DNA of 64,000 nucleotides from Halomonas piscis. GTDB taxonomy: Bacteria > Pseudomonadota > Gammaproteobacteria > Pseudomonadales > Halomonadaceae. Positions 1-64,000 of this stretch are shown piece after piece. Under the pieces are notes generated by a model. It was not told the DNA's origin, ran no database searches, and saw only the letters and a program-made list of their open reading frames with translations. The stretch is taken from the NCBI RefSeq assembly GCF_031886125.1, contig NZ_CP119391.1:2666001-2730000 (forward strand), in the 5' to 3' direction. A program made the position numbers and the translations under genes. How positions within the stretch are numbered: the stretch's first letter is position 1; each line of letters begins with the position of its first letter.

Positions 1-150
1 AATCAGGTACAGAAATTCGCCGGGCTGCCCGGTATCCAGCAGGATTTCGCCGCGCTCGAAACAGGCGATGTCCATGCCGCGCCGGGCATGCTCCCGCCCG
101 GCCGCGTCGAGCAGGGAAAAAGGCGGCTGAGACAGCTCGACATCGACCAT
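1..150 (-). CDS. cyclic-nucleotide-binding-domain protein, N-terminus (partial; probable DUF294 nucleotidyltransferase)
   Basis: Only the first 50 codons are inside the window; the gene runs off the left edge. The start is ATG at 150-148, behind a good GGAGGAG ribosome site. The visible residues (PFSLLDAAGREHARRG..., then FERGEILLDTGQPGEFLYLI) match the opening of a cNMP-binding domain. In related bacteria, proteins of the form cNMP-binding, CBS pair, DUF294 nucleotidyltransferase sit divergently from acetate-type sodium symporters, as here, so that family is the likely identity. The longer open frame over the same bases (3-329) is a shadow. The fold of the first 50 residues is fairly secure; the full domain order is inferred from context. 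Confidence 0.6.
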   Translation of the reverse strand, partial: MVDVELSQPPFSLLDAAGREHARRGMDIACFERGEILLDTGQPGEFLYLI

Positions 151-454
151 GGCTCCTCCGGCAACAGATAAAGGCAGATGCCGGCAGTATCGACGCTATG
201 GCGCGCGCCGGCACCTATACCATCGTCATATTCATCAGCGCCGGATATATCAGCATCTTCTGCATGGCCCCTGAAATGCGCCGGCAGGGCGGGAGTGGCG
301 GGCGTTTGATACCTTCGTGTAGAGACCAAAGTCTGGATTTATTTTCGCTACGTTTTGCCCAGTATAAGGGCACGTCGTGCCGGGCCGGCGCCCTGCGCGA
401 TGAAATCCACATACCATCTCCAACCTTAAACAATCACAAGCGGAGAACTACGCC
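151..454. other. divergent intergenic region
   Basis: About 300 bases with no credible gene lie between the two divergent starts. The region must hold promoters for both the cNMP-domain gene and the symporter operon. Apart from the perfect 6-1-6 inverted repeat listed separately, I see no convincing -35/-10 pair. There are A/T-rich patches near 335-365. Confidence 0.5.
369..381. promoter_or_regulatory. inverted repeat, candidate operator upstream of the symporter operon
   Basis: GGCACG-T-CGTGCC is a perfect 6-1-6 inverted repeat about 75 bases upstream of the DUF4212 start. It could bind a regulator of acetate transport; CrbR is the obvious candidate because it is encoded nearby, but that is inference. 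Confidence 0.35.
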
Positions 455-727
455 ATGGCAGATGACAACACCAACGCCAATGCCAACGCTACGGCATACT
501 GGAAAGCCAACGTGCGCACCATTCTTGGCTGCCTGGTCGTCTGGGCCTTTGTCTCGTACGGCTGCGCCATTCTGTTTCGTCCGTTGCTTGCGGGCATCCC
601 CATCGGCGGTACCGATCTGGGCTTCTGGTTTGCTCAGCAGGGCTCGATTTTGACCTTTATCGCGATCATCTTCTTCTACGCCTGGAAGATGAATCGGCTC
701 GACGCCAAATATAGCCTTGGGGAGTAA
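455..727 (+). CDS. DUF4212 small subunit of sodium:solute symporter
   Basis: This 90-residue protein has two membrane segments (about residues 24-46 and 60-80) and belongs to the DUF4212 family of putative small subunits of sodium:solute symporters. The reading WKANVRTILGCLVVW...GLGFWFAQQG-like followed by a YAWKMNRLD tail is typical of the family. It lies 6 bases upstream of the large symporter gene and must share its mRNA. The start at 455 has GGAG about 9 bases upstream. Members are known mainly by genomic association with acetate-type symporters; the biochemical role of the small subunit is poorly defined. Confidence 0.88.
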   Translation: MADDNTNANANATAYWKANVRTILGCLVVWAFVSYGCAILFRPLLAGIPIGGTDLGFWFAQQGSILTFIAIIFFYAWKMNRLDAKYSLGE

Positions 728-733
728 GCCAGC

Positions 734-2539
734 ATGGATCAGTTCATCATCAACATCCTCTTTGTGGGCGCCTCCTTTGCGCTCTACATCGGCATTGCCG
801 TCTGGGCGCGCGCCGGCTCGACCAAGGACTTCTACGTCGCCGGCGGCGGCGTCCATCCGGTTACCAACGGCATGGCCACGGCGGCGGACTGGATGTCCGC
901 GGCGTCGTTCATTTCCATGGCCGGCCTGCTGGCCGCCGGCGGCTACGCCAACTCGACCTATCTGATGGGCTGGACCGGCGGCTACGTGCTGCTGGCCATG
1001 CTGCTTGCCCCCTATCTGCGCAAGTTCGGCAAGTTCACCGTCCCGGCCTTTATCGGCGATCGCTTCTACAGCGACACGGCGCGCCTGATCGCGGTGGTCT
1101 GCCTGATCATTGCCTCAACCACCTACGTCATTGGCCAGATGACCGGGGCCGGCGTTGCGTTCTCGCGCTTTCTGGAAGTGCCCAACACCGCAGGGATCTG
1201 GATTGCCGCGCTGATCGTGTTCCTCTACGCCGTGTTCGGCGGCATGAAGGGCATCACCTATACCCAGGTGGCCCAGTACGTGGTGCTGATCATCGCCTAC
1301 ACCATTCCCGCGGTATTCATCGCCATGCACCTCACCGGCAACCCCATCCCCATGTTCGGGATGTTCAGCACCCACACCGAGTCCGGCATGCCGCTTCTGG
1401 ACAAGCTCGACCAGGTGGTGACGGCGCTGGGGTTCAACGCCTACACCGCCGACGTCGACAACAAGCTCAACATGGTGCTGTTTACCCTCTCGCTGATGGT
1501 GGGTACCGCCGGGCTGCCCCACGTCATCATCCGCTTTTTCACCGTGCCCAAGGTGGCGGATGCGCGCTGGTCCGCGGGCTGGGCGCTGGTGTTCATCGCC
1601 CTGCTGTACGTCACCGCGCCGGCGGTGGGCTCCATGGCGCGGCTCAACCTGCTGACCACGGTCTACCCGGACATGGCCCAGCAGACCGAGAACTACGACG
1701 CCGCCGCCCAGAACCCCATCCGCTATGAAGACCGTCCCGGCTGGATCCGCTCCTGGGAAGAAACCGGTCTGATCACCTTCGAGGACAAGAACGGCGACGA
1801 CCGCATCCAGCTCTACAACGACGACAGCGACGCCTTTAGCGACAAGGCCGAAGAGTTCGGCTGGGAAGGCAACGAGCTGTCGGTCAACAACGATATCCTG
1901 GTGCTGGCCAACCCCGAAATCGCCAATCTGCCGCCCTGGGTGATCGGCCTGATCGCCGCCGGCGGGGTCGCCGCCGCGCTTTCCACCGCGGCCGGGCTGC
2001 TGCTGGCCATTTCCTCGGCGATCAGCCACGACCTGATCAAGAACACCATCAACCCGCGGATCACCGAGCGAGGCGAAATGCTCGCCGCGCGAATCTCCAT
2101 GGCCGGGGCGATCCTGCTCGCCACCTATCTGGGGCTCAACCCGCCCGGGTTTGCCGCCCAGACCGTGGCGCTGGCCTTCGGTATTGCCGGTGCCTCGCTG
2201 TTCCCGGCGCTGATGATGGGCATCTTCTCCAAGCGCATCAACAACCGCGGCGCCGTGGCCGGCATGCTCACCGGGCTTTTGACCACGCTTCTGTATATCT
2301 TTACCTACCTGGGCTGGTTCTTTATCCCCGAAACCAACATGCTGGCCAACACGCCGGAAAACTGGGTGCTGGGTATCTCCCCGCAGTCCTTCGGGGCGCT
2401 GGGGGCGATCATGAACTTCGCCGTGGCTTTCGCCGTTTCCAGCGTTACCGCTGCACCGCCCAAGGAAATCCAGCTGCTGGTGGAAAGCGTGCGCTACCCC
2501 AAGGGGGCCGGCAGCGCGCCGCACCTGAGTCAGCACTGA
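734..2539 (+). CDS. sodium:solute symporter, VC_2705/ActP-like (probable acetate or short-chain carboxylate uptake)
   Basis: A 601-residue inner-membrane transporter of the SSS/SLC5 family. The N-terminus (FYVAGGGVHPVTNGMATAADWMSAASFISMAG) is the signature of the VC_2705 branch related to acetate permease ActP. A long polar insertion at about residues 315-395 separates membrane segments; within it residues 351-362 (DKNGDDRIQLYN) look like an EF-hand calcium loop. It pairs with the DUF4212 gene upstream and lies beside crbS/crbR and acs, so acetate or another short-chain acid is the likely substrate. A strong terminator follows at 2609. The family is certain; the substrate is inferred from context. 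Confidence 0.9.
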   Translation: MDQFIINILFVGASFALYIGIAVWARAGSTKDFYVAGGGVHPVTNGMATAADWMSAASFISMAGLLAAGGYANSTYLMGWTGGYVLLAMLLAPYLRKFGKFTVPAFIGDRFYSDTARLIAVVCLIIASTTYVIGQMTGAGVAFSRFLEVPNTAGIWIAALIVFLYAVFGGMKGITYTQVAQYVVLIIAYTIPAVFIAMHLTGNPIPMFGMFSTHTESGMPLLDKLDQVVTALGFNAYTADVDNKLNMVLFTLSLMVGTAGLPHVIIRFFTVPKVADARWSAGWALVFIALLYVTAPAVGSMARLNLLTTVYPDMAQQTENYDAAAQNPIRYEDRPGWIRSWEETGLITFEDKNGDDRIQLYNDDSDAFSDKAEEFGWEGNELSVNNDILVLANPEIANLPPWVIGLIAAGGVAAALSTAAGLLLAISSAISHDLIKNTINPRITERGEMLAARISMAGAILLATYLGLNPPGFAAQTVALAFGIAGASLFPALMMGIFSKRINNRGAVAGMLTGLLTTLLYIFTYLGWFFIPETNMLANTPENWVLGISPQSFGALGAIMNFAVAFAVSSVTAAPPKEIQLLVESVRYPKGAGSAPHLSQH

Positions 2540-2608
2540 CGCATGACTCCACGCTGAATATCTGCCGCTGAGGCGTTCAGCCACTGGGATATTGTGTCTC
2601 TCCCACCC

Positions 2609-2640
2609 GGCGGGCTTCCGTAAGGAAGTCCGCCTTTTTT
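2609..2640 (+). terminator. rho-independent terminator of the symporter operon
   Basis: An 11-bp stem (2609-2619 with 2624-2634, one G-T pair), a GTAA loop and six T residues follow the symporter stop by about 70 bases. Confidence 0.9.
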
Positions 2641-2694
2641 CCACCGCGCCAACGCCCCGCACCGGCGTTGGCGCCCCGTCATCGAGGAGACGCC

Positions 2695-3219
2695 ATGCTC
2701 TGGCACTTGATCGCCGCCGTGGTTTCCGGCCTGGCCGCCGCGGGCATCGGCCTGTTTTTGCGCACGCTGAGCGGCAAGCGCCTGCCCAAGTGGATTGTTC
2801 CGGTCTGCGCCGGGCTGGGCATGCTCGGCTATCAGATCAACGCGGAATATCGCTGGTTCGAGCACAAGCAGCAGCAGCTGCCGGAAAGCGCCGTGGTCAT
2901 TTCCAAGGAGACCGGCAGCGCCGTGTGGCGGCCCTGGACGTTTCTTTTTCCCATGGTGGAAGCGTTCAGCGTGGTCGACCGCGACAGTATTCATCGCCGT
3001 GGCCGGGAAGAAACGCCCGTCACCGAGCTGATCGTCTATCACTTCGAGCGTCACTATGCCGACGTGGTCACCCCCACCCCCTACCTGATCAACTGCGACA
3101 CCCGCGAGCTGGTGCCGCTGGATGACGCCTCCGGCAAGCCGGCGATGAACGAGCTGCGCACCCTGCGCAAAAGCGCTCCGCTGTATATCGCCGCGTGTCG
3201 GCCGCCCCAAAAGGTCTGA
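2695..3219 (+). CDS. small membrane protein of unknown function
   Basis: A 174-residue protein with two N-terminal membrane segments (about residues 3-23 and 35-52) and a soluble remainder. I do not recognise the family. The start at 2695 was chosen because GAGGAGA sits just upstream; the upstream in-frame codons lack a site. It lies alone between a strong terminator and crbS and has its own terminator, so it is probably expressed independently. Its place between the acetate symporter and the CrbS kinase is the only functional hint. Confidence 0.7.
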   Translation: MLWHLIAAVVSGLAAAGIGLFLRTLSGKRLPKWIVPVCAGLGMLGYQINAEYRWFEHKQQQLPESAVVISKETGSAVWRPWTFLFPMVEAFSVVDRDSIHRRGREETPVTELIVYHFERHYADVVTPTPYLINCDTRELVPLDDASGKPAMNELRTLRKSAPLYIAACRPPQKV

Positions 3220-3257
3220 TACGCCCGCCCCGCTCGCTTCAACTGCCTGACGCCTAC

Positions 3258-3284
3258 GCCCATTTCACCTAGAATGGGCCTTTT
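3258..3284 (+). terminator. terminator after the small membrane protein gene
   Basis: A 7-bp stem GCCCATT/AATGGGC with an 8-base loop, then C and four T residues. Confidence 0.65.
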
Positions 3285-3328
3285 CCACCGGCGGCCCGGG
3301 CCGCGGTGCGCCACGGCGGGAGCGTTCG

Positions 3329-6300
3329 ATGTTTTATGCAGGGCTACTCATCGCGGTATCGCTTTTGTACATTGCGATGCTGTTCGGCATTGCCTGGTAC
3401 GGCGATCGCCGAGCCCACACCCGGGGCGCCAGCCGCCGCCGTCCGCTGATCTACAGCCTGGCGCTGGCGATTTACTGCACGTCCTGGACGTTTTACGGCG
3501 CCGTGGGCCAGGCGGCCACTTCGGGCTGGTCCTTTGCCAGCATTTTTGTCGGGCCGGTGCTGACGTTTCTGCTGTTCTGGCCGGTGCTGGCGAAGATGAT
3601 TCGCGTGGCCAAGCATCAGAACATCACCTCGATTGCCGACTTCATTGCCTCGCGCTACGGCAAGGCCCAGTCCCTGGCGGTCCTTGCCAGCCTGATCGCG
3701 CTGATCGGCACGCTGCCCTACATAGCCCTGCAGCTCAAAGCCGTAGCCTCGTCGTTCAGTATCCTTACCGACAGCGCCAGCGCTCCCCATGCACCGCTGT
3801 TTGGCGACGCCGCCTTTTACATTGCCGCGGTCATGGCGCTGTTCGCCATTCTGTTCGGCACCCGCCACACCGACGCCACCGAACACCACGAGGGGCTGAT
3901 CCACGCCGTGGCCTTTGAGTCGCTGATCAAGCTGGCGGCGTTCGTGATTCTGGGCGCGGTGGTCACCTGGGGCATGTTCGACGGGCTGGGCGGGCTTTTG
4001 CGCTACGCCGACGATCAGCTCCAGCTGGAGCGCCAGCTGACCGAGCAAGATTTCGCCCACGGCTTCTGGGCCCAGACGCTGCTCGCCATGCTGGCGATTT
4101 TCTGCCTGCCGCGCCAGTTCCACGTTGCCGTGGTGGAAAACACCCACCCCGACGATGCCCGGCGGGCACGCTGGCTGTTTCCTCTCTACCTGGCCGCGGT
4201 AGCCTTTTTTGTCGTGCCGCTGGCCGGCGCCGGGCTGTGGCTGTTCGGCGACACCGATATCCAGCCCGACACCTACGTGCTGGCGCTATCCATGGCGTCA
4301 AACCACGGCTGGCTGCCGCTTTTGACCTTTATCGGCGGCTTTTCCGCCGCGACCAGCATGGTCCTTGTCGCCACCGTGGCGGTGTCGATCATGGTATCCA
4401 ACGAGATCGTCATCCCCGCGCTTTTTCGCCTGCGCTGGTTCGATACCCAGGCCCGGGACTACGGCCGCCTGGTGCTGCGCGTCAGACGCTTTACCATCGT
4501 CGCCGTGCTGGTGCTGGCCTACGGCTTCTATCGGCTGCTGGCCGAGTTTACCTCGCTTTCCTCCATCGGCATGCTGTCCTTTGCCGCCGCCGCGCAGTTC
4601 GCCCCGGCGCTGATCGGCGGCCTTTACTGGAAGCGCGGCAACTGGCTGGGGGTCACCGTGGGGCTGAACGCGGGCTTTGCCGTCTGGGCCTACAGCCTGC
4701 TGGGCCCGGCGCTTGCCAGCGCCGGCGTGCTGCCCGGCGGCTGGGTCGCCAATGGTCCGCTGGGGGTCGGCTGGCTCTCGCCCGTGGAGCTTTTCGGCCT
4801 GCAGCTGGGCGATCCTTTCACCCACGGGGTCATGCTGTCGCTGGGGCTCAACCTGTTTTGCTATATCTTTATTTCCCAGCTGAGCACTCAGCGAGTGGTG
4901 GAACGCATCCAGGCCTCGCTGTTCGTGGACAGCGTGGAAACCCGCCAGACGTCGATCAACCGCCCCTGGCTCGGCGCCACCACGGTGGGCGACCTGAAGG
5001 TGCTGTGCGAACGCTTTCTCGGCGAAAGCCAGGTGGCCAAGGCCTTTAACGACTACGCCCGGCGCAACGCAACCACCCTTGACGACGACGCCCGGGCCTC
5101 CATCGACGTCATCCAGTTCACCGAGCGCTTTCTGGCCTCGGTGCTCGGCGCATCGTCGGCGCGCATCGTGGTCAACTCGGCGCTGCAGGGTCGCGGTATC
5201 GGCATTTCCGACGTGATCTCGATTGTCGATGAGGCCTCCCAGGTGCTCGAATTCAACCGTGCACTGCTTCAGGCCACCATCGAAAACATCAGTCAGGGCA
5301 TCAGCGTGGTGGACCAGCACCTGCGGCTGGTGGTGTGGAATCAGCGCTACCTGGAGCTGTTCCGCTTTCCCGACCACCTGATCCGCGTGGGCGCGCCCAT
5401 TGATCGTATCTTCCGCTACAACGCCCACAGCGGCGAATACGGCCCCGGCGACCCGGAAGAGCACGTGGAGCTTTTGCTCGACAATATCCGCGAGGGTCAG
5501 CCCCACCGCTACGTGCGCTATCGCCAGGACGGCAGCGTGCTGGAAGTCCAGGGCAATCCCATGCCCGGCGGCGGCTTTGTCTATACCTACCAGGATATTA
5601 CCCGGCAAAAGCGCACCGAAGAGGCGCTGATCCGCTCGGAAAACAACATCCGCATCTATACCGACAACGTGCCGGCATTGATCGCCTACTTCGACAAGGA
5701 CTGCCGCTACCTCTTTACCAACCGCGCCTACGAGCAGGCCTTCGGCGTGGATCGCCACGCGGTGATCGGCCGGCGCTTTGCCGACGTCATGCCCGCTGAC
5801 AAGGCCCGGGTGCGCGCCGACTGGATCCGCCGGACGCTTGCCGGCGAGCGGGTCAGCTTCGAAGTCGCCATGCCCATCGCCGGCGAGCGCCATCACATGC
5901 TGGTGACCTACACCCCGCACTTTGACGATGGCGGCGCCGCTCTCGGCTTTTTTGCCCTCTACCAGGACATTACCGAGCGCCGCCTGGCCGAGATCGCGCT
6001 CAAGGAAACCAACGAGACCCTGGAAGAGCGGGTGTACGAGCGCACCCAGGAGCTCTCCCGGGCCAAGCAGCTGGCGGAAGACGCCAACACCTCCAAGACG
6101 CGCTTTCTTGCCGCCGCCAGCCACGACCTGCTGCAGCCGCTCAACGCCGCGCGGCTGTTCACCTCGGCGCTGGCCCAGAACCAAACCGCCGACGACGATC
6201 GTCACACCATCGACCATATCGACAACTCGCTGCAGGCCGCCGAAGAGCTTTTAGGTACCCTGCTGGACATTTCCAAGCTGGACGCCGGCGCGCTCACGGC

Positions 6301-7210
6301 CCGGCGCAGCCACTTTGCCCTGGCCGACATTTTCCGCCCGCTGCGCGCCGAATTCGACGTCATGGCGGCCGACCGAGGGCTGGACCTGACCGTGGTGCCT
6401 ACCGAGCAGTGGGTGGACAGCGACGCCCAGATGCTGCGCCGTATCGTGCAGAACTTTCTCTCCAACGCCCTGCGCTATACCCGGGAGGGCCGCGTGCTGC
6501 TGGGCTGCCGGCGCGCAGGGGAACGGCTGCGCATCGAAGTCTGGGATACCGGCCCGGGGATCGCCGAGGCCAAGCAAGCGGAAATCTTCCAGGAGTTCCG
6601 CCGCCTGGATCAAAGCTCACGCCACCGCGAAAACGAGAAAGGGCTGGGGCTGGGGCTATCCATTGCCGAGCGCATGAGCCGGGTGCTGGATCACCCCATC
6701 GCGGTGCGCTCCCGGGAAGGCGCCGGCACGGTATTCTCCGTCAGCGTGCCGGCGGTCGAAGCCCAGGCCGCCGCAGACACGGCCCCCGAGCCTCGTCGCC
6801 GGGCAGGCAACAAGCTCGCCGGCGCGCGCATTGTGTGCATCGATAACGAGTCGCTGATTCTCGAAGGCATGAGCGCCATGCTCGGCGGCTGGGGGTGCGA
6901 AGTGTTCACCGCCACCAGCATCGGCGGGGCCAAATCGATTCTGCGCAATATGGAAGGCGACCCTGAGGCGATACTCGCCGACTACCATCTGGGCAACGAA
7001 GTCACCGGGCTGATGGCGCTGGAGGCCCTTGGCGAACGCCTGCAGGGCGAGGTGCCCGGCATCGTGATCACCGCCGACCGCACCGAAGCGGTGGCCGACG
7101 AGGTCCGGCGCGCCGGCCACCACCTGCTGCAAAAGCCGGTGCGCCCGGCGGCCCTGCGCGCCCTGCTGACCCGGACGCTGCAGGCCCGCCGCGGGGCGCA
7201 GAAAACCTAG
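3329..7210 (+). CDS. crbS: CrbS-type hybrid sensor histidine kinase with SLC5 transporter module
   Basis: This 1293-residue inner-membrane kinase begins with a complete SSS/SLC5 transporter-like module (about residues 1-525, some 13 membrane segments). A STAC-like linker follows (about 530-645), then two PAS domains (about 655-755 and 772-890), a coiled coil and HisKA with the phospho-acceptor His932 (AASHDLLQPL). The ATPase domain carries NFLSNALRYT, GPGI and GLGLGLSI, and a C-terminal receiver has the phospho-acceptor Asp1218. This order matches CrbS (Vibrio) and MxtR (Pseudomonas), which with CrbR/ErdR switch on acs during the acetate switch. CrbR is encoded convergently 9 bases away and acs lies just beyond. 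Transporter-linked kinases without a receiver (CbrA) are the alternative; the receiver and the neighbours favour CrbS. Confidence 0.9.
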   Translation: MFYAGLLIAVSLLYIAMLFGIAWYGDRRAHTRGASRRRPLIYSLALAIYCTSWTFYGAVGQAATSGWSFASIFVGPVLTFLLFWPVLAKMIRVAKHQNITSIADFIASRYGKAQSLAVLASLIALIGTLPYIALQLKAVASSFSILTDSASAPHAPLFGDAAFYIAAVMALFAILFGTRHTDATEHHEGLIHAVAFESLIKLAAFVILGAVVTWGMFDGLGGLLRYADDQLQLERQLTEQDFAHGFWAQTLLAMLAIFCLPRQFHVAVVENTHPDDARRARWLFPLYLAAVAFFVVPLAGAGLWLFGDTDIQPDTYVLALSMASNHGWLPLLTFIGGFSAATSMVLVATVAVSIMVSNEIVIPALFRLRWFDTQARDYGRLVLRVRRFTIVAVLVLAYGFYRLLAEFTSLSSIGMLSFAAAAQFAPALIGGLYWKRGNWLGVTVGLNAGFAVWAYSLLGPALASAGVLPGGWVANGPLGVGWLSPVELFGLQLGDPFTHGVMLSLGLNLFCYIFISQLSTQRVVERIQASLFVDSVETRQTSINRPWLGATTVGDLKVLCERFLGESQVAKAFNDYARRNATTLDDDARASIDVIQFTERFLASVLGASSARIVVNSALQGRGIGISDVISIVDEASQVLEFNRALLQATIENISQGISVVDQHLRLVVWNQRYLELFRFPDHLIRVGAPIDRIFRYNAHSGEYGPGDPEEHVELLLDNIREGQPHRYVRYRQDGSVLEVQGNPMPGGGFVYTYQDITRQKRTEEALIRSENNIRIYTDNVPALIAYFDKDCRYLFTNRAYEQAFGVDRHAVIGRRFADVMPADKARVRADWIRRTLAGERVSFEVAMPIAGERHHMLVTYTPHFDDGGAALGFFALYQDITERRLAEIALKETNETLEERVYERTQELSRAKQLAEDANTSKTRFLAAASHDLLQPLNAARLFTSALAQNQTADDDRHTIDHIDNSLQAAEELLGTLLDISKLDAGALTARRSHFALADIFRPLRAEFDVMAADRGLDLTVVPTEQWVDSDAQMLRRIVQNFLSNALRYTREGRVLLGCRRAGERLRIEVWDTGPGIAEAKQAEIFQEFRRLDQSSRHRENEKGLGLGLSIAERMSRVLDHPIAVRSREGAGTVFSVSVPAVEAQAAADTAPEPRRRAGNKLAGARIVCIDNESLILEGMSAMLGGWGCEVFTATSIGGAKSILRNMEGDPEAILADYHLGNEVTGLMALEALGERLQGEVPGIVITADRTEAVADEVRRAGHHLLQKPVRPAALRALLTRTLQARRGAQKT

Positions 7211-7219
7211 CGTCAGACT

Positions 7220-7882
7220 TCAGGATTCGAGCTTGGGCGGCTCTACCTCAAGCTTCTGGGCGGCGATGACCGCCTGGGTGCGCGAGTGCACGCCGAGCTT
7301 GCGCAGGATGGCGGTGACGTGGGCCTTGATGGTGGCTTCCGAAACGTTGAGCTCGTAGGCGATCTGCTTGTTCAACAGGCCGTCGGTGAGCATGTTGAGC
7401 ACGCGAAACTGCTGGGGCGTCAGCGACGCAATGGCCTCGGCAAAGCGCGCCTCTTCCTCGTTGGCATCGTCAAGCACGCCGGCCAGGGCCTCGGGCAACC
7501 AGACTTCGCCCTCAAGCACTTCGCTCACCGCCTCGGCAATCAGCGTCAGGGAAGACGACTTGGGAATGAACCCCGATGCGCCGTAGTCCAGCGCCCGGCG
7601 CACCACGTAGGGCTCGTCGCTCCCCGAGATGACCACCACCGGTATGTCGGGCATTTGCCCGCGCAGCTGGATCAGCCCGGAAAAGCCGTTGGCGCCGGGC
7701 ATGTGCAGATCGAGCAACACCAGGTCGGCATCCGGATGCCGGTTGACGGCCTCCGTGGTGGCTTCCATGGTGTCGGCTTCGACGATCTCCGCTTCGGGCG
7801 CCAGCTGACGCAGCGCCTGGGTCAGCGCGGCGCGGAACAGCGGATGGTCGTCAGCGACGATAAACTTATGGGCAATAGCCAT
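7220..7882 (-). CDS. crbR: LuxR-family response regulator CrbR (ErdR-like)
   Basis: A 220-residue regulator: a receiver domain with an acidic DDH pocket near residue 11, phospho-acceptor Asp58 (LVLLDLHMPG) and Lys108, then a LuxR-type helix-turn-helix at about residues 150-210 (LTPQQFRVLNMLTDGLLNKQIAYELNVSE...). The start was placed at 7882, behind GGAGGAG; the longer frame upstream has no such site. It is the likely partner of CrbS and activator of acs, which ends about 225 bases upstream on the same strand with a terminator between them. Confidence 0.9.
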   Translation of the reverse strand: MAIAHKFIVADDHPLFRAALTQALRQLAPEAEIVEADTMEATTEAVNRHPDADLVLLDLHMPGANGFSGLIQLRGQMPDIPVVVISGSDEPYVVRRALDYGASGFIPKSSSLTLIAEAVSEVLEGEVWLPEALAGVLDDANEEEARFAEAIASLTPQQFRVLNMLTDGLLNKQIAYELNVSEATIKAHVTAILRKLGVHSRTQAVIAAQKLEVEPPKLES

Positions 7883-8046
7883 GGGGTCTCCTCCGGATCC
7901 TTGAGCGGCCGTCTGGTAACTGCCGCACCGATAACGGCGGCAGCACCTTTCGAATGGTACCCCAAGGGCTTCACCCTGCCCAAGGGCAGCAGGCATGCCC
8001 GACTTTTTTTATCCGCGCACAGACCCCGGCGCGCCGCTGCCGCCCG

Positions 8047-8079
8047 AAAACAGCAATGCCGGCGCGCGGCCGGCATTGC
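8047..8079 (-). terminator. rho-independent terminator of acs
   Basis: A perfect 10-bp stem (8053-8062 with 8070-8079), a 7-base G/C loop and, read on the minus strand, a T run after the stem. It lies 28 bases past the acs stop and separates acs from crbR. Confidence 0.85.
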
Positions 8080-8106
8080 AGAAGGTGGGCAGAAACGCGC
8101 CGCGGC

Positions 8107-10059
<1,953 letters not shown>

Positions 10060-10241
10060 AAACAGACCTCTTGATCGGGATGAGAACCAGGCAAAAAGCG
10101 TCCGACCGCGTTCGGTGTTGAGCGAGCCGGCTCCTTGTGCTCCGCACTCAGCATATAGGTCTCGGCGCGGTCTTCCCTTTAGACCTTGGTATGAAAAAAA
10201 ATCTCTTTAATAACAAAGGATTACGTGAGCAATTCGGGCGT

Positions 10242-10823
10242 TTAACCGCCACAATAGACCAACGTCTGAGCGCACCGCCGACAGCGGTAACGCCGCCCTT
10301 TACGCCGCTGGGCATGGCGCTGCGGGGTGAAGTAGTGATCGCCACAGCTGCAAACGTAGCGGTACGGGGCCGAGCGTGCCCGGCTGACGTCCAGCCGGTG
10401 GGTCACCCGGGGCGTCAGGGCATAAAGGTCACGCATCACCGTTTGCCATTCGCGCCCGTGGGGCTTGAGCCGCGGCCCGTTCTCCAGATGAAACACCAGC
10501 CAGTGGGCCATTTCGTGGGGAATGACGTCGCTAAAGAACGCCGCGCGGTTTTCTGCCAAAAGCACCGGATTGAAGCGCAGCCCGCCGCGCCCCAGGTGGG
10601 CCTGGCCGGCCGAGGCGCCCCTGAGATCGAACCATACCCGGGGCGCGGGCAAACCCGGATGGACCTCCCGGGCGCGCTCGAGCGCCTCGGTCACTCGCCG
10701 ACGGGCAGCCTGCTCCAACGCTTCGTCATCGAGCCCGGCCAGCGCCTCGTCGGGCCAGGCGGGCAGCGGCGCAGCCGTTTTTGATGGTAAACTGGACACC
10801 TTGTTTTCCCTGCTATTTTCCAT
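10242..10823 (-). CDS. SprT-family zinc metalloprotease-like protein
   Basis: A 193-residue SprT-like protein. The zinc motif HEMAH is at about residues 103-107 and is followed by WLVFHLENGPRLKPHGREW. The C-terminus is a zinc ribbon with paired cysteines (VCSC...CRRC). SprT/Spartan-fold proteins may process DNA-protein crosslinks; the bacterial role is not settled. The ATG at 10823 has no ribosome site; a GTG at 10799 behind AGGG is an equally good start and would shorten the protein by 8 residues. The divergent UPF0149 gene starts only about 20 bases away. Confidence 0.85.
   Translation of the reverse strand: MENSRENKVSSLPSKTAAPLPAWPDEALAGLDDEALEQAARRRVTEALERAREVHPGLPAPRVWFDLRGASAGQAHLGRGGLRFNPVLLAENRAAFFSDVIPHEMAHWLVFHLENGPRLKPHGREWQTVMRDLYALTPRVTHRLDVSRARSAPYRYVCSCGDHYFTPQRHAQRRKGRRYRCRRCAQTLVYCGG
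10793..10819 (+). promoter_or_regulatory. candidate promoter of the UPF0149 gene
   Basis: TGGACA (10793) and an extended -10 TGC-TATTTT (10814-10819) with a 15-base spacer lie inside the beginning of the divergent sprT gene. The spacer is short, so this is tentative. Confidence 0.3.
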
Positions 10824-10843
10824 GCCAACCCATGAGGCCTTGC

Positions 10844-11554
10844 ATGTCACAGCGCCCTGCTTCCCCCCGCCCGAGCGACGACGCTTCCGCTGCCGCGCCC
10901 CCGGAGCCGCTGCTGGACGACGACGCCCTTGAGCGGCTCGACGACTTCCTCGACTCCGGCCGCGTGGACGAAGACGCCCTGGATCTTATCTCGACCCACG
11001 GCTTCATGGTTGCCCTGGCGGTGGCCCCCAGCCACATCCCCGACGACCCGTGGCAGGCCGAGCTGTTTCAGGGCGAGCCGGACTACGCCGATCGGGCCGA
11101 GCGCGATGAAATCACCGGCCTGCTGGCCGCGCTGCGCGATAACGCCGTTGCGCTGCTGGAACAGGGCGGGCTTGTCGAGCTGCCGTTCGAGCTTAGGCTC
11201 GACGGTCTGCCCCCGGAAGAAACGCCGATCGGCGACTGGTGCGCCGGCTTCATGGAAGGCGTGTTCGTTGATGAAAGCGCCTGGTTTGCCGAAGACGAAG
11301 AGGCCGCCGCCACCCTGCTGCTGCCGTTCATGCTGCTGTCCGGCCTGTTTGACGACGAGCCCGATATTGCCGAACTCGCCGGCGATACCGAACGGCTGGA
11401 AGCGCTCACCGCCCAGCTGCCCGAACTGGTGCTGGACTTATACCTGCACTACCGCGTCACGCCGGAAAATACCGGCAAGCCCAAGCCGCGACCGAAAAAA
11501 TCCGCCGGCGGTGCCAAGGGCAAGGGGGGCAAAGCGAAAAAGCCGCGCCGTTAG
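10844..11554 (+). CDS. UPF0149/YecA family protein
   Basis: A 236-residue, strongly acidic protein of the UPF0149 (YecA/YgfB) family. The helical core contains LDSGRVDEDALDLISTHGFMVALAVAP and a conserved DWCAGFMEG segment. A lysine-rich tail (last 25 residues, alternating Lys, Gly and Ala) follows, which may contact nucleic acid. YecA-type proteins often carry a C-terminal SEC-C zinc motif; this one does not. The start at 10844 has GAGG 6 bases upstream; an ATG at 10832 in frame is less well placed. The function of the family is not firmly established. Confidence 0.85.
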   Translation: MSQRPASPRPSDDASAAAPPEPLLDDDALERLDDFLDSGRVDEDALDLISTHGFMVALAVAPSHIPDDPWQAELFQGEPDYADRAERDEITGLLAALRDNAVALLEQGGLVELPFELRLDGLPPEETPIGDWCAGFMEGVFVDESAWFAEDEEAAATLLLPFMLLSGLFDDEPDIAELAGDTERLEALTAQLPELVLDLYLHYRVTPENTGKPKPRPKKSAGGAKGKGGKAKKPRR

Positions 11555-11606
11555 CTATGATAATACCCGCCTGTTAGCGCCACCCGGTTTTAGACTGCCA
11601 TCACGA

Positions 11607-11633
11607 TTTCGCGCAATAAATTGCGCTCCCACC
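11607..11633. repeat. REP-like palindromic element
   Basis: The core GCGCAAT-AA-ATTGCGC (11611-11626) is a perfect 7-2-7 palindrome. Read on the minus strand it is preceded by GGTGGGA and followed by GAAA, the layout of the GTGGGAGCG...CGCGA REP elements of Pseudomonas. It lies between a plus-strand and a minus-strand gene end, the usual place for REPs. Confidence 0.6.
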
Positions 11634-11703
11634 ATGTAGCGAACCTAGCGCTTAAACTAAACGGGGTGGTGGAAGCTGAATTTGTTCAGCGAAGATCATG
11701 CCG

Positions 11704-12402
11704 CTAGCCGCGACCCGGGCGCAGGGAGCGGTGAACGTAGATATCGTAGCGGCTGGTCTTGCCCTCAAAGGCGTGCGACGCCCCGGGGCCTTCGATGGGC
11801 GGGGCCTTGCGCGGGCGCTTGACCACCACCCGGTGAGTGGCGACGTCGAGCGCGGCCTCAAGCAGCCCCGGGGCGTCGGCGTCGTCGCCGGCCAGCCGGC
11901 GAAAAAGGCGCATTTCCTTTTTCACCAGCGCGGATTTTTCCCGGTGGGGGAACATCGGATCCAGATGCACCACCTGGGGAGAAAAATCAGCCGCGGCCAC
12001 CAGCGCCTCAAGCTCGACGGCGGCGTCCCCCGGCATTAACCGCATTCGCGCGGCGATGTTGGCGGTATCGGGGTGCGCCGCGGCGCGCTCAAGGCCGTCG
12101 GCCAAGAGCGCGGCGATCGCCGGCACCCGCTCGATCAAAAGCACCGGTGCACCCAGGCTTGCCAGCACAAAGGCGTCCCGACCAAGCCCGGCGGTAGCAT
12201 CCACCACGCTTGGAGTCACCCCGTTCGCCAGCCCGCAGGCCCGGGCAATGAGCTGGCCGCGCCCGCCGCCAAAGCGGCGCCGGTGGCCGGCCTTGCCGCC
12301 GACGTAGTCCACCCGCAGCGGCTTGCCGTCGCGCGCCTCACTGCCGGCCAGCACCAGCCCTTCGGCGCGCCGCTCCAGAACGAGCCCTTCCGGCAGCGCC
12401 AT
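11704..12402 (-). CDS. rsmJ: 16S rRNA (guanine1516-N2)-methyltransferase
   Basis: A 232-residue SAM-dependent methyltransferase. Features shared with RsmJ of E. coli include [16 protein letters not shown] near residue 35, the SAM-binding [18 protein letters not shown], the catalytic-loop region [22 protein letters not shown], and a late VVVKRP segment. It methylates G1516 of 16S rRNA. The start ATG at 12402 has GAGG 6 bases upstream; an alternative GTG at 12417 would overlap the tsaB stop by 3 bases. It is the last gene of the adk-tsaB-rsmJ operon. Confidence 0.92.
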
Positions 12403-12413
12403 GCCGGCCTCGC

Positions 12414-13132
12414 TCACGCGGACGTTTTCCACGCCACCTCGTTGCGCAAATACACCGGCTGGGCCAAATGCGCCGGCTGGCCGCGGCCGGCGTCGAAATC
12501 CCGGGCGGCAAGCCACGCCATTTCTTCGGCCCGGGGCTCCAGCGCGCCGGGCGCCAGGGCCGTATCCAGGGGCTCGAGACGTGCGCCAACCGCCGCGGCA
12601 AGGCTGTCGCGCAGGGCAAGACCGGTGCCCACGGCGGTCCACTGCCGGGCCTCGTCGTCGTCCGGCAGCGTCAGCTGCGCCGGCGCCAGCACGGCCTCGT
12701 CTCCGCGCCGAATCGTGGCACCGTCGGCGCAGTGCCAGAAGGCCGCGTAAATCTCGCCCATGCGCGCGTCGATCAGCGTGGCGACCCGGCCGGCGTCAAA
12801 GCGCCTGTGGGCCTGAAGCGCCAGCGCTTCCAGGGTGGAAATACCCAGCAGCGGGCGCTCCAGGCCGAAGGCCAGCCCCTGGGCGGCGCCGGCGGCAATG
12901 CGCAGGCCGGTAAACGAGCCGGGGCCGCGGCCGAAGGCCACGGCGTCGAGCGCTCCCGGGGCAATGCCGGCCTCGGCCAGCACTTCGTCCACCATGGGCA
13001 GCAGGCGACGGGTATGCTCCCGGGGCGTCATGGCAAGGCGCGCAAGGCAGCGCTCGCCGGCAGCATCCCGGCGCAGCAGAGCCGCCGAGCAGGCCCCCGA
13101 GGAGGCGTCCATGGCAAGCAGGTTAAGCGCCA

Positions 13133-13133
<1 letters not shown>
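12414..13133 (-). CDS. tsaB: tRNA threonylcarbamoyladenosine biosynthesis protein TsaB
   Basis: A 240-residue member of the ASKHA fold that, in TsaB, is a non-catalytic platform for TsaD and TsaE in t6A37 synthesis on ANN-decoding tRNAs. The N-terminus [15 protein letters not shown] and the segment [29 protein letters not shown] are typical. Its ATG overlaps the last base of the adk stop codon (TAATG), so the two are translationally coupled. The next gene, rsmJ, starts about 12 bases after its stop. Confidence 0.93.
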
Positions 13134-13876
<743 letters not shown>

Positions 13877-13882
13877 CTATTA

Positions 13883-14739
13883 GGGCCTGTTGACGTTTCA
13901 CATTGGTAGCCATAAAAAGCCGCATGCCAAGGCCACCATGCTTTCGTAATTTCGTTTGAGCTTATCGTAGCGCGTCGCAATGGCGCGATACGGTTTCAAT
14001 CGAGCAAAGGCATTCTCAACCAGATGCCGGTAGCGATATAACCCTCTGTCCAGATTGGCATTTCCTTTTTTCGAGTTACGCCTGCGTGGAATGACGGCAG
14101 CCATTCCTTTGGCTTCGACCTGCTCACGGATACGTTCACTGTCATAGCCTTTGTCAGCCACCAGCGCGTCACCTGCCGGCAAACCGTCAATCAATGCCTG
14201 GGCTTCCGTGCTGTCGTGCACTTCACCCCCGGTTATTCTGAAGGCGATCGGCAACCCATAAGCATCCACGGCCAAGTGGATCTTGCTGGTATTGCCTGCA
14301 CGACTTTTGCCAATGGCTTCTGCATCTTCCGTGGCAGCCCCAGTGCTATCTTGGTGAGCCTTGACGTAGGAACCATCAATAAATAGCCACTCGACATCAG
14401 GATCTTCCACCAGAGAGATGAAAATCCTCATCAGCTTTCCACTCGCTGACCAGGCGTTGAAGCGCTTGTAGACCGTGTTCCAGGGGCCAAACGCCTCCGG
14501 TAGGTCCCGCCACGGGCAGCCGGTTCGCATCCGATAAAGGATGCCTTCCACCGTGGTACGCAGATCGGTCTTGTCATAAATACCTTGTTGAAGCAGGATA
14601 GATTTCAGCTTCGGCCAGTGTTCATCCGTGAGCATTTGTCGGGGCATGGCAGGCTTGCAGTTTGTTGGCTTAGGAACCTTTATTCTGTGAGCTTGCCCCT
14701 ATCCTGCCAATACCCCTGCCATGAAACGTCAACAGACCC
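13883..14739 (-). mobile_element. IS5-family insertion sequence, 857 bp, apparently intact
   Basis: The element is bounded by 18-bp terminal inverted repeats (13883-13900 and 14722-14739) that differ at one position, GGGcCTG versus GGGtCTG read inward. It is flanked by a TA direct repeat at 13881-13882 and 14740-14741, consistent with the short TA-type duplications of many IS5-family members. It encodes one uninterrupted DDE transposase. It sits between the aceF terminator and the adk operon. Confidence 0.9.
13898..14647 (-). CDS. IS5-family transposase
   Basis: A 249-residue DDE transposase. The N-terminal DUF4096-like segment (LTDEHWPKLKSIL...TVEGILYRMRTGCPWRDLPEAFGPWNTVYKRFNAW) is followed by the catalytic core: Asp in LFIDGSYVKAHQ, Asp in ALVADKGYDSERIREQ, Glu in HLVENAFARLK. 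The frame is complete, so the element may be active. Codon use is less G/C-biased than in the neighbouring genes, as expected for a mobile element. The subgroup cannot be assigned by eye. Confidence 0.93.
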   Translation of the reverse strand: MPRQMLTDEHWPKLKSILLQQGIYDKTDLRTTVEGILYRMRTGCPWRDLPEAFGPWNTVYKRFNAWSASGKLMRIFISLVEDPDVEWLFIDGSYVKAHQDSTGAATEDAEAIGKSRAGNTSKIHLAVDAYGLPIAFRITGGEVHDSTEAQALIDGLPAGDALVADKGYDSERIREQVEAKGMAAVIPRRRNSKKGNANLDRGLYRYRHLVENAFARLKPYRAIATRYDKLKRNYESMVALACGFLWLPM

Positions 14740-14790
14740 TAGCCGTAGAGCCGGCGATTCGTTTCGCCCCTTGCTGCCGGGCCATTGCTT

Positions 14791-14825
14791 ATAAACACCA
14801 ACGGCGCCCGCAGGCGCCGTTGGTG
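14791..14825 (-). terminator. terminator of aceE-aceF
   Basis: A perfect 13-bp stem (14796-14808 with 14813-14825) with a CGCA loop lies 22 bases past the aceF stop. On the minus strand it is followed by TTTATA. Confidence 0.8.
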
Positions 14826-14846
14826 CATCGACACGCCGCTTGCCGG

Positions 14847-16871
14847 TTACAGCAGCAGGCGACGAATATCGGTGAGGACGTCGGCCAGAAACGCCGTGAA
14901 GCGCGCCGCGTCCGCGCCGTTGACCGCACGGTGGTCGTAGGACAGCGACAGCGGCATCATCAGGCGCGGCTGGAAATCACTGCCGTCCCATTCCGGCTGC
15001 ATCTTGGCCTTGGAAACGCCGAGGATGGCGACTTCCGGGGCGTTGACGATGGGCGTGAACGCCGTACCGCCAATGGAGCCCAGGCTCGAGATGGTAAAGC
15101 AGCCGCCGGTCATGTCCTCGCGCTTGAGCTTCTTGTCCTGAGCTTTCTTGCCCAGCTCGCCCATTTCGCGCGCGATTTCCAGAAGCGACTTCTGGTCGGC
15201 GTCGCGCAGCACCGGCACCATCAGGCCTTCCGGCGTGTCCACGGCGATGCCAATATGGATGTATTTCTTCCATACCACGGTTTCGCCGTCGCCTTTGAGG
15301 CTGACGTTGAACTGCGGGAACTGCTTGAGCGCAAAGGCGCACGCCTTGACCAGAAACGGCAGCGGCGTGAGCTTGGCACCCTGGGCCTCGGCCTCGGCCT
15401 TCATCGACTTGCGGAAGGCTTCAAGCTCGGTGATGTCGGCCTCGTCGAACTGCGTCACGTGGGGCAGGTTCACCCAGCTGCGATGCAGGTTGGTCGCGCC
15501 CATCTTCATCAGGCGCCCCATGGGCTTCTCTTCCACCTCGCCGAACTGGCTGAAGTCCTGGTCGGGAATCGGCGGAATGCCGCTGCCGCCGGCCGCCGGC
15601 GCTTCGCCTGACGCCTGGGACTTGCCGGAAAGCGCACTTTTGACAAAGGCCTGCACGTCTTCCTTGAGCACGCGATCCTTGGGCCCGCTGGGCGGCACCT
15701 GGGCCAGATCCACGCCAAACTCCCGGGCGAGCATGCGCACGGCGGGGCCGGCGTGGACGCGCTTGCCGTCTTTGGCCGGGGCGGCGCTGGGCTCGGCGGA
15801 GGGCTTGTCGGCGCCGGACGCAGGCTTCTGCTCCGCCTGCTTTTTCGGCGCGGACTTTTGCTCGGCCTGCGGCTCCGCCTGTTTTTTAGGCGCCGACTTC
15901 TTTTTGGCCCCGGCAACTTCGACGATGCCGATGACGTCGCCCTCGGACACGCTGTCGCCTTCCTTCACGGAAATCTCGACCAGCTTGCCCTTGTAGGGGC
16001 TGGGCACGTCCATGGAGGCCTTGTCGGACTCCAGCGTAATCAGCGCGTCTTCCTCGTCGATCTCGTCGCCTTCGCTTACCGCAACGTCGATGATTTCCGC
16101 GCTGTCGCCGATGTCCGGCACGCGGATTTCCTGACGCTTCGGCTCGCCTTCGTCGCCGTCATCCTCGTCATCCCCGTCGTCTTCGGGCTCACTCTGGCTT
16201 GCCGCCGGGGCGCTGTCGGCAGAGGTATCTTCGTCCTGGGCGTCGTCGCCCTCGCCTTCGATTTCCATCTGGCCGATGACGTCGCCTTCGGAGACGCTGT
16301 CGCCTTCCTTGACGGAAAGCGATACCAGCTTGCCGGTGTAGGGGCTCGGCACGTCCATGGAGGCCTTGTCGGACTCCAGCGTGATCAGCGCGTCTTCTTC
16401 CTCGACGTCGTCGCCTTCGCTGACCGCGACGTCGATGATTTCCGCGCTTTCGCCGATGTCCGGCACCTTGACGTCGACGGTCTGCTTGCCGCCGGCCTTT
16501 TTCCGCGGCGTCTCTTCCTTTGGCACCGACTCGTCTTGCTGTGACGCAGCGCTATCCTGGCTGGACGCCTCGTCTTTTTCCGACGATTGCTGTGCCGACG
16601 CCTCTTCGCCCTGGTCGTCGCCGGCGTCGCCGCCGTCCTCGACTTCTAGCTCGACGATATCGTCGCCTTCGGAGACGGTGTCGCCCTCTTTCACCAGCAC
16701 TTTGAGCACCTTGCCGGCTTTCGGCGAGGGTACGTCCATGCTGGCCTTGTCGGACTCGAGGGTAATCAGCGCATCTTCTTCTTCGATGACGTCGCCTTCG
16801 CTGACCGCGACGTCGATGATTTCGACATCGTCGCCGCCGATGTCGGGCACTTTGATGTTTTCGCTACTCAA
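14847..16871 (-). CDS. aceF: dihydrolipoyllysine acetyltransferase, E2 of pyruvate dehydrogenase, with three lipoyl domains
   Basis: A 674-residue E2 subunit that forms the core of the pyruvate dehydrogenase complex. Three lipoyl domains carry the lipoylated lysines Lys42, Lys169 and Lys284, each in ESDKASMD. Acidic Ser/Glu/Asp linkers separate them, the E1/E3-binding domain lies at about 371-410, and the catalytic domain ends with SYDHRAVNGADAARF (His647). The start codon is TTG (16871) behind AAGGAG with an 8-base gap; no nearby ATG fits. It follows aceE after 58 bases that contain a long palindrome. The very acidic linkers fit a halophile. Confidence 0.96.
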   Translation of the reverse strand: MSSENIKVPDIGGDDVEIIDVAVSEGDVIEEEDALITLESDKASMDVPSPKAGKVLKVLVKEGDTVSEGDDIVELEVEDGGDAGDDQGEEASAQQSSEKDEASSQDSAASQQDESVPKEETPRKKAGGKQTVDVKVPDIGESAEIIDVAVSEGDDVEEEDALITLESDKASMDVPSPYTGKLVSLSVKEGDSVSEGDVIGQMEIEGEGDDAQDEDTSADSAPAASQSEPEDDGDDEDDGDEGEPKRQEIRVPDIGDSAEIIDVAVSEGDEIDEEDALITLESDKASMDVPSPYKGKLVEISVKEGDSVSEGDVIGIVEVAGAKKKSAPKKQAEPQAEQKSAPKKQAEQKPASGADKPSAEPSAAPAKDGKRVHAGPAVRMLAREFGVDLAQVPPSGPKDRVLKEDVQAFVKSALSGKSQASGEAPAAGGSGIPPIPDQDFSQFGEVEEKPMGRLMKMGATNLHRSWVNLPHVTQFDEADITELEAFRKSMKAEAEAQGAKLTPLPFLVKACAFALKQFPQFNVSLKGDGETVVWKKYIHIGIAVDTPEGLMVPVLRDADQKSLLEIAREMGELGKKAQDKKLKREDMTGGCFTISSLGSIGGTAFTPIVNAPEVAILGVSKAKMQPEWDGSDFQPRLMMPLSLSYDHRAVNGADAARFTAFLADVLTDIRRLLL

Positions 16872-16899
16872 GGTCGCGCTCCTTCCAAATCGGGTCGAG

Positions 16900-16921
16900 C
16901 CGGCGGGGGTACCCCCGCCGG
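16900..16921. promoter_or_regulatory. 22-base perfect palindrome in the aceE-aceF gap
   Basis: CCGGCGGGGGT-ACCCCCGCCGG (11+11 bases) lies between the aceE stop and the aceF start. In mRNA it would form a very stable hairpin just ahead of the aceF ribosome site. There is no T run, so it is more likely an mRNA-processing or stability element, or a partial attenuator, than a full terminator. Confidence 0.6.
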
Positions 16922-16929
16922 GCAGCGGA

Positions 16930-19614
16930 TCAGCTGGTCAGCGGATTGGACTTGTTGGCATCGATGCCGTACTTCTTCAGCGCCTCGCCCACAACCTTGC
17001 GGTCGATGTCGCCGCGGTCGGCCAGCGCCTTCAGCGCCGCCACGGTGACGAAGTAGCGATCCACTTCGAAGAAATGGCGCAGCTGCTCGCGCGAATCAGA
17101 GCGGCCGTAGCCGTCGGTGCCGAGTACATGATAGTCCATGGGCACCCAGGCGCGCACCTGATCGGCGTAGAGCTTCATGTAGTCGGTGGCGGCAATCGCC
17201 GGCCCCTGGCGGCCTTCCAGGCACGCGGTGACGTGCGGCTTGGCCGGCTTTTGGTCGGGCTTGAGAAACGCCTGGCGATCGATCTCCAGCGCTTCGCGAC
17301 GCAGCTCGTTGAAGCTTGTCGCGCTCCAGGTGTTGCTGCCCACGCCCCAGTCCTCGGCGAGCATCTCGGCGGCGGCCTCGACTTCGCGCAGGATGGTGCC
17401 GGAGCCCAGCAGCTGGACGTGGCCCTTGCCCTTCTTGCCCTGGGTATGGCCCAGCAGGTACATGCCCTTGATGATGTCGTCGGCGGGCACCTCGTCAAGC
17501 GCCGGGTGCTCGTAGTTCTCGTTCATTACCGTCATGTAGTAGAAGACGTTTTCCTTGTCCTGGTACATGCGCTTGAGGCCGTCCTGGACAATGACCGCGA
17601 CTTCGTGAGCGTAGGTGGGATCGTAGGTGCGGCAGTTGGGGATGGTCGACGCCTGGATCAGGCTGTGGCCGTCCTGGTGCTGCAGGCCTTCGCCGTTGAG
17701 CGTGGTGCGCCCGGCGGTCCCGCCAATCATGAAGCCGCGGGCCTGCATGTCGCCGGCCGCCCAGGCCAAGTCGCCGATGCGCTGAAAGCCGAACATCGAA
17801 TAGTAGATGTAAAACGGCAGCATCGGCAGGCCGCTGTTGCTGTAGGACGTCGCCGCCGCGATCCACGAGGACATCGCCCCCGCTTCGGTGATGCCTTCCT
17901 GAAGTATCTGACCGGACTGGGACTCGCGATAGTACATCAGCTGGCCCTTGTCCATGGGCTCGTACTTCTGGCCTTCGGCGGCGTAGATGCCGAACTGGCG
18001 GAACATGCCTTCCATGCCGAAGGTACGCGACTCGTCGGGCACGATGGGCACCACGCGCTTGCCGAACTGCTTGTTCTTGATCAGGCCGTTCAAAATGCGC
18101 ACGAACGCCATGGTGCTGGAGAACTCGCGTCCCTTGGAACCTTCCAGCTGGGAGGCGAAGATCTTGTCGTCAAGACCGGGGATCTCGATGGCTTCGAAGT
18201 CCGCATGGCGCGTTGGCAGATGCCCGCCCAGGCGCTCGCGCTGGAGCTTCATGTACTTGATTTCCGGGGAGTCGTCATCCGGCCGGTAGTACGGCATGCC
18301 CTTTTCCAGCTGCTCGTCGGTCAGCGGGATCTCGAAGCGATCGCGCACCTTCTTCATGACGTCGATGTCGTCGATCGACTTGATCTGGTGCGCTTCGTTG
18401 TCGGCTTCGCCGCCTTCCGCGGTGAGGCCGTAACCCTTGACGGTGTGCGCCAGGATGACCGTGGGCCGCTCGTTGGCGTTGTGGAAGGCTTCGTAGTAGG
18501 CGGAGTACACCTTGACCGGATCGTGGCCGCCGCGGTCCAGCTGGCCGATTTCCTCGTCGGTCATGTCGGCGACAAGCTCGGCGGTTTCGGGGTACTTGCC
18601 GAAGAAGTTTTCCCGAGTGTAGGCGCCGCCCTTGGACTTGCAGTTCTGATACTCGCCGTCGACGGTTTCGTCCATCAGCTTCTGCAGCATGCCGCTCTTG
18701 TCTTTTTCAAACAGATGGTCCCACTTGCGGCCCCAGATCAGCTTGATGACGTTCCAGCCGGCGCCGCGGAAGATACCTTCAAGCTCGGTGACGATGCTCT
18801 GGTTGCCGCGCACCGGGCCGTCCAGGCGCTGCAGGTTGCAGTTGATGACGAAGTTGAGGTTGTCGAGCTTCTCGCGGCTGGCCAGGTGGATGGCGCCGAT
18901 GGTCTCGGGCTCGTCGCACTCGCCGTCGCCGAGAAACGCCCAGACCTGGCGGTCCTTCATGTCCTGCAGCTCGCGGTTGTGCAGGTACTTGATGAAGCGC
19001 GCCTGATAAATGGACATGATCGGCCCAAGCCCCATGGACACCGTGGGCAGCTGCCAGTAGTCCGGCATCAGCCAGGGGTGGGGATAGGACGACAAACCGT
19101 CCCCGTCCACTTCTTCGCGGAAGCGGTCCATCTGCGCTTCGGACAGGCGGCCCTCCAGAAAGGAGCGCGCGTAGATGCCCGGCGAGCTGTGGCCCTGGAT
19201 ATAGACCAGGTCCCCAGGATGGTCACCGTGGGGCGCGCGGAAGAAATGGCCAAAGCCCACGTCGTAAAGCGTTGCCGCCGACATGAAGCTCGCCAAGTGG
19301 CCGCCGATCCCCGGATTGCGGTTGTTGGCTCGAGTGACCATGGCCGCCATGTTCCAGCGAATCAGCGAGCGGATATGGCGCTCCATGTCCAGATCGCCCG
19401 GCATGCGCGCTTCGCGATGCGGCGGAATGGTATTGCGATGCGGGGTTGTCACCGAGAACGGCGCCACGCCCGAATCCTGGCGCATGCGGTCGGCCAGGCG
19501 GGTCAGCAGATAGCGAGCGCGATCCTCTCCTTCGCGATCCAGCACCGATTCCAGGGCTTCCAGCCACTCCATGGACTCGACCGGGTCAAGATCTTCTCGT
19601 GTCTCAAGACTCAT
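16930..19614 (-). CDS. aceE: pyruvate dehydrogenase E1 component (homodimeric type)
   Basis: An 894-residue thiamine-diphosphate enzyme that decarboxylates pyruvate and acetylates the lipoyl groups of AceF. It is the single-chain AceE type: MSLETREDLDPVESMEWLEALESVLDREG at the start, FLGDGECDEPETIGAIHLASREKLDNLNFVINCNLQRLDGPVRGN for the ThDP-Mg site, and the YGRSDSREQLRHFFEVDR segment near the end. The length agrees with E. coli AceE. The start at 19614 was preferred over the longer frame because of the conserved N-terminus and GGAGAG upstream. It is transcribed with aceF. Confidence 0.97.
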   Translation of the reverse strand: MSLETREDLDPVESMEWLEALESVLDREGEDRARYLLTRLADRMRQDSGVAPFSVTTPHRNTIPPHREARMPGDLDMERHIRSLIRWNMAAMVTRANNRNPGIGGHLASFMSAATLYDVGFGHFFRAPHGDHPGDLVYIQGHSSPGIYARSFLEGRLSEAQMDRFREEVDGDGLSSYPHPWLMPDYWQLPTVSMGLGPIMSIYQARFIKYLHNRELQDMKDRQVWAFLGDGECDEPETIGAIHLASREKLDNLNFVINCNLQRLDGPVRGNQSIVTELEGIFRGAGWNVIKLIWGRKWDHLFEKDKSGMLQKLMDETVDGEYQNCKSKGGAYTRENFFGKYPETAELVADMTDEEIGQLDRGGHDPVKVYSAYYEAFHNANERPTVILAHTVKGYGLTAEGGEADNEAHQIKSIDDIDVMKKVRDRFEIPLTDEQLEKGMPYYRPDDDSPEIKYMKLQRERLGGHLPTRHADFEAIEIPGLDDKIFASQLEGSKGREFSSTMAFVRILNGLIKNKQFGKRVVPIVPDESRTFGMEGMFRQFGIYAAEGQKYEPMDKGQLMYYRESQSGQILQEGITEAGAMSSWIAAATSYSNSGLPMLPFYIYYSMFGFQRIGDLAWAAGDMQARGFMIGGTAGRTTLNGEGLQHQDGHSLIQASTIPNCRTYDPTYAHEVAVIVQDGLKRMYQDKENVFYYMTVMNENYEHPALDEVPADDIIKGMYLLGHTQGKKGKGHVQLLGSGTILREVEAAAEMLAEDWGVGSNTWSATSFNELRREALEIDRQAFLKPDQKPAKPHVTACLEGRQGPAIAATDYMKLYADQVRAWVPMDYHVLGTDGYGRSDSREQLRHFFEVDRYFVTVAALKALADRGDIDRKVVGEALKKYGIDANKSNPLTS

Positions 19615-19738
19615 AAAGGTCTCTCCGAATGACGATAAAATGACATTGGCCCCGCGAACCTGGGGCCCGAGTGGCCGCGGTAGTCGTTGTGCCACCACAG
19701 GCCTGCGTTCGCCGGCGCGCCTTGCCAATTGCCAGCGC

Positions 19739-19756
19739 AGAATGGAAATCCATTCT
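19739..19756. promoter_or_regulatory. candidate operator over the aceE promoter
   Basis: AGAATGG-AAAT-CCATTCT is a perfect 7-4-7 inverted repeat overlapping the proposed -10 box. In E. coli the pdhR-aceEF promoter is repressed by the GntR-family regulator PdhR through an inverted repeat of different sequence; a repressor of that kind is the likely ligand here. Confidence 0.5.
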
Positions 19757-19781
19757 ACAACCAAGACGTAGCGTTCGGCAA
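19752..19781 (-). promoter_or_regulatory. candidate aceE promoter
   Basis: On the minus strand TTGCCG (19781-19776), an 18-base spacer and TAGAAT (19757-19752). Confidence 0.45.
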
Positions 19782-19972
19782 AGGTAGCAAAGCTACATAA
19801 AAATAGGAAAATAACGTTGCTTTCTGTGAAAAACGATACTCCAAAGCCGCTGGCCTGCCAATCACCGCCGTGACAAAAATCTCTCGATCGCCCCGCCATT
19901 CGCGGCAACATCGGATTTTTTTCAAGCTGTTAAGCCCGGCGTCACAAACCAACGCATTCGTAGCTAAACTAC

Positions 19973-21531
<1,559 letters not shown>

Positions 21532-21551
21532 CCCTTTCTGTCCGAGCCGGC

Positions 21552-22076
21552 TCAGGTTTCCACGGCGTAAAGGCGCTTTTGCAGCCGATAGCGCTTGAGT
21601 TCTTCGCCGCCGCGCTCGACCCACTGCTCGCCGAGGTTTTCCCAGCCCCGACGCTCCAGGCGCTCGACCAGCATGAGGCTTGCCTCGATCTCCACGGCGT
21701 CAATTCCCTGCTCCAGCAGCAGGCGCTCGGCATGTACCAGAAGCGTGGTGCCAATGCCGTGCCCGCCAAGGGAGGGCCAGACGTATAGCGTTTCCACCCT
21801 GGCCCGGGGCATATCCAGCTCCAGAAAGCCCACGCAGCGCCCGTCGCATACCGCCACCAGGGTGGTGTAAAGCGGATGGCGGGCAGCCCAGGCGCTGGCT
21901 TCCCGGGGGAGCGCCTGGGCCCAGGCTCGGCGCTGGGTCAGCGAATAGTGGCTGGCTGCGCTCTGCATGACCGCGTGATAAAACACTTCGGCCTGATCTG
22001 CCCCGTCGCGCATCAGCGCCTCGCGGTAAACGATGCGCGGCGTGGCTGCCGTCGCCGGCGTGTGGCTATCGCTCAT
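21552..22076 (-). CDS. GNAT-family N-acetyltransferase
   Basis: A 174-residue GNAT protein. The acetyl-CoA binding segment VETLYVWPSLGGHGIGTTLLVHAERLLLEQG is clear, preceded by strands VAVCDGRCVGFLELD. The substrate cannot be told from sequence; the closing GWENLGEQWVERGGEELKRYRLQK fits small-molecule or protein acetylation alike. It ends facing nadC and is divergent from trmO with about 160 bases between. Confidence 0.85.
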   Translation of the reverse strand: MSDSHTPATAATPRIVYREALMRDGADQAEVFYHAVMQSAASHYSLTQRRAWAQALPREASAWAARHPLYTTLVAVCDGRCVGFLELDMPRARVETLYVWPSLGGHGIGTTLLVHAERLLLEQGIDAVEIEASLMLVERLERRGWENLGEQWVERGGEELKRYRLQKRLYAVET

Positions 22077-22237
22077 GTCTGCCTCGTCGTCAGCACAAAC
22101 GGGTCAACATAAACTCTGACCATACGAAACAATCCTTCTTTCACCAACGAAGGTCAACGTACCTTATACTAAGCCGATCTTCACCTTTTCGCCCTAGACA
22201 AGGGCGACAACCCGCCTCGCAGCGAGCTGCCCAAACC

Positions 22238-23008
22238 ATGCCCCACCCTCGCCAGACATCCCCCACCGCCGCTTTTGCCGGCGAGCCGCCGTTGCCGGTC
22301 GGCGTTATCGAAAGCGACTATCCGGACAAGTTCGGCGTCCCCCGCCAGCCCGGCCTGGCCCCGGCGGCAAAAGCGGCGCTTGTGCTTGTTCCGCCGTTCG
22401 ACGATCCGCTGGCGGTACGCGGCCTGGCGGCGTTCAGCCACCTGTGGCTGACGTTTATCTTCCACAAAACGCCGCCGCTCGACGATAATGGCTTTACGCC
22501 GCTGGTGCGACCGCCGCGCCTGGGCGGCAACCGCAAGGTAGGCGTTTTTGCCAGCCGTAGCCCCAACCGGCCCAACCGCCTGGGGCTTTCGCTGGTCACG
22601 CTGGAAAGGGTAGACACCCAAGGCGGGGTCAGGCTGACGCTCGGCGGCTGCGACCTGGTGGATCAAACGCCGGTGATCGACATCAAGCCTTATCTTCCCT
22701 GGGCAGAGGCACGCCCGGATGCCCGGGCCGGCTTTGCGCCAGCGCCGCCGCCCGAGGTGGAGGTGGCGTTTTATCCCGCAGCGCGCGACGAACTTGCGCG
22801 CCGCGATGACGGTGCCTCCCTCCAGGCGCTGATTGAGCAGGTGCTCAGACAGGATCCGCGGCCGGCGTACCGCCACGGGCGCAAGCCCACAGCGCGGGTA
22901 TACGGCGTGCGCCTGCGCGATGTAGAGGTGAAGTTCCGGGCGCTCGAGGAAAAGAGGGCCACCCTCCTGGCGGTGGTGGCCATTGAGCCGCTGCCAGGCC
23001 GGGCATGA
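22238..23008 (+). CDS. trmO: tRNA (adenine(37)-N6)-methyltransferase TrmO
   Basis: A 256-residue TsaA/TrmO protein that methylates t6A37 to m6t6A in certain tRNAs using SAM. Hallmarks: IGV-like PLPVGVIESDYPDKFGVPRQPGL, LAAFSHLWLTFIFH, FASRSPNRPNRLGLSLVTLERVD, and DQTPVIDIKPYLPW. A C-terminal domain of about 90 residues follows, as in E. coli TrmO. It depends on the t6A made by the TsaB pathway, which is also encoded in this window. It ends 6 bases from the purC stop, convergently. Confidence 0.93.
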   Translation: MPHPRQTSPTAAFAGEPPLPVGVIESDYPDKFGVPRQPGLAPAAKAALVLVPPFDDPLAVRGLAAFSHLWLTFIFHKTPPLDDNGFTPLVRPPRLGGNRKVGVFASRSPNRPNRLGLSLVTLERVDTQGGVRLTLGGCDLVDQTPVIDIKPYLPWAEARPDARAGFAPAPPPEVEVAFYPAARDELARRDDGASLQALIEQVLRQDPRPAYRHGRKPTARVYGVRLRDVEVKFRALEEKRATLLAVVAIEPLPGRA

Positions 23009-23014
23009 GCGGCG

Positions 23015-23746
23015 TCAGGGCGTGCTCTGGCCTTCGGGAAATACGACGCCCAGACGGCGGCCGACTTCTTCATAGGCTTCGATCACGCCGCCGAGCCCCT
23101 GGCGAAAGCGGTCCTTGTCCATCTTCTCTCGGGTGTTGGCATCCCACAGCCGGCAGCCGTCCGGGGAAAATTCGTCACCGAGGATAATACGGCCGTCGTA
23201 GAGGCCAAACTCGAGCTTGTAGTCCACCAGCAGCATCTCGCCCTCGGCGAACAGCTGCTTGAGCACCCGGTTGACCTTGAACGTCAGCGCTTTCATTTCG
23301 CCAAGCTGTTCAGGCGTCGCCCAGCCGAACGTTTCCGCCAGCGACTCGTTGATCATGGGATCGCCGCGCTCGTCGTCCTTCAGAAAAAGCTCGAACGTGG
23401 GCGGCTCGAGCGTCGCCCCTTCTTCGACGCCGAGGCGCTTGACCAGGCCGCCGGCGGCGATATTGCGCACCACGCACTCCACCGGGATCATGTCCATTTT
23501 CTTGACCAGGCTCTCGGTGTCGGACAGGCGCTTGTCGAAATGGGTAGGAATACCGGCGTCTTCCAGGCGCTCCATGATGAAGGCGTTGAAGACATTATTG
23601 ACCATGCCCTTGCGCTCGAGCGCTTCCTTGCGCTTGCCGTCAAAGGCGCTGGTATCGTCGCGGAACTCGAGTATCAGCCGGTCCGGCGCATCGGTGGTGT
23701 AAACGGATTTGGCCTTGCCGGCATACAGTTCCTGGCGCTTTTTCAT
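23015..23746 (-). CDS. purC: phosphoribosylaminoimidazole-succinocarboxamide synthase
   Basis: A 243-residue enzyme of purine synthesis that joins CAIR and aspartate. The [17 protein letters not shown] start, [37 protein letters not shown] and [12 protein letters not shown] match the bacterial short form. GGGGGAG sits 6 bases before the ATG. It is the last gene of the dapA-bamC-purC run, the same order as in E. coli. Confidence 0.97.
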
Positions 23747-23801
23747 CTTGACTCCCCCTGGGTCATTTTTCCCGGCTCAATGCAGTCACCCGTGGCGCTC
23801 A

Positions 23802-24767
23802 TCAGCGCAAGTAGCCGGACACGCGCTCGAGCAGCTCGCGCCTGGCGTCCACGCTGAGCGTTGGCTCTTCGACGCCCTGAACGCGCAGCCGGCTCTGGTC
23901 ACCCTGCTCGTCGAGCGTCAGACGCACCTTGCGGGCGCTGTCATCGGCAAAGGGGTTGAGCTGGGCCAGCACGCCGCGCCGGCGGTTATCCAGGGTCTGA
24001 TAGTTTACGGTAAAGGAATGGCTGGCAGCGTCGCTCTCCAGCAGCTCGCGCTCGCCGGGCTGGTCGAAGTCCAGCGCCAGATAGTGGGCAATTTCTGCCC
24101 AGGTGCGATCCGCAGAGTAGGGAATGCGCACGCTGACGTCATCCCCCGAACGCCTCAGCTGCACGGCGCGCTGTTCGTCAACCCGCTGGGCGTTGAGCGA
24201 CGACAACGTATCCTCGCCGCCGGACTGGCTGGCCAGATAGCGCTCAAGGCGCTCAAGGCAGGCGGCGCGCGGCTGGCCGGCGCGCTCGCAGTGCACTTCG
24301 CTGGCGCCGGGGCGTACGGCACTGTCCAGCCGCAGCGTACCCTCGCGGGTTTCCAGCACGCCTCGGGACGGCCGGCTGCGCTCAATCCCCCCGGCGCGGG
24401 TGCGGGCAAAGCGCTCGAGCCGGGGCCAGACGCTGGCCGCGTCGTCCGCCACGACCAGCCAGCGCCTGTCGCGGATCTTTCGAGTCGTCACGTAGTTTTC
24501 CTTCAGCCCCCGCGCGGCGGTCAGCGGGCGCGGCGCACGCGCCTCTACCGGCTCCTCGGGGCGCGCCGCCGAATCGCCATCTGCCGGTATGGGCAGCGCA
24601 CTCTGGTAGCGGCTCTGATCCCGGGTCTCCGGCAGCGTCAGCGGCGGCGCGGGGGCCGACTCGACGTAGTCGAGGTTGCGATCGTCGTAAAACCCGTCCC
24701 GGGCGCAGCCGGCAAGCGCCAGAGCGCCTGCCAGGGCCAGCGGTATCCATTTGAGCGCTGCGTTCAT
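23802..24767 (-). CDS. bamC: outer membrane protein assembly factor BamC (lipoprotein)
   Basis: A 321-residue lipoprotein. The signal peptide ends in the lipobox LAG-Cys21, and the next residues lack the Asp+2 inner-membrane signal, so outer-membrane anchoring is expected. The segment DDRNLDYVESAPAPPLTLP is the conserved unstructured N-terminus that contacts BamD. Two helix-grip domains follow, the second starting near VSVRIPYSADRTWAEIAHYL. It helps assemble beta-barrel proteins with the rest of the Bam complex. Identity also rests on its place between dapA and purC. Confidence 0.92.
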   Translation of the reverse strand: MNAALKWIPLALAGALALAGCARDGFYDDRNLDYVESAPAPPLTLPETRDQSRYQSALPIPADGDSAARPEEPVEARAPRPLTAARGLKENYVTTRKIRDRRWLVVADDAASVWPRLERFARTRAGGIERSRPSRGVLETREGTLRLDSAVRPGASEVHCERAGQPRAACLERLERYLASQSGGEDTLSSLNAQRVDEQRAVQLRRSGDDVSVRIPYSADRTWAEIAHYLALDFDQPGERELLESDAASHSFTVNYQTLDNRRRGVLAQLNPFADDSARKVRLTLDEQGDQSRLRVQGVEEPTLSVDARRELLERVSGYLR

Positions 24768-24869
24768 CCAGCCACCTTAATCCGTTGAGCAAGTTCCGTT
24801 GGGCCAGTCAGGCGCCGGCGGTACGCGGCCGGCGACGGCTGGGGTGTGCGGCTCCGGTCGTCCGCTGAT

Positions 24870-25757
24870 TCAGTCTTCTACCACCTCAGCCATCTGCAGC
24901 GCTTCGCTGATGGTGGCGTGGTACCTTTCCGACAGCCACGTCAGCGGCAGGCGCAGCCCGCCGGCCTCAACGTAGCCCATGCGGTTGAGCGCCCACTTGA
25001 CCGGAATCGGGTTGGCCTCGATCCCCAGGTTGGTGTGCAGCGGCATCAGCCGGGTGTTGATCGAGTGCGCGGTTTCGGTATCGCCGGCCACCGCCGCGGT
25101 GCACAGCTCGTGCATGGCCCGGGGGGCGACGTTGGCAGTGACCGAAATATCGCCGTGGCCGCCCATCAGCATGAAATCGCAGGCGGTGCCGTCGTCGCCG
25201 GAGTAGAGCATGAAGCCGCTGCCCTTGAGCCGGGCGATCAGATCTTCGGCGCGCTCCAGGTTGCCGGTGGCGTCCTTGAGGCCGACGATGTTGTCCACCT
25301 CGGCCAGGCGCATCACGGTCTCGTTGTAGAGATCGGAGCAGGTGCGTCCCGGCACGTTGTACAGGATGACCGGCAGCTTGCTGCCCTCGGCCACCGCCTT
25401 GAAATGCTGATAGAGGCCTTCCTGGGTCGGCTTGTTGTAGTAGGGGCATACCGACAGGCAGTAGTCGGCGCCCACTTCGCTGGCGTAGCGAGCAAGCTCC
25501 ACGGCCTCGGAAGTGGCGTTGGCGCCGGTGCCGGCGATGACCGGAATGCGCCCGTCGACCTGCTCCACCACGGTGCGAATCACGTCGAAGTGCTCGGCGA
25601 AGGACATGGTGGTGGGCTCGCCGGTTGTCCCCGCCGCGACGATGCCGTCGGTCCCGTTCTCAAGATGGAAGTCCACCAGGCGACGAAGCGCTTCCCAGTC
25701 GATATCGCCATTGACCTTCATCGGCGTCGCAAGGGCAACAATGCTGCCAGTGATCAT
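24870..25757 (-). CDS. dapA: 4-hydroxy-tetrahydrodipicolinate synthase
   Basis: A 295-residue aldolase-fold enzyme that condenses pyruvate with aspartate semialdehyde, the first step of the lysine and diaminopimelate branch. Schiff-base Lys161 (IVGLKDATG), Tyr133 in ILYNVPGRT, and [10 protein letters not shown] near residue 41 are all present at the positions seen in E. coli. The start was set at 25757 ([13 protein letters not shown]), with GAGG 9 bases upstream; the longer frame adds an unconserved tail. Confidence 0.97.
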
Positions 25758-26029
25758 CCGCTTGTACCTCACGCAAAAAAGGTGGAACGCGCCGCCGGAC
25801 ACAGGGCGTGCGCGAACGCATTGAATTCAAGGAGCCGCGCTGGCGCCTTGGTATAACGCCCTACGGTTCCACAGACACCAAATGGTACTCAGGCGATCAA
25901 AGCCTGTACAGCGCAAAGCGCTGCCAGTCGCTCCCGCGCGGACGTTTTTTTGACACCTGGCGGCTCGCTTGCGTGTCATCGTTCTCTTGCCTTACGTTGA
26001 TGGCCGTCCCTGTTAACAAGGAGTATTGC

Positions 26030-26500
26030 ATGAGCGTTGAACTCGACAAGCCCGTTTCCGATTTCACGGCCACCGCCACCGGCAACACCACCGTGACCCT
26101 GTCGGAGCTGCAGGGCGAACAGGTGGTGATCTATTTCTATCCCAAGGCCAGCACCCCCGGCTGCACCACCGAAGGCGGCGACTTTCGCGATCGCAAGGCC
26201 GCGTTCGACGACGCCAACACGGTGATTCTCGGCGTTTCCCGGGACGGCCTGCGCGCCCAGGAAAACTTCAAGGAAAAGCAGGACTTCAACTTTGCGCTGA
26301 TCGCCGATACCGAGGCTGCGCTGTGCGAGCAGTTTGACGTCCTCAAGCCCAAGGCTGATGGCGAACGCCCGGGACTTGAGCGCAGCACCTTCCTGATTGA
26401 TGCCGAGGGCAGGCTGGCCAGAGAGTGGCGCGGGGTGAAAGTGCCGGGCCACGTCGACGAGGTGCTCGAAGCCGCCCAGGCCCTCAACGCCAAGGGCTAA
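26030..26500 (+). CDS. bcp: PrxQ/Bcp-type peroxiredoxin
   Basis: A 156-residue thiol peroxidase. The peroxidatic Cys45 is in the motif PKASTPGCTTEGGDFRD. The usual resolving cysteine of E. coli Bcp, five residues later, is replaced by Gly50; the only other cysteine is Cys99 (EAALCEQF). It could therefore use an atypical disulfide partner or work as a 1-Cys enzyme. The start at 26030 follows AAGGAG. It is divergent from dapA, close to the E. coli arrangement. Confidence 0.93.
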   Translation: MSVELDKPVSDFTATATGNTTVTLSELQGEQVVIYFYPKASTPGCTTEGGDFRDRKAAFDDANTVILGVSRDGLRAQENFKEKQDFNFALIADTEAALCEQFDVLKPKADGERPGLERSTFLIDAEGRLAREWRGVKVPGHVDEVLEAAQALNAKG

Positions 26501-26511
26501 GCACCCCGGCG

Positions 26512-27624
26512 TTACTCGGCGGCGGTATCCTCTTCGCTGCCTTCCAGCGCCAGCCGCTCGTCGCGCTGGCGCAGCCCTCGCGGCCAGGCATACACCAGCG
26601 CCTTGATCAGCGTGGCCAGCGGAATGGCGAAAAACACGCCCCAGAAACCCCAGATACCGCCAAAAAACAGCACCGCCACGATGATCGATACCGGGTGCAG
26701 GTTAACCGCCTCGGAGAACATCACCGGCACCAGCACGTTGCCGTCCAGCGCCTGAATGACGCCGTAGGCCAGCACCACATAGGCCAGCTGGTCGCTCAGG
26801 CCGAAATGAAACCCCGCCACCGCCGCCACCGGCAGCGTCGCCAGCGCCGCGCCGATATACGGCACCAGTACCGAAAGCCCTACCACCACGCCCAGCAGCG
26901 CCGAATACGGCACGCCGAGAAAGGCGAAAGTGGCAAACGCCACCGAGCCCACGATAATGATCTCGATCACCTTGCCGCGGATATAGTTGGCGATCTGGGC
27001 GTCCATTTCCTTCCAGATACGCGACAGCAGCGTACGCTTGCGCGGCAGCAGCGAAAGCGTAAAGCCGACCAGCGCATCGCGGTCCTTGAGCATGAAAAAC
27101 ACCAGGATGGGCACCAGCACCAGATAGATGATCAGCGCCAGCACGTTGCCCAGCGAAGCCAGCGACAGCGACAGCGCCCGCTGGCCCAGCTGGCTGATCT
27201 GGCGGCTGGCAGCGCCCACCCAGTTTTGTACCTGGTCCGGCGTAATCAGGTTGGGGTAGCGCTCCTGCAGCTCGCCAAGCCAGCTCTGACCGCTGGCAAA
27301 CATGCGCGGCGTTTCCTGCACCAGCCCCACCAGCTGGTTCCAGATCAGCGGCAGCAGAATCAGCGCCAACGCCAGCACGATGCCCAGAAACCCCAGAAAC
27401 ACCAGCATTACCGCCAGCAGATGCGGCACCCGGCGGCGGGTCAGGGCGTTGACCGCGCCCTGGAGCAGAAAGGCGATGACCAGCGCGGTAAAAAACGGCG
27501 CCAGCATTCCGCCAAGCCAGATGACCGCGGCAAACCCCGCGATGAGCACCAGCAGCAGAATGACCGCTTCCTCATCGGAGAAGTAGCGATCCACCCAGCC
27601 CTTGAGGATGGCGCGCAGCGTCAT
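26512..27624 (-). CDS. AI-2E/PerM-family transporter
   Basis: A 370-residue inner-membrane protein with about eight membrane segments in the 2+6 pattern of the AI-2E (PerM/TqsA) family. The central GKVIEIIIVGSVAFATFAFLGVPYSALLGVVVGLSVLVPYIGA is the conserved family core. The substrate is unknown; some members export AI-2 or act in sodium/proton exchange, which would suit a halophile. The ATG overlaps the stop of the upstream TusA-like gene by 4 bases, so the two are coupled. Confidence 0.88.
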   Translation of the reverse strand: MTLRAILKGWVDRYFSDEEAVILLLVLIAGFAAVIWLGGMLAPFFTALVIAFLLQGAVNALTRRRVPHLLAVMLVFLGFLGIVLALALILLPLIWNQLVGLVQETPRMFASGQSWLGELQERYPNLITPDQVQNWVGAASRQISQLGQRALSLSLASLGNVLALIIYLVLVPILVFFMLKDRDALVGFTLSLLPRKRTLLSRIWKEMDAQIANYIRGKVIEIIIVGSVAFATFAFLGVPYSALLGVVVGLSVLVPYIGAALATLPVAAVAGFHFGLSDQLAYVVLAYGVIQALDGNVLVPVMFSEAVNLHPVSIIVAVLFFGGIWGFWGVFFAIPLATLIKALVYAWPRGLRQRDERLALEGSEEDTAAE

Positions 27625-27923
27625 TGATCGCCATCCTCGGCCTTGCGCAGCCAATAATAGTAGACCCCGTCTACCTGGCAGCGATCTTCGAGAACATGGG
27701 CGCTGTGCTCGGCAAACGACGCCATGTCGCGCCAGGAGCCGGCGTCGGTGGCGTGCACCTCCAGCAGCTGGCCGCCGGCCAGGCCGTAAAGCGCCTGCTT
27801 GGCCTTGAGCAGCGGCAGCGGGCAGGCAAGCCCGGTGGCATCGAGCACGGCATCCACAGCGCCGACGTGGTCCGGGCGCACCGACGTCGAATCGTCACGG
27901 TTCGATCCGCTATCATTTACCAT
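27621..27923 (-). CDS. TusA-family sulfurtransferase-like protein
   Basis: A 100-residue protein with the TusA fold: LDATGLACPLPLLKAKQAL, containing the CPxP motif with the sulfur-carrying Cys34, followed by GGQLLEVHATDAGSWRDM. Family members pass persulfide sulfur in tRNA thiolation, molybdenum cofactor synthesis or sulfur oxidation. The C-terminal YYYWLRK is common in the version paired with PerM genes in Pseudomonas and relatives. The start at 27923 has AAGGAGA upstream. This is probably not TusA itself, since it is coupled to perM. Confidence 0.87.
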   Translation of the reverse strand: MVNDSGSNRDDSTSVRPDHVGAVDAVLDATGLACPLPLLKAKQALYGLAGGQLLEVHATDAGSWRDMASFAEHSAHVLEDRCQVDGVYYYWLRKAEDGDQ

Positions 27924-28069
27924 GGTGTCTCCTTCAGGCGGCCGGCGGCAGCGGCCGATAAAACACCGCCGGCATCGGCAATGTCACATCCCTGCTATTA
28001 TCGCATAAACCCGCAGCGCATAAACCGCTCGGCCACCCTGACCGCTTACCGTTCATCTGCGAGGACGCC

Positions 28070-29530
28070 ATGACACGTCTGCGCCATGCACCACGCCGGC
28101 TCTGCGCGATTGCGCTGGCCGTCAGCCTGCCCCTGAGCGCACCGGCCAGTGCCGCCACGAGCGACTACCACCTGCCCTCGCTCGGCGGCGTTCCCCACGC
28201 TGCCAGCAGCAAGGAAGAGCGCCTGGGCCGCGCCTGGCTACGCCAGTTTCGCGCCCAGGCGCCCCAGTGGCAGGACCCCATCGCGCACTACTACCTGGAC
28301 CGGCTGATCGCGCGTCTGGCGCCCCACAGCGGCATCAGCGGGCAGGTGCCGATCAGCGTGATGGTGGATAACGACTCGCTCAACGCCTTTGCCGTGCCCG
28401 GCGGCGTCATCGGCATCAACGCCGGGCTCTATGCCTTTGCCCCGGACGAGGGCGCCTTTGCTTCGGTGCTCGCCCACGAGCTTGGCCACCTGGCCCAGCG
28501 CCACTTCGCCCGGAGCAGCGAGCGCGCCGGGCAAACCCAGCTGCCGACCATGGCCGCGATGCTTGCCGGCATGGTGCTTGCCGCCAGCGGCGCGGGCAGC
28601 GCCGGGCTTGCCACCGCCATGGGCTCCCAGGCCGCGATGCTCCAGGACCAGCTGCGCTACTCCCGGCGCTTCGAGCAGGAAGCCGACCGCGTGGGCATGA
28701 AAACCCTGGCCGAGGCCGGCTATCCGCCTGCCGACATGGTGCGCATGTTCAAGGCCATGCAGCGCATGGCACGCCTTCAGGGCGACACGCCGCCGGAGTT
28801 TCTGCTCAGCCACCCGGTAAGCGAAAGCCGCCTGAGCGACGCCCAGTCCCGAGCCGCCCAGCTGTCGGTCGCCGATACCCATCAGGATGATACCCGGTAC
28901 GACATGGTGCGCGCCCGGGCCCTGCTTCACCTGCACGCCAACGATCCGCAGCAGGCACTGATTACGCTGCGCCAGGACGACGCTGCCGCCGCGGCCATCA
29001 GCTACCTGGAGGCGCTCATCGACGCCGATCGGGGGCAGACGCAGCGCGCGCTGGACCGCCTGGACCGCCTGGCCGACGAGCATCCGGACCTCGGCCTGCT
29101 GCCGGCCTCGGCCGCAAGCATCGCCCTGGACGCGCGCCGGGTTGACGACGCCATGAGCCGCAGCCGGCGGCTTCTGCGCTTCATGCCCGGCTACCTTCCC
29201 GCCCAGCTGACGCTGGCCGAAGCGCAGCTTTCGCGCGACCCCCAGGCCGCCTACCGGCTGCTGCGGGACGTCACCTCTCAGCATCCCGAAGACCCGTCGG
29301 GCTTTACCCTGCTGGCCGAGGCCGCCGGGCGCAGCGGCCGTACGGCCGAAGGCCGCCTGGCCCGGGCCGAATACCTGCAGCTCACCGGGCGCATCGACAA
29401 GGGCATCCGCCAGCTCGACCTGGCCCGGGACGCCGCTCGGGGCAGCAACAACCCCGGCCTTGAAGCGCGTATCGAGTCGCGCCGGGAAGCGTTTATCGAA
29501 TACCGCGACGCCCTTGACGAATTTTCATGA
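28070..29530 (+). CDS. bepA: BepA-type periplasmic M48 metalloprotease
   Basis: A 486-residue protein with a signal peptide (residues 1 to about 29, ending ASA-AT). The M48 catalytic domain has HELGH at 136-140 and the zinc ligand Glu in FEQEADRVG. About 200 residues of TPR-like helices follow. This is the layout and length of BepA, which repairs or degrades stalled LptD and other barrel proteins at the Bam complex. It is divergent from the tusA-perM pair, as in Pseudomonas. Confidence 0.93.
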   Translation: MTRLRHAPRRLCAIALAVSLPLSAPASAATSDYHLPSLGGVPHAASSKEERLGRAWLRQFRAQAPQWQDPIAHYYLDRLIARLAPHSGISGQVPISVMVDNDSLNAFAVPGGVIGINAGLYAFAPDEGAFASVLAHELGHLAQRHFARSSERAGQTQLPTMAAMLAGMVLAASGAGSAGLATAMGSQAAMLQDQLRYSRRFEQEADRVGMKTLAEAGYPPADMVRMFKAMQRMARLQGDTPPEFLLSHPVSESRLSDAQSRAAQLSVADTHQDDTRYDMVRARALLHLHANDPQQALITLRQDDAAAAAISYLEALIDADRGQTQRALDRLDRLADEHPDLGLLPASAASIALDARRVDDAMSRSRRLLRFMPGYLPAQLTLAEAQLSRDPQAAYRLLRDVTSQHPEDPSGFTLLAEAAGRSGRTAEGRLARAEYLQLTGRIDKGIRQLDLARDAARGSNNPGLEARIESRREAFIEYRDALDEFS

Positions 29531-29646
29531 TGCGCGGGCAGGCCTGGCGGTCCGCTTTCGCGCACTGAATCGCGCGCTCACCCTGTAGCCGGCTTTGTTT
29601 TGCGGGAGCCGAATTCAGTCAGCGACGGCCAGACCATCGCTCTGGG

Positions 29647-30675
29647 TCAGGCGTTGAAGCTGAGCATTCGCTCCAGCGGAATCAGCGCCTTTTGGCGCAG
29701 CGCTTCATCCACGCGCACCTCGCCGCTGCCTTCGCGCAGCGCACCGGCCAGGTTGTCCAGGGCGTTCATCGCCATCCACGGACAGTGAGCGCAGCTCTGG
29801 CACGTCGCCCCGTGACCCGCTGTGGGCGCTTCGAACAGGCTTTTTTCCGGCGCGGCCTGCTGCATCTTGAAGAAAATCCCCCGGTCGGTGGCTACCACCA
29901 GCTTGTCGTTGGGCAGCTCCTTGGCCGCCCTGATCAGCTGCGAGGTCGAACCCGCGACGTCGGCAAGCTCGATCACCGGCGCCGGCGATTCCGGATGCAC
30001 CAGCACCGCGGCGTCCGGATAGAGGCGCTTGAGGTCTTCCACGCCCTTGGCCTTGAACTCTTCGTGGACGATGCAGGCGCCGTCCCACATCAGCATGTCG
30101 GCGCCGGTCTTTTGCTGAATGTAGCCGCCCAGATGCTTGTCCGGCGCCCAGAGAATCTTTTCGCCCCTGGCCTGGAGGTGCTCGATCACCTCTACCGCGA
30201 TGGAGGAGGTCACCACCCAGTCCGCGCGCGCCTTCACCGCCGCCGAGGTGTTGGCGTACACCACCACGGTGCGATCCGGGTGAGCGTCGCAGAAGGCGCT
30301 GAACGCGTCCGGCGGGCAGCCGGTGTCCAGCGAACAGGTGGCCTCGAGGGTGGGCATCAGCACGCGCTTTTCCGGCGACAGAATCTTGGCGGTCTCGCCC
30401 ATGAAGCGCACGCCGGCCACCACCAGGGTGGAGGCCTCGTGGCGGGCGCCGAAGCGCGCCATCTCCAGCGAGTCCGCCACGCAGCCGCCGGTCTCCTCGG
30501 CCAGCTGCTGGATGGCGTCGTCGGTGTAGTAGTGCGCTACCAGCACGGCGTTTTCAGCCTGCAGCCGCCGCTTGATCTCGGCCACGCGGACCTCGTCCTC
30601 GGCGGCCATACGGGTGGGGCAATAGGCGGTCGGGGCCAGCGCCTCGGCGCCTGACCGGGATGTCATTATCGTCAT
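29647..30675 (-). CDS. nadA: quinolinate synthase A
   Basis: A 342-residue [4Fe-4S] enzyme that condenses iminoaspartate and dihydroxyacetone phosphate to quinolinate. [32 protein letters not shown] near the start, the cysteine in [17 protein letters not shown], and the cluster-binding [14 protein letters not shown] near the end are present. There are two possible starts (30675 and 30666); neither has a good ribosome site, and the first was kept. A hairpin lies in the leader. Its product feeds NadC. Confidence 0.95.
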
Positions 30676-30695
30676 TGTGTCTACCACTGCGATAA

Positions 30696-30714
30696 AGCAG
30701 GGAATCCCCCTGCT
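30696..30714 (-). promoter_or_regulatory. hairpin in the nadA leader
   Basis: On the minus strand AGCAGGG-GGATT-CCCTGCT forms a 7-bp hairpin ending 20 bases before the nadA start, followed by TTTA. It may affect translation or be an operator for a NAD-responsive repressor; neither can be decided from sequence. Confidence 0.4.
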
Positions 30715-30849
30715 GTTTACTGATCGCGGCGCACGCGCTTTGCATGCTCCGCGCCCTGGCGGGCAGCCGGCGCGTCTGTCGCGGTGGCCTCCCGCCTGTC
30801 TCCCGGCCATATTGCCGGGCAACGTCTGCCTCTGGCAAGCGCCCCCGCA

Positions 30850-30883
30850 AACAAAACGCCCCCGGCAGAAGACTGCCGGGGGC
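30850..30883 (-). terminator. terminator of the tRNA-Lys pair
   Basis: A perfect 11-bp stem (30858-30868 with 30873-30883), a 4-base loop and GTTTTGTTT on the minus strand, 8 bases after the last tRNA. Confidence 0.92.
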
Positions 30884-30891
30884 GCTGAATC

Positions 30892-30967
30892 TGGTGGGTC
30901 GTGCAGGATTCGAACCTGCGACCAATTGGTTAAAAGCCAACTGCTCTACCAACTGAGCTAACGACCC
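30892..30967 (-). tRNA. tRNA-Lys (anticodon TTT), second copy
   Basis: A 76-base tRNA with a 7-bp acceptor stem GGGTCGT/ACGACCC, D arm AGCTCAGTTGGTAGAGC, anticodon loop CTTTTAA with TTT, T arm GGTTCGAATCC and an encoded CCA end. It is identical to the copy 16 bases upstream. Confidence 0.98.
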
Positions 30968-30983
30968 TTCACAGGGCTCGAAA

Positions 30984-31059
30984 TGGTGGGTCGTGCAGGA
31001 TTCGAACCTGCGACCAATTGGTTAAAAGCCAACTGCTCTACCAACTGAGCTAACGACCC
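30984..31059 (-). tRNA. tRNA-Lys (anticodon TTT), first copy
   Basis: Same 76 bases as the downstream copy, including the TTT anticodon and CCA. It is the promoter-proximal member of a two-gene tRNA operon. Confidence 0.98.
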
Positions 31060-31075
31060 CCTCGAACGGATGCAT

Positions 31076-31104
31076 ATATTACGGATATGGCCTTCCGGTC
31101 GCAA
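31076..31104 (-). promoter_or_regulatory. promoter of the tRNA-Lys operon
   Basis: On the minus strand TTGCGA (31104-31099), a 17-base spacer and TAATAT (31081-31076), ending 16 bases before the first tRNA. Position and spacing are ideal for a sigma70 promoter. Confidence 0.75.
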
Positions 31105-31131
31105 GCGTTTTTTCGCTTTTCCCCGATAAAC

Positions 31132-32022
31132 CTAGCGGCGCGAGCGTTTTGCTCTGGGCTTGCGCATGGCCTGGACCGGGCGTCGCTTGTTCTTGTCCCG
31201 GCTCCAGCGATTTTTCTCCTCCGGCGTCAATTCCGGTACCCGGCGCGCGGGCAGGTCGGCAAGCGCGGCGAGATCGTCGACCTCGTCCTGGCCAAGCTCC
31301 ACCCATTCGCCGGCGCGGGCCCGCTTGTCGAGGAAGATATTGCCGTAGCGTACCCGCTTCAGGCGGTTGACGGTGAGCGCCTGGGACTCCCACAGGCGGC
31401 GCACCTCGCGGTTGCGACCCTCAAGGATGACCACGTGGAACCAGGTGTTGATGCCCTCGCCGCCGAATTCCTGAACGTCGGTAAAGCGCGCGGGGCCGTC
31501 GTCGAGCATCACGCCTTCCACCATGGCGACGACGTTGTCCTGCTTGACCTCGCCCATCACCCGCACGGCGTATTCGCGCTCGACCTGGGTCGAGGGGTGC
31601 ATCAAGCGGTTGGCCAGCTCGCCGTCGGTGGTGAACAGCAAAAGCCCGCTGGTGTTGATGTCCAGCCGGCCGATGGCGATCCAGCGTTCGCCCTTCAGCC
31701 GCGGCAGGCGCTCGAACACCGTGCGCCGCCCTTCCGGATCCTTGCGGGTGCAAAGCTCGCCTTCGGGCTTGTTGTACATGATCACCCGGCGCGGAGTTTC
31801 CTGTTCGGCTTTCAGCGTCACCGGGCGCTCGTCGACCGCCACGCTGTCGCGCGGCTCCACCCGGTCGCCCAGGCTGGCAAGCCTGCCGTTGACCTTGACG
31901 CGCCCGGCGGCAATGGCGGTTTCCATTTCCCGGCGGGAGCCCAGGCCCGCGCGGGCCAGCACTTTCTGCAGCTTTTCCCCGCTGGGGGACGGTTTGCCGT
32001 GGGGGGTTCTATTCTGACTCAT
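31132..32022 (-). CDS. rluB: 23S rRNA pseudouridine synthase RluB
   Basis: A 296-residue enzyme of the RsuA/RluB/E/F group. S4 RNA-binding domain at about residues 15-70 ([31 protein letters not shown]) and the catalytic domain with Asp121 in [14 protein letters not shown]. The basic tail suits rRNA binding. RluB modifies U2605. The start at 32022 lies inside the end of scpB (14-base overlap). Placement after scpA-scpB is seen in many proteobacteria and supports RluB over RluE or RluF. Confidence 0.92.
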
Positions 32023-32797
32023 GGTCGTCGGACCTCGTAGGATTCTCGTCCGGGCGCTCGTCGTCATCCGCGCGCCCGGCACGGGCCGCCAGCCTGGCTT
32101 CCAGATCGGCAAAGCTCAGCGGCCGGGTTAACGCCGTCGCGGCGTGGTTGGCGGCATCGTCTTCTTCCGACGCTGCCGTCTCGGGGGGCGCATCGTGGCG
32201 CGTTTTTTCCTCGTCGGCAAGGGGCTCTGCCGGCTTATCATCGTCGGTGGCCTCGGCGGCCTTTTGATCGCCGGTCAGCTCGTGCATGGGCGGCAGCGCG
32301 TCCAGGGTCTTGAGGCCAAAGTCGTCGAGAAAGCTCCGGGTGGTAGCATACACGCCCGGGCGGCCGGGGACGTCGCGGTGGCCGACAATGCGGATCCAGC
32401 CGCGCTCGCTTAGCGTGCGCATGATGGAGCTTGAGACGCTCACCCCGCGCACCTCTTCAATATCGCCCCGGGTCACCGGCTGGCGGTAGGCAATCAGCGC
32501 CAGGGTTTCCAGCAGCGCCCGGGAGTAGCGCGCCGGGCGCTCGTCCCAGAGCCGCGATACCCAGGGGGACAGCCGCGGGCGAATGCGCAGCTGATGGCCG
32601 GAAGCGCTTTCGACAAGCTCAAGCGCGCCGCCGGCGTGGCGCTCCCCAAGCCGGGAAAGCGCCAGGCGCAGCTCGCCCCGGGCCGGACGCTCGGCCTCGG
32701 CAAACAGCGTCTCCAGCCGCTCCACGGCAAGCGGCTCGCCGGCGGCCAAAAGCGCCGCCTCGAGGATGTCGTCAAGCGTGATGCCCGCTTCGCTCAT
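32009..32797 (-). CDS. scpB: segregation and condensation protein B
   Basis: A 262-residue ScpB: two winged-helix domains ([25 protein letters not shown]... and [20 protein letters not shown]...[21 protein letters not shown]) and an acidic C-terminal extension of about 80 residues. With ScpA and Smc it forms the condensin that compacts the nucleoid. Its ATG overlaps the scpA stop by 4 bases. Confidence 0.95.
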
Positions 32798-33747
32798 GGC
32801 TCGTCCTCGTCGGCAAAGGCGGACTCGCCGCCGCGGTCGTGGGAGGCGTTCTGCAGACCGGGGGCGTCAAGCCCCGGCGCCGGGTATTGCGTATCGTCAG
32901 GCTCGGCGACCCGGGCGCGAACGTGAATAGGCGACAGCGGCGCGTTCTGCACAATTTCGATCATCGCCTCCTTGGCCAGCTCCAGCATCGCCATGAAGGC
33001 GACCACCACCCCGGCGCGGCCTTCTTCCAGGGTGAACAGGGCCTCGAAGGGCGTATAGCGCTCGGCGCTCAGCGCCTCCATGATGCGCAGCATGCGCTCC
33101 CGGGTGGAGAGGACTTCGCGGCTGATCTGATGGCTCTGGGTGAGCTCGGCGCGCCTGAGAATACCGCTCATGGCGCCGAGCAGCTCGTCAAGCTCCACCT
33201 CGGGATGGATGACCCGGGCATCAAGCGCCGGGACCTCAGCTCGGGCGCTGAACCAGTCGCGCCCGGTGCGCGGCAGGGTATCCAGCGTTTCGGCGGCCTC
33301 CTTCAAGCGCTCGTATTCCTGAAGCCGGCGGACCAGCTCGGCCCGAGGGTCGTCCTCTTCCTCCTCGTCCTCCCGGGGCGGGCGCGGCAGCAGCGTGCGC
33401 GACTTGATCTCGGCAAGCATTGCCGCCATCAGCAGATACTCGCCGGCAAGCTCGATCTGCATCGCCTTCATCAGCTCCACGTACTCGATGTACTGGTGGG
33501 TCACCGCGGCGACGTTGACGCTCAGAATATCCAGGTTCTGGCGGCGAATCAGGTACAACAGCAGATCCAGCGGGCCTTCAAACGCCTCCAGGAACACCCG
33601 CAGCGCCTCCGGCGGAATGTACAGATCCTCCGGAAGCTCGGTAATCGGCTCGTCGAACAGCAGCGCCAGCGCCCCGGAGACCGGCTCGCTGGCGGCTCCG
33701 GCGGCGTCGGGGCTGGACGAATGATTGGCGGCGGGCGTCTCGCTCAC
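32794..33747 (-). CDS. scpA: segregation and condensation protein A
   Basis: A 317-residue kleisin. The core FLEAFEGPLDLLLYLIRRQNLDILSVNVAAVTHQYIEYVELMK is the ScpA signature; AEYLLMAAMLAEIKSRTLLP-like sequence follows, and the C-terminal winged helix (VVAFMAMLELAKEAMIEIVQ) is the Smc-binding part. About 40 unconserved residues precede the core. It heads the scpA-scpB-rluB operon. Presence of ScpAB suggests an Smc-type condensin rather than MukBEF. Confidence 0.95.
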   Translation of the reverse strand: MSETPAANHSSSPDAAGAASEPVSGALALLFDEPITELPEDLYIPPEALRVFLEAFEGPLDLLLYLIRRQNLDILSVNVAAVTHQYIEYVELMKAMQIELAGEYLLMAAMLAEIKSRTLLPRPPREDEEEEDDPRAELVRRLQEYERLKEAAETLDTLPRTGRDWFSARAEVPALDARVIHPEVELDELLGAMSGILRRAELTQSHQISREVLSTRERMLRIMEALSAERYTPFEALFTLEEGRAGVVVAFMAMLELAKEAMIEIVQNAPLSPIHVRARVAEPDDTQYPAPGLDAPGLQNASHDRGGESAFADEDEP

Positions 33748-33826
33748 GCGGGCGTCTCTCTGGTGAAGGGCGCATTCAAGGGCTGAAAGCCGTTCAGTCT
33801 AGCAAACTTGCGCTTTTGGCGAGCGG

Positions 33827-35626
33827 CTATCCGGCGTCGGCGGCGCGGCGATAGCGCCCGGCGTAGTCGAAGAGCTTCTCGCGGACCTTGAAGTAGCGCC
33901 CGACCCGGCGGCCGATGACAAAGTCCGGGTGGCGCAGGCGCTCGCGCCCGGCCACCACCTCCTCCGGCGTGGCGGGCTTCCAGCCAATGCCCGGCGCGCG
34001 CAGGTGGCGGCGCAAAAACGCCGCCTGGAAGGCCCGGCGCTGGGCGGCGGTTTCCAGCGCGAACCACTCGTCAAGCGTGGCGCCGTCCTCGTCGTGGTAG
34101 GTCACCTTCAGCCGTGCCAGGCCCCGGCCGTTGACGGTGGCTTCGAGCTGCATGCCGGAGACCCTGAGCACCCGAGCGTCTTTTAATTTCAGCGCGTCGC
34201 GCAGCTTGTCGTCGGCGTCCACCAGCAGCTTGCCGCAGCCGTGGCAGCGGCTTGCGGCGATGTCGTTCTCGGCGCCGCACTCGTCGCAGGTCTTGAAGCG
34301 GAAGCGAAACGAACATTGCACTGCCCTTCCCGCGGCATCCTCTACCAGCCCGTGGCAGCGCCGGCCGTAGTGCTCGAGCAAAAGCTCGCCGTCGTACTTG
34401 CCCCAGAAGAGGTTGGCGTGTTCGCACTCGGGGCAGATGACCTGCACCGGCTCACTGTCGCTTGCCGGGCGCGGCTCGCCCACCTCCGGGGCATAGGTAT
34501 CCCAGGGGTTGCCGGCATAGTCGAGAATCAGGCAGTCGTCCTTGCCCGGAGACAGCCGGAGTCCCCGGCCGATGATCTGCTGATAGAGACTGGCCGACTC
34601 CGTGGGGCGCAGAATCGCGATGACGTCCACGTGGGGCGCGTCGAAGCCCGTGGTGAGCACCGCCACGTTGACCAGATACTTGATCCGGCGCGCCTTGAAC
34701 GCCGCGATAAGCGCCGTGCGCTCGCGCGCCTCGGTGGCGCCGGTAATCAGCGCCGCCTCGCCTTGGGGCAGGTAGCCCAGCACCTCTTCGGCGTGGGCCA
34801 CGGTAGCGGCAAAGATCATCACGCCAAGGCGACCTTCGGCCCGGGCGATGATATCGGCGACGATGCCCGGCGTCGCGCGGCTGCCCGCCACCACGCGGTT
34901 CAGGGCGGCCTCGCTGAAGGCGCCGCTCTCGGTGGTTGCAAGGCCGGCGAAGTCGTAGTGCTCGACGGCCATGTCCCGCCGTTCCGGCCGGGCGAGATAG
35001 CCCTGCTTGACCATCAGCCGCAGCGGCTGCTCGAACACGCAGTCGCGAAAAAAGCAGTCGTCATCGCCGCGCACCATGCCGCGGTGGTGGCGATGATAGA
35101 TAAATCCCTGCCCCAGCCGGTACGGCGTGGCGGTGAGGCCCAGGATCTTGAGGCTGGGGTTTTGCCGGCGCAGCTGCTCGACCACCCGGCGGTAGCTGCT
35201 TTTTTGGTCCAGGGATACCCGGTGGCACTCGTCGATGACCAGCAGGGTGAAATTGCCGTCGGCAAAGCGCTCGGGGCTTTTCACCACCGACTGCACCGAG
35301 CCGAATACCACCTGGCGGCCGGCCTCCTTGCGCTTCAGGCCGGCGCTGAAGATATCCGCGGTGAGGCCGTAGGCCTCGTACTTGGCGTGGTTCTGCTCGA
35401 CCAGCTCGCGCACGTGGGCCAGCACCAGAACCCGGCCGCGCGCCAGGCGGGCAAGCTCGGCAATCACCAGCGACTTGCCGCTGCCCGTGGGCAATACCAC
35501 CACGGCGGGCTCGCTCGAGGCGCGGAAGTGCGCCACCACGCGGGCGACGGCCTCGCGCTGGTAGGGACGCAGGGTGGGAACGGCTGAAGTCGGAGCGGCA
35601 GCAGCAGAAGAGTCGGCAGCAGTCAT
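33827..35626 (-). CDS. radD: RadD (YejH) superfamily 2 helicase-like ATPase
   Basis: A 599-residue protein closely matching E. coli RadD. Walker A PTGSGKS with Lys51, DECH box at 132-135, [16 protein letters not shown], motif VI-like [20 protein letters not shown], then a cysteine-rich zinc region (CPEC...[20 protein letters not shown]) and the C-terminal FDYAGRYR. RadD acts with RecA and SSB in recombinational repair. The start at 35626 was chosen because [10 protein letters not shown] follows closely; the longer upstream frame is unconserved. A 15-residue Ala/Ser leader precedes the conserved part. Confidence 0.93.
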
Positions 35627-35669
35627 GTCGCTCAGGATACCGCTGCCGGGGCGACCCGCGCCAGCCGGT

Positions 35670-36611
35670 CTACGCCGTGGTCGCCCGCTTTTCCCACACC
35701 TCGATCGCCGCGGCGAGGTCTTCAAGCGAGGCGCCCACCGACTTGAACAGGGTGATGGCCTCGGGGCCGCTGCGCCCCTCTCTGCTGCCCCGCAGCAGCT
35801 CGGCCAGCTCGCCGCGAATGTCGCCAAAGGCAAAACCGCCCTCGTCGACGGCCTGGAGGATATCTCCGGCCTCTCCCTGCGCGCCGGCGTAGGTGTCGAC
35901 AAACACTTCGCTGCGGGCCAGGCAGTCGGCGTCGGTCTCGCGCATGTTCGGGCGAAACGCGCCGATCAGGTCAAGGTGCGTCCCCGGGGTCAGCCACTGG
36001 CCGTGAATCAGCGGCCGGGTGGAAAGCGTCACGCAGCTGATCACGTCGGCGTCGGCGCAGGCCGCCTGCAGATCGGTGACCGCCTCGGTAGCAAAGCGAT
36101 CGGCGTACTCGGCAGCGAGCCGCCTAGCCTTGTCGGGGCTGCGGCCCCAGATGCGCACCCGGCGGATCGGGCGCACCGCGGCGTGGGCTTCGATGACCAT
36201 GGGCGCCAGCTTGCCGGTGCCTGCCACCAGCAGCGTGTCGGCGTCTTCCCGGGACAGCTCGCGAGCGGCCAGCGCCGAGGCCGCGGCGGTGCGTCGGCGG
36301 GTCAGCTCGCCGCCGTCGATACAGGCCAGCGGGCGCCCGTGCGCGCCCTCGCTGAGCAGATAAACCCCGGCAATCGCCGGCAGCCCGTGGTCGGCATTCT
36401 GGGGAAAGACGTTGACCATCTTGACGCCGATGTAGCCGTCCTGCTCCCAGGCCGGCATCAGCAGCATGGTGGCCTCGCCGTCGGGCCGCTGCACGGCGTG
36501 GTGGTGGCGCGGCGGCGACTCGACGCCGGCGCAAAAGGCCTGCGCCAGACGATCGGTCAGCGCCTTCCAGTCCAGCGCCTCGGCCACCTCGGCCGCCGTG
36601 ATCACGCGCAT
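35670..36611 (-). CDS. ornithine cyclodeaminase / mu-crystallin family protein
   Basis: A 313-residue NAD(P)-dependent enzyme of the OCD/mu-crystallin family. The N-terminal part contains [27 protein letters not shown] with the substrate Lys, and the Rossmann part has [17 protein letters not shown] and [15 protein letters not shown]. Family reactions include ornithine cyclodeamination, alanine dehydrogenation and reduction of cyclic ketimines. The start at 36611 is behind GGAGGG. It is the last of six co-directional genes with the TRAP transporter, an HDAC-like deacetylase and RidA. The glycine motif GTGKLA (usually GTGxQA) is slightly unusual. Confidence 0.88.
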
Positions 36612-36613
36612 GA

Positions 36614-36970
36614 TCAGCCCTCCGGAAGCGCGGCAACGACCATGATCTCGACCTTCCACTCGGCGTTGGCAAGCCCGGCCTCCACCGCGGCGCGCACCGG
36701 CGGCCGCTCCGGGATGACCCAGGCGTCCCAGGCGCGGTTCATTTCATCGATTTCCGCCATGCTGGTTACCCAGACCTGTGCGGAAATCAGCCGCGTCTTG
36801 TCGGTACCGGCCCTGGCCAGCAGATCGTCAATGCGCGCCAGCACCTGCTCGGTTTGGCCGCGCATATCGGCGGTGGCATCGCTTGGTACCTGGCCCGACA
36901 GATAGACGGTGCCGTTGTGGATGACGTACTTGCTCATGCGTTCGTTGCTGTCGTGGTGGGTCAGGCTCAT
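36614..36970 (-). CDS. RidA-family enamine/imine deaminase-like protein
   Basis: A 118-residue RidA-fold protein. The substrate-carboxylate arginine is retained (Arg93 in PPVRAAVEAGLANAEWKVEI), which in true RidA proteins binds the imine acid; LSGQVPSDATADMRGQTEQVLARIDDLLARAG is the conserved N-terminal region. The start at 36970 follows GGAGG with a 7-base gap. It stops 2 bases before the ornithine cyclodeaminase-like gene, so both act in one operon and probably on the same imine or enamine intermediate. Confidence 0.9.
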   Translation of the reverse strand: MSLTHHDSNERMSKYVIHNGTVYLSGQVPSDATADMRGQTEQVLARIDDLLARAGTDKTRLISAQVWVTSMAEIDEMNRAWDAWVIPERPPVRAAVEAGLANAEWKVEIMVVAALPEG

Positions 36971-37045
36971 GGTGTTCCTCCGTGGTTAGCGACGATGGCA
37001 GTCGTAGAAAAAAATCCTGGCTCAAGGAGACGCCAGGCTTGGCGC

Positions 37046-38080
37046 TCAAGCCACACTGAAGCCGCGCATGACCGCGGTCAAGTTGTGCTTGAGCGCCGCG
37101 GTGGGGTAGCCGCCCTCCTGAACCAGCACCGTCGGCAGCGCCAGCGCCGCCAGCCGCCGGCCAATACGGGCAAAGTCCCCGGTTTCCAGCGCCAGGCCGG
37201 CCAGCGGGTCGTCCTTGTGGGCGTCGAGGCCCAAGGGCACCACCAGGGCTCCCGGCGCAAAGTCGCCCAGGCTCTCGATCAGTCGGTCAAGCGCTGCCAG
37301 AAAGCGCTTCCCGTCGCTTCCCAGGGGCAGCGGCAGATTGACGTTGGCGCCCAGCCCCTCGCCTTCGCCTGTTTCATCGGCGCCGCCCCAGAAAAAGGGA
37401 TAGAAGTCGGCGGGGTCGGCGTGCAGCGAGCCGGTCCAGACATCGCCGCGGCGATAGAAGATGTCCTGGGTGCCGTTGCCGTGATGCAGGTCCACATCGA
37501 GAATCGCCACGCGGTCGAAACGCTCGCGCAGCACCGCGGCGGCCAGGGCCGAGTTGTTGAGAAAGCAGAAGCCGCCGGCCCGCTCCGGCCCGGCGTGATG
37601 TCCCGGCGGGCGGCACAGCGCATAGGCGCTGGGCTCACCGCCGAGCACCGACTCGGCGGCGGCCTGGGCGGTCGCGGCGCTGGCCAGGATGCCCGCATGG
37701 CTGTCCGCGCCGAGCGGGCAGGCCATATCGTGCAGGTGCCAGCCGGCCTGCCCGATCGGGTGGCGCGGATAGTGGGTACCGCCGCCGCAGGGGTGGACGT
37801 TGGGCACCACGGTTTCGGCGGCGTTCGGCAGCGCCTGCCAGCGGGCATGGATGGTCTCGAGAAAATCGAGATAGCGCGGGCTATGAACATGTCCCAGACG
37901 CTCGCGTAGCCGGCGGGTATCGACCGCGTCGGGCGCGGTAGTTGTCAGCCCCAGCGCCGTCAGCCCGCGGGTCAGCAGCTCGGCGCGCAGCGGGCGCTCC
38001 GGTGACGCAGCGGGCCGCCCCTGCAGCCAGAAGCTTCCGGGGTCGTGGCGCTGCTGGTCGGGATGATAGAAAACCTGCAT
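37046..38080 (-). CDS. acetylpolyamine amidohydrolase / HDAC-family deacetylase
   Basis: A 344-residue zinc amidohydrolase of the arginase-deacetylase fold. The start MQVFYHPDQQRHDP and length fit bacterial acetylpolyamine amidohydrolases. The active site is intact: tandem His161-His162 in RPPGHHAG, zinc ligands Asp197 and His199 in ILDVDLHHGNGT, the third ligand Asp in LGLDAHKDDPLAG, and GGYP near the end with the transition-state Tyr. It should release acetate from an N-acetylated amine. It lies between dctM and the RidA gene, which suggests a small imported substrate rather than a protein. Confidence 0.9.
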   Translation of the reverse strand: MQVFYHPDQQRHDPGSFWLQGRPAASPERPLRAELLTRGLTALGLTTTAPDAVDTRRLRERLGHVHSPRYLDFLETIHARWQALPNAAETVVPNVHPCGGGTHYPRHPIGQAGWHLHDMACPLGADSHAGILASAATAQAAAESVLGGEPSAYALCRPPGHHAGPERAGGFCFLNNSALAAAVLRERFDRVAILDVDLHHGNGTQDIFYRRGDVWTGSLHADPADFYPFFWGGADETGEGEGLGANVNLPLPLGSDGKRFLAALDRLIESLGDFAPGALVVPLGLDAHKDDPLAGLALETGDFARIGRRLAALALPTVLVQEGGYPTAALKHNLTAVMRGFSVA

Positions 38081-38124
38081 ACGACGTTACCTCGATAGAT
38101 CGACTTTGGGTTCGCAAGCCCTGT

Positions 38125-39402
38125 TCACTTGAGCAGCGAGGGTATCCAGGTGGACAGCGCCGGAAAGGCCACGACCAGCAGGATCACCGCGGCAAAGGCG
38201 ACATAGAACGGCAGCGAAGCAATGATCGCCCGCTCAAAGGGCACGTCGGCGATACGCGCCGCCGTCATCAGCGTCATCCCCACCGGCGGCGTGACGTTGG
38301 AGATATTGAGCACCACGATCATCAGGATGGCAAAATGCAGCGGGTCCACGCCCAGCTGCACCATCGCCGGCACCAGCACCGGCGCCACCACCACCAGCGC
38401 CGGCAAGACGTCCATCACGGTGCCGATCAGGATCAGCAGCGCACACACCAGCAATAGCTGAAGGAACATGGAGTCGCTCAGGGTAGTAATCAGCCCCGCC
38501 GCGTCCCGGGCGATGCCCGAACGGGTCACGAACCAGCCGAGCACCGCCGACGTCGCCAGCAGAAAAAACACCACCCCCGAGAAGCGCACGGTCACCACCA
38601 GCGCCTGCCAGATCTTCTGCCAGGTCAGGTTGCGGTAGAACACCACGCCGATGATGATGGCATAGACCGCCGCGAAGCCCGACGCCTCGGTGATGGTGGT
38701 CAGCCCCGAAAGGATGCCGCCAAGAATGATCAGCGGCACGATCATCGCCGGCAGCGCCACCAGAAAGGCGCCCCAGGCCACCCTGAGCGGCGTCGGTGCC
38801 TGCTTGGGGTAGCCGCGCCTCCAGGCCAGGAAAAAGCTCACCGCCAGCAGCGCCGCGGCCATCAGCAGGCCGGGGACAATACCGCCGGCAAACAGGTCGA
38901 TCACCGAAATATCGCGCAGCAGGGTGGCATAGATCACCATCACCACGCTGGGCGGTATGATCGGCCCGATGATCGATGAACAGGCGGTAATCGCGGCGGC
39001 GTACTCGGCGTCGTAGCCCTGCTTTTTCATCTCGGGGATCATGATCTTGCCGATGGCCACGGTATCGGTAATCGCGGCCCCGGTCAGCCCGGCGAAAAAC
39101 ACCGATACCGAGATGTTGACGTGGGCCAGCGCACCGCGCACCTGACCGAAAAGCGCATTGTTGAAGGCGATCAGCTTCTGGGTCAGCCCGCCCTGGTTCA
39201 TCAGCTCGGCGGTGAAAATGAAATAGGGCACGGCGATGAGCATGAATCCCGAAACGCCGGAAAACATGCGGTCGGCGATGATGCCGAGCATGCGCTCACC
39301 GCCCATGGCAAAGCCGCCGGCCAGGCCGGAGAGAGCCATCACCACGGCCACCGGCGTACCAATCAGCAACAGCAGCACAAAGGCAACAATGGCAGGCATC
39401 AT
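38125..39402 (-). CDS. dctM: TRAP transporter large membrane subunit (DctM)
   Basis: A 425-residue inner-membrane protein with about twelve hydrophobic segments. LIAVPYFIFTAELMNQGG, GLTGAAITDTVAIGKIMIPEMKKQGYDAEYAAAITACSSIIGPIIPPSVVMVIYA and NISNVTPPVGMTLMTAA are the DctM hallmarks. It couples sodium entry to uptake of the substrate delivered by DctP. Its ATG overlaps the dctQ stop by 4 bases. The symbol names the family; the substrate is not known. Confidence 0.95.
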   Translation of the reverse strand: MMPAIVAFVLLLLIGTPVAVVMALSGLAGGFAMGGERMLGIIADRMFSGVSGFMLIAVPYFIFTAELMNQGGLTQKLIAFNNALFGQVRGALAHVNISVSVFFAGLTGAAITDTVAIGKIMIPEMKKQGYDAEYAAAITACSSIIGPIIPPSVVMVIYATLLRDISVIDLFAGGIVPGLLMAAALLAVSFFLAWRRGYPKQAPTPLRVAWGAFLVALPAMIVPLIILGGILSGLTTITEASGFAAVYAIIIGVVFYRNLTWQKIWQALVVTVRFSGVVFFLLATSAVLGWFVTRSGIARDAAGLITTLSDSMFLQLLLVCALLILIGTVMDVLPALVVVAPVLVPAMVQLGVDPLHFAILMIVVLNISNVTPPVGMTLMTAARIADVPFERAIIASLPFYVAFAAVILLVVAFPALSTWIPSLLK

Positions 39403-39944
39403 GAGCGCTTCTCCCCGTTGTCGGCATCGATGAGCCCTTCGATAACCGACTCGTCATCGATGAAATGTTCGAGCAAGGCGAAGCCCTGCACCAGGTGCAG
39501 CAGGATGATGGCGCCGCTCAGGGGCAGCACCACGGCGGTAAACTTGGCGGAGACCTGTATCTGGTCGGACACCATGTAGACCTGTCGGGCGCTTTCGAAA
39601 TAGCCCCAGCCGTACCAGAGCAGCAGCGCGCCGAACAGCGCGATCACCCCAAGGCAGAGGGCCGCGGCCAGTTTCAACAGGGCCCGGGGCAGAGCTCGAA
39701 CCAAAAGCGTCATGGCCACGTGCTCGCCGTAGCGCAGCGAAATGGTCATGGAGAGAAAACCGATCCAGGGCAGAAACAGCCGCGCCAGGGAGTAGGTCCA
39801 GCTCAGGCTGCTGCCGGTTATCAGCTTGTAGGTGAAGGCCGTGAAGGAGATACCCAGCATGACCAGTACGCAGGCCACGCAGAGCACGATCGCCGCCTGG
39901 TTGACCCAGTCGCTCAGGCGGCGGAGAGGCTTGAGAAAGCGCAT
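39399..39944 (-). CDS. dctQ: TRAP transporter small membrane subunit (DctQ)
   Basis: A 181-residue protein with four membrane segments typical of DctQ: an N-terminal helix (AAIVLCVACVLVMLGISFTAFTYKL), LFLPWIGFLSMTISLRYGEHVAMTLL and two more toward the C-terminus. It forms the membrane complex with DctM. It lies 70 bases after dctP. Confidence 0.93.
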   Translation of the reverse strand: MRFLKPLRRLSDWVNQAAIVLCVACVLVMLGISFTAFTYKLITGSSLSWTYSLARLFLPWIGFLSMTISLRYGEHVAMTLLVRALPRALLKLAAALCLGVIALFGALLLWYGWGYFESARQVYMVSDQIQVSAKFTAVVLPLSGAIILLHLVQGFALLEHFIDDESVIEGLIDADNGEKRS

Positions 39945-40014
39945 CGATGAACCCCGCAGGCTTCAGAAGCCGGCCGGCCATGCCGGCCGACGTTGACGGA
40001 GAAACGACAAGGCG

Positions 40015-41082
40015 TCACCGGCCGTAGTTGTCCATGTCCGACTGCTTGACCTCCTCTCCGACGCGATCGACCTCGTTGAGGAAGGCGTCGACCTTCTCGG
40101 CCTCGAGGCCGAAGTCGTTGACGATCCAGTCCTTCCACGCCGGGCGCGCGATCTCGGCCATGCGGTCGCGCTCCTCGGCGGGCATGATGTAGCATTCCTT
40201 GAAGATCTCGCAGGACTCCTGCCACCCGGCCGTGGCCAGCGCCGCGGACATGCCGTGGCCAATCTCGATGGCCTCGCGCGCCGAGGTAATGATCGCTTCC
40301 TGCTGCTCCTCGGTAAGGCTCTGGTACCAGTTCTCGCTGACCAGCCAGGCGGCGCTGTTATAGACGTGGCCGGTCAGGGTGGTGTAGTCGGTCACCTCGT
40401 CGAAGTTGAAGGTGGTGTTGAGCACCGTCGCGTTGAACTGGCCGTCGGCCAGGCCGGTTTCCAGCGCCGTGATCACCTCGCCCCAGGGCAGCGGCGTGGC
40501 GGAGGCCCCCAGCGCCTTCATGATGGCGACGTGCCCGGGATTCTCCTCGGTGCGAATATTGAGCCCTTCGAGATCCTCCACCGTCTTGATCGGACGCTCG
40601 TTGTTGGTAAAGGCCACAAAGCCGCCGCCGTCGTCGAAGGTGCCCAGGTAGCGCATGTTGGTTTCCTCGACGGTGCCGGCCATCAGGTCGGCAAACCAGT
40701 CGCCGTCGAGAAAGGCCCAGGCCTGGCGCCAGTTATCGAAAATAAAAGGCGCGGTCATCAGCTGGTAGTCGTCGTAGTAGGACGACATGGCGCCGGTGGT
40801 AATGATGGTCGACTGCAGGGTGCGGCCGCCCTGAACCTCCTTGGCGGTATCGACCTCCGAGCCCAGCTGGCTGTTGCCGAAGATGTTCACCTGGATGGCA
40901 CCGTCGGTACGCGTATCGACCAGGTCCTTGAAGCGTATCAGCGCCGGGTAAATCGAGTTGTTGCTCATGTTTTCGGGCAGGATGGTGGCAATCGCCATTT
41001 CATTGGCTTGTGCCTGGGCGGCGGCCATGGCCAGCGGCAGGGCCGCCAGTGCGGCCATACGCGAATACGTCTTGATGGGCAT
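40015..41082 (-). CDS. dctP: TRAP transporter periplasmic substrate-binding protein (DctP)
   Basis: A 355-residue exported binding protein. The signal peptide is residues 1 to about 26 (ALPLAMAAAQAQA-NE). The family helix-sheet core includes VNIFGNSQLGSEVDTAKEVQGG, and the substrate-carboxylate arginine is in LEGLNIRTEENPGH. TRAP binding proteins nearly always bind carboxylates, so the substrate should carry a free carboxyl group. It is the first gene of the dctPQM-deacetylase-RidA-OCD run and is divergent from lplA. Confidence 0.94.
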   Translation of the reverse strand: MPIKTYSRMAALAALPLAMAAAQAQANEMAIATILPENMSNNSIYPALIRFKDLVDTRTDGAIQVNIFGNSQLGSEVDTAKEVQGGRTLQSTIITTGAMSSYYDDYQLMTAPFIFDNWRQAWAFLDGDWFADLMAGTVEETNMRYLGTFDDGGGFVAFTNNERPIKTVEDLEGLNIRTEENPGHVAIMKALGASATPLPWGEVITALETGLADGQFNATVLNTTFNFDEVTDYTTLTGHVYNSAAWLVSENWYQSLTEEQQEAIITSAREAIEIGHGMSAALATAGWQESCEIFKECYIMPAEERDRMAEIARPAWKDWIVNDFGLEAEKVDAFLNEVDRVGEEVKQSDMDNYGR

Positions 41083-41368
41083 ATGCGCAGACTCTCTTGT
41101 CGTTATTGTGTGCTTTGTCCCAACGCAGGTAGAACGACCGGCAGAGGCTGAACCGGCTGCTTTCGAAAGACGCTAAGCCGTTAACTTCCTCCTGTGCCTC
41201 GTTTCAAGCGTCGTGGCCTCAACATAGGCCGGACTCTTGAAATGGGCAAGCTCATGCCCGGCGTGGCTGAGTCCAAGGCCACAGGCGATCGGGACGGCAT
41301 CAACTCCCGGCAATGCTAAAATGGCCTTCCTTTCCTGTTATGACGCTTTTTCGCGCTGAAGGCAGCCC
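41083..41368. other. divergent region between dctP and lplA with a nested inverted repeat
   Basis: 286 bases without a gene. An outer repeat GGCCGGACTC (41227-41236) with GAGTCC-AA-GGCC (41269-41280) encloses a smaller hairpin GGGCA/TGCCC (41244-41258 region). A possible extended -10, TGC-TAAAAT (41314-41322), lies about 47 bases before lplA. Confidence 0.4.
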
Positions 41369-42376
41369 ATGATCTACATCGACAACGAAGGCATCACCGA
41401 TCCCCACGTCAACCTCGCTATCGAAGAACACTGCATTCGCCATCTGCCGGCGGGCGAGGACTACCTGTTGTTCTACATCAACGCGCCGTCGATCATCATC
41501 GGCCGCAACCAGAACACCCTGGAAGAGATCCACCAGGCCTATATCGACGAGCACGACATCCAGGTGGTGCGGCGTATTTCCGGCGGCGGCGCGGTCTACC
41601 ACGACCACGGCAACCTCAACTTCAGCTTTTTGACCGACTTTTCCAAGGACAAGCTGAACAACTTCAAGCAGTTCGCCACCCCCATCATCGAGGTGTTGAA
41701 CGAGATGGGCGTGGCGGCGGAAATGAAGGGCAGAAACGACATCGTGGTGGGCGATAAAAAGATCTCCGGCAACGCCCAGTTCTCCTCGACCAAGCGCATG
41801 TTCAACCACGGCACCCTGCTGCTGGACTGCGATTTAAGCCAGGTCAGCCGGGCGCTGGACGTGAAGATGACCAAGATCCAGTCCAAGGGCCACAAGTCAT
41901 CCCGGTCGCGGGTGGCCAACATCGCCGAGTTTCTCGACGAGGCGCTTTCCACCGAGGCGTTCAAGGAAAAGATCCTCGATGGCATCTTCCCCCAGAGCAC
42001 CGAACGTCGCGTCTACCGCCTGACCGACAAGGACTGGGAAAGCATCAACGCCCTGGTCGAGGAAAAGTACGGCCGCTGGGAGTGGAACTACGGCCGCTCG
42101 CCGGACTTCGATATCCAGCGCACTCGCCACTTTGCCGCCGGCATCGTCGATTTCCGCCTCAAGGTCAAGCGCGGCGGCACCGTGGAAAACGTCAAGATCT
42201 ACGGCGACTTCTTCGGCCAGCGCCCGATCGAAGAGATCGAGGACGCGCTTATCGGCGTGCGCTACCACAGGCAAGACATCGAGGCGGCGCTTGCAGGCTT
42301 TGATCTCTACGCCTACGTCGGCGACGTCGACCGCGGCGAGTTCATCGACCTGATCTACGGGCCGGATGAGGTGTGA
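41369..42376 (+). CDS. lplA: lipoate--protein ligase
   Basis: A 335-residue ligase that activates free lipoate with ATP and attaches it to lipoyl domains such as the three in AceF. Hallmarks: APSIIIGRNQNTLEEI, VVRRISGGGAVYHDHGNLNFSF, the catalytic Lys in GDKKISGNAQ, FNHGTLLLDCDLS, and a C-terminal accessory domain to the end. The single-chain sequence with many Lys, Asn and Ile resembles the LplJ-type enzymes of Gram-positive bacteria more than E. coli LplA, and it is less G/C-rich than its neighbours, so transfer is possible. Confidence 0.93.
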   Translation: MIYIDNEGITDPHVNLAIEEHCIRHLPAGEDYLLFYINAPSIIIGRNQNTLEEIHQAYIDEHDIQVVRRISGGGAVYHDHGNLNFSFLTDFSKDKLNNFKQFATPIIEVLNEMGVAAEMKGRNDIVVGDKKISGNAQFSSTKRMFNHGTLLLDCDLSQVSRALDVKMTKIQSKGHKSSRSRVANIAEFLDEALSTEAFKEKILDGIFPQSTERRVYRLTDKDWESINALVEEKYGRWEWNYGRSPDFDIQRTRHFAAGIVDFRLKVKRGGTVENVKIYGDFFGQRPIEEIEDALIGVRYHRQDIEAALAGFDLYAYVGDVDRGEFIDLIYGPDEV

Positions 42377-42390
42377 TCGAACGGATAAAA

Positions 42391-42405
42391 TAAGCGTTTT
42401 TCACG
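42391..42405 (+). repeat. host direct repeat, copy 1
   Basis: TAAGCGTTTTTCACG. The same 15 bases recur at 43455-43469 on the far side of the IS1595-family element, and a degenerate copy (TAAGTGCTTTTCGCG) is at 43475-43489. Removing the element restores three closely spaced copies. Confidence 0.6.
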
Positions 42406-42427
42406 AATCAGCCCTTATATAAGCGTT

Positions 42428-43454
42428 CCTGATTACGCATAAAAGTCAGCCATCTTCAGGAACCGGTACGGCATCGGCGGCGTTCTCGCTGCCACCGTCA
42501 GAAAGCGCGGGATCATGGCCTTGAGGTCATAGCGCCGATTGAACCGATACTCGAACTCGGCCAGGTAGCGTGGGGCATGCTGCCCGCGGATGGCATGGTA
42601 AGTGCCGGTGATCGCGTTCTTGACGTTGCCCAGCAGGGTGTTGACCCAGTTGAACTCGGGGTTCTCCACACTGGCACGCCCACCCCCGGTGATGTGGCAG
42701 TCATGGACGTAGAGGGGCGTGTCGAAGGCTCGGAAACACCCGAGACCGTCGCTGATGACCTGGCTCCCGGGGGCAATGGCCTGTTCGGCGTAGCGACGGA
42801 TCTCGGTGAGGGTGAAGCCGCTCACACGGCGAAGCTGAACCCGCAGTGGGTGGCCTTCCTCATCGGTTTGTACGGCCGCCACGAACGGGAACTTGTGCTC
42901 GGCGCCGCGCCCGCGCTTTCCCGGCCGTTCACCGCCCAGGTAGGCATCATCCAGCTCGATACGTCCGGAGAGCCGCTCTCCCTGGTTGCGCTCGTGCATG
43001 ACCTGCAGCAGCTTGTGCTTGAGCTTCCAGGCGGTGTTGTAGCTGACGCCGAGCTCCCGGGACAGTTGCAGCGCCGAGATGCCGCTCTTGCGCTGGGTCA
43101 GCAGATAGATGGCCAGAAACCAGGTGGTCAACGGCAGGTGCGTGGCATGGAAGATGGTCCCGGCGGTCAGCGAGGTCTGATGATGGCAGCGATGGCACTG
43201 GTAGAGCCCCCGCGACAGCCGGCAGCCCGTGGTGTTGCCACAGTCGGGGCAGACGAACCCCCTGGGCCAGCGATGCTGGAAGAGGGCTGCCTGGCATTGC
43301 GCTTCCGTGCCGTACTGCTCGAGGAAGGCCGGCAGCGACAGGCCGGGCTGGAACTGGATAGGATTGCGTGCCATGACGTCGGCTCCTCTACTGGATATAA
43401 CCTCAGTATAGGACAAGCTGGCGGGATGGTGGCTGACCAACATGAGTAATCAGG
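42428..43454 (-). mobile_element. IS1595-family insertion sequence, 1027 bp, apparently intact
   Basis: The ends read inward CCTGATTACgCAT and CCTGATTACtCAT, with GTCAGCCA continuing the match a few bases further in. The element is flanked by an exact 8-bp direct repeat, TAAGCGTT, at 42420-42427 and 43455-43462; an 8-bp duplication is the norm for IS1595. It carries one complete transposase and lies between the convergent ends of lplA and purL. Confidence 0.92.
42433..43374 (-). CDS. IS1595-family transposase
   Basis: A 313-residue transposase. The N-terminal zinc ribbon (CPDCGNTTGC...YQCHRCHHQTSLTAGTIF) is followed by a helix-turn-helix (GISALQLSRELGVSYNTAWKLKHKLLQVM) and the ISXO2-like DDE-type core starting GRIELDDAYLGGERPGKRGRG. 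The core includes QVISDGLGCFRAF and ends in a FEYRFNRRYDL motif. The start at 43374 has AGAGGAG upstream. The frame is intact. Confidence 0.93.
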   Translation of the reverse strand: MARNPIQFQPGLSLPAFLEQYGTEAQCQAALFQHRWPRGFVCPDCGNTTGCRLSRGLYQCHRCHHQTSLTAGTIFHATHLPLTTWFLAIYLLTQRKSGISALQLSRELGVSYNTAWKLKHKLLQVMHERNQGERLSGRIELDDAYLGGERPGKRGRGAEHKFPFVAAVQTDEEGHPLRVQLRRVSGFTLTEIRRYAEQAIAPGSQVISDGLGCFRAFDTPLYVHDCHITGGGRASVENPEFNWVNTLLGNVKNAITGTYHAIRGQHAPRYLAEFEYRFNRRYDLKAMIPRFLTVAARTPPMPYRFLKMADFYA

Positions 43455-43489
43455 TAAGCGTTTTTCACGGTTAATAAGTGCTTTTCGCG
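43455..43489 (+). repeat. host direct repeats, copies 2 and 3
   Basis: TAAGCGTTTTTCACG (43455-43469, its first 8 bases being the right target duplication) and the degenerate TAAGTGCTTTTCGCG (43475-43489). See the copy at 42391. Confidence 0.55.
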
Positions 43490-43506
43490 CGGCTCGGCAG
43501 TAACCA

Positions 43507-43534
43507 AAAAACGCCCGCATGAGCGGGCGTTTTG
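43507..43534 (-). terminator. terminator of purL (works in both directions)
   Basis: The stem ACGCCCGC/GCGGGCGT (43511-43518 and 43523-43530) with an ATGA loop is bordered by A runs on the left and T runs on the right, 24 bases after the purL stop. Confidence 0.92.
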
Positions 43535-43557
43535 TCTGCGTCACACGGCGTGGCGGG

Positions 43558-46500
43558 TTAGCCCAGCCACACCCGGGCGTTGCGGAACATGCGCAGCCAG
43601 GCGCCGTCTTCCTGCCAATCCTTGGGCCGCCAGGAGTTGGTCACCGCACGGGTAACCCGCTCGGGATGCGGCATCATCGCGGTGACGCGGCCGTCCGGGG
43701 TGGTGAGTCCGGTCACGCCGGAGGCGGAGCCGTTGGGATTCGCCGGGTAGCGCGTGGTGACCTGGCCGTAGTGGTCCACGTAGCGCAGGGCGATCTGGCC
43801 GCCGGTCTGCATCTGGCGCAGGTGTGCGCTGTCGGCAAACTGCGCCCGGCCTTCGCCGTGGGCCACCGCAATGGGCAGCATCGAGCCCTCCATGCCCTTG
43901 AGCATGATCGACGGCGTCTCCTCGACCCGCACCATGGCCACTCGGGCCTCGAACTGCTCGGACTCGTTGCGCACAAAGCCCGGCCAGCTGTCCGCCCCGG
44001 GGATCAGCTCCTTGAGCTGGGAGAGCATCTGGCAGCCGTTGCACACCCCCAGCGAGAAGCTGTCGTCGCGCTGGAAAAAGTCGGCGAACTGCTTTCGAGC
44101 GCGGGAGTTGAACAGAATCGACTTGGCCCAGCCGCCGCCGGCGCCCAGCACGTCGCCGTAGGAGAAGCCGCCGCAGGCGGCAAGCCCCTTGAACTGGCCA
44201 AGCGTCACGCGCCCTTCGAGAATGTCGCTCATGTGCACGTCCACGGCGTCAAAGCCGGCCCTGTCGAAGGCCCAGGCCATTTCCGTCTGGCCGTTCACGC
44301 CCTGCTCGCGCAGGATAGCCACGGCGGGTCTGGCCGTGTTCACAAAGGGCGCCGTGATGTCTTCGTCGACGTCGAACGACGGCGTGGCGGAAAGCCCCGG
44401 GTCCCGGGCGTCGAGCAGGTTGTCGAACTCGCTCTTGGCGCAGTCGGGGTTGTCGCGCAGCGCCTGCATGCGGTAGCTGGTTTCGCTCCAGGTGCGCTGG
44501 GTCAGCTGGCGAGTGGTTTCCAAAAGCGGCTCTTCGAACAGCGTCACCCGCACCTGATCGTCGTAGCGCGGGCGGGCGATCACGCCGCAAGTGTCGATGC
44601 CGGCCATGGCGAACTGGGTCAGCACCTCGGCGGTGTGCTCGCGGCTGACCTGAATCACCGCCCCCAGCTCTTCGGTAAACAGCGCGCCGACCGCGTCCAC
44701 CGGCTGGTCGATGAGCCAGTCGAGCTTGATCTCAAGCCCTGAGTGGGCGGCAAAGGCCATTTCCAGCAGGGTCACGAGCAGCCCGCCGTCGCTGCGGTCG
44801 TGGTAGGCCAAAAGCTTGCCGTCGCGATTGAGCCCCTGGATGACGCTGAAAAACGCCTTGATGTCCTCAGCGTCGTCCACGTCCGGGCAGTCTTTGCCCA
44901 GCTGACCGTAGACCTGGCCCAGCGCCGAGCCGCCCAGGCGATTCTGGCCGTGGCCCAGGTCGATCAGAATCAGATCGGATTCGTTCTGGTCCAGGTCAAT
45001 CTCCGGCGTCAGGGTGGCCATGGCGTCCACCACCGGAGCAAAGCCAGTCACGGCAAGGGACAGCGGCGAGGTCACGCTCTTGTCCCGAGTGACGTCGCTG
45101 TCGTCGGTTTCCTGCCAGGCGGTGCGCATGGACATGGAGTCCTTGCCCACGGGAATGGCGATGCCCAGGTCCGGGCACAGCTCCATGCCCACGGCGTAGA
45201 CGGCATCATAAAGCGCCTGGTTTTCGCCCGGGTGGTCGGCCGCGCTCATCCAGTTGGCCGACAGCTTGATATCGGAAAGGCGCGCAATCGGCGCGCTGGC
45301 CAGGTTGGTGACCGCCTCGGCCACGGCCAGCCTTGCGCTGGCCGCCGGGTCGAGCAGCGCCACCGGCGCCCGCTCGCCCAGGGCCATGGCTTCGCCGGCG
45401 TGGGTGTCGAAGCTCGCCGTGGTCACCGCGGCGTCGGCCACCGGCACCTGCCAGGGGCCGACCATCTGATCCCGGGCCACCAGCCCGGTGATCGAGCGAT
45501 CGCCGATGGTGATCAAGAAGCTCTTGGAGGCTACCGACGGCAGGCGCAGCACCCGGCCGAGCGCTTCGCGCAGGTCGAGGTTGTCGAGCATCATGTCCGA
45601 GCGCTCGGGCGTTTGCCGCTCGAACTCGCGCTGCATCCGCGGCGTCTTGCCGAACAGCACGCTCATGGGCAGGTCCACCGGACGGGTGTTGAAGTGGCTG
45701 TCGTGGACTTCCAGGTGATGGTCTTCCAGCGCCTCGCCGACCACGGCGTAGGGGCAGCGCTCCCGACGGCACAGCGCCTCGAAGGTGTCGAGGTCCTCCG
45801 GCGCCACCGCGAGCACGTAGCGCTCCTGGGCCTCGTTACACCAGATTTCCAGCGGGCTCATGCCCGGCTCGGCGCTGGGCACGTCGCGCAGCTGGAAACG
45901 CCCGCCGCGGCCGGCATCCTTCACCAGCTCCGGCAGGGCGTTGGACAGCCCGCCGGCGCCGACGTCGTGAATGAAGCGCAGCGGGTTATAGTCGCCCAGC
46001 GCCCAGCAGCGATCGATGACTTCCTGGGCGCGACGCTCGAGCTCGGGATTTTCCCGCTGCACCGAGGCGAAGTCCAAATCGGCGCTGGAGACTCCCGATG
46101 CCATGCTCGACGCCGCGCCGCCGCCAAGGCCGATGAGCATTGCCGGTCCGCCCATGACGATCAGCTTGCCGCCCACGGGGATCTCGCCTTTCTGCACGTG
46201 CTGGGCGCGGATATTGCCGTAGCCGCCGGCGAGCATGATGGGCTTGTGGTAGCCCCGGCGCTCGACGCCGTGGTTGCTGAGCACGTCCTGTTCGTAGGTG
46301 CGGAAGTAGCCGGCCAGGTTGGGCCGGCCGAACTCGTTGTTGAACGCCGCCCCTCCCACCGGGCCGTCGAGCATGATCGCAAGCGCCGACTGAATACGCT
46401 CGGGCTTGCCGTAGTCGAAGGTTTCCCAGGGCTGAACAAACTCGGGGATACGCAGGTTGGAGACGCTGAAGCCGGCAAGCCCCGCCTTGGGCTTGCCGCC

Positions 46501-47514
46501 GATGCCGGTAGCACCCTCGTCGCGAATCTCGCCGCCGGCGCCGGTGGCAGCCCCCGGGTACGGCGCGATCGCCGTGGGGTGGTTGTGGGTCTCCACCTTC
46601 ATCAGAATGTGGATGGGCTCCTGATGGGTCTCGTAGCGGGCGGTTTCATCGCCCTGGCCGGTGAGCGGCGCGGGGAAAAAGCGCCCGCCCTGGGAGCCCT
46701 TGATCACCGCGGCGTTGTCGCTGTAGGCGGAAAAGACGTTGTCCGGGGAGCTGGCGAAGGTGTTCTTGATCATCTTGAACAGCGACTGGGGCTGGTCGAC
46801 GCCGTCAACGGTCCAGTCGGCGTTGAAGATCTTGTGCCGGCAGTGCTCGGAGTTGGCCTGGGCAAACATCATCAGCTCGACGTCGGTGGGATTGCGCTCA
46901 AGCTCGGCAAAGGCCACCGCCAGATAGTCGATCTCGTCCTCGGCGAGCGCCAGCCCCAGCTCGCGGTTGGCCGCCACCAGCGCCTCGCGGCCGCCGCCCA
47001 GCACGTCGATGCTGGCAAGCATGGCCGGCTCGCGCCGGGTGAACAGCTTGGCCGCATCCGAGGCGTCAAACAGCACGGTCTCCACCATGCAGTCGTGCAA
47101 CAGCGCGATCAGTGTTTCGAAGGCCTCCTCGCCCGGCGGCGTGGAAAAGGTGATCCGGTAATCGATACCGCGCTCGATGCGCGCCACCTGGTCCAGCCCG
47201 CAGCTGTGGGCGATATCGGTTGCCTTGGACGACCAGGGCGAGAGGGTGCCGAGCCTTGGCACCACAAGAAAGCGCTGACCGCCTTCCGCCGCCGTCTCGT
47301 CTCCGGGGCGGTCGGCATGGTGGCCCTCCCGGCCATAGTCCAGCAGCTCAGCCAGGCGTTCGCGCTCCGCCTTTGCAAGCTCGCCGTGGTGGTCGACAAA
47401 GTGAACGTAGTCAGCAGTCAGCGTTTTGACGTCGCCTACGCGCTCGCGCAGGGTGTCAAGCAGTCGCGCATGACGGAACGCGGAAAGGGCGGGAGCGCCT
47501 CGCAGTTCGAGCAT
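43558..47514 (-). CDS. purL: phosphoribosylformylglycinamidine synthase (single-chain PurL)
   Basis: A 1318-residue enzyme that makes FGAM from FGAR, glutamine and ATP. The order is N-terminal PurS-like part, two AIRS-type synthase halves ([49 protein letters not shown]), and a C-terminal class I glutamine amidotransferase. The amidotransferase has [17 protein letters not shown], nucleophile Cys in [10 protein letters not shown] and HPERV at the end. The start at 47514 ([14 protein letters not shown]) has AGAGG upstream; the longer frame is not conserved. Slightly longer than the E. coli enzyme. Confidence 0.97.
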
Positions 47515-47680
47515 ATCCGGAAAGCCTCTAGAGCAGGAAAATTCGAGCAGGGAATCACCAGGCCGCACAGCGGCAATTCGCGCCATGATACTGGAAAGCG
47601 CCTGACAGACGAAATCGGCCGGGTGACAGCCTGACCGGGGCTTAGTATCGTTGCGCCATGCCAAATGTCGCCACCCTGCT

Positions 47681-49150
47681 ATGCTGACGCCGAGCCGCCT
47701 TTTTTCCGCCCGCATCGGCGGCTACATCGCCTGTGCGGCGGTGTTCCTGCTGGTCATGCTGCCGGCGTTTCCGCCGGACCCAGAGGGCAAGAAACTGCGC
47801 GCCATCAAGCAGCGCGGCTTTCTCACCGTGCACACCCGCACCTCGCCCACGATCTATTATGCGGGGCGGCGCGGCCCTGCCGGCTTCGAGTACGAGCTGG
47901 CGCGCCGCTTTGCCGACCACCTGGGCGTCAGCCTCAATCTCGAGGCCAACCACCACCTGGACGACGTGCTGCCCGCCGTACGCCACCGTGGGGACCTGGG
48001 CGCCGCGGGGCTGGTGCTGACCCCGGCCACGCCGGGTATCAGCTTCACCCGGCCGATTATCGACATGCAGCCGCTGCTGGTCTACCGGCGGGGACTGCAC
48101 GGCATCGGCGGCCCGGAAGATCTGGCCGGGCTTGAGATCGGCACGCTGCGCGGCGCCAAAGGCGCCGGCACCGCCGCTACCCTGCGCGAGCTGCAAAAGG
48201 ACTATCCGGCGCTCAGCTGGAAAGAGTCCGGCGAGCTCGAAGTCGCCGACCTGCTGGCCCAGGTCGAAAACAGCGACCTTGACGCCGCCGTGGTTTTCGC
48301 CCATCAGTTCCGCGTCAACCGGCTGTTTTTCAAAAACGTCGAGCGCGGCTTTCCGCTGGGCAAACCAAGCTCTCTGGTCTGGGCCGTCCCCGACCGGCAC
48401 AATCTGGCATTCTTGGGCGAGGCCAACCGCTTTCTCGACGACCTGCAGCAAAGCGGCGAGCTGAAAAAGCTGGTGGAGCGCTACTTCGGCCACGACGACT
48501 ACCTGGAGTACGTCGGCACGCGGACGTTTCTCGACCACCTGGACTCGCGCCTGCCGCGCTACCGGGCGCTTTTTCAGCAGGCCGCCCGCGACACCGGCTT
48601 TGACTGGCAGCTGCTCGCCGCCGTGGGTTACCAGGAGTCCCACTGGGATCCGGACGCCGTCTCGCCCACCGGAGTGCGCGGTCTGATGATGCTGACCTCA
48701 CCCACGGCGAAAGAGGTCGGCGTTACCAACCGGCGCAATCCGGCGCAAAGCATCGACGGCGGCACGCGCTACCTGCGCCAGCTGGAACAGCGCCTGCCCA
48801 AAAGCATTACCGGCGATGACCGCCTGTTCATGGCGCTGGCGGCGTATAACGTCGGCCTTGGGCATCTGCTCGACGCCCGGGATCTCGCCCAGCGGCGCGG
48901 CGGCGATCCCGACCGCTGGCGCGACGTGCGCGATGCTCTGCCGCTACTGCAGCAGCGCCAGTGGTACGAAAAGACCCGCTACGGCTACGCCCGGGGCGGC
49001 GAGCCGGTGATTTATGTGCGCAACATCCGCCGCTACTACGAAATGCTGCAATACGTCGAGCGCAGCCGCCAGCAGTTCTTTCAGCTCGATAGAAACCTTC
49101 CCTCTGACGAGACGCTGATGCCGTTTGACCTGGTGCTGCCGCTGAATTAG
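47681..49150 (+). CDS. mltF: membrane-bound lytic murein transglycosylase F
   Basis: A 489-residue protein. A signal anchor (about residues 9-27), a SBP-like module ([37 protein letters not shown]...) and a C-terminal SLT domain with catalytic Glu319 in [25 protein letters not shown]. It cleaves peptidoglycan glycan strands. No lipobox is visible, so the N-terminus probably acts as a membrane anchor. The ATG at 47681 was preferred to a TTG 30 bases upstream. Divergent from purL and convergent with tadA, the E. coli and Pseudomonas neighbourhood. Confidence 0.93.
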
Positions 49151-49184
49151 CGCTGCCGCCAACTCGTGGCAGTCACCTCCGGGC

Positions 49185-49640
49185 TCAGGCGCGCCGAACG
49201 GCAAAGAACTGCTTGAGCAGGCGTCTTGACGCCGGCGCCAGCACCCCCGGCGTCACCGCGACTCGATGGTTGAACCACGGCTGCGCCAGCAGATTGGCCC
49301 TGGATTCCACCATCCCCGTACGCGGCTCGGCGGCAGCATACACCAGACGCTCGAGGCGCGCGTTGACCGCCGCCCCGGCGCACATCATGCAGGGTTCCAG
49401 GGTCACGAACAGCGTGCAGCCGTCGAGCCGGTAGTTGCCCCGCGCCTGCCCCGCCAAGCGCAGCGCCTGTACCTCGGCGTGGGCGCAGGGGTCGAGCGCA
49501 GTCACCGGGGCATTGTGGGCGGCGGCGATAACCTCCCCCGCCGCATTCACCACCACCGCGCCCACCGGCACTTCGCCGGCTTCGGCTGCCTGGTGCGCCT
49601 GGTCCAGAGCGCGGTGCATGTAATACTCATCGCTGCGCAT
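49185..49640 (-). CDS. tadA: tRNA adenosine(34) deaminase
   Basis: A 151-residue zinc deaminase that converts A34 to inosine in tRNA-Arg(ACG). His54 and Glu56 in CAHAEVQAL, and Cys84/Cys87 in LEPCMMCAGA, form the active site. YYMHRALDQAHQAAEAGEVPVGAVVV is the usual start. It faces mltF convergently. Confidence 0.96.
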   Translation of the reverse strand: MRSDEYYMHRALDQAHQAAEAGEVPVGAVVVNAAGEVIAAAHNAPVTALDPCAHAEVQALRLAGQARGNYRLDGCTLFVTLEPCMMCAGAAVNARLERLVYAAAEPRTGMVESRANLLAQPWFNHRVAVTPGVLAPASRRLLKQFFAVRRA

Positions 49641-49699
49641 GGCGCAAAAACTCCGTTAAAGTAAGCAGACTGTCGCATGATATCCCAAGGAGTTGCCCC

Positions 49700-50554
49700 A
49701 TGAATCACACGCCCGCACCCGGCACCGAAGCCCTCGGTGAGCTGGTGGCGCTGCTGGATCTCGAGCCGCTCGAAGACACGCTGTTTCGCGGCCAGAGCCA
49801 GGATCTGGGCCTGCCCCAGCTTTACGGCGGCCAGGTGCTCGGCCAGGCGCTGGCCGCGGCCACGCACACTGTGCCCGACGAGCGCCGCCCGCACTCCCAG
49901 CACGGCTATTTTCTGCGCCCGGGCGACTCCCACCGCCCGGTGGTTTACCAGGTCGACAAGGTGCGCGACGGCGGCAGCTTCACCACCCGGCGAGTCACCG
50001 CGATCCAGAAGGGCCGGCCGATCTTTTTTTGCAGCGCCTCTTTCCAGATTCCGGAAAAAAGCCCGCTGCTGCACCAGCGGCCGATGCCCGACGTGCCGAC
50101 CCCCGAGGCGCTGCTGCAGAAAAGCAGCGCGGCCAGACACTCTCAGACCCTGAGCCATCCGAGCCGGTTTCTTCCGGTCCCCCGGCCGCCGGAGGAGACC
50201 CACCCTGCCAGACGCTGCCTGTGGTTTCGCTTTGACGGCGCGCTGCCGGACTCCCCGGCCCTGCACCGCCATCTGCTGTCCTACGCCTCGGACTTCAACC
50301 TGCTGACCACGGCGCTTCTGCCCCACGGGGTCAGCTTCACCGACCCAAAGCTGCAGATAGCGAGCCTCGACCACGCCCTCTGGCTGCACGCCGACGCCCG
50401 CGTGGACGAGTGGCTGCTATACGTTATCGAATCGCCCTGGAGCGGCAGCGCCCGAGGGCTTGCCCAGGGCCATATCTATCGCCGCGACGGCACGCTTGTG
50501 GCCTCGAGCGCCCAGGAAGGCCTGACCCGGCTGCACAGCGCTCCCGAACGCTAG
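49700..50554 (+). CDS. tesB: acyl-CoA thioesterase II
   Basis: A 284-residue double hot-dog thioesterase. FRGQSQDLGLPQLYGGQVLGQALAAATHTVP and LHSQ-type HGYFLRPGDSHRPVVYQVDKVRDGGSFTTRRVTAIQKGRPIFFCSASFQ mark the first half. ASLDHALWLHADARVDEWLLYVIESPWSGSARGLAQGHIYRRDG in the second half contains the catalytic Asp, Ser/Thr and Gln region. It releases fatty acids from acyl-CoA. AAGGAG precedes the ATG by 7 bases. Confidence 0.95.
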   Translation: MNHTPAPGTEALGELVALLDLEPLEDTLFRGQSQDLGLPQLYGGQVLGQALAAATHTVPDERRPHSQHGYFLRPGDSHRPVVYQVDKVRDGGSFTTRRVTAIQKGRPIFFCSASFQIPEKSPLLHQRPMPDVPTPEALLQKSSAARHSQTLSHPSRFLPVPRPPEETHPARRCLWFRFDGALPDSPALHRHLLSYASDFNLLTTALLPHGVSFTDPKLQIASLDHALWLHADARVDEWLLYVIESPWSGSARGLAQGHIYRRDGTLVASSAQEGLTRLHSAPER

Positions 50555-50557
50555 GCA

Positions 50558-50595
50558 CAAAAACGCCGGCGCCCGCACAGGGCGGGCGTCGGCGT
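50558..50595 (-). terminator. terminator of the malic enzyme gene
   Basis: A 14-bp stem (50563-50576 with 50582-50595, one G-T pair), a 5-base loop, then GTTTTTG-like T residues on the minus strand. It sits between the convergent tesB and malic enzyme genes. Confidence 0.85.
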
Positions 50596-50622
50596 CAGCA
50601 AGGTCGGTTCGGCTCGGCCGAG

Positions 50623-51894
50623 TCAGCCGCCGTAAACGGCGCTGATGGAGGTCAGCGGATAGTGCGCCGGGAACGGCTTGCGCGCCACGCCGGAATCCAC
50701 GGCGGCCTGGGCCACGGCGGAGGAGACGCGGTCCAGCAGGCGAATGTCCACCGGGGTGGGGATGATGTACTCGCGCCCGAAGGTCATCTCGTCGCGCTCG
50801 TAGGCGTCGAGCACTTCCTGGGGCACCGGCTCGCGCGCCAGGTCGGCGATGGCGTGAACCGCGGCCACCTTCATTTCCTCGTTGATCGCCGTGGCGCGCA
50901 CGTCCAGCGCCCCGCGGAAGATGAACGGGAAACCCAGCACGTTGTTGACCTGGTTGGGGTAGTCGGAGCGGCCGGTGGCCATGATCACGTCCGGGCGGGC
51001 CGCGCGGGCGTCGTCGGGATGAATCTCGGGGTCCGGATTGGAGCAGGCGAAGACCACGGGGCTGTCCGCCATCCTGCCCAGCTGCTCTTTGGACAGCAGG
51101 TTGGGGCCGGACAGGCCAACGAAGACGTCAGCGTCGTCGATGACGTCGTCCAGGGTGCGCTTGTCGGTCTCGTTGGCAAACTGCGCCTTGTATTCGTTGA
51201 GGTTGTCGCGCCCGGTGTGAATCACCCCCTTGCTGTCGAGCATGAAGATGTTGTCCCGGCGCACGCCGCAGGCAATCAGCAGGTTCATGCAGGCAATGGC
51301 GGCAGAGCCTGCGCCCAGGCACACTACGCGAGCGTCCTCGAGCTTTTTGTCGGCGATGTGCAGGGCGTTGAGCATGCCCGCCGCGGTGACGATCGCGGTG
51401 CCGTGCTGGTCATCGTGAAACACCGGAATGTTGCAGCGCTTGATCAGCTCGCGCTCGACCTCGAAGCACTCCGGCGCCTTGATGTCTTCCAGGTTGATGC
51501 CGCCCCAGGTGTCGGCAATGTTGGCGACGGTGTCGATAAACGTCTGGGCGTCTTCGGTATCCACTTCGATATCCACCGAGTTGACCCCGGCAAAGCGCTT
51601 GAACAAAACGCCCTTGCCTTCCATGACCGGCTTGCTTGCCTGGGCACCCAGATTCCCCAGGCCGAGGATGGCGGTGCCGTTGGAGATAACGGCAACCAAG
51701 TTCCCCTTGCCCGTATAGCGGTAGGCATTTTCCACATCCCTGGCGATCTCGCGTACCGGCTCTGCCACGCCGGGGCTGTAGGCCAGCGCCAGATCCCGCG
51801 CGGTGGCGGTCGGCTTGGTGAGCTCTACCGAAAGTTTTCCGGGAATCGGCTTGGCGTGGTAGTCCAGCGCCGCCTGCTTGAATGCATCCTTCAT
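50623..51894 (-). CDS. malic enzyme without phosphotransacetylase domain
   Basis: A 423-residue enzyme that decarboxylates malate to pyruvate. The AYSPGVAEP, NGTAILGLGNLGAQASKPVMEGK, NLEDIKAPECFEVERELIKRCNIPVFHDDQHGTAIV and VVCLGAGSAAIA segments are those of the MaeB/short malic enzyme family. E. coli MaeB carries an extra C-terminal phosphotransacetylase-like domain of over 300 residues; it is absent here. Cofactor preference cannot be read safely. Neither ATG (51915 or 51894) has a clear ribosome site; 51894 begins the conserved part. Confidence 0.93.
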   Translation of the reverse strand: MKDAFKQAALDYHAKPIPGKLSVELTKPTATARDLALAYSPGVAEPVREIARDVENAYRYTGKGNLVAVISNGTAILGLGNLGAQASKPVMEGKGVLFKRFAGVNSVDIEVDTEDAQTFIDTVANIADTWGGINLEDIKAPECFEVERELIKRCNIPVFHDDQHGTAIVTAAGMLNALHIADKKLEDARVVCLGAGSAAIACMNLLIACGVRRDNIFMLDSKGVIHTGRDNLNEYKAQFANETDKRTLDDVIDDADVFVGLSGPNLLSKEQLGRMADSPVVFACSNPDPEIHPDDARAARPDVIMATGRSDYPNQVNNVLGFPFIFRGALDVRATAINEEMKVAAVHAIADLAREPVPQEVLDAYERDEMTFGREYIIPTPVDIRLLDRVSSAVAQAAVDSGVARKPFPAHYPLTSISAVYGG

Positions 51895-52267
51895 GGTCAG
51901 AGTCCAGTTCAGCATTGAAAAATGGAAAAGCGTTTCAGCGTATAGAAAAAACCAAACCGCCTCAAATGTATCAGCCGCCCAAAAGAAAGGCTGATTTCCT
52001 TCTTTTTTGCGCTACTTTCGCCGTTCTTGCCGCCAAAAGGCGTTTTCGAGCCGGGGCGTGCCGGTGACTTCCGGCGCGCCTGGCGCTTGCCCGAGGCTGT
52101 TTATGGAAAAGTATTCCATAAAACGGCGCCGAACGCATGTGCTCGCTCTCCAAGCATAGCGGATTCTACCGTCAATACGACAAAGGGCATAGGCGACGAG
52201 TGATAGCCAGCCCGCGACACGGGGTCGCCCAGTGCCGTCGCCCAGGGCCCTGCTGTTTCCTGCCTGC
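51895..52267. other. intergenic region between malic enzyme and rpmE
   Basis: About 370 bases with no credible gene. It is A/T-rich at 51900-52025 and contains the 9-5-9 inverted repeat listed separately. It must contain the malic enzyme promoter on the minus strand. The small open frames crossing it lack ribosome sites and known domains. Confidence 0.5.
52100..52122. promoter_or_regulatory. 9-5-9 inverted repeat, candidate operator of the malic enzyme gene
   Basis: TTTATGGAA-AAGTA-TTCCATAAA, about 205 bases upstream of the malic enzyme start. It is A/T-rich in a G/C-rich setting and perfectly symmetrical, as transcription-factor sites are. Confidence 0.45.
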
Positions 52268-52298
52268 ACAAAAAAACCCACGCCAAACAAGCGTGGGT
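52268..52298 (-). terminator. terminator of rpmE
   Basis: An 8-bp stem ACCCACGC/GCGTGGGT with a 7-base loop followed on the minus strand by seven T residues. Confidence 0.92.
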
Positions 52299-52329
52299 TG
52301 TGTCTTGCCGGGCGGTGCCGGGGCGGCGT

Positions 52330-52545
52330 TTAGCCGCGCTTCAGGGCGGCGCCGAAGCGCTTGTTGAAGCGCTCTACGCGCCCGCCGGTGGTCGCCTGCT
52401 TCTGCTTGCCGGTGTAGAAGGGGTGGCAGTTGGAGCAAACGTCCAGGGAAAAGTCGTGGCCGGCCGTGGAGCCTACGGTAAAGCTCTCGCCGCAGGAACA
52501 GGTCGCGGTGACCGTGTTGTAATCCGGATGGATACCTTGTTTCAT
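52330..52545 (-). CDS. rpmE: 50S ribosomal protein L31, zinc-binding form
   Basis: A 71-residue ribosomal protein. Zinc ligands Cys16, Cys18, Cys37 and Cys40 ([20 protein letters not shown]) place it in the C+ class; organisms with this form often keep a zinc-free paralogue for zinc shortage. The start at 52545 has GAGG 6 bases upstream. It is divergent from priA, as in E. coli and Pseudomonas. Confidence 0.97.
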
Positions 52546-52714
52546 CGTGAGCCTCACAAAGCTGTATGCCGCCACCTGATCGCCTGCCAGGCACCGCATA
52601 CGGGTTGAAAAACGTGCTAACCGGTTAGCCGTTGCGCCGCGCCGCTATCTGGGAGGAAAACCGGCGTGATGCAAAGCGGCCGCGTATTCTAGCAAACCTG
52701 ACGCTGGAGGCCAA

Positions 52715-54946
52715 TTGCCCACCCCCGCCGTTTCGCCTGCATCCATTCTGCGCGTGGCGCTGCCCTCACCCCTGCGCCGGCTTTTTGACTATCTGCCCGC
52801 CGCCCGGGCGCCGTCCTGCGGCTGGCAGCCGGGGCTGCGCGTGCGCGTGCCCTTCGGCCACCGGGAGGTGGTGGGCGTGGTCATCGAGCTTGCCGACACC
52901 AGCGAGCTCTCGCATGACAAGCTGCGCGCGGTGAGCGAAGCGCTGGACGACACCCCGCTGCCCGCGGACTGGCAGTGGCTGTGCCGCTTTGCCGCGCGCT
53001 ACTACCAGCACAGCCTGGGCGACACCCTGCACCACGCCCTGCCCGCGCGGCTGCGCCAGGGCTTTCCCATGGCCGGGCGCACCCACACCCTGTGGCGCCG
53101 TCACCCAGGCGCCCCCGAGGCGCCGGACTTCGGCCGCGCCACGCGCCAGGCCGAACTCTGGGCGCTGCTGGGTCAGCACCCGGGCGGGCTGCCTACCCGA
53201 GCCATTACCGCCCACGGTCTGACCCACGACGTGCTCAACCGGCTGCTGCACAAGGGGCTGGTCGAACGCCGGGAAGTGGAAACGGCCACGGCCGGCCCCG
53301 CCGGCGGCTCGCTGCTGGCCACGCCGGCGCTGCCGCTCAACCAGGAGCAGTCCGACGTGCTCGCCGCGCTGCATGAAAAGCTCGCCGAGTTTCACCCCTG
53401 CCTGCTCGAAGGCGTGACCGGCAGCGGCAAGACCGAGGTCTACCTGCAGCTCATCGAGGCGGTCGCCGCCAAGGGGCAGCAGGCGCTGGTGCTGGTGCCC
53501 GAAATCGGCCTCACGCCGCAGACGCTTGCACGCTTTCGCCAGCGCTTCAACGTGGCGGTGCTGGCGCTGCACTCCGCGCTCACCGACGCCGAACGCCTGG
53601 ACGTCTGGGAGGCCGCCGCCAGCGGCCGGGCGCGAATCATCATCGGCACCCGCTCGGCGATTTTTACCCCGCTTGCCAACCCCGGGGCCATCATCGTCGA
53701 CGAAGAGCACGACGGCTCTTACAAGCAGCAGGACGGGCTGCGCTACCACGCCCGGGATCTGGCCGTCGCCCGGGCCCACTACCACGGCATCCCCGTGGTG
53801 CTGGGCAGCGCCACGCCGTCGCTCGAGAGCCTGCACCAGGCCCTTGGCGGCCATTATCGCCATCTGCATCTGACCCGGCGCGCCAGCCGCCACCCGCCGG
53901 CCAGGCTCGAACTGATCGACCTGCGCCACCGGCGCCGCCAGGGCGGGCTTTTGCCCGACGCGATCAAGGCGGTCAAGGCGACGCTCGACGCCGGCAAGCA
54001 GGTGCTGGTGTTCATCAACCGCCGGGGCTTTGCGCCGACGCTTGCCTGCCACGCCTGCGGCTGGATGGCCGAATGCCACCAGTGCGACGCGCGCATGACC
54101 CTGCACCGCGCCCCGCCGCTTCTCGCCTGCCACCACTGCGACAGCCGTCGAGGCCTGCCCGACGCCTGCCCGGACTGCCAAAGCGGCGACCTGCGGGCGC
54201 TGGGCAGCGGCACCGAGCGCAGCGAAGAAACCCTGCAGACGCTGTTTCCAGAAACGGTGATTCACCGCATCGACCGCGACAGCACAAGGCGCAAGGACAG
54301 CTTCGAGCAGGCGCTCCGGGAGATACAGCGCGGCGAACCCTGCCTGCTGGTGGGTACCCAGATGCTGGCCAAGGGCCATCATCTTCCCCACGTCACCCTG
54401 GTGGTCGTGGTCAACGCCGACGGCGGACTCTACGCCGCGGACTTTCGCGCCATGGAGCACAACGCCCAGCTGCTCGAGCAGGTTGCCGGCCGGGCCGGGC
54501 GCGCCGCCGACCCCGGCCGGGTGCTGGTCCAGACCCTGCACCCGGACGATCCCCACCTGACGCTGCTGGCCGAACGCGGCTACGGCGCGCTTGCCCGGGA
54601 GCTTTTGCAAGAGCGGCGCCTGGCCGGGCTTCCGCCCTGCGGCTTCATGGCGCTTTTGCGCGTGGAAAGCCCCAACGCCCAGGCCGCCACTGCCCTTGCC
54701 CGGAACGCCGCCGCCGCGCTCGGCGACTGGCTTGCCCAGACGGCTACCCGAGCCCGCTGCCTGGGGCCGGTCCCCGCGCCCATGGAACGGCGCCAGAACC
54801 GCTACCACCTGCACGTGATGATAAGCGCCGAGCGGCGCAGCCGCCTGCACGCCGCGGCAAGTTTTCTTGCCCGATGGCTCGAAGCAAGTCCCGAGGCACG
54901 CCGGGTACGCTGGTCGCTGGATATTGACCCCCAGACGCTGGCCTGA
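52715..54946 (+). CDS. priA: primosomal protein N' (replication restart helicase)
   Basis: A 743-residue helicase that reloads the replisome at stalled forks. It has an N-terminal DNA 3'-end binding domain (RVALPSPLRRLFDYLPA...GLRVRVPFGHREVVGVV), Walker A in LLEGVTGSGKTEVYLQL (Lys239), DEEHD, and eight cysteines for two zinc ions (CHACGWMAECHQCD...CHHCDSRRGLPDACPDC). GTQMLAKGHHLPHVTLV and the C-terminal part follow. The start is TTG at 52715 behind GGAGG with a 4-base gap. Confidence 0.96.
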   Translation: MPTPAVSPASILRVALPSPLRRLFDYLPAARAPSCGWQPGLRVRVPFGHREVVGVVIELADTSELSHDKLRAVSEALDDTPLPADWQWLCRFAARYYQHSLGDTLHHALPARLRQGFPMAGRTHTLWRRHPGAPEAPDFGRATRQAELWALLGQHPGGLPTRAITAHGLTHDVLNRLLHKGLVERREVETATAGPAGGSLLATPALPLNQEQSDVLAALHEKLAEFHPCLLEGVTGSGKTEVYLQLIEAVAAKGQQALVLVPEIGLTPQTLARFRQRFNVAVLALHSALTDAERLDVWEAAASGRARIIIGTRSAIFTPLANPGAIIVDEEHDGSYKQQDGLRYHARDLAVARAHYHGIPVVLGSATPSLESLHQALGGHYRHLHLTRRASRHPPARLELIDLRHRRRQGGLLPDAIKAVKATLDAGKQVLVFINRRGFAPTLACHACGWMAECHQCDARMTLHRAPPLLACHHCDSRRGLPDACPDCQSGDLRALGSGTERSEETLQTLFPETVIHRIDRDSTRRKDSFEQALREIQRGEPCLLVGTQMLAKGHHLPHVTLVVVVNADGGLYAADFRAMEHNAQLLEQVAGRAGRAADPGRVLVQTLHPDDPHLTLLAERGYGALARELLQERRLAGLPPCGFMALLRVESPNAQAATALARNAAAALGDWLAQTATRARCLGPVPAPMERRQNRYHLHVMISAERRSRLHAAASFLARWLEASPEARRVRWSLDIDPQTLA

Positions 54947-55074
54947 GCGGCGCTTTGAAACTCGCCGCCAAATGCTGATAATGAGCGCCCAGACGCAAGC
55001 GCTCCACCGCCATACCAGCGGCGCGCCCCAACCGGCGCCTGCGCACGCCGCCACCGACGTATCCGGATACCCAC

Positions 55075-56760
55075 ATGAAAGACACCATTATCTCTCTGCT
55101 CGACAGCGCGCTTAGCGCGCTCAAGCAACAGGGCGTGCTGCCTGACGACCTTCAGCCGGCGATCAAGGTTGACCAGACCCGAGACAAGGCCCACGGCGAC
55201 TACGCCACCAACCTGGCGCTGGCCACGGCCAAGCCTGCGGGCATGAACCCCCGGGAGCTGGCCGAAGCCATCATCGGCGCCCTCCCGGAAAACGACGCGG
55301 TGCAGAAAATCGAAATTGCCGGCCCCGGCTTTATCAACTTCTTTGCCGATGCCGGCGCCGCCGCCCAAGTCGTCGCCCAGGTGCTGGACTCCGGCGACGC
55401 CTTCGGCCGCAGCCTGATCGGCCAGGGCAAAAAGGTGCAGGTTGAATTCGTCTCCGCCAACCCCACCGGCCCCCTGCACGTGGGCCACGGCCGCGGCGCC
55501 GCCATTGGCGACTGCCTGTGCCGGCTGTTGGAGGCCACCGGCTTCGACGTGACCCGGGAGTTCTACTACAACGACGCCGGCGTGCAGATCAAAAACCTCG
55601 CCCGCTCGGTTCAGGCCCGGGCCAACGAGCTGACCCCGGACGATGCCGACTGGCCGGCGGACGGCTACCGCGGCGAGTACATTGCCGACGTGGCGCGCGA
55701 CTACCTGGCTCAGTACACCGTGGTGGCCGACGACCGCGAAGTCACCGGCGCTGGCGACCCCGACGACCTGGCAGCCATACAGGCCTTCGCCGTGGCCTGG
55801 CTGCGCCGGGAGCAGGATCTCGACCTCAAGGCCTTCGGCGTGGAGTTCGACGTCTACTTTCTGGAATCGTCGCTTTACGCGGACGGCAAGGTCGAGGCCG
55901 CGGTCAAGACCCTGGTCGACAACGGCCACACCTACGAGCAGGACGGCGCCACCTGGCTGCGCACCACCGACTTCGGCGACGACAAGGACCGCGTGATGCG
56001 CAAACAGGACGGCAGCTACACCTATTTTCTGCCCGACGTCGCCTACCACCTGGACAAGTGGCAGCGCGGCTTTACCACGGTGATCAACGAACAGGGCGCC
56101 GACCACCACTCCACCATTACCCGGGTACGCGCCGGGCTTCAGGCGCTCGAAGCCGGCATCCCCAGAGGCTTTCCCGACTACGTGCTCCACCAGATGGTGA
56201 TGGTCACCCGCTCCGGCGTCGAGGTGAAACTTTCCAAGCGCGCCGGCAGCTACGTCACCGTGCGCGATCTGATCGACGAAGTGGGCCGCGACGCCACGCG
56301 CTTTTTCCTCGCCGCGCGCCGGGCTGACTCCCAGCTCACCTTCGACATTGACCTGGCCCGCTCCCAGTCCAACGACAACCCGGTGTACTACGTGCAGTAC
56401 GCCCACGCCCGGGTATGCAGCATGCTGCGCCGGGCCGAGGCCGACGGCCGCACCTTTAACCACGCCCAGGCGCTGGACAACCTCGCCCTGCTGGAGACCG
56501 ACCAGGAAAAGGCCGTGCTCAACCGCCTGGCGCGCTACCCCGAAGCCGTGGAAATCGCCGCCAAAAACCGCGAACCCCAGCAGATTGCCCAGTATCTGCT
56601 GGATCTCGCCGGCGACTTTCACACCTGCTACAACGCCGTCAAGGTCATGGTCGACGACGACGCCACCCGCAACGCCCGGCTGGCGCTGGGGCTCGCCGCC
56701 CGCCAAACGCTGCGCAACGGCCTCGACCTGATGGGCGTCAGCGCACCCGAGGAGATGTAA
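55075..56760 (+). CDS. argS: arginine--tRNA ligase
   Basis: A 561-residue class I synthetase. The Add-1 N-terminal domain is followed by the HIGH motif ([18 protein letters not shown]) and the KMSKS-like [18 protein letters not shown]; the C-terminal anticodon-binding domain ends in [17 protein letters not shown]. The length is usual. No obvious ribosome site precedes the ATG, but the N-terminus is conserved. The SPOR gene starts 3 bases after its stop. Confidence 0.97.
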
Positions 56761-56763
56761 CCC

Positions 56764-57453
56764 ATGGCCACCAAGCGCAAGACGCCGCCCCGCCGGGGCG
56801 CCACCACCCAGCGCAAGGCGCCGGCAAAAAAGCGCCGCCTGCATCTGCCGGGCTGGTTTTGGGCGCTTGGCGGGGTCATCGCCGGCTTTTTCTTCGCCCA
56901 GCACCTGAACGGCACGGCCCCCTGGCAAGAAGACGCCCCGCCCTCGGGCGACGTGGCCTCCGAGCAGCGCGAGGGCCAAGGCGCCGAAGGAGAAGGCCAG
57001 GCCGAAGAGGACGACGGCATGCCCACCTTCGAGTTCTATACGCTGCTGCCCGAGTCCGAGGTCATCGCCCCGGGCGGTGCGGTACCGTCCCGGGTGAGCC
57101 CACCCGAGCCGACAGCGTCGGACGGTGAGGGCGGCGACGACCCCATCGCCCAGGTCATCGCCGCCAAGAGCAACTCCGACGAAGCGTCGGCCGCCGAGCG
57201 CGAAGCGCCCACCGAGCCCGGTCATTACATGCTGCAGGCGGCGTCGTTTCGCGAAGTGGCCGACGCCAACGAACTGCGTTCGCGGCTCGAGAACCTGAGC
57301 CTTCTGGCCAAGATCAGCGAGGTCAAGGCCAGCGGCGTCACCTGGCACCGGGTGCAGGTCGGCCCCTACGAAGACACCCGGGAGCTGACCCGCGCCCGGG
57401 ACCTGATGAGCACCCAGGGCATCGAGCCCCTGCTGATCCAGCTCCAGGACTGA
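56764..57453 (+). CDS. SPOR-domain cell division protein (FtsN-like)
   Basis: A 229-residue bitopic protein: short basic cytoplasmic tail (KRKTPPRRGATTQRKAPAKKRRL), one membrane helix (FWALGGVIAGFFFAQHL, about residues 36-52), an acidic disordered periplasmic linker, and a C-terminal SPOR domain (HYMLQAASFREVADANELRSRLENLSLLAKISEV...WHRVQVGPY) that binds denuded peptidoglycan at the septum. This argS-SPOR-hslVU order also occurs in Pseudomonas, where the gene is annotated as FtsN or a SPOR protein. The linker is shorter than that of E. coli FtsN, so the function is inferred. Confidence 0.87.
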   Translation: MATKRKTPPRRGATTQRKAPAKKRRLHLPGWFWALGGVIAGFFFAQHLNGTAPWQEDAPPSGDVASEQREGQGAEGEGQAEEDDGMPTFEFYTLLPESEVIAPGGAVPSRVSPPEPTASDGEGGDDPIAQVIAAKSNSDEASAAEREAPTEPGHYMLQAASFREVADANELRSRLENLSLLAKISEVKASGVTWHRVQVGPYEDTRELTRARDLMSTQGIEPLLIQLQD

Positions 57454-57459
57454 GCCCTC

Positions 57460-57492
57460 CCGCCCGGTTCTCCGGGCGGCGGTTGATTTTTT
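57460..57492 (+). terminator. terminator between the SPOR gene and hslV
   Basis: An 8-bp stem CCGCCCGG/CCGGGCGG (57460-57467 and 57472-57479) with a TTCT loop, followed after 7 bases by six T residues. It separates argS-SPOR from hslVU transcription. Confidence 0.8.
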
Positions 57493-57592
57493 CACTCCCG
57501 CCCGCATTTTGTGGTGACGTGCTTCATTCCGGGTGCCGGCTTGACGGCATCGACAGTCACCGGGAGTTTTCCTCCCGCAAGGAGTCTTCTCC

Positions 57593-58111
57593 ATGACCAC
57601 TATCGTATCCGTGCGTCGCGGTGATCAGGTCGCGCTGGCCGGCGACGGCCAGGTATCGCTTGGCAACACCGTGATGAAAGGCAACGCCAGCAAGGTGCGC
57701 CGCCTCTATCGCGGCAAGGTGCTGGCAGGCTTTGCCGGCGGCACCGCCGATGCCTTCACGCTGTTCGAGCGCTTCGAGGCCCAGCTGGAAAAATACCAGG
57801 GCCATTTGACCAAGGCCGCCGTGGAGCTGGCCAAGGACTGGCGCACGGAACGTGCCCTGCGCCGCCTGGAAGCGCTTTTGGTGGTGGCCGATCACAGCAC
57901 TTCGCTAGTGATTACCGGCAACGGCGACGTGGTCGAGCCGGAACACGGCGTGATCGCCGTGGGCTCCGGCGGCAACTTCGCCGAGGCCAGCGCCCGGGCG
58001 CTTTTGGAAAACACTGACCTTTCCGCCCGCGAGATTACCGAAAAGTCCCTGTCCATCGCCGGTGACATCTGCGTGTTCACCAACCACCACGTCACTATGG
58101 AAGAGCTTTAA
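57593..58111 (+). CDS. hslV: ATP-dependent protease subunit HslV
   Basis: A 172-residue Ntn-hydrolase protease that forms the peptidase rings of HslUV. After Met removal Thr2 ([23 protein letters not shown]) is the nucleophile; GNVMKGNA-type [34 protein letters not shown] is typical. AAGGAGT lies just upstream. hslU follows after 3 bases. Confidence 0.98.
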
Positions 58112-58114
58112 ACC

Positions 58115-59437
58115 ATGACTCAGATGACACCCCGCGAGATCGTCCACGCGCTGGATCAGTTCATCATCGGCCAGAAGGACGCCAAGCGCTCCGTGGCCGT
58201 GGCCCTGCGCAACCGCTGGCGGCGCATGCAGCTCGACGACGAGCTGCGCCCGGAAGTTACGCCCAAGAACATTCTCATGATCGGCCCCACCGGCGTGGGC
58301 AAGACCGAAATCGCCCGGCGTCTGGCCAAGCTCGCCCGGGCGCCGTTCATCAAGGTCGAAGCCACCAAGTTTACCGAAGTGGGCTACGTCGGCCGTGACG
58401 TGGAGTCGATCATCCGCGACCTGATGGAATCGGCGATCAAGATGGTCCGCGAGCAGGCCAAGGAAGAGGTCGGCAACCGCGCCGAAGACGCCGCCGAGGA
58501 CCGCATCCTCGACGCTCTGCTGCCGCCGCCCCGGGGGCAGGAAGACAAGCCCCGGGAAGACAGCGGCACGCGCCAGTCGTTTCGCAAGAAGCTTCGCGAG
58601 GGCCAGCTCGACGACAAGGAAATCGACATCGAGCTTTCCACCCAGGGTCAGAACGTCGACATCATGACCCCGCCGGGCATGGAAGAAATGACCAGCCAGC
58701 TGCAGAACATGTTTTCCAACATGGGCCAGCAGAAAAGCGAAACCCGGCGCGTCACGGTCAAGGACGCCTTCGGCCTTCTGCGCGACGAGGAAGCCGGCAA
58801 GCTGGTCAATGAAGACGACATCAAGACCCGGGCCATCGACGCCGTCGAAGAGCACGGCATCGTGTTTCTCGACGAGATCGACAAGGTGGCCAAGGGCGGC
58901 GGCCAGTCCAGCGGCGGCGACGTCTCCCGGGAGGGCGTGCAGCGCGACCTGCTGCCGCTGATCGAGGGCTCCACGGTCTCCACCAAGCACGGCATGGTCA
59001 AGACCGACCATATCCTGTTCATCGCCTCCGGGGCCTTCCACCTCTCGCGGCCGTCGGACCTGATCCCCGAGCTGCAGGGGCGTCTGCCCATTCGTGTGGA
59101 GCTCGACGCCCTCACGCCGGAGGACTTCAAGCGCATTCTCACCGAGCCTTCGGCCTCGCTCACTGCCCAGTACAGGGCACTGCTGGCCACCGAAGGGCTG
59201 GACGTGGAGTTCACCCCGGACGGCATCGAGCGCATCGCCGAGATTTCCTGGCAGGTCAACGAAGGCACCGAGAACATCGGCGCCCGCCGGCTGCACACGG
59301 TGATGGAACGCCTGCTGGAAGAGGCCTCGTTCAAGGGCGGCGACATGGACGGCCCGCTAACCATCGACGCCGACTACGTCAACGCCCAGCTGGGCGAGCT
59401 GGCGGTGGACGAAGACCTCTCGCGGTATATTCTCTAG
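58115..59437 (+). CDS. hslU: ATP-dependent protease ATPase subunit HslU
   Basis: A 440-residue AAA+ unfoldase that feeds proteins to HslV. Walker [10 protein letters not shown] with Lys63, the [14 protein letters not shown] pore loop, Walker [13 protein letters not shown], and a C-terminal end RYIL that docks into HslV. The charged I-domain lies at about residues 110-230. The gene pair is often induced by heat shock; I could not see a clear sigma32 promoter. Confidence 0.98.
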
Positions 59438-59471
59438 CGCCGCGGGCGCTTCCCCGCTCCTGCCCCTCCCT

Positions 59472-59503
59472 TGCCCCGCGTACCAGGCGCGGGGCATCAT
59501 GTT
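59472..59503 (+). terminator. probable terminator of hslVU
   Basis: A perfect 9-bp stem TGCCCCGCG/CGCGGGGCA with a 7-base loop 34 bases after hslU; the T tract (TCATGTTT) is weak. Confidence 0.55.
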
Positions 59504-59532
59504 TCGGGCCACCGCATGCAAGAGGTACGCTT

Positions 59533-59916
59533 ATGAATCCCCCCGTTCCCGTCAACGTTCACTATCACAAGAAAGCTCGCCAGCTGGAGCTTGCCTACCG
59601 CGGCGGCGAGACCTACCGCGTGGCGGTAGAGCTGCTGCGCGTCTGCTCCCCCTCTGCCGAGGTGCGCGGCCACAGCAACGAAGAGGCCGTGCTGCAGGTC
59701 GGCAAGAAGGACGTCGGTCTCCAGGACATCAGCCCGGTGGGCAACTATGCCCTGAAGCTGCACTTCGACGACGGCCACGAAAGCGGGCTTTACACCTGGG
59801 AATACCTTTACGATCTGGCCAGCCGCCAGGACGCCTGGTGGGAAGACTATCTCACCCGGATGCACGAAGCCGGCGCGTCGCGCACGCCGCTGGGCATCGA
59901 AATCAAGCAGGTATAA
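59533..59916 (+). CDS. DUF971 family protein
   Basis: A 127-residue protein of the DUF971 (gamma-butyrobetaine hydroxylase N-terminal-like) family: VNVHYHKKARQLELAYRGGETYRVAVELLRVCSPSAEVRGH, DISPVGNYALKLHFDDGHESGLYTWEYLYDLASRQ. Relatives have been linked to iron-sulfur cluster handling, but the bacterial role is unproven. AGAGG precedes the ATG. In Pseudomonas the same gene follows hslU. Confidence 0.9.
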   Translation: MNPPVPVNVHYHKKARQLELAYRGGETYRVAVELLRVCSPSAEVRGHSNEEAVLQVGKKDVGLQDISPVGNYALKLHFDDGHESGLYTWEYLYDLASRQDAWWEDYLTRMHEAGASRTPLGIEIKQV

Positions 59917-60063
59917 CACTTCCCGGCGCCAGCGCCTCGCCGGTTGCGACCCGGGGGCGCAGACAAGCCGGGGCGGACAAGGCTACAATGTCGCCAGTTT
60001 CTTCTGCGACGGCCACCTTCGAGGAAAAGGCCGCCTTACCGTCTCGACTTCCGGAGCCACCCC

Positions 60064-60858
60064 ATGAGCCCCACGGAAACGCGCAACGCCGACGCCGAGC
60101 ATCCTCAGGGCAACGACGCCCAGACCACGGATTTTGGCTACCAGGACGTCCCGCGCCATGAAAAAGCGTCAAAGGTCGCGGACGTCTTCCACTCGGTTGC
60201 CGACCGCTACGACGTGATGAACGATCTGATGTCCATGGGCATTCACCGCCTGTGGAAACGCCTCACCATCGAGCGCTCGGGCGTGCGCCCCGGCCACCGT
60301 GTGCTGGATATCGCCGGCGGCACCGGAGACCTTACGCTCAAGTTCTCGCGCATGGTCGGCTCCCGGGGCCGGGTGGTGCTTGCCGACATCAACGCCTCGA
60401 TGCTTAACGTCGGCCGCGACAAGCTCATCGACAGCGGCGTTGGCGGCAACGTCGACTACGTACAGGCCAACGTCGAGAATCTGCCGTTTCCCGACAACCA
60501 CTTCGACTGCATCACCATCGCCTTCGGCCTGCGCAACGTCACCGACAAGGACGCCGCCCTGCGCTCCATGCAGCGGGTGTTAAAGCCCGGCGGCCGCCTT
60601 TTGGTGCTGGAGTTCTCCAAGCCCCGCAGCGAGCTTTTATCGAAGGCCTACGACGAATACTCCTTCCGGGTGCTGCCGCGGATGGGCCAGCTGGTGGCCG
60701 GCGACGCCGACAGCTACCGCTATCTCGCCGAGTCCATTCGCATGCACCCGGACCAGAAAACGCTCAAGGGCATGATGGAAGCCGCAGGCCTTGAGCGTGT
60801 GGAATACACCAACCTCACCGGCGGTATTGTGGCCCTGCACCGCGGAATCAAACTATGA
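60064..60858 (+). CDS. ubiE: ubiquinone/menaquinone biosynthesis C-methyltransferase UbiE
   Basis: A 264-residue SAM methyltransferase that adds the C-2 (ubiquinone ring) methyl group. [26 protein letters not shown], the SAM motif [55 protein letters not shown] and [14 protein letters not shown] are all typical. The start at 60064 has GGAG upstream. ubiJ overlaps its stop by 4 bases. Confidence 0.97.
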
Positions 60859-61526
60859 CACTGCCCTCCAACACGACGGCAACCCCGACGCTGATGCTCG
60901 CCGGCCTCGAGCGCGCCATCAACGCCCTGCTGGCCCGGGACCCTGCCGCGCCCTCGCGCCTTGAAGCGCTGGCCGGCCGCCGCCTGCTCGTCCGCCTGGA
61001 GCAGCCGCACCTGCCGCTGATGCTGCATTTTCACCGCGCCGGCATCGACCTTTGGCACGCCGGCAACGACGCCGACAGCGAAGCCTCTGCCGACGCCGTG
61101 GTCGAGCTGACGCCGGAAACCCTTTCCCGCTGGGCCAGCGGCGAGAGCCTCGAGCGGCTGATGTTTTCCGGCCAGCTGTCCCTGCGCGGGCGCACCCACC
61201 TGCTGGAAGCCACCCGGGAGCTGTTCACCGATCTGGATCTGGACTGGGAGGGCGAGCTTGCCCGGTGGCTCGGCGACATGCCCGCCCACTCGCTGGCCGA
61301 AGGGCTGCGCCGGGTCGCCCGCTTTGGCCTGCGCGCCCGGGAAGAGCTTTTGGCCGACGTGTCCGAGTACGTCTTTGAAGAAGCCAGGCTTTTGCCCGGG
61401 CGCCAGCAGCGCGAGGTGCTCCGCGACCACCTCACCGAGCTCGATGTTGCCACCGATCGGCTGGAAGCACGGCTGGCCCGGCTGCGCCGGCGCCTGCTGG
61501 CCCGGGAGCCTGAGGTGTCGCCATGA
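60855..61526 (+). CDS. ubiJ: ubiquinone biosynthesis accessory factor UbiJ
   Basis: A 223-residue protein with an N-terminal SCP2 lipid-binding domain (about residues 10-115) and a C-terminal helical region ([40 protein letters not shown]). UbiJ helps hold hydrophobic ubiquinone intermediates in the Ubi metabolon. The family diverges strongly; the assignment rests on the fold and on the place between ubiE and ubiB, with 4-base overlaps on both sides. Confidence 0.93.
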
Positions 61527-63142
61527 GCCTGAGGCTGGTGCGCATCGGCTGGGTGATTGCCCGCCACCGGCTGGACACTTTGGTGCCGTTCGAGCGCCTG
61601 CCCTGGTGGATCCGCGTCATGACGTGGTTCTCTCCGCTACGGCTGCTGCCCATGGGTTCGCGAAGCCGCGGCGAACGCCTGCGCCTGGCGCTGGAGGCGC
61701 TGGGCCCGATTTTCGTCAAGTTCGGCCAGATGCTCTCCACCCGGCGCGACCTCTTGCCCGAAGACATCGCCGACGAGCTCAAGCGGCTGCAGGACCAAGT
61801 ACCCTCTTTCCCCGGCGACGCCGCCGCCGCGCGGGTGGAAAACGAGCTGGAAATGTCCCTTGCCGAAGCCTTCGCCCACTTCGAGCGCGAACCGCTGGCC
61901 TCGGCCTCCATCGCCCAGGTCCACGCCGCCCGGCTGCACAGCGGCGAGGACGTGGTGGTCAAGATCATCCGCCCGGGCATCAACCGCGTAATGCGCCAGG
62001 ACATGGGGCTGATGTATCAGGTCGCCAGGCTTTTGGCCAAGGTGCCCGAGGCCCGCCGGCTGCGCCCGGTGGAGGTAATCCGCGACTACGAAGCCACGCT
62101 GTTCGACGAGCTCGACCTCTACAAGGAGGCTGCCAACACCTCCCAGCTCAAGCGCAACTTCAAGGACTCGCCGCTGATGTTCGTGCCCACCATCTACTGG
62201 GCCTTCACCCGGCGCAAGGTCATGGTTCAGGAACGCATCCGCGGCGTGCCGGTGGCCGACACCGACACCCTGCTGGCCCGGGGCACCAACCTCAGGGCCC
62301 TGGCCGAACGCGGCGTGGAAATCTTCTTTACCCAGGTGTTTCGCGACAACTTCTTCCATGCCGACATGCATCCGGGCAACATCTTCGTCAACTGCGACGA
62401 CGGCGAAAATCCGCAGTACATTGCCATCGACTGCGGCATCGTCGGCAGCCTCACCCGGGAAGACCAGGACTACCTGGCGCGCAACCTTCTGGCATTTTTC
62501 CGCCAGGACTACTACGAAGTCGCCGCGCTGCACATCGAGTCGGGCTGGGTGGGCGAAGGCACCCGGGCCAACGAATTCGCCGCGGCCATTCGCACCGTGT
62601 GCGAGCCGATTCTGGAAAAGCCGCTCAAGGACATCTCCTTTGGCCAGGTGCTGCTGGGGCTTTTCCAGACGGCCCGACGCTTCAACATGGAGGTTCAGCC
62701 CCAGCTGGTGCTGCTGCAGAAGACCCTGCTCAACATCGAAGGGCTTGGCCGCCAGCTCTACCCCGATCTCGACCTCTGGAGCACGGCCAAGCCCTACCTT
62801 GAGCGCTGGATGAAAGAGCGCGCCGGCGTGCGCGGCCTGTGGGACTCGCTCAAGCACCAGGCGCCGGACCTTGCCACCCAGCTGCCGGAGCTGCCGGGGC
62901 TGGCGCATCAGGCGCTGAGCCGCCTGGAGCACGGCGACCGCCAGCAGCAGCGACAAATTGACGCCGTCAGCGACATGCGCCAGCAGATGTACCGTCAGGG
63001 CAAGCGTCAGCACCGGCTCAGGCTGGGGCTGATTATTCTGGGGATCGCGCTTGCCTGGCAGCCGCTCTCGGCCTGGGCCGCGGGGCAGGACTGGTCGGTG
63101 CTGGTTGCCGCGGCCATCGGCCTTTTGTTACTGGCCTGGTAA
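61523..63142 (+). CDS. ubiB: ubiquinone biosynthesis ATPase/kinase-like protein UbiB
   Basis: A 539-residue ADCK/UbiB-family protein. The KxGQ motif ([31 protein letters not shown]), the ATP-binding [17 protein letters not shown] with an alanine-rich loop, [11 protein letters not shown] and AIDCGIVG are typical. Two C-terminal membrane helices ([19 protein letters not shown] and [14 protein letters not shown]) anchor it. It works with UbiJ and UbiK in ubiquinone synthesis. Confidence 0.97.
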
Positions 63143-63245
63143 CCGATAGGCCGCTCAGCTGATGCGCATCAAGAAATGCCGAAGCGCGATCCATTAGGCT
63201 ACACATCACGCGACACAGAACGCTATCTATTACGGACACGCCGCC

Positions 63246-63623
63246 ATGACCACCACGCCGACACCGCCCCCCCCGCCTGCCGCTGACGCCGTGCTTGAAG
63301 CGCTAGCCGAGGTGCTGGAAGTGCGCCGCCACGCCGACGCCGACGACTCCTACGTCGCCGCCTTGCACCACAAGGGGCTGAACCGGATACTCGAGAAAGT
63401 CGGCGAAGAAGCCACCGAAACCCTGCTTGCGGCCAAGGACGCGGGATACGAAAATGATGCGGCAAAGCGTCAGGCGCTTGTCGCTGAAACGGCGGATCTG
63501 TGGTTTCATAGCCTGGTCATGCTCTCGCACCTGGGGCTGGACCATCGCCCGGTAATGGACGAGCTGGCACGCCGGTTCGGCGTCTCGGGGCACGCGGAAA
63601 AAGCCGCCCGCACGGGCGCATAG
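63246..63623 (+). CDS. hisE: phosphoribosyl-ATP pyrophosphatase
   Basis: A 125-residue all-alpha NTP pyrophosphohydrolase of histidine synthesis. The core [33 protein letters not shown] and [18 protein letters not shown] carries the Mg-binding EExxE and ExxD residues. hisI, which usually precedes hisE in Pseudomonas at this locus, is not present between ubiB and hisE; the 103-base gap shows no trace of it. Confidence 0.95.
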
Positions 63624-63682
63624 CCACGCAACACCTTGCCCCTCCCAACGCAACCGGGGCATTCGCTAACGAGGACACGCAT

Positions 63683-63952
63683 ATGCTAGGCGGTATCAGT
63701 ATTTGGCAGCTGCTCATTGTGCTGGGCATCATCATCCTGATTTTCGGCACCAAGAAGCTGCGCAACGTGGGCACCGATCTCGGCGGCGCCGTCAAGGGCT
63801 TCAAGAGTGCCATGCACGAAGAAGAGAAAAAATCCGACGACGACGCCGACAAGCCTCAGGGCAAGGTCAGCCACGAGCCCGGTGAAACGGGGAACACCTA
63901 CGACGTCGAGGCCCGGGAAAAAACCTCGGAAAACGGCGACGAGCGCAAATAA
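63683..63952 (+). CDS. tatA: Sec-independent protein translocase subunit TatA
   Basis: An 89-residue TatA: short N-terminal membrane helix ([22 protein letters not shown]), amphipathic helix ([18 protein letters not shown]) and a charged acidic tail. It forms the pore for folded proteins, including those of the twin-arginine pathway, which is heavily used by some halophiles. tatB starts 3 bases after its stop. Confidence 0.97.
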
Positions 63953-63955
63953 GCC

Positions 63956-64000
63956 ATGCTGGACATCGGCTTTCTCGAACTGCTGATCATCGCCGTGGTC
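63956..64000 (+). CDS. tatB: TatB, N-terminus (partial)
   Basis: The first 15 codons (MLDIGFLELLIIAVV) are inside the window; this is the conserved TatB membrane helix start. It follows tatA after 3 bases. Confidence 0.92.
   Translation, partial: MLDIGFLELLIIAVV

What the first reader, a model, noticed from the sequence alone, without database searches (positions are those of the whole stretch)
35670..41082. TRAP transporter linked to an HDAC-family deacetylase, RidA and an ornithine cyclodeaminase-like enzyme: candidate undescribed catabolic route
Six co-directional, tightly spaced genes encode import of a carboxylate (DctPQM), zinc-dependent removal of an acetyl group from an amine (active site intact), imine/enamine clean-up (RidA with its carboxylate-binding Arg93) and reduction or cyclodeamination (OCD/mu-crystallin family). 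A single substrate fits all steps: an N-acetylated diamino acid, such as N-delta-acetylornithine, N-acetyl-diaminobutyrate or N-epsilon-acetyl-lysine. Deacetylation would be followed by cyclic imine formation, handled by RidA and the reductase. Several such compounds are osmolytes in halophiles, so scavenging them would make sense. No aminotransferase, ectoine hydrolase (DoeA) or DoeB-type deacetylase is present, so it is not the known ectoine route.
Basis: partly seen in the sequence, partly recalled or inferred. Interest (0 to 1): 0.75.

Follow-up and report, generated by a model that had tools for sequence, protein, structure and literature searches.

The report
Acetylated diamino acid scavenging operon
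A gene set shared by many salt-loving bacteria of the Halomonas group appears to import an acetylated amino acid, strip the acetyl group and turn the rest into a proline-like compound, by a route that seems not to have been described.

Summary
The six genes are real, co-directional and tightly spaced and are a variant of a conserved cluster. The HDAC-family gene (HDAC1) is in 45 of 97 genomes searched (own included) and all 45 also carry the OCD-family gene. The usual Halomonas form, in 27 of 43 mapped loci, is AraC-RidA-OCD-DctPQM-HDAC1-HDAC2-branched-chain-type aminotransferase. The window's order recurs in other genera of the family, and in one locus of another family, there with a D-amino-acid dehydrogenase. 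The 'ornithine cyclodeaminase' is not one: it lacks Glu56 and Asp228 and scores as a pyrroline-/piperideine-2-carboxylate reductase. The Rid protein resembles an imine-hydrolysing Rid2 member (PMC5619798). The deacetylase is nearest to acetylpolyamine hydrolases. Best reading: TRAP uptake of an omega-N-acetylated diamino acid, alpha-amino removal by an enzyme linked in relatives but absent here, deacetylation, spontaneous ring closure, reduction to proline or pipecolate. The substrate is unproven. Ten literature searches (open-licence papers only; named in the report) listed no paper describing this gene combination.

The parts
40015..41082 (-). dctP: TRAP solute-binding protein, 355 aa, first gene of the unit
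   Evidence: PF03480 197 bits; nearest PDB chain 4n8g at 146 bits; R177 invariant in all 10 sequences aligned, taken as the usual carboxylate-binding Arg (recalled)
39399..39944 (-). dctQ: TRAP small permease
   Evidence: PF04290 66.8 bits; 60-79% identical where found in relatives
38125..39402 (-). dctM: TRAP large permease
   Evidence: PF06808 367 bits; TIGR00786 366 bits against cut-off 268
37046..38080 (-). HDAC1: histone-deacetylase-fold, acetylpolyamine-amidohydrolase-like Zn amidohydrolase, 344 aa
36614..36970 (-). Rid protein, nearest PDB chain PSPTO_0102 (Rid2 subfamily); imine deaminase candidate
   Evidence: PF01042 86.7 bits; 9bk1 97.5 bits; subfamily of PSPTO_0102 from PMC5619798
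35670..36614 (-). OCD-fold ketimine (delta1-pyrroline-2-/delta1-piperideine-2-carboxylate) reductase
   Evidence: NCBIfam NF004793 416.9 bits against cut-off 322; cyclodeaminase residues Glu56 and Asp228 absent

Best explanation
The unit scavenges an omega-N-acetylated diamino acid, most likely N-delta-acetylornithine or N-epsilon-acetyl-lysine, as carbon and nitrogen source. Steps: (1) DctPQM imports the zwitterion, its carboxylate held by the DctP arginine. (2) The alpha-amino group is removed to give the 2-oxo-omega-acetamido acid: in relatives by the linked branched-chain-type aminotransferase, suited to a neutral side chain, or by the linked D-amino-acid dehydrogenase; in the window species by an unlinked enzyme. 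The Rid protein hydrolyses the alpha-imine released. (3) HDAC1 removes the acetyl group. (4) The free omega-amine closes on the 2-oxo group without an enzyme, giving delta1-pyrroline-2- or delta1-piperideine-2-carboxylate. (5) The OCD-fold reductase reduces this to L-proline or L-pipecolate. Shown here: gene identities, conservation and the loss of cyclodeaminase residues. Inferred: substrate, order of steps 2 and 3, and product. Proline is slightly favoured over pipecolate, as nothing in this genome reaches the cut-off of the pipecolate oxidase model.
For: OCD is above the curated cut-off of the Pyr2C/Pip2C reductase family and lacks Glu56 and Asp228. All 45 HDAC1-positive genomes of 97 have OCD; RidA and OCD lie in 42 of 43 HDAC1 loci. 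Enzymes that make 2-oxo acids or alpha-imines recur: the aminotransferase in 39 of 43; DadA in 5 of 21 further loci mapped, L007, L195, L196, L201 and L204, above the family cut-off in the two scored, L007 and L204. L204, of another family, is AraC-DctPQM-HDAC1-RidA-OCD-DadA, the window order plus AraC and DadA. Transporters differ while the enzymes stay: TRAP; an ABC system with an SBP_bac_8 binding protein in L004, that protein being 58% identical to one in the same stretch as an HDAC1 homologue in Roseovarius L031; a polar amino-acid type ABC system in L203 and, by eye, L199-L202. HDAC1 homologues without OCD sit with an aminotransferase, CoA-transferase, deacylase and thiolase (L203), or with an aminotransferase and a beta-keto-acid cleavage enzyme above its cut-off (L031), as expected for an N-acetylated (beta-)diamino acid. 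PSPTO_0102 and PA5083 hydrolyse amino-acid-derived imines including iminoarginine (PMC5619798, passages). Best match to the pipecolate oxidase model in this genome is 192 bits against a cut-off of 600.
Against: No substrate or product was measured. The window locus has no alpha-amino-removing enzyme, and its genome has no close copy of the linked aminotransferase (one hit, 33% identity, E 1e-16). DadA is in none of the 43 Halomonas loci. The HisC-like aminotransferase near most clusters is in 58 of 97 genomes, 8 of them without OCD, so it is no evidence for the pathway. DctP's ligand cannot be read from sequence and its model was poor (pLDDT 39.3). OCD occurs without HDAC1 in L175, L176, L177, L179 and L180, and without RidA in L175, L177, L180 and L195, so the reductase has uses without deacetylation and Rid is not indispensable. 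TRAP is absent from 11 of 43 loci. HDAC1 stands without OCD in L126, L198, L199, L200, L202 and L203. Tested relatives of HDAC1 take acetylpolyamines (PMC4784309, PMC11532494). The pipecolate oxidase search had no positive control: none of its 14 control genomes passed the cut-off.
Confidence: 0.5

Rival explanations
1. Acetylpolyamine-derived compounds: the unit imports an omega-acetamido acid from polyamine breakdown (4-acetamidobutyrate, 5-acetamidovalerate) and HDAC1 deacetylates it to GABA or 5-aminovalerate; Rid and OCD serve a second amino acid.
For: Nearest solved structures are acetylpolyamine hydrolases; P. aeruginosa PA0321 and PA1409 allow use of acetylputrescine and acetylcadaverine (PMC4784309, passages); a second HDAC1 copy (L126) lies beside an aldehyde dehydrogenase most like succinate-semialdehyde dehydrogenase (488 bits, below that model's cut-off of 730); the L004 transporter looks PotD-like by eye.
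Against: It leaves the tightly linked ketimine reductase, Rid protein, aminotransferase and, elsewhere, DadA unexplained; TRAP import suggests a carboxylate, not a polyamine (recalled).
Confidence: 0.2
2. D-amino-acid or cyclic-imine salvage: Rid and OCD handle ketimines from D-ornithine, D-lysine or D-proline made by DadA; the HDACs remove assorted acyl groups, giving a broad amide-hydrolysing unit.
For: AraC-RidA-OCD occurs without either HDAC in L179, and AraC-OCD in L175; DadA in 5 of 21 loci; HDAC2 resembles propanil and dimethoate hydrolases.
Against: In the 97 genomes HDAC1 is never without OCD, which argues for one pathway; DadA is in none of the 43 Halomonas loci.
Confidence: 0.2
3. 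Regulatory role: HDAC1 deacetylates proteins and is merely co-transcribed.
For: Bacterial classical deacylases, PsApaH included, can deacetylate lysine in peptides and proteins (PMC11532494, sections 9 and 16).
Against: Its nearest structures are small-molecule acetylpolyamine hydrolases, and in most loci mapped it stands with transport and amino-acid genes (exceptions L198 and, for the cluster, L126).
Confidence: 0.05

Closest known systems
Acetylpolyamine amidohydrolases (3men of Burkholderia pseudomallei; Marinobacter subterrani msAPAH; Pseudomonas PsApaH 9gkz)
   Different: The position of PsApaH His106/MrApaH Glu106 is Ile109; PIS is PLA; own invariant loop residues (H96, Y104, H107, Q111, W114, H115) and FYPFFWG; operon with TRAP and ketimine reductase
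Pyr2C/Pip2C reductases of the OCD superfamily (NF004793; 7rbp and 6t3e the nearest chains; trans-3-hydroxyproline pathway)
   Same: Scores above the curated cut-off; keeps the Lys69 and Arg112 equivalents
   Different: No hydroxyproline dehydratase among the six genes; the ketimine would arise after deacetylation
Ornithine cyclodeaminase (P. putida 1u7h/1x7d)
   Same: Family and fold; a rid gene also stands beside ocd on an Agrobacterium plasmid
   Different: Catalytic Glu56 and Asp228 missing
Ectoine degradation DoeABCD
   Same: Deacetylation of an acetylated diamino acid in Halomonas (PMC3187862, passages)
   Different: Neither DoeA nor a DoeB-type deacetylase among the six genes
Plant lysine-to-pipecolate route (ALD1 aminotransferase, SARD4 reductase; recalled, only listings seen)
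   Same: alpha-transamination, ring closure, reduction by an OCD-fold enzyme
   Different: Plant biosynthesis, no acetyl group

Membership tests
Pyr2C/Pip2C reductase (NCBIfam NF004793) | score above curated cut-off | tested here: met
   416.9 bits against 322
Pyr2C/Pip2C reductase (NCBIfam NF004793) | NAD(P)H-dependent reduction of Pyr2C/Pip2C | not testable with these tools
   needs purified enzyme
Ornithine cyclodeaminase | Glu56 and Asp228 (P. putida numbering; PMC3840593, passages) | tested here: not met
   Leu51 and Phe220 in the window protein; Leu and Phe also in the 4 homologues aligned; Glu and Asp in the Agrobacterium OCD
Ornithine cyclodeaminase | carboxylate-binding Lys69 and Arg112 | tested here: met
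   K65 and R108
Cluster 4 acetylpolyamine amidohydrolase | Zn site, RPP and EGGY motifs | tested here: met
   R157 P158 P159; E322 to Y325; D197, H199, D286
Cluster 4 acetylpolyamine amidohydrolase | Glu/His106 polyamine contact and PIS motif (PMC11532494) | tested here: inconclusive
   Ile109 and PLA here; L060, a 43% relative from Pseudomonas of untested activity, also has a hydrophobic residue at that column, so the feature may not discriminate
Cluster 4 acetylpolyamine amidohydrolase | activity on acetylpolyamines | not testable with these tools
   needs assay
Rid2 imine deaminase | conserved Arg and Glu (PMC4433059, passages) | tested here: met
   R93 and E108 aligned with PSPTO_0102
Rid2 imine deaminase | subfamily placement by phylogeny | not tested
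   only nearest PDB chains used: PSPTO_0102 first, PA5083 fourth
TRAP transporter | DctP, DctQ and DctM together | tested here: met
Ectoine degradation (Doe) | ectoine hydrolase and DoeB-type deacetylase in the locus | tested here: not met
   none among the six genes; the rest of the genome was not searched for them

The most novel reading that the evidence does not exclude
An undescribed, widespread catabolic route for acetylated lysine, beta-lysine and ornithine, compounds that other microbes accumulate against salt or heat. A shared HDAC-type deacetylase is plugged into alternative modules: 2-oxo acid to ketimine to proline or pipecolate in Halomonas and kin; beta-keto acid cleavage by CoA-transferase and thiolase in other Gammaproteobacteria; or a beta-keto-acid cleavage enzyme in Alphaproteobacteria. 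Transporters are interchangeable (TRAP, two kinds of ABC system).
Probability: 0.35. Interest if true: 0.65.

Novelty: new variant of a known kind. Interest (0 to 1): 0.5.

Why it matters
Bacterial 'histone deacetylases' are usually read as protein or polyamine deacetylases. A conserved cluster that ties one to a carboxylate importer and a ketimine reductase would give the family a defined catabolic job, explain how acetylated osmolytes could be recycled in saline habitats, and correct 'ornithine cyclodeaminase' annotations. It yields assays with simple substrates.

Tried and rejected
Cyclodeamination of ornithine: rejected on residues. The HisC-like aminotransferase beside most clusters (37 of 43 loci) as the missing step: it is in 58 of 97 genomes, that is 58 of the 61 of the window's genus, 8 of them without OCD, so adjacency is not evidence. 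Polyamine-contact residue as a substrate test: not discriminating. DctP ligand from structure: model too poor, not searched further. Promoter scan: no sigma-70-like site; 6 terminator-like sites against 3.7 (sd 1.9) in shuffles. A regulator for the window unit: no AraC orthologue in the genome (best E 4e-8). Viral carriage of OCD: no relative in viral contigs. Rid association outside the Halomonas group is weak by count: RidA-like ORFs of 50 bits or more near 5 of 71 loci (L024, L028, L030, L031, L077). The 71 are the 80 loci less L004-L010, L042 and Marinobacter L011; my gene caller misses genes in high-GC DNA. L198 has HDAC1 with neither Rid nor OCD, and L126 likewise. The DctP search of relatives did not complete, so DctP co-occurrence was not counted.
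Full report
Observation. The six reading frames are present on the minus strand at the stated coordinates with short gaps or overlaps (sequence). Pfam and NCBIfam identify a TRAP transporter (DctPQM), a histone-deacetylase-fold protein (HDAC1), a Rid protein and an OCD-fold protein. Downstream on the same strand lies a DEAD/ResIII helicase; upstream and divergent is a lipoate-protein ligase, then an IS1595-type transposase.

Conservation. Among 97 genomes (the window's own, 60 of its genus, 36 others of the order), HDAC1 (E<=1e-90) is in 45 and OCD (E<=1e-80) in 52; every HDAC1-positive genome has OCD. I mapped 43 loci from 42 of the 44 other HDAC1-positive genomes by tblastn: AraC, RidA and OCD in 42, DctPQM in 32, HDAC2 in 39, branched-chain-type aminotransferase in 39, DadA in none. 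27 show AraC-RidA-OCD-DctPQM-HDAC1-HDAC2-aminotransferase. L126, a second copy in one genome, has HDAC1 alone; L155's HDAC genes are in pieces. Of the seven genomes with OCD but no HDAC1 hit, one is a contig end that breaks off inside an HDAC1 match (L181) and one is visibly frameshifted with HDAC1 pieces (L178). The other five carry OCD with AraC (L175), with AraC and RidA (L179), with RidA, HDAC2 and aminotransferase (L176), with HDAC2 and aminotransferase (L177), or at the end of what looks like a Liv-type ABC operon (L180). So OCD, usually with Rid and AraC, is the core and deacetylation looks added to it.

Wider sampling. Across 390 genomes of the order, 17 (9 of 142 genera) have HDAC1 at E<=1e-130. 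I fetched 12 of those 17; the other five are the window genome and G005, G019, G037, G040, already mapped. In L193, L194, L196 and L197 (same family), DctPQM-HDAC1-RidA-OCD stands in the window's order, followed by HDAC2, then (after DadA in L196) the aminotransferase; L195 is the same with DadA but without a detected RidA. L204, of another family, is AraC-DctPQM-HDAC1-RidA-OCD-DadA. L204's and L007's DadA exceed the D-amino-acid dehydrogenase cut-off. L199, L200, L202 and L203 have HDAC1-RidA without OCD in the stretch. In L203 seven neighbours were scored: a lysine/arginine/ornithine-type binding protein (below that model's cut-off), its ATPase, an aminotransferase (below cut-off of the nearest model, class III by eye), both CoA-transferase subunits, an ArgE/DapE-type deacylase and a thiolase, the last four above cut-off; L200-L202 look alike in part by eye. 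L201 combines such genes with HDAC1-RidA-OCD-DadA. L198 has HDAC1 alone.

Other taxa. In one search's loci, Roseovarius L031 has an aminotransferase, a beta-keto-acid cleavage enzyme above its cut-off (494 of 430 bits), a protein I read by eye as GNAT (no NCBIfam hit), HDAC, an FAD oxidoreductase and RidA; Hoeflea L030 looks alike by eye. Tritonibacter L024 has a different TRAP, HDAC, RidA and a DadA-like protein below the family cut-off. The binding proteins of Roseovarius L031 and Modicisalibacter muralis L004 (HDAC1 and OCD, no TRAP found) are 58% identical, linking an alpha and a gamma cluster to one imported substrate class.

Mechanism. Removing acetyl from a diamino acid gives a diamino acid, not an imine. 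The linked aminotransferase or DadA supplies the alpha step in relatives, and an acetylated side chain would suit a branched-chain-type aminotransferase (inference). After deacetylation, 2-oxo-5-aminovalerate or 2-oxo-6-aminohexanoate closes to Pyr2C or Pip2C (established chemistry, recalled), the substrate of the OCD-fold reductase. The window genome has no close copy of the linked aminotransferase. It has a 73% orthologue of the HisC-like aminotransferase, but that gene is general to the genus. No pipecolate oxidase passes its cut-off (best 192 of 600 bits; no positive control among the 14 control genomes), which mildly favours proline as product. [quoted passage not shown]

Literature. Searches (open-licence PMC only; others found no paper at all) listed no paper describing this gene combination, judged from titles, abstract starts and the passages read. 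PMC3187862 (passages) covers the Doe ectoine route. Subscription papers were not searchable.

Verdict. Real, conserved and probably catabolic; a new combination of known families. Confidence 0.5 in the acetylated-diamino-acid route; lower for any single substrate.

Noticed in passing
window 42433-43443 (-): IS1595/ISXO2-like transposase gene upstream of the cluster, beyond the lipoate ligase. The window cluster differs in order from the usual Halomonas one and lies elsewhere: in L175-L177 and L179 the OCD locus is near a queA-like gene (by eye).
   Followed up: partly
L010 11036-12142 and 39 of 43 Halomonas loci: A second HDAC-family protein (HDAC2), nearest to propanil and dimethoate hydrolases, follows HDAC1 in most clusters; its substrate is unclear.
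   Followed up: partly
L116 12617-19999 and similar loci: A convergent operon beside the cluster: HisC-like aminotransferase (37 of 43 loci), GlcD-like FAD oxidase (30 of 43) and a Dpp/Opp-like peptide ABC transporter.
   Followed up: partly
L126: Second HDAC1 copy in one Halomonas genome beside an ArgE/DapE-type deacylase, a ThDP enzyme and an aldehyde dehydrogenase nearest to succinate-semialdehyde dehydrogenase.
   Followed up: partly
L180 4780-10444: OCD orthologue at the end of what looks by eye like a Liv-type branched-chain amino-acid ABC operon, without Rid or HDAC.
   Followed up: no
L160 4555-8942 and 13632-16509: On a Phaeobacter inhibens plasmid the OCD homologue (48% identical) follows a molybdopterin-dependent oxidoreductase, with a TRAP transporter about 5 kb away.
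   Followed up: no
L116, L134, L135, L141: A second, upstream rid gene before AraC, giving two Rid genes per cluster.
   Followed up: no
L178: Cluster genes appear split into fragments throughout the stretch, which looks like frameshift-rich sequence.
   Followed up: no
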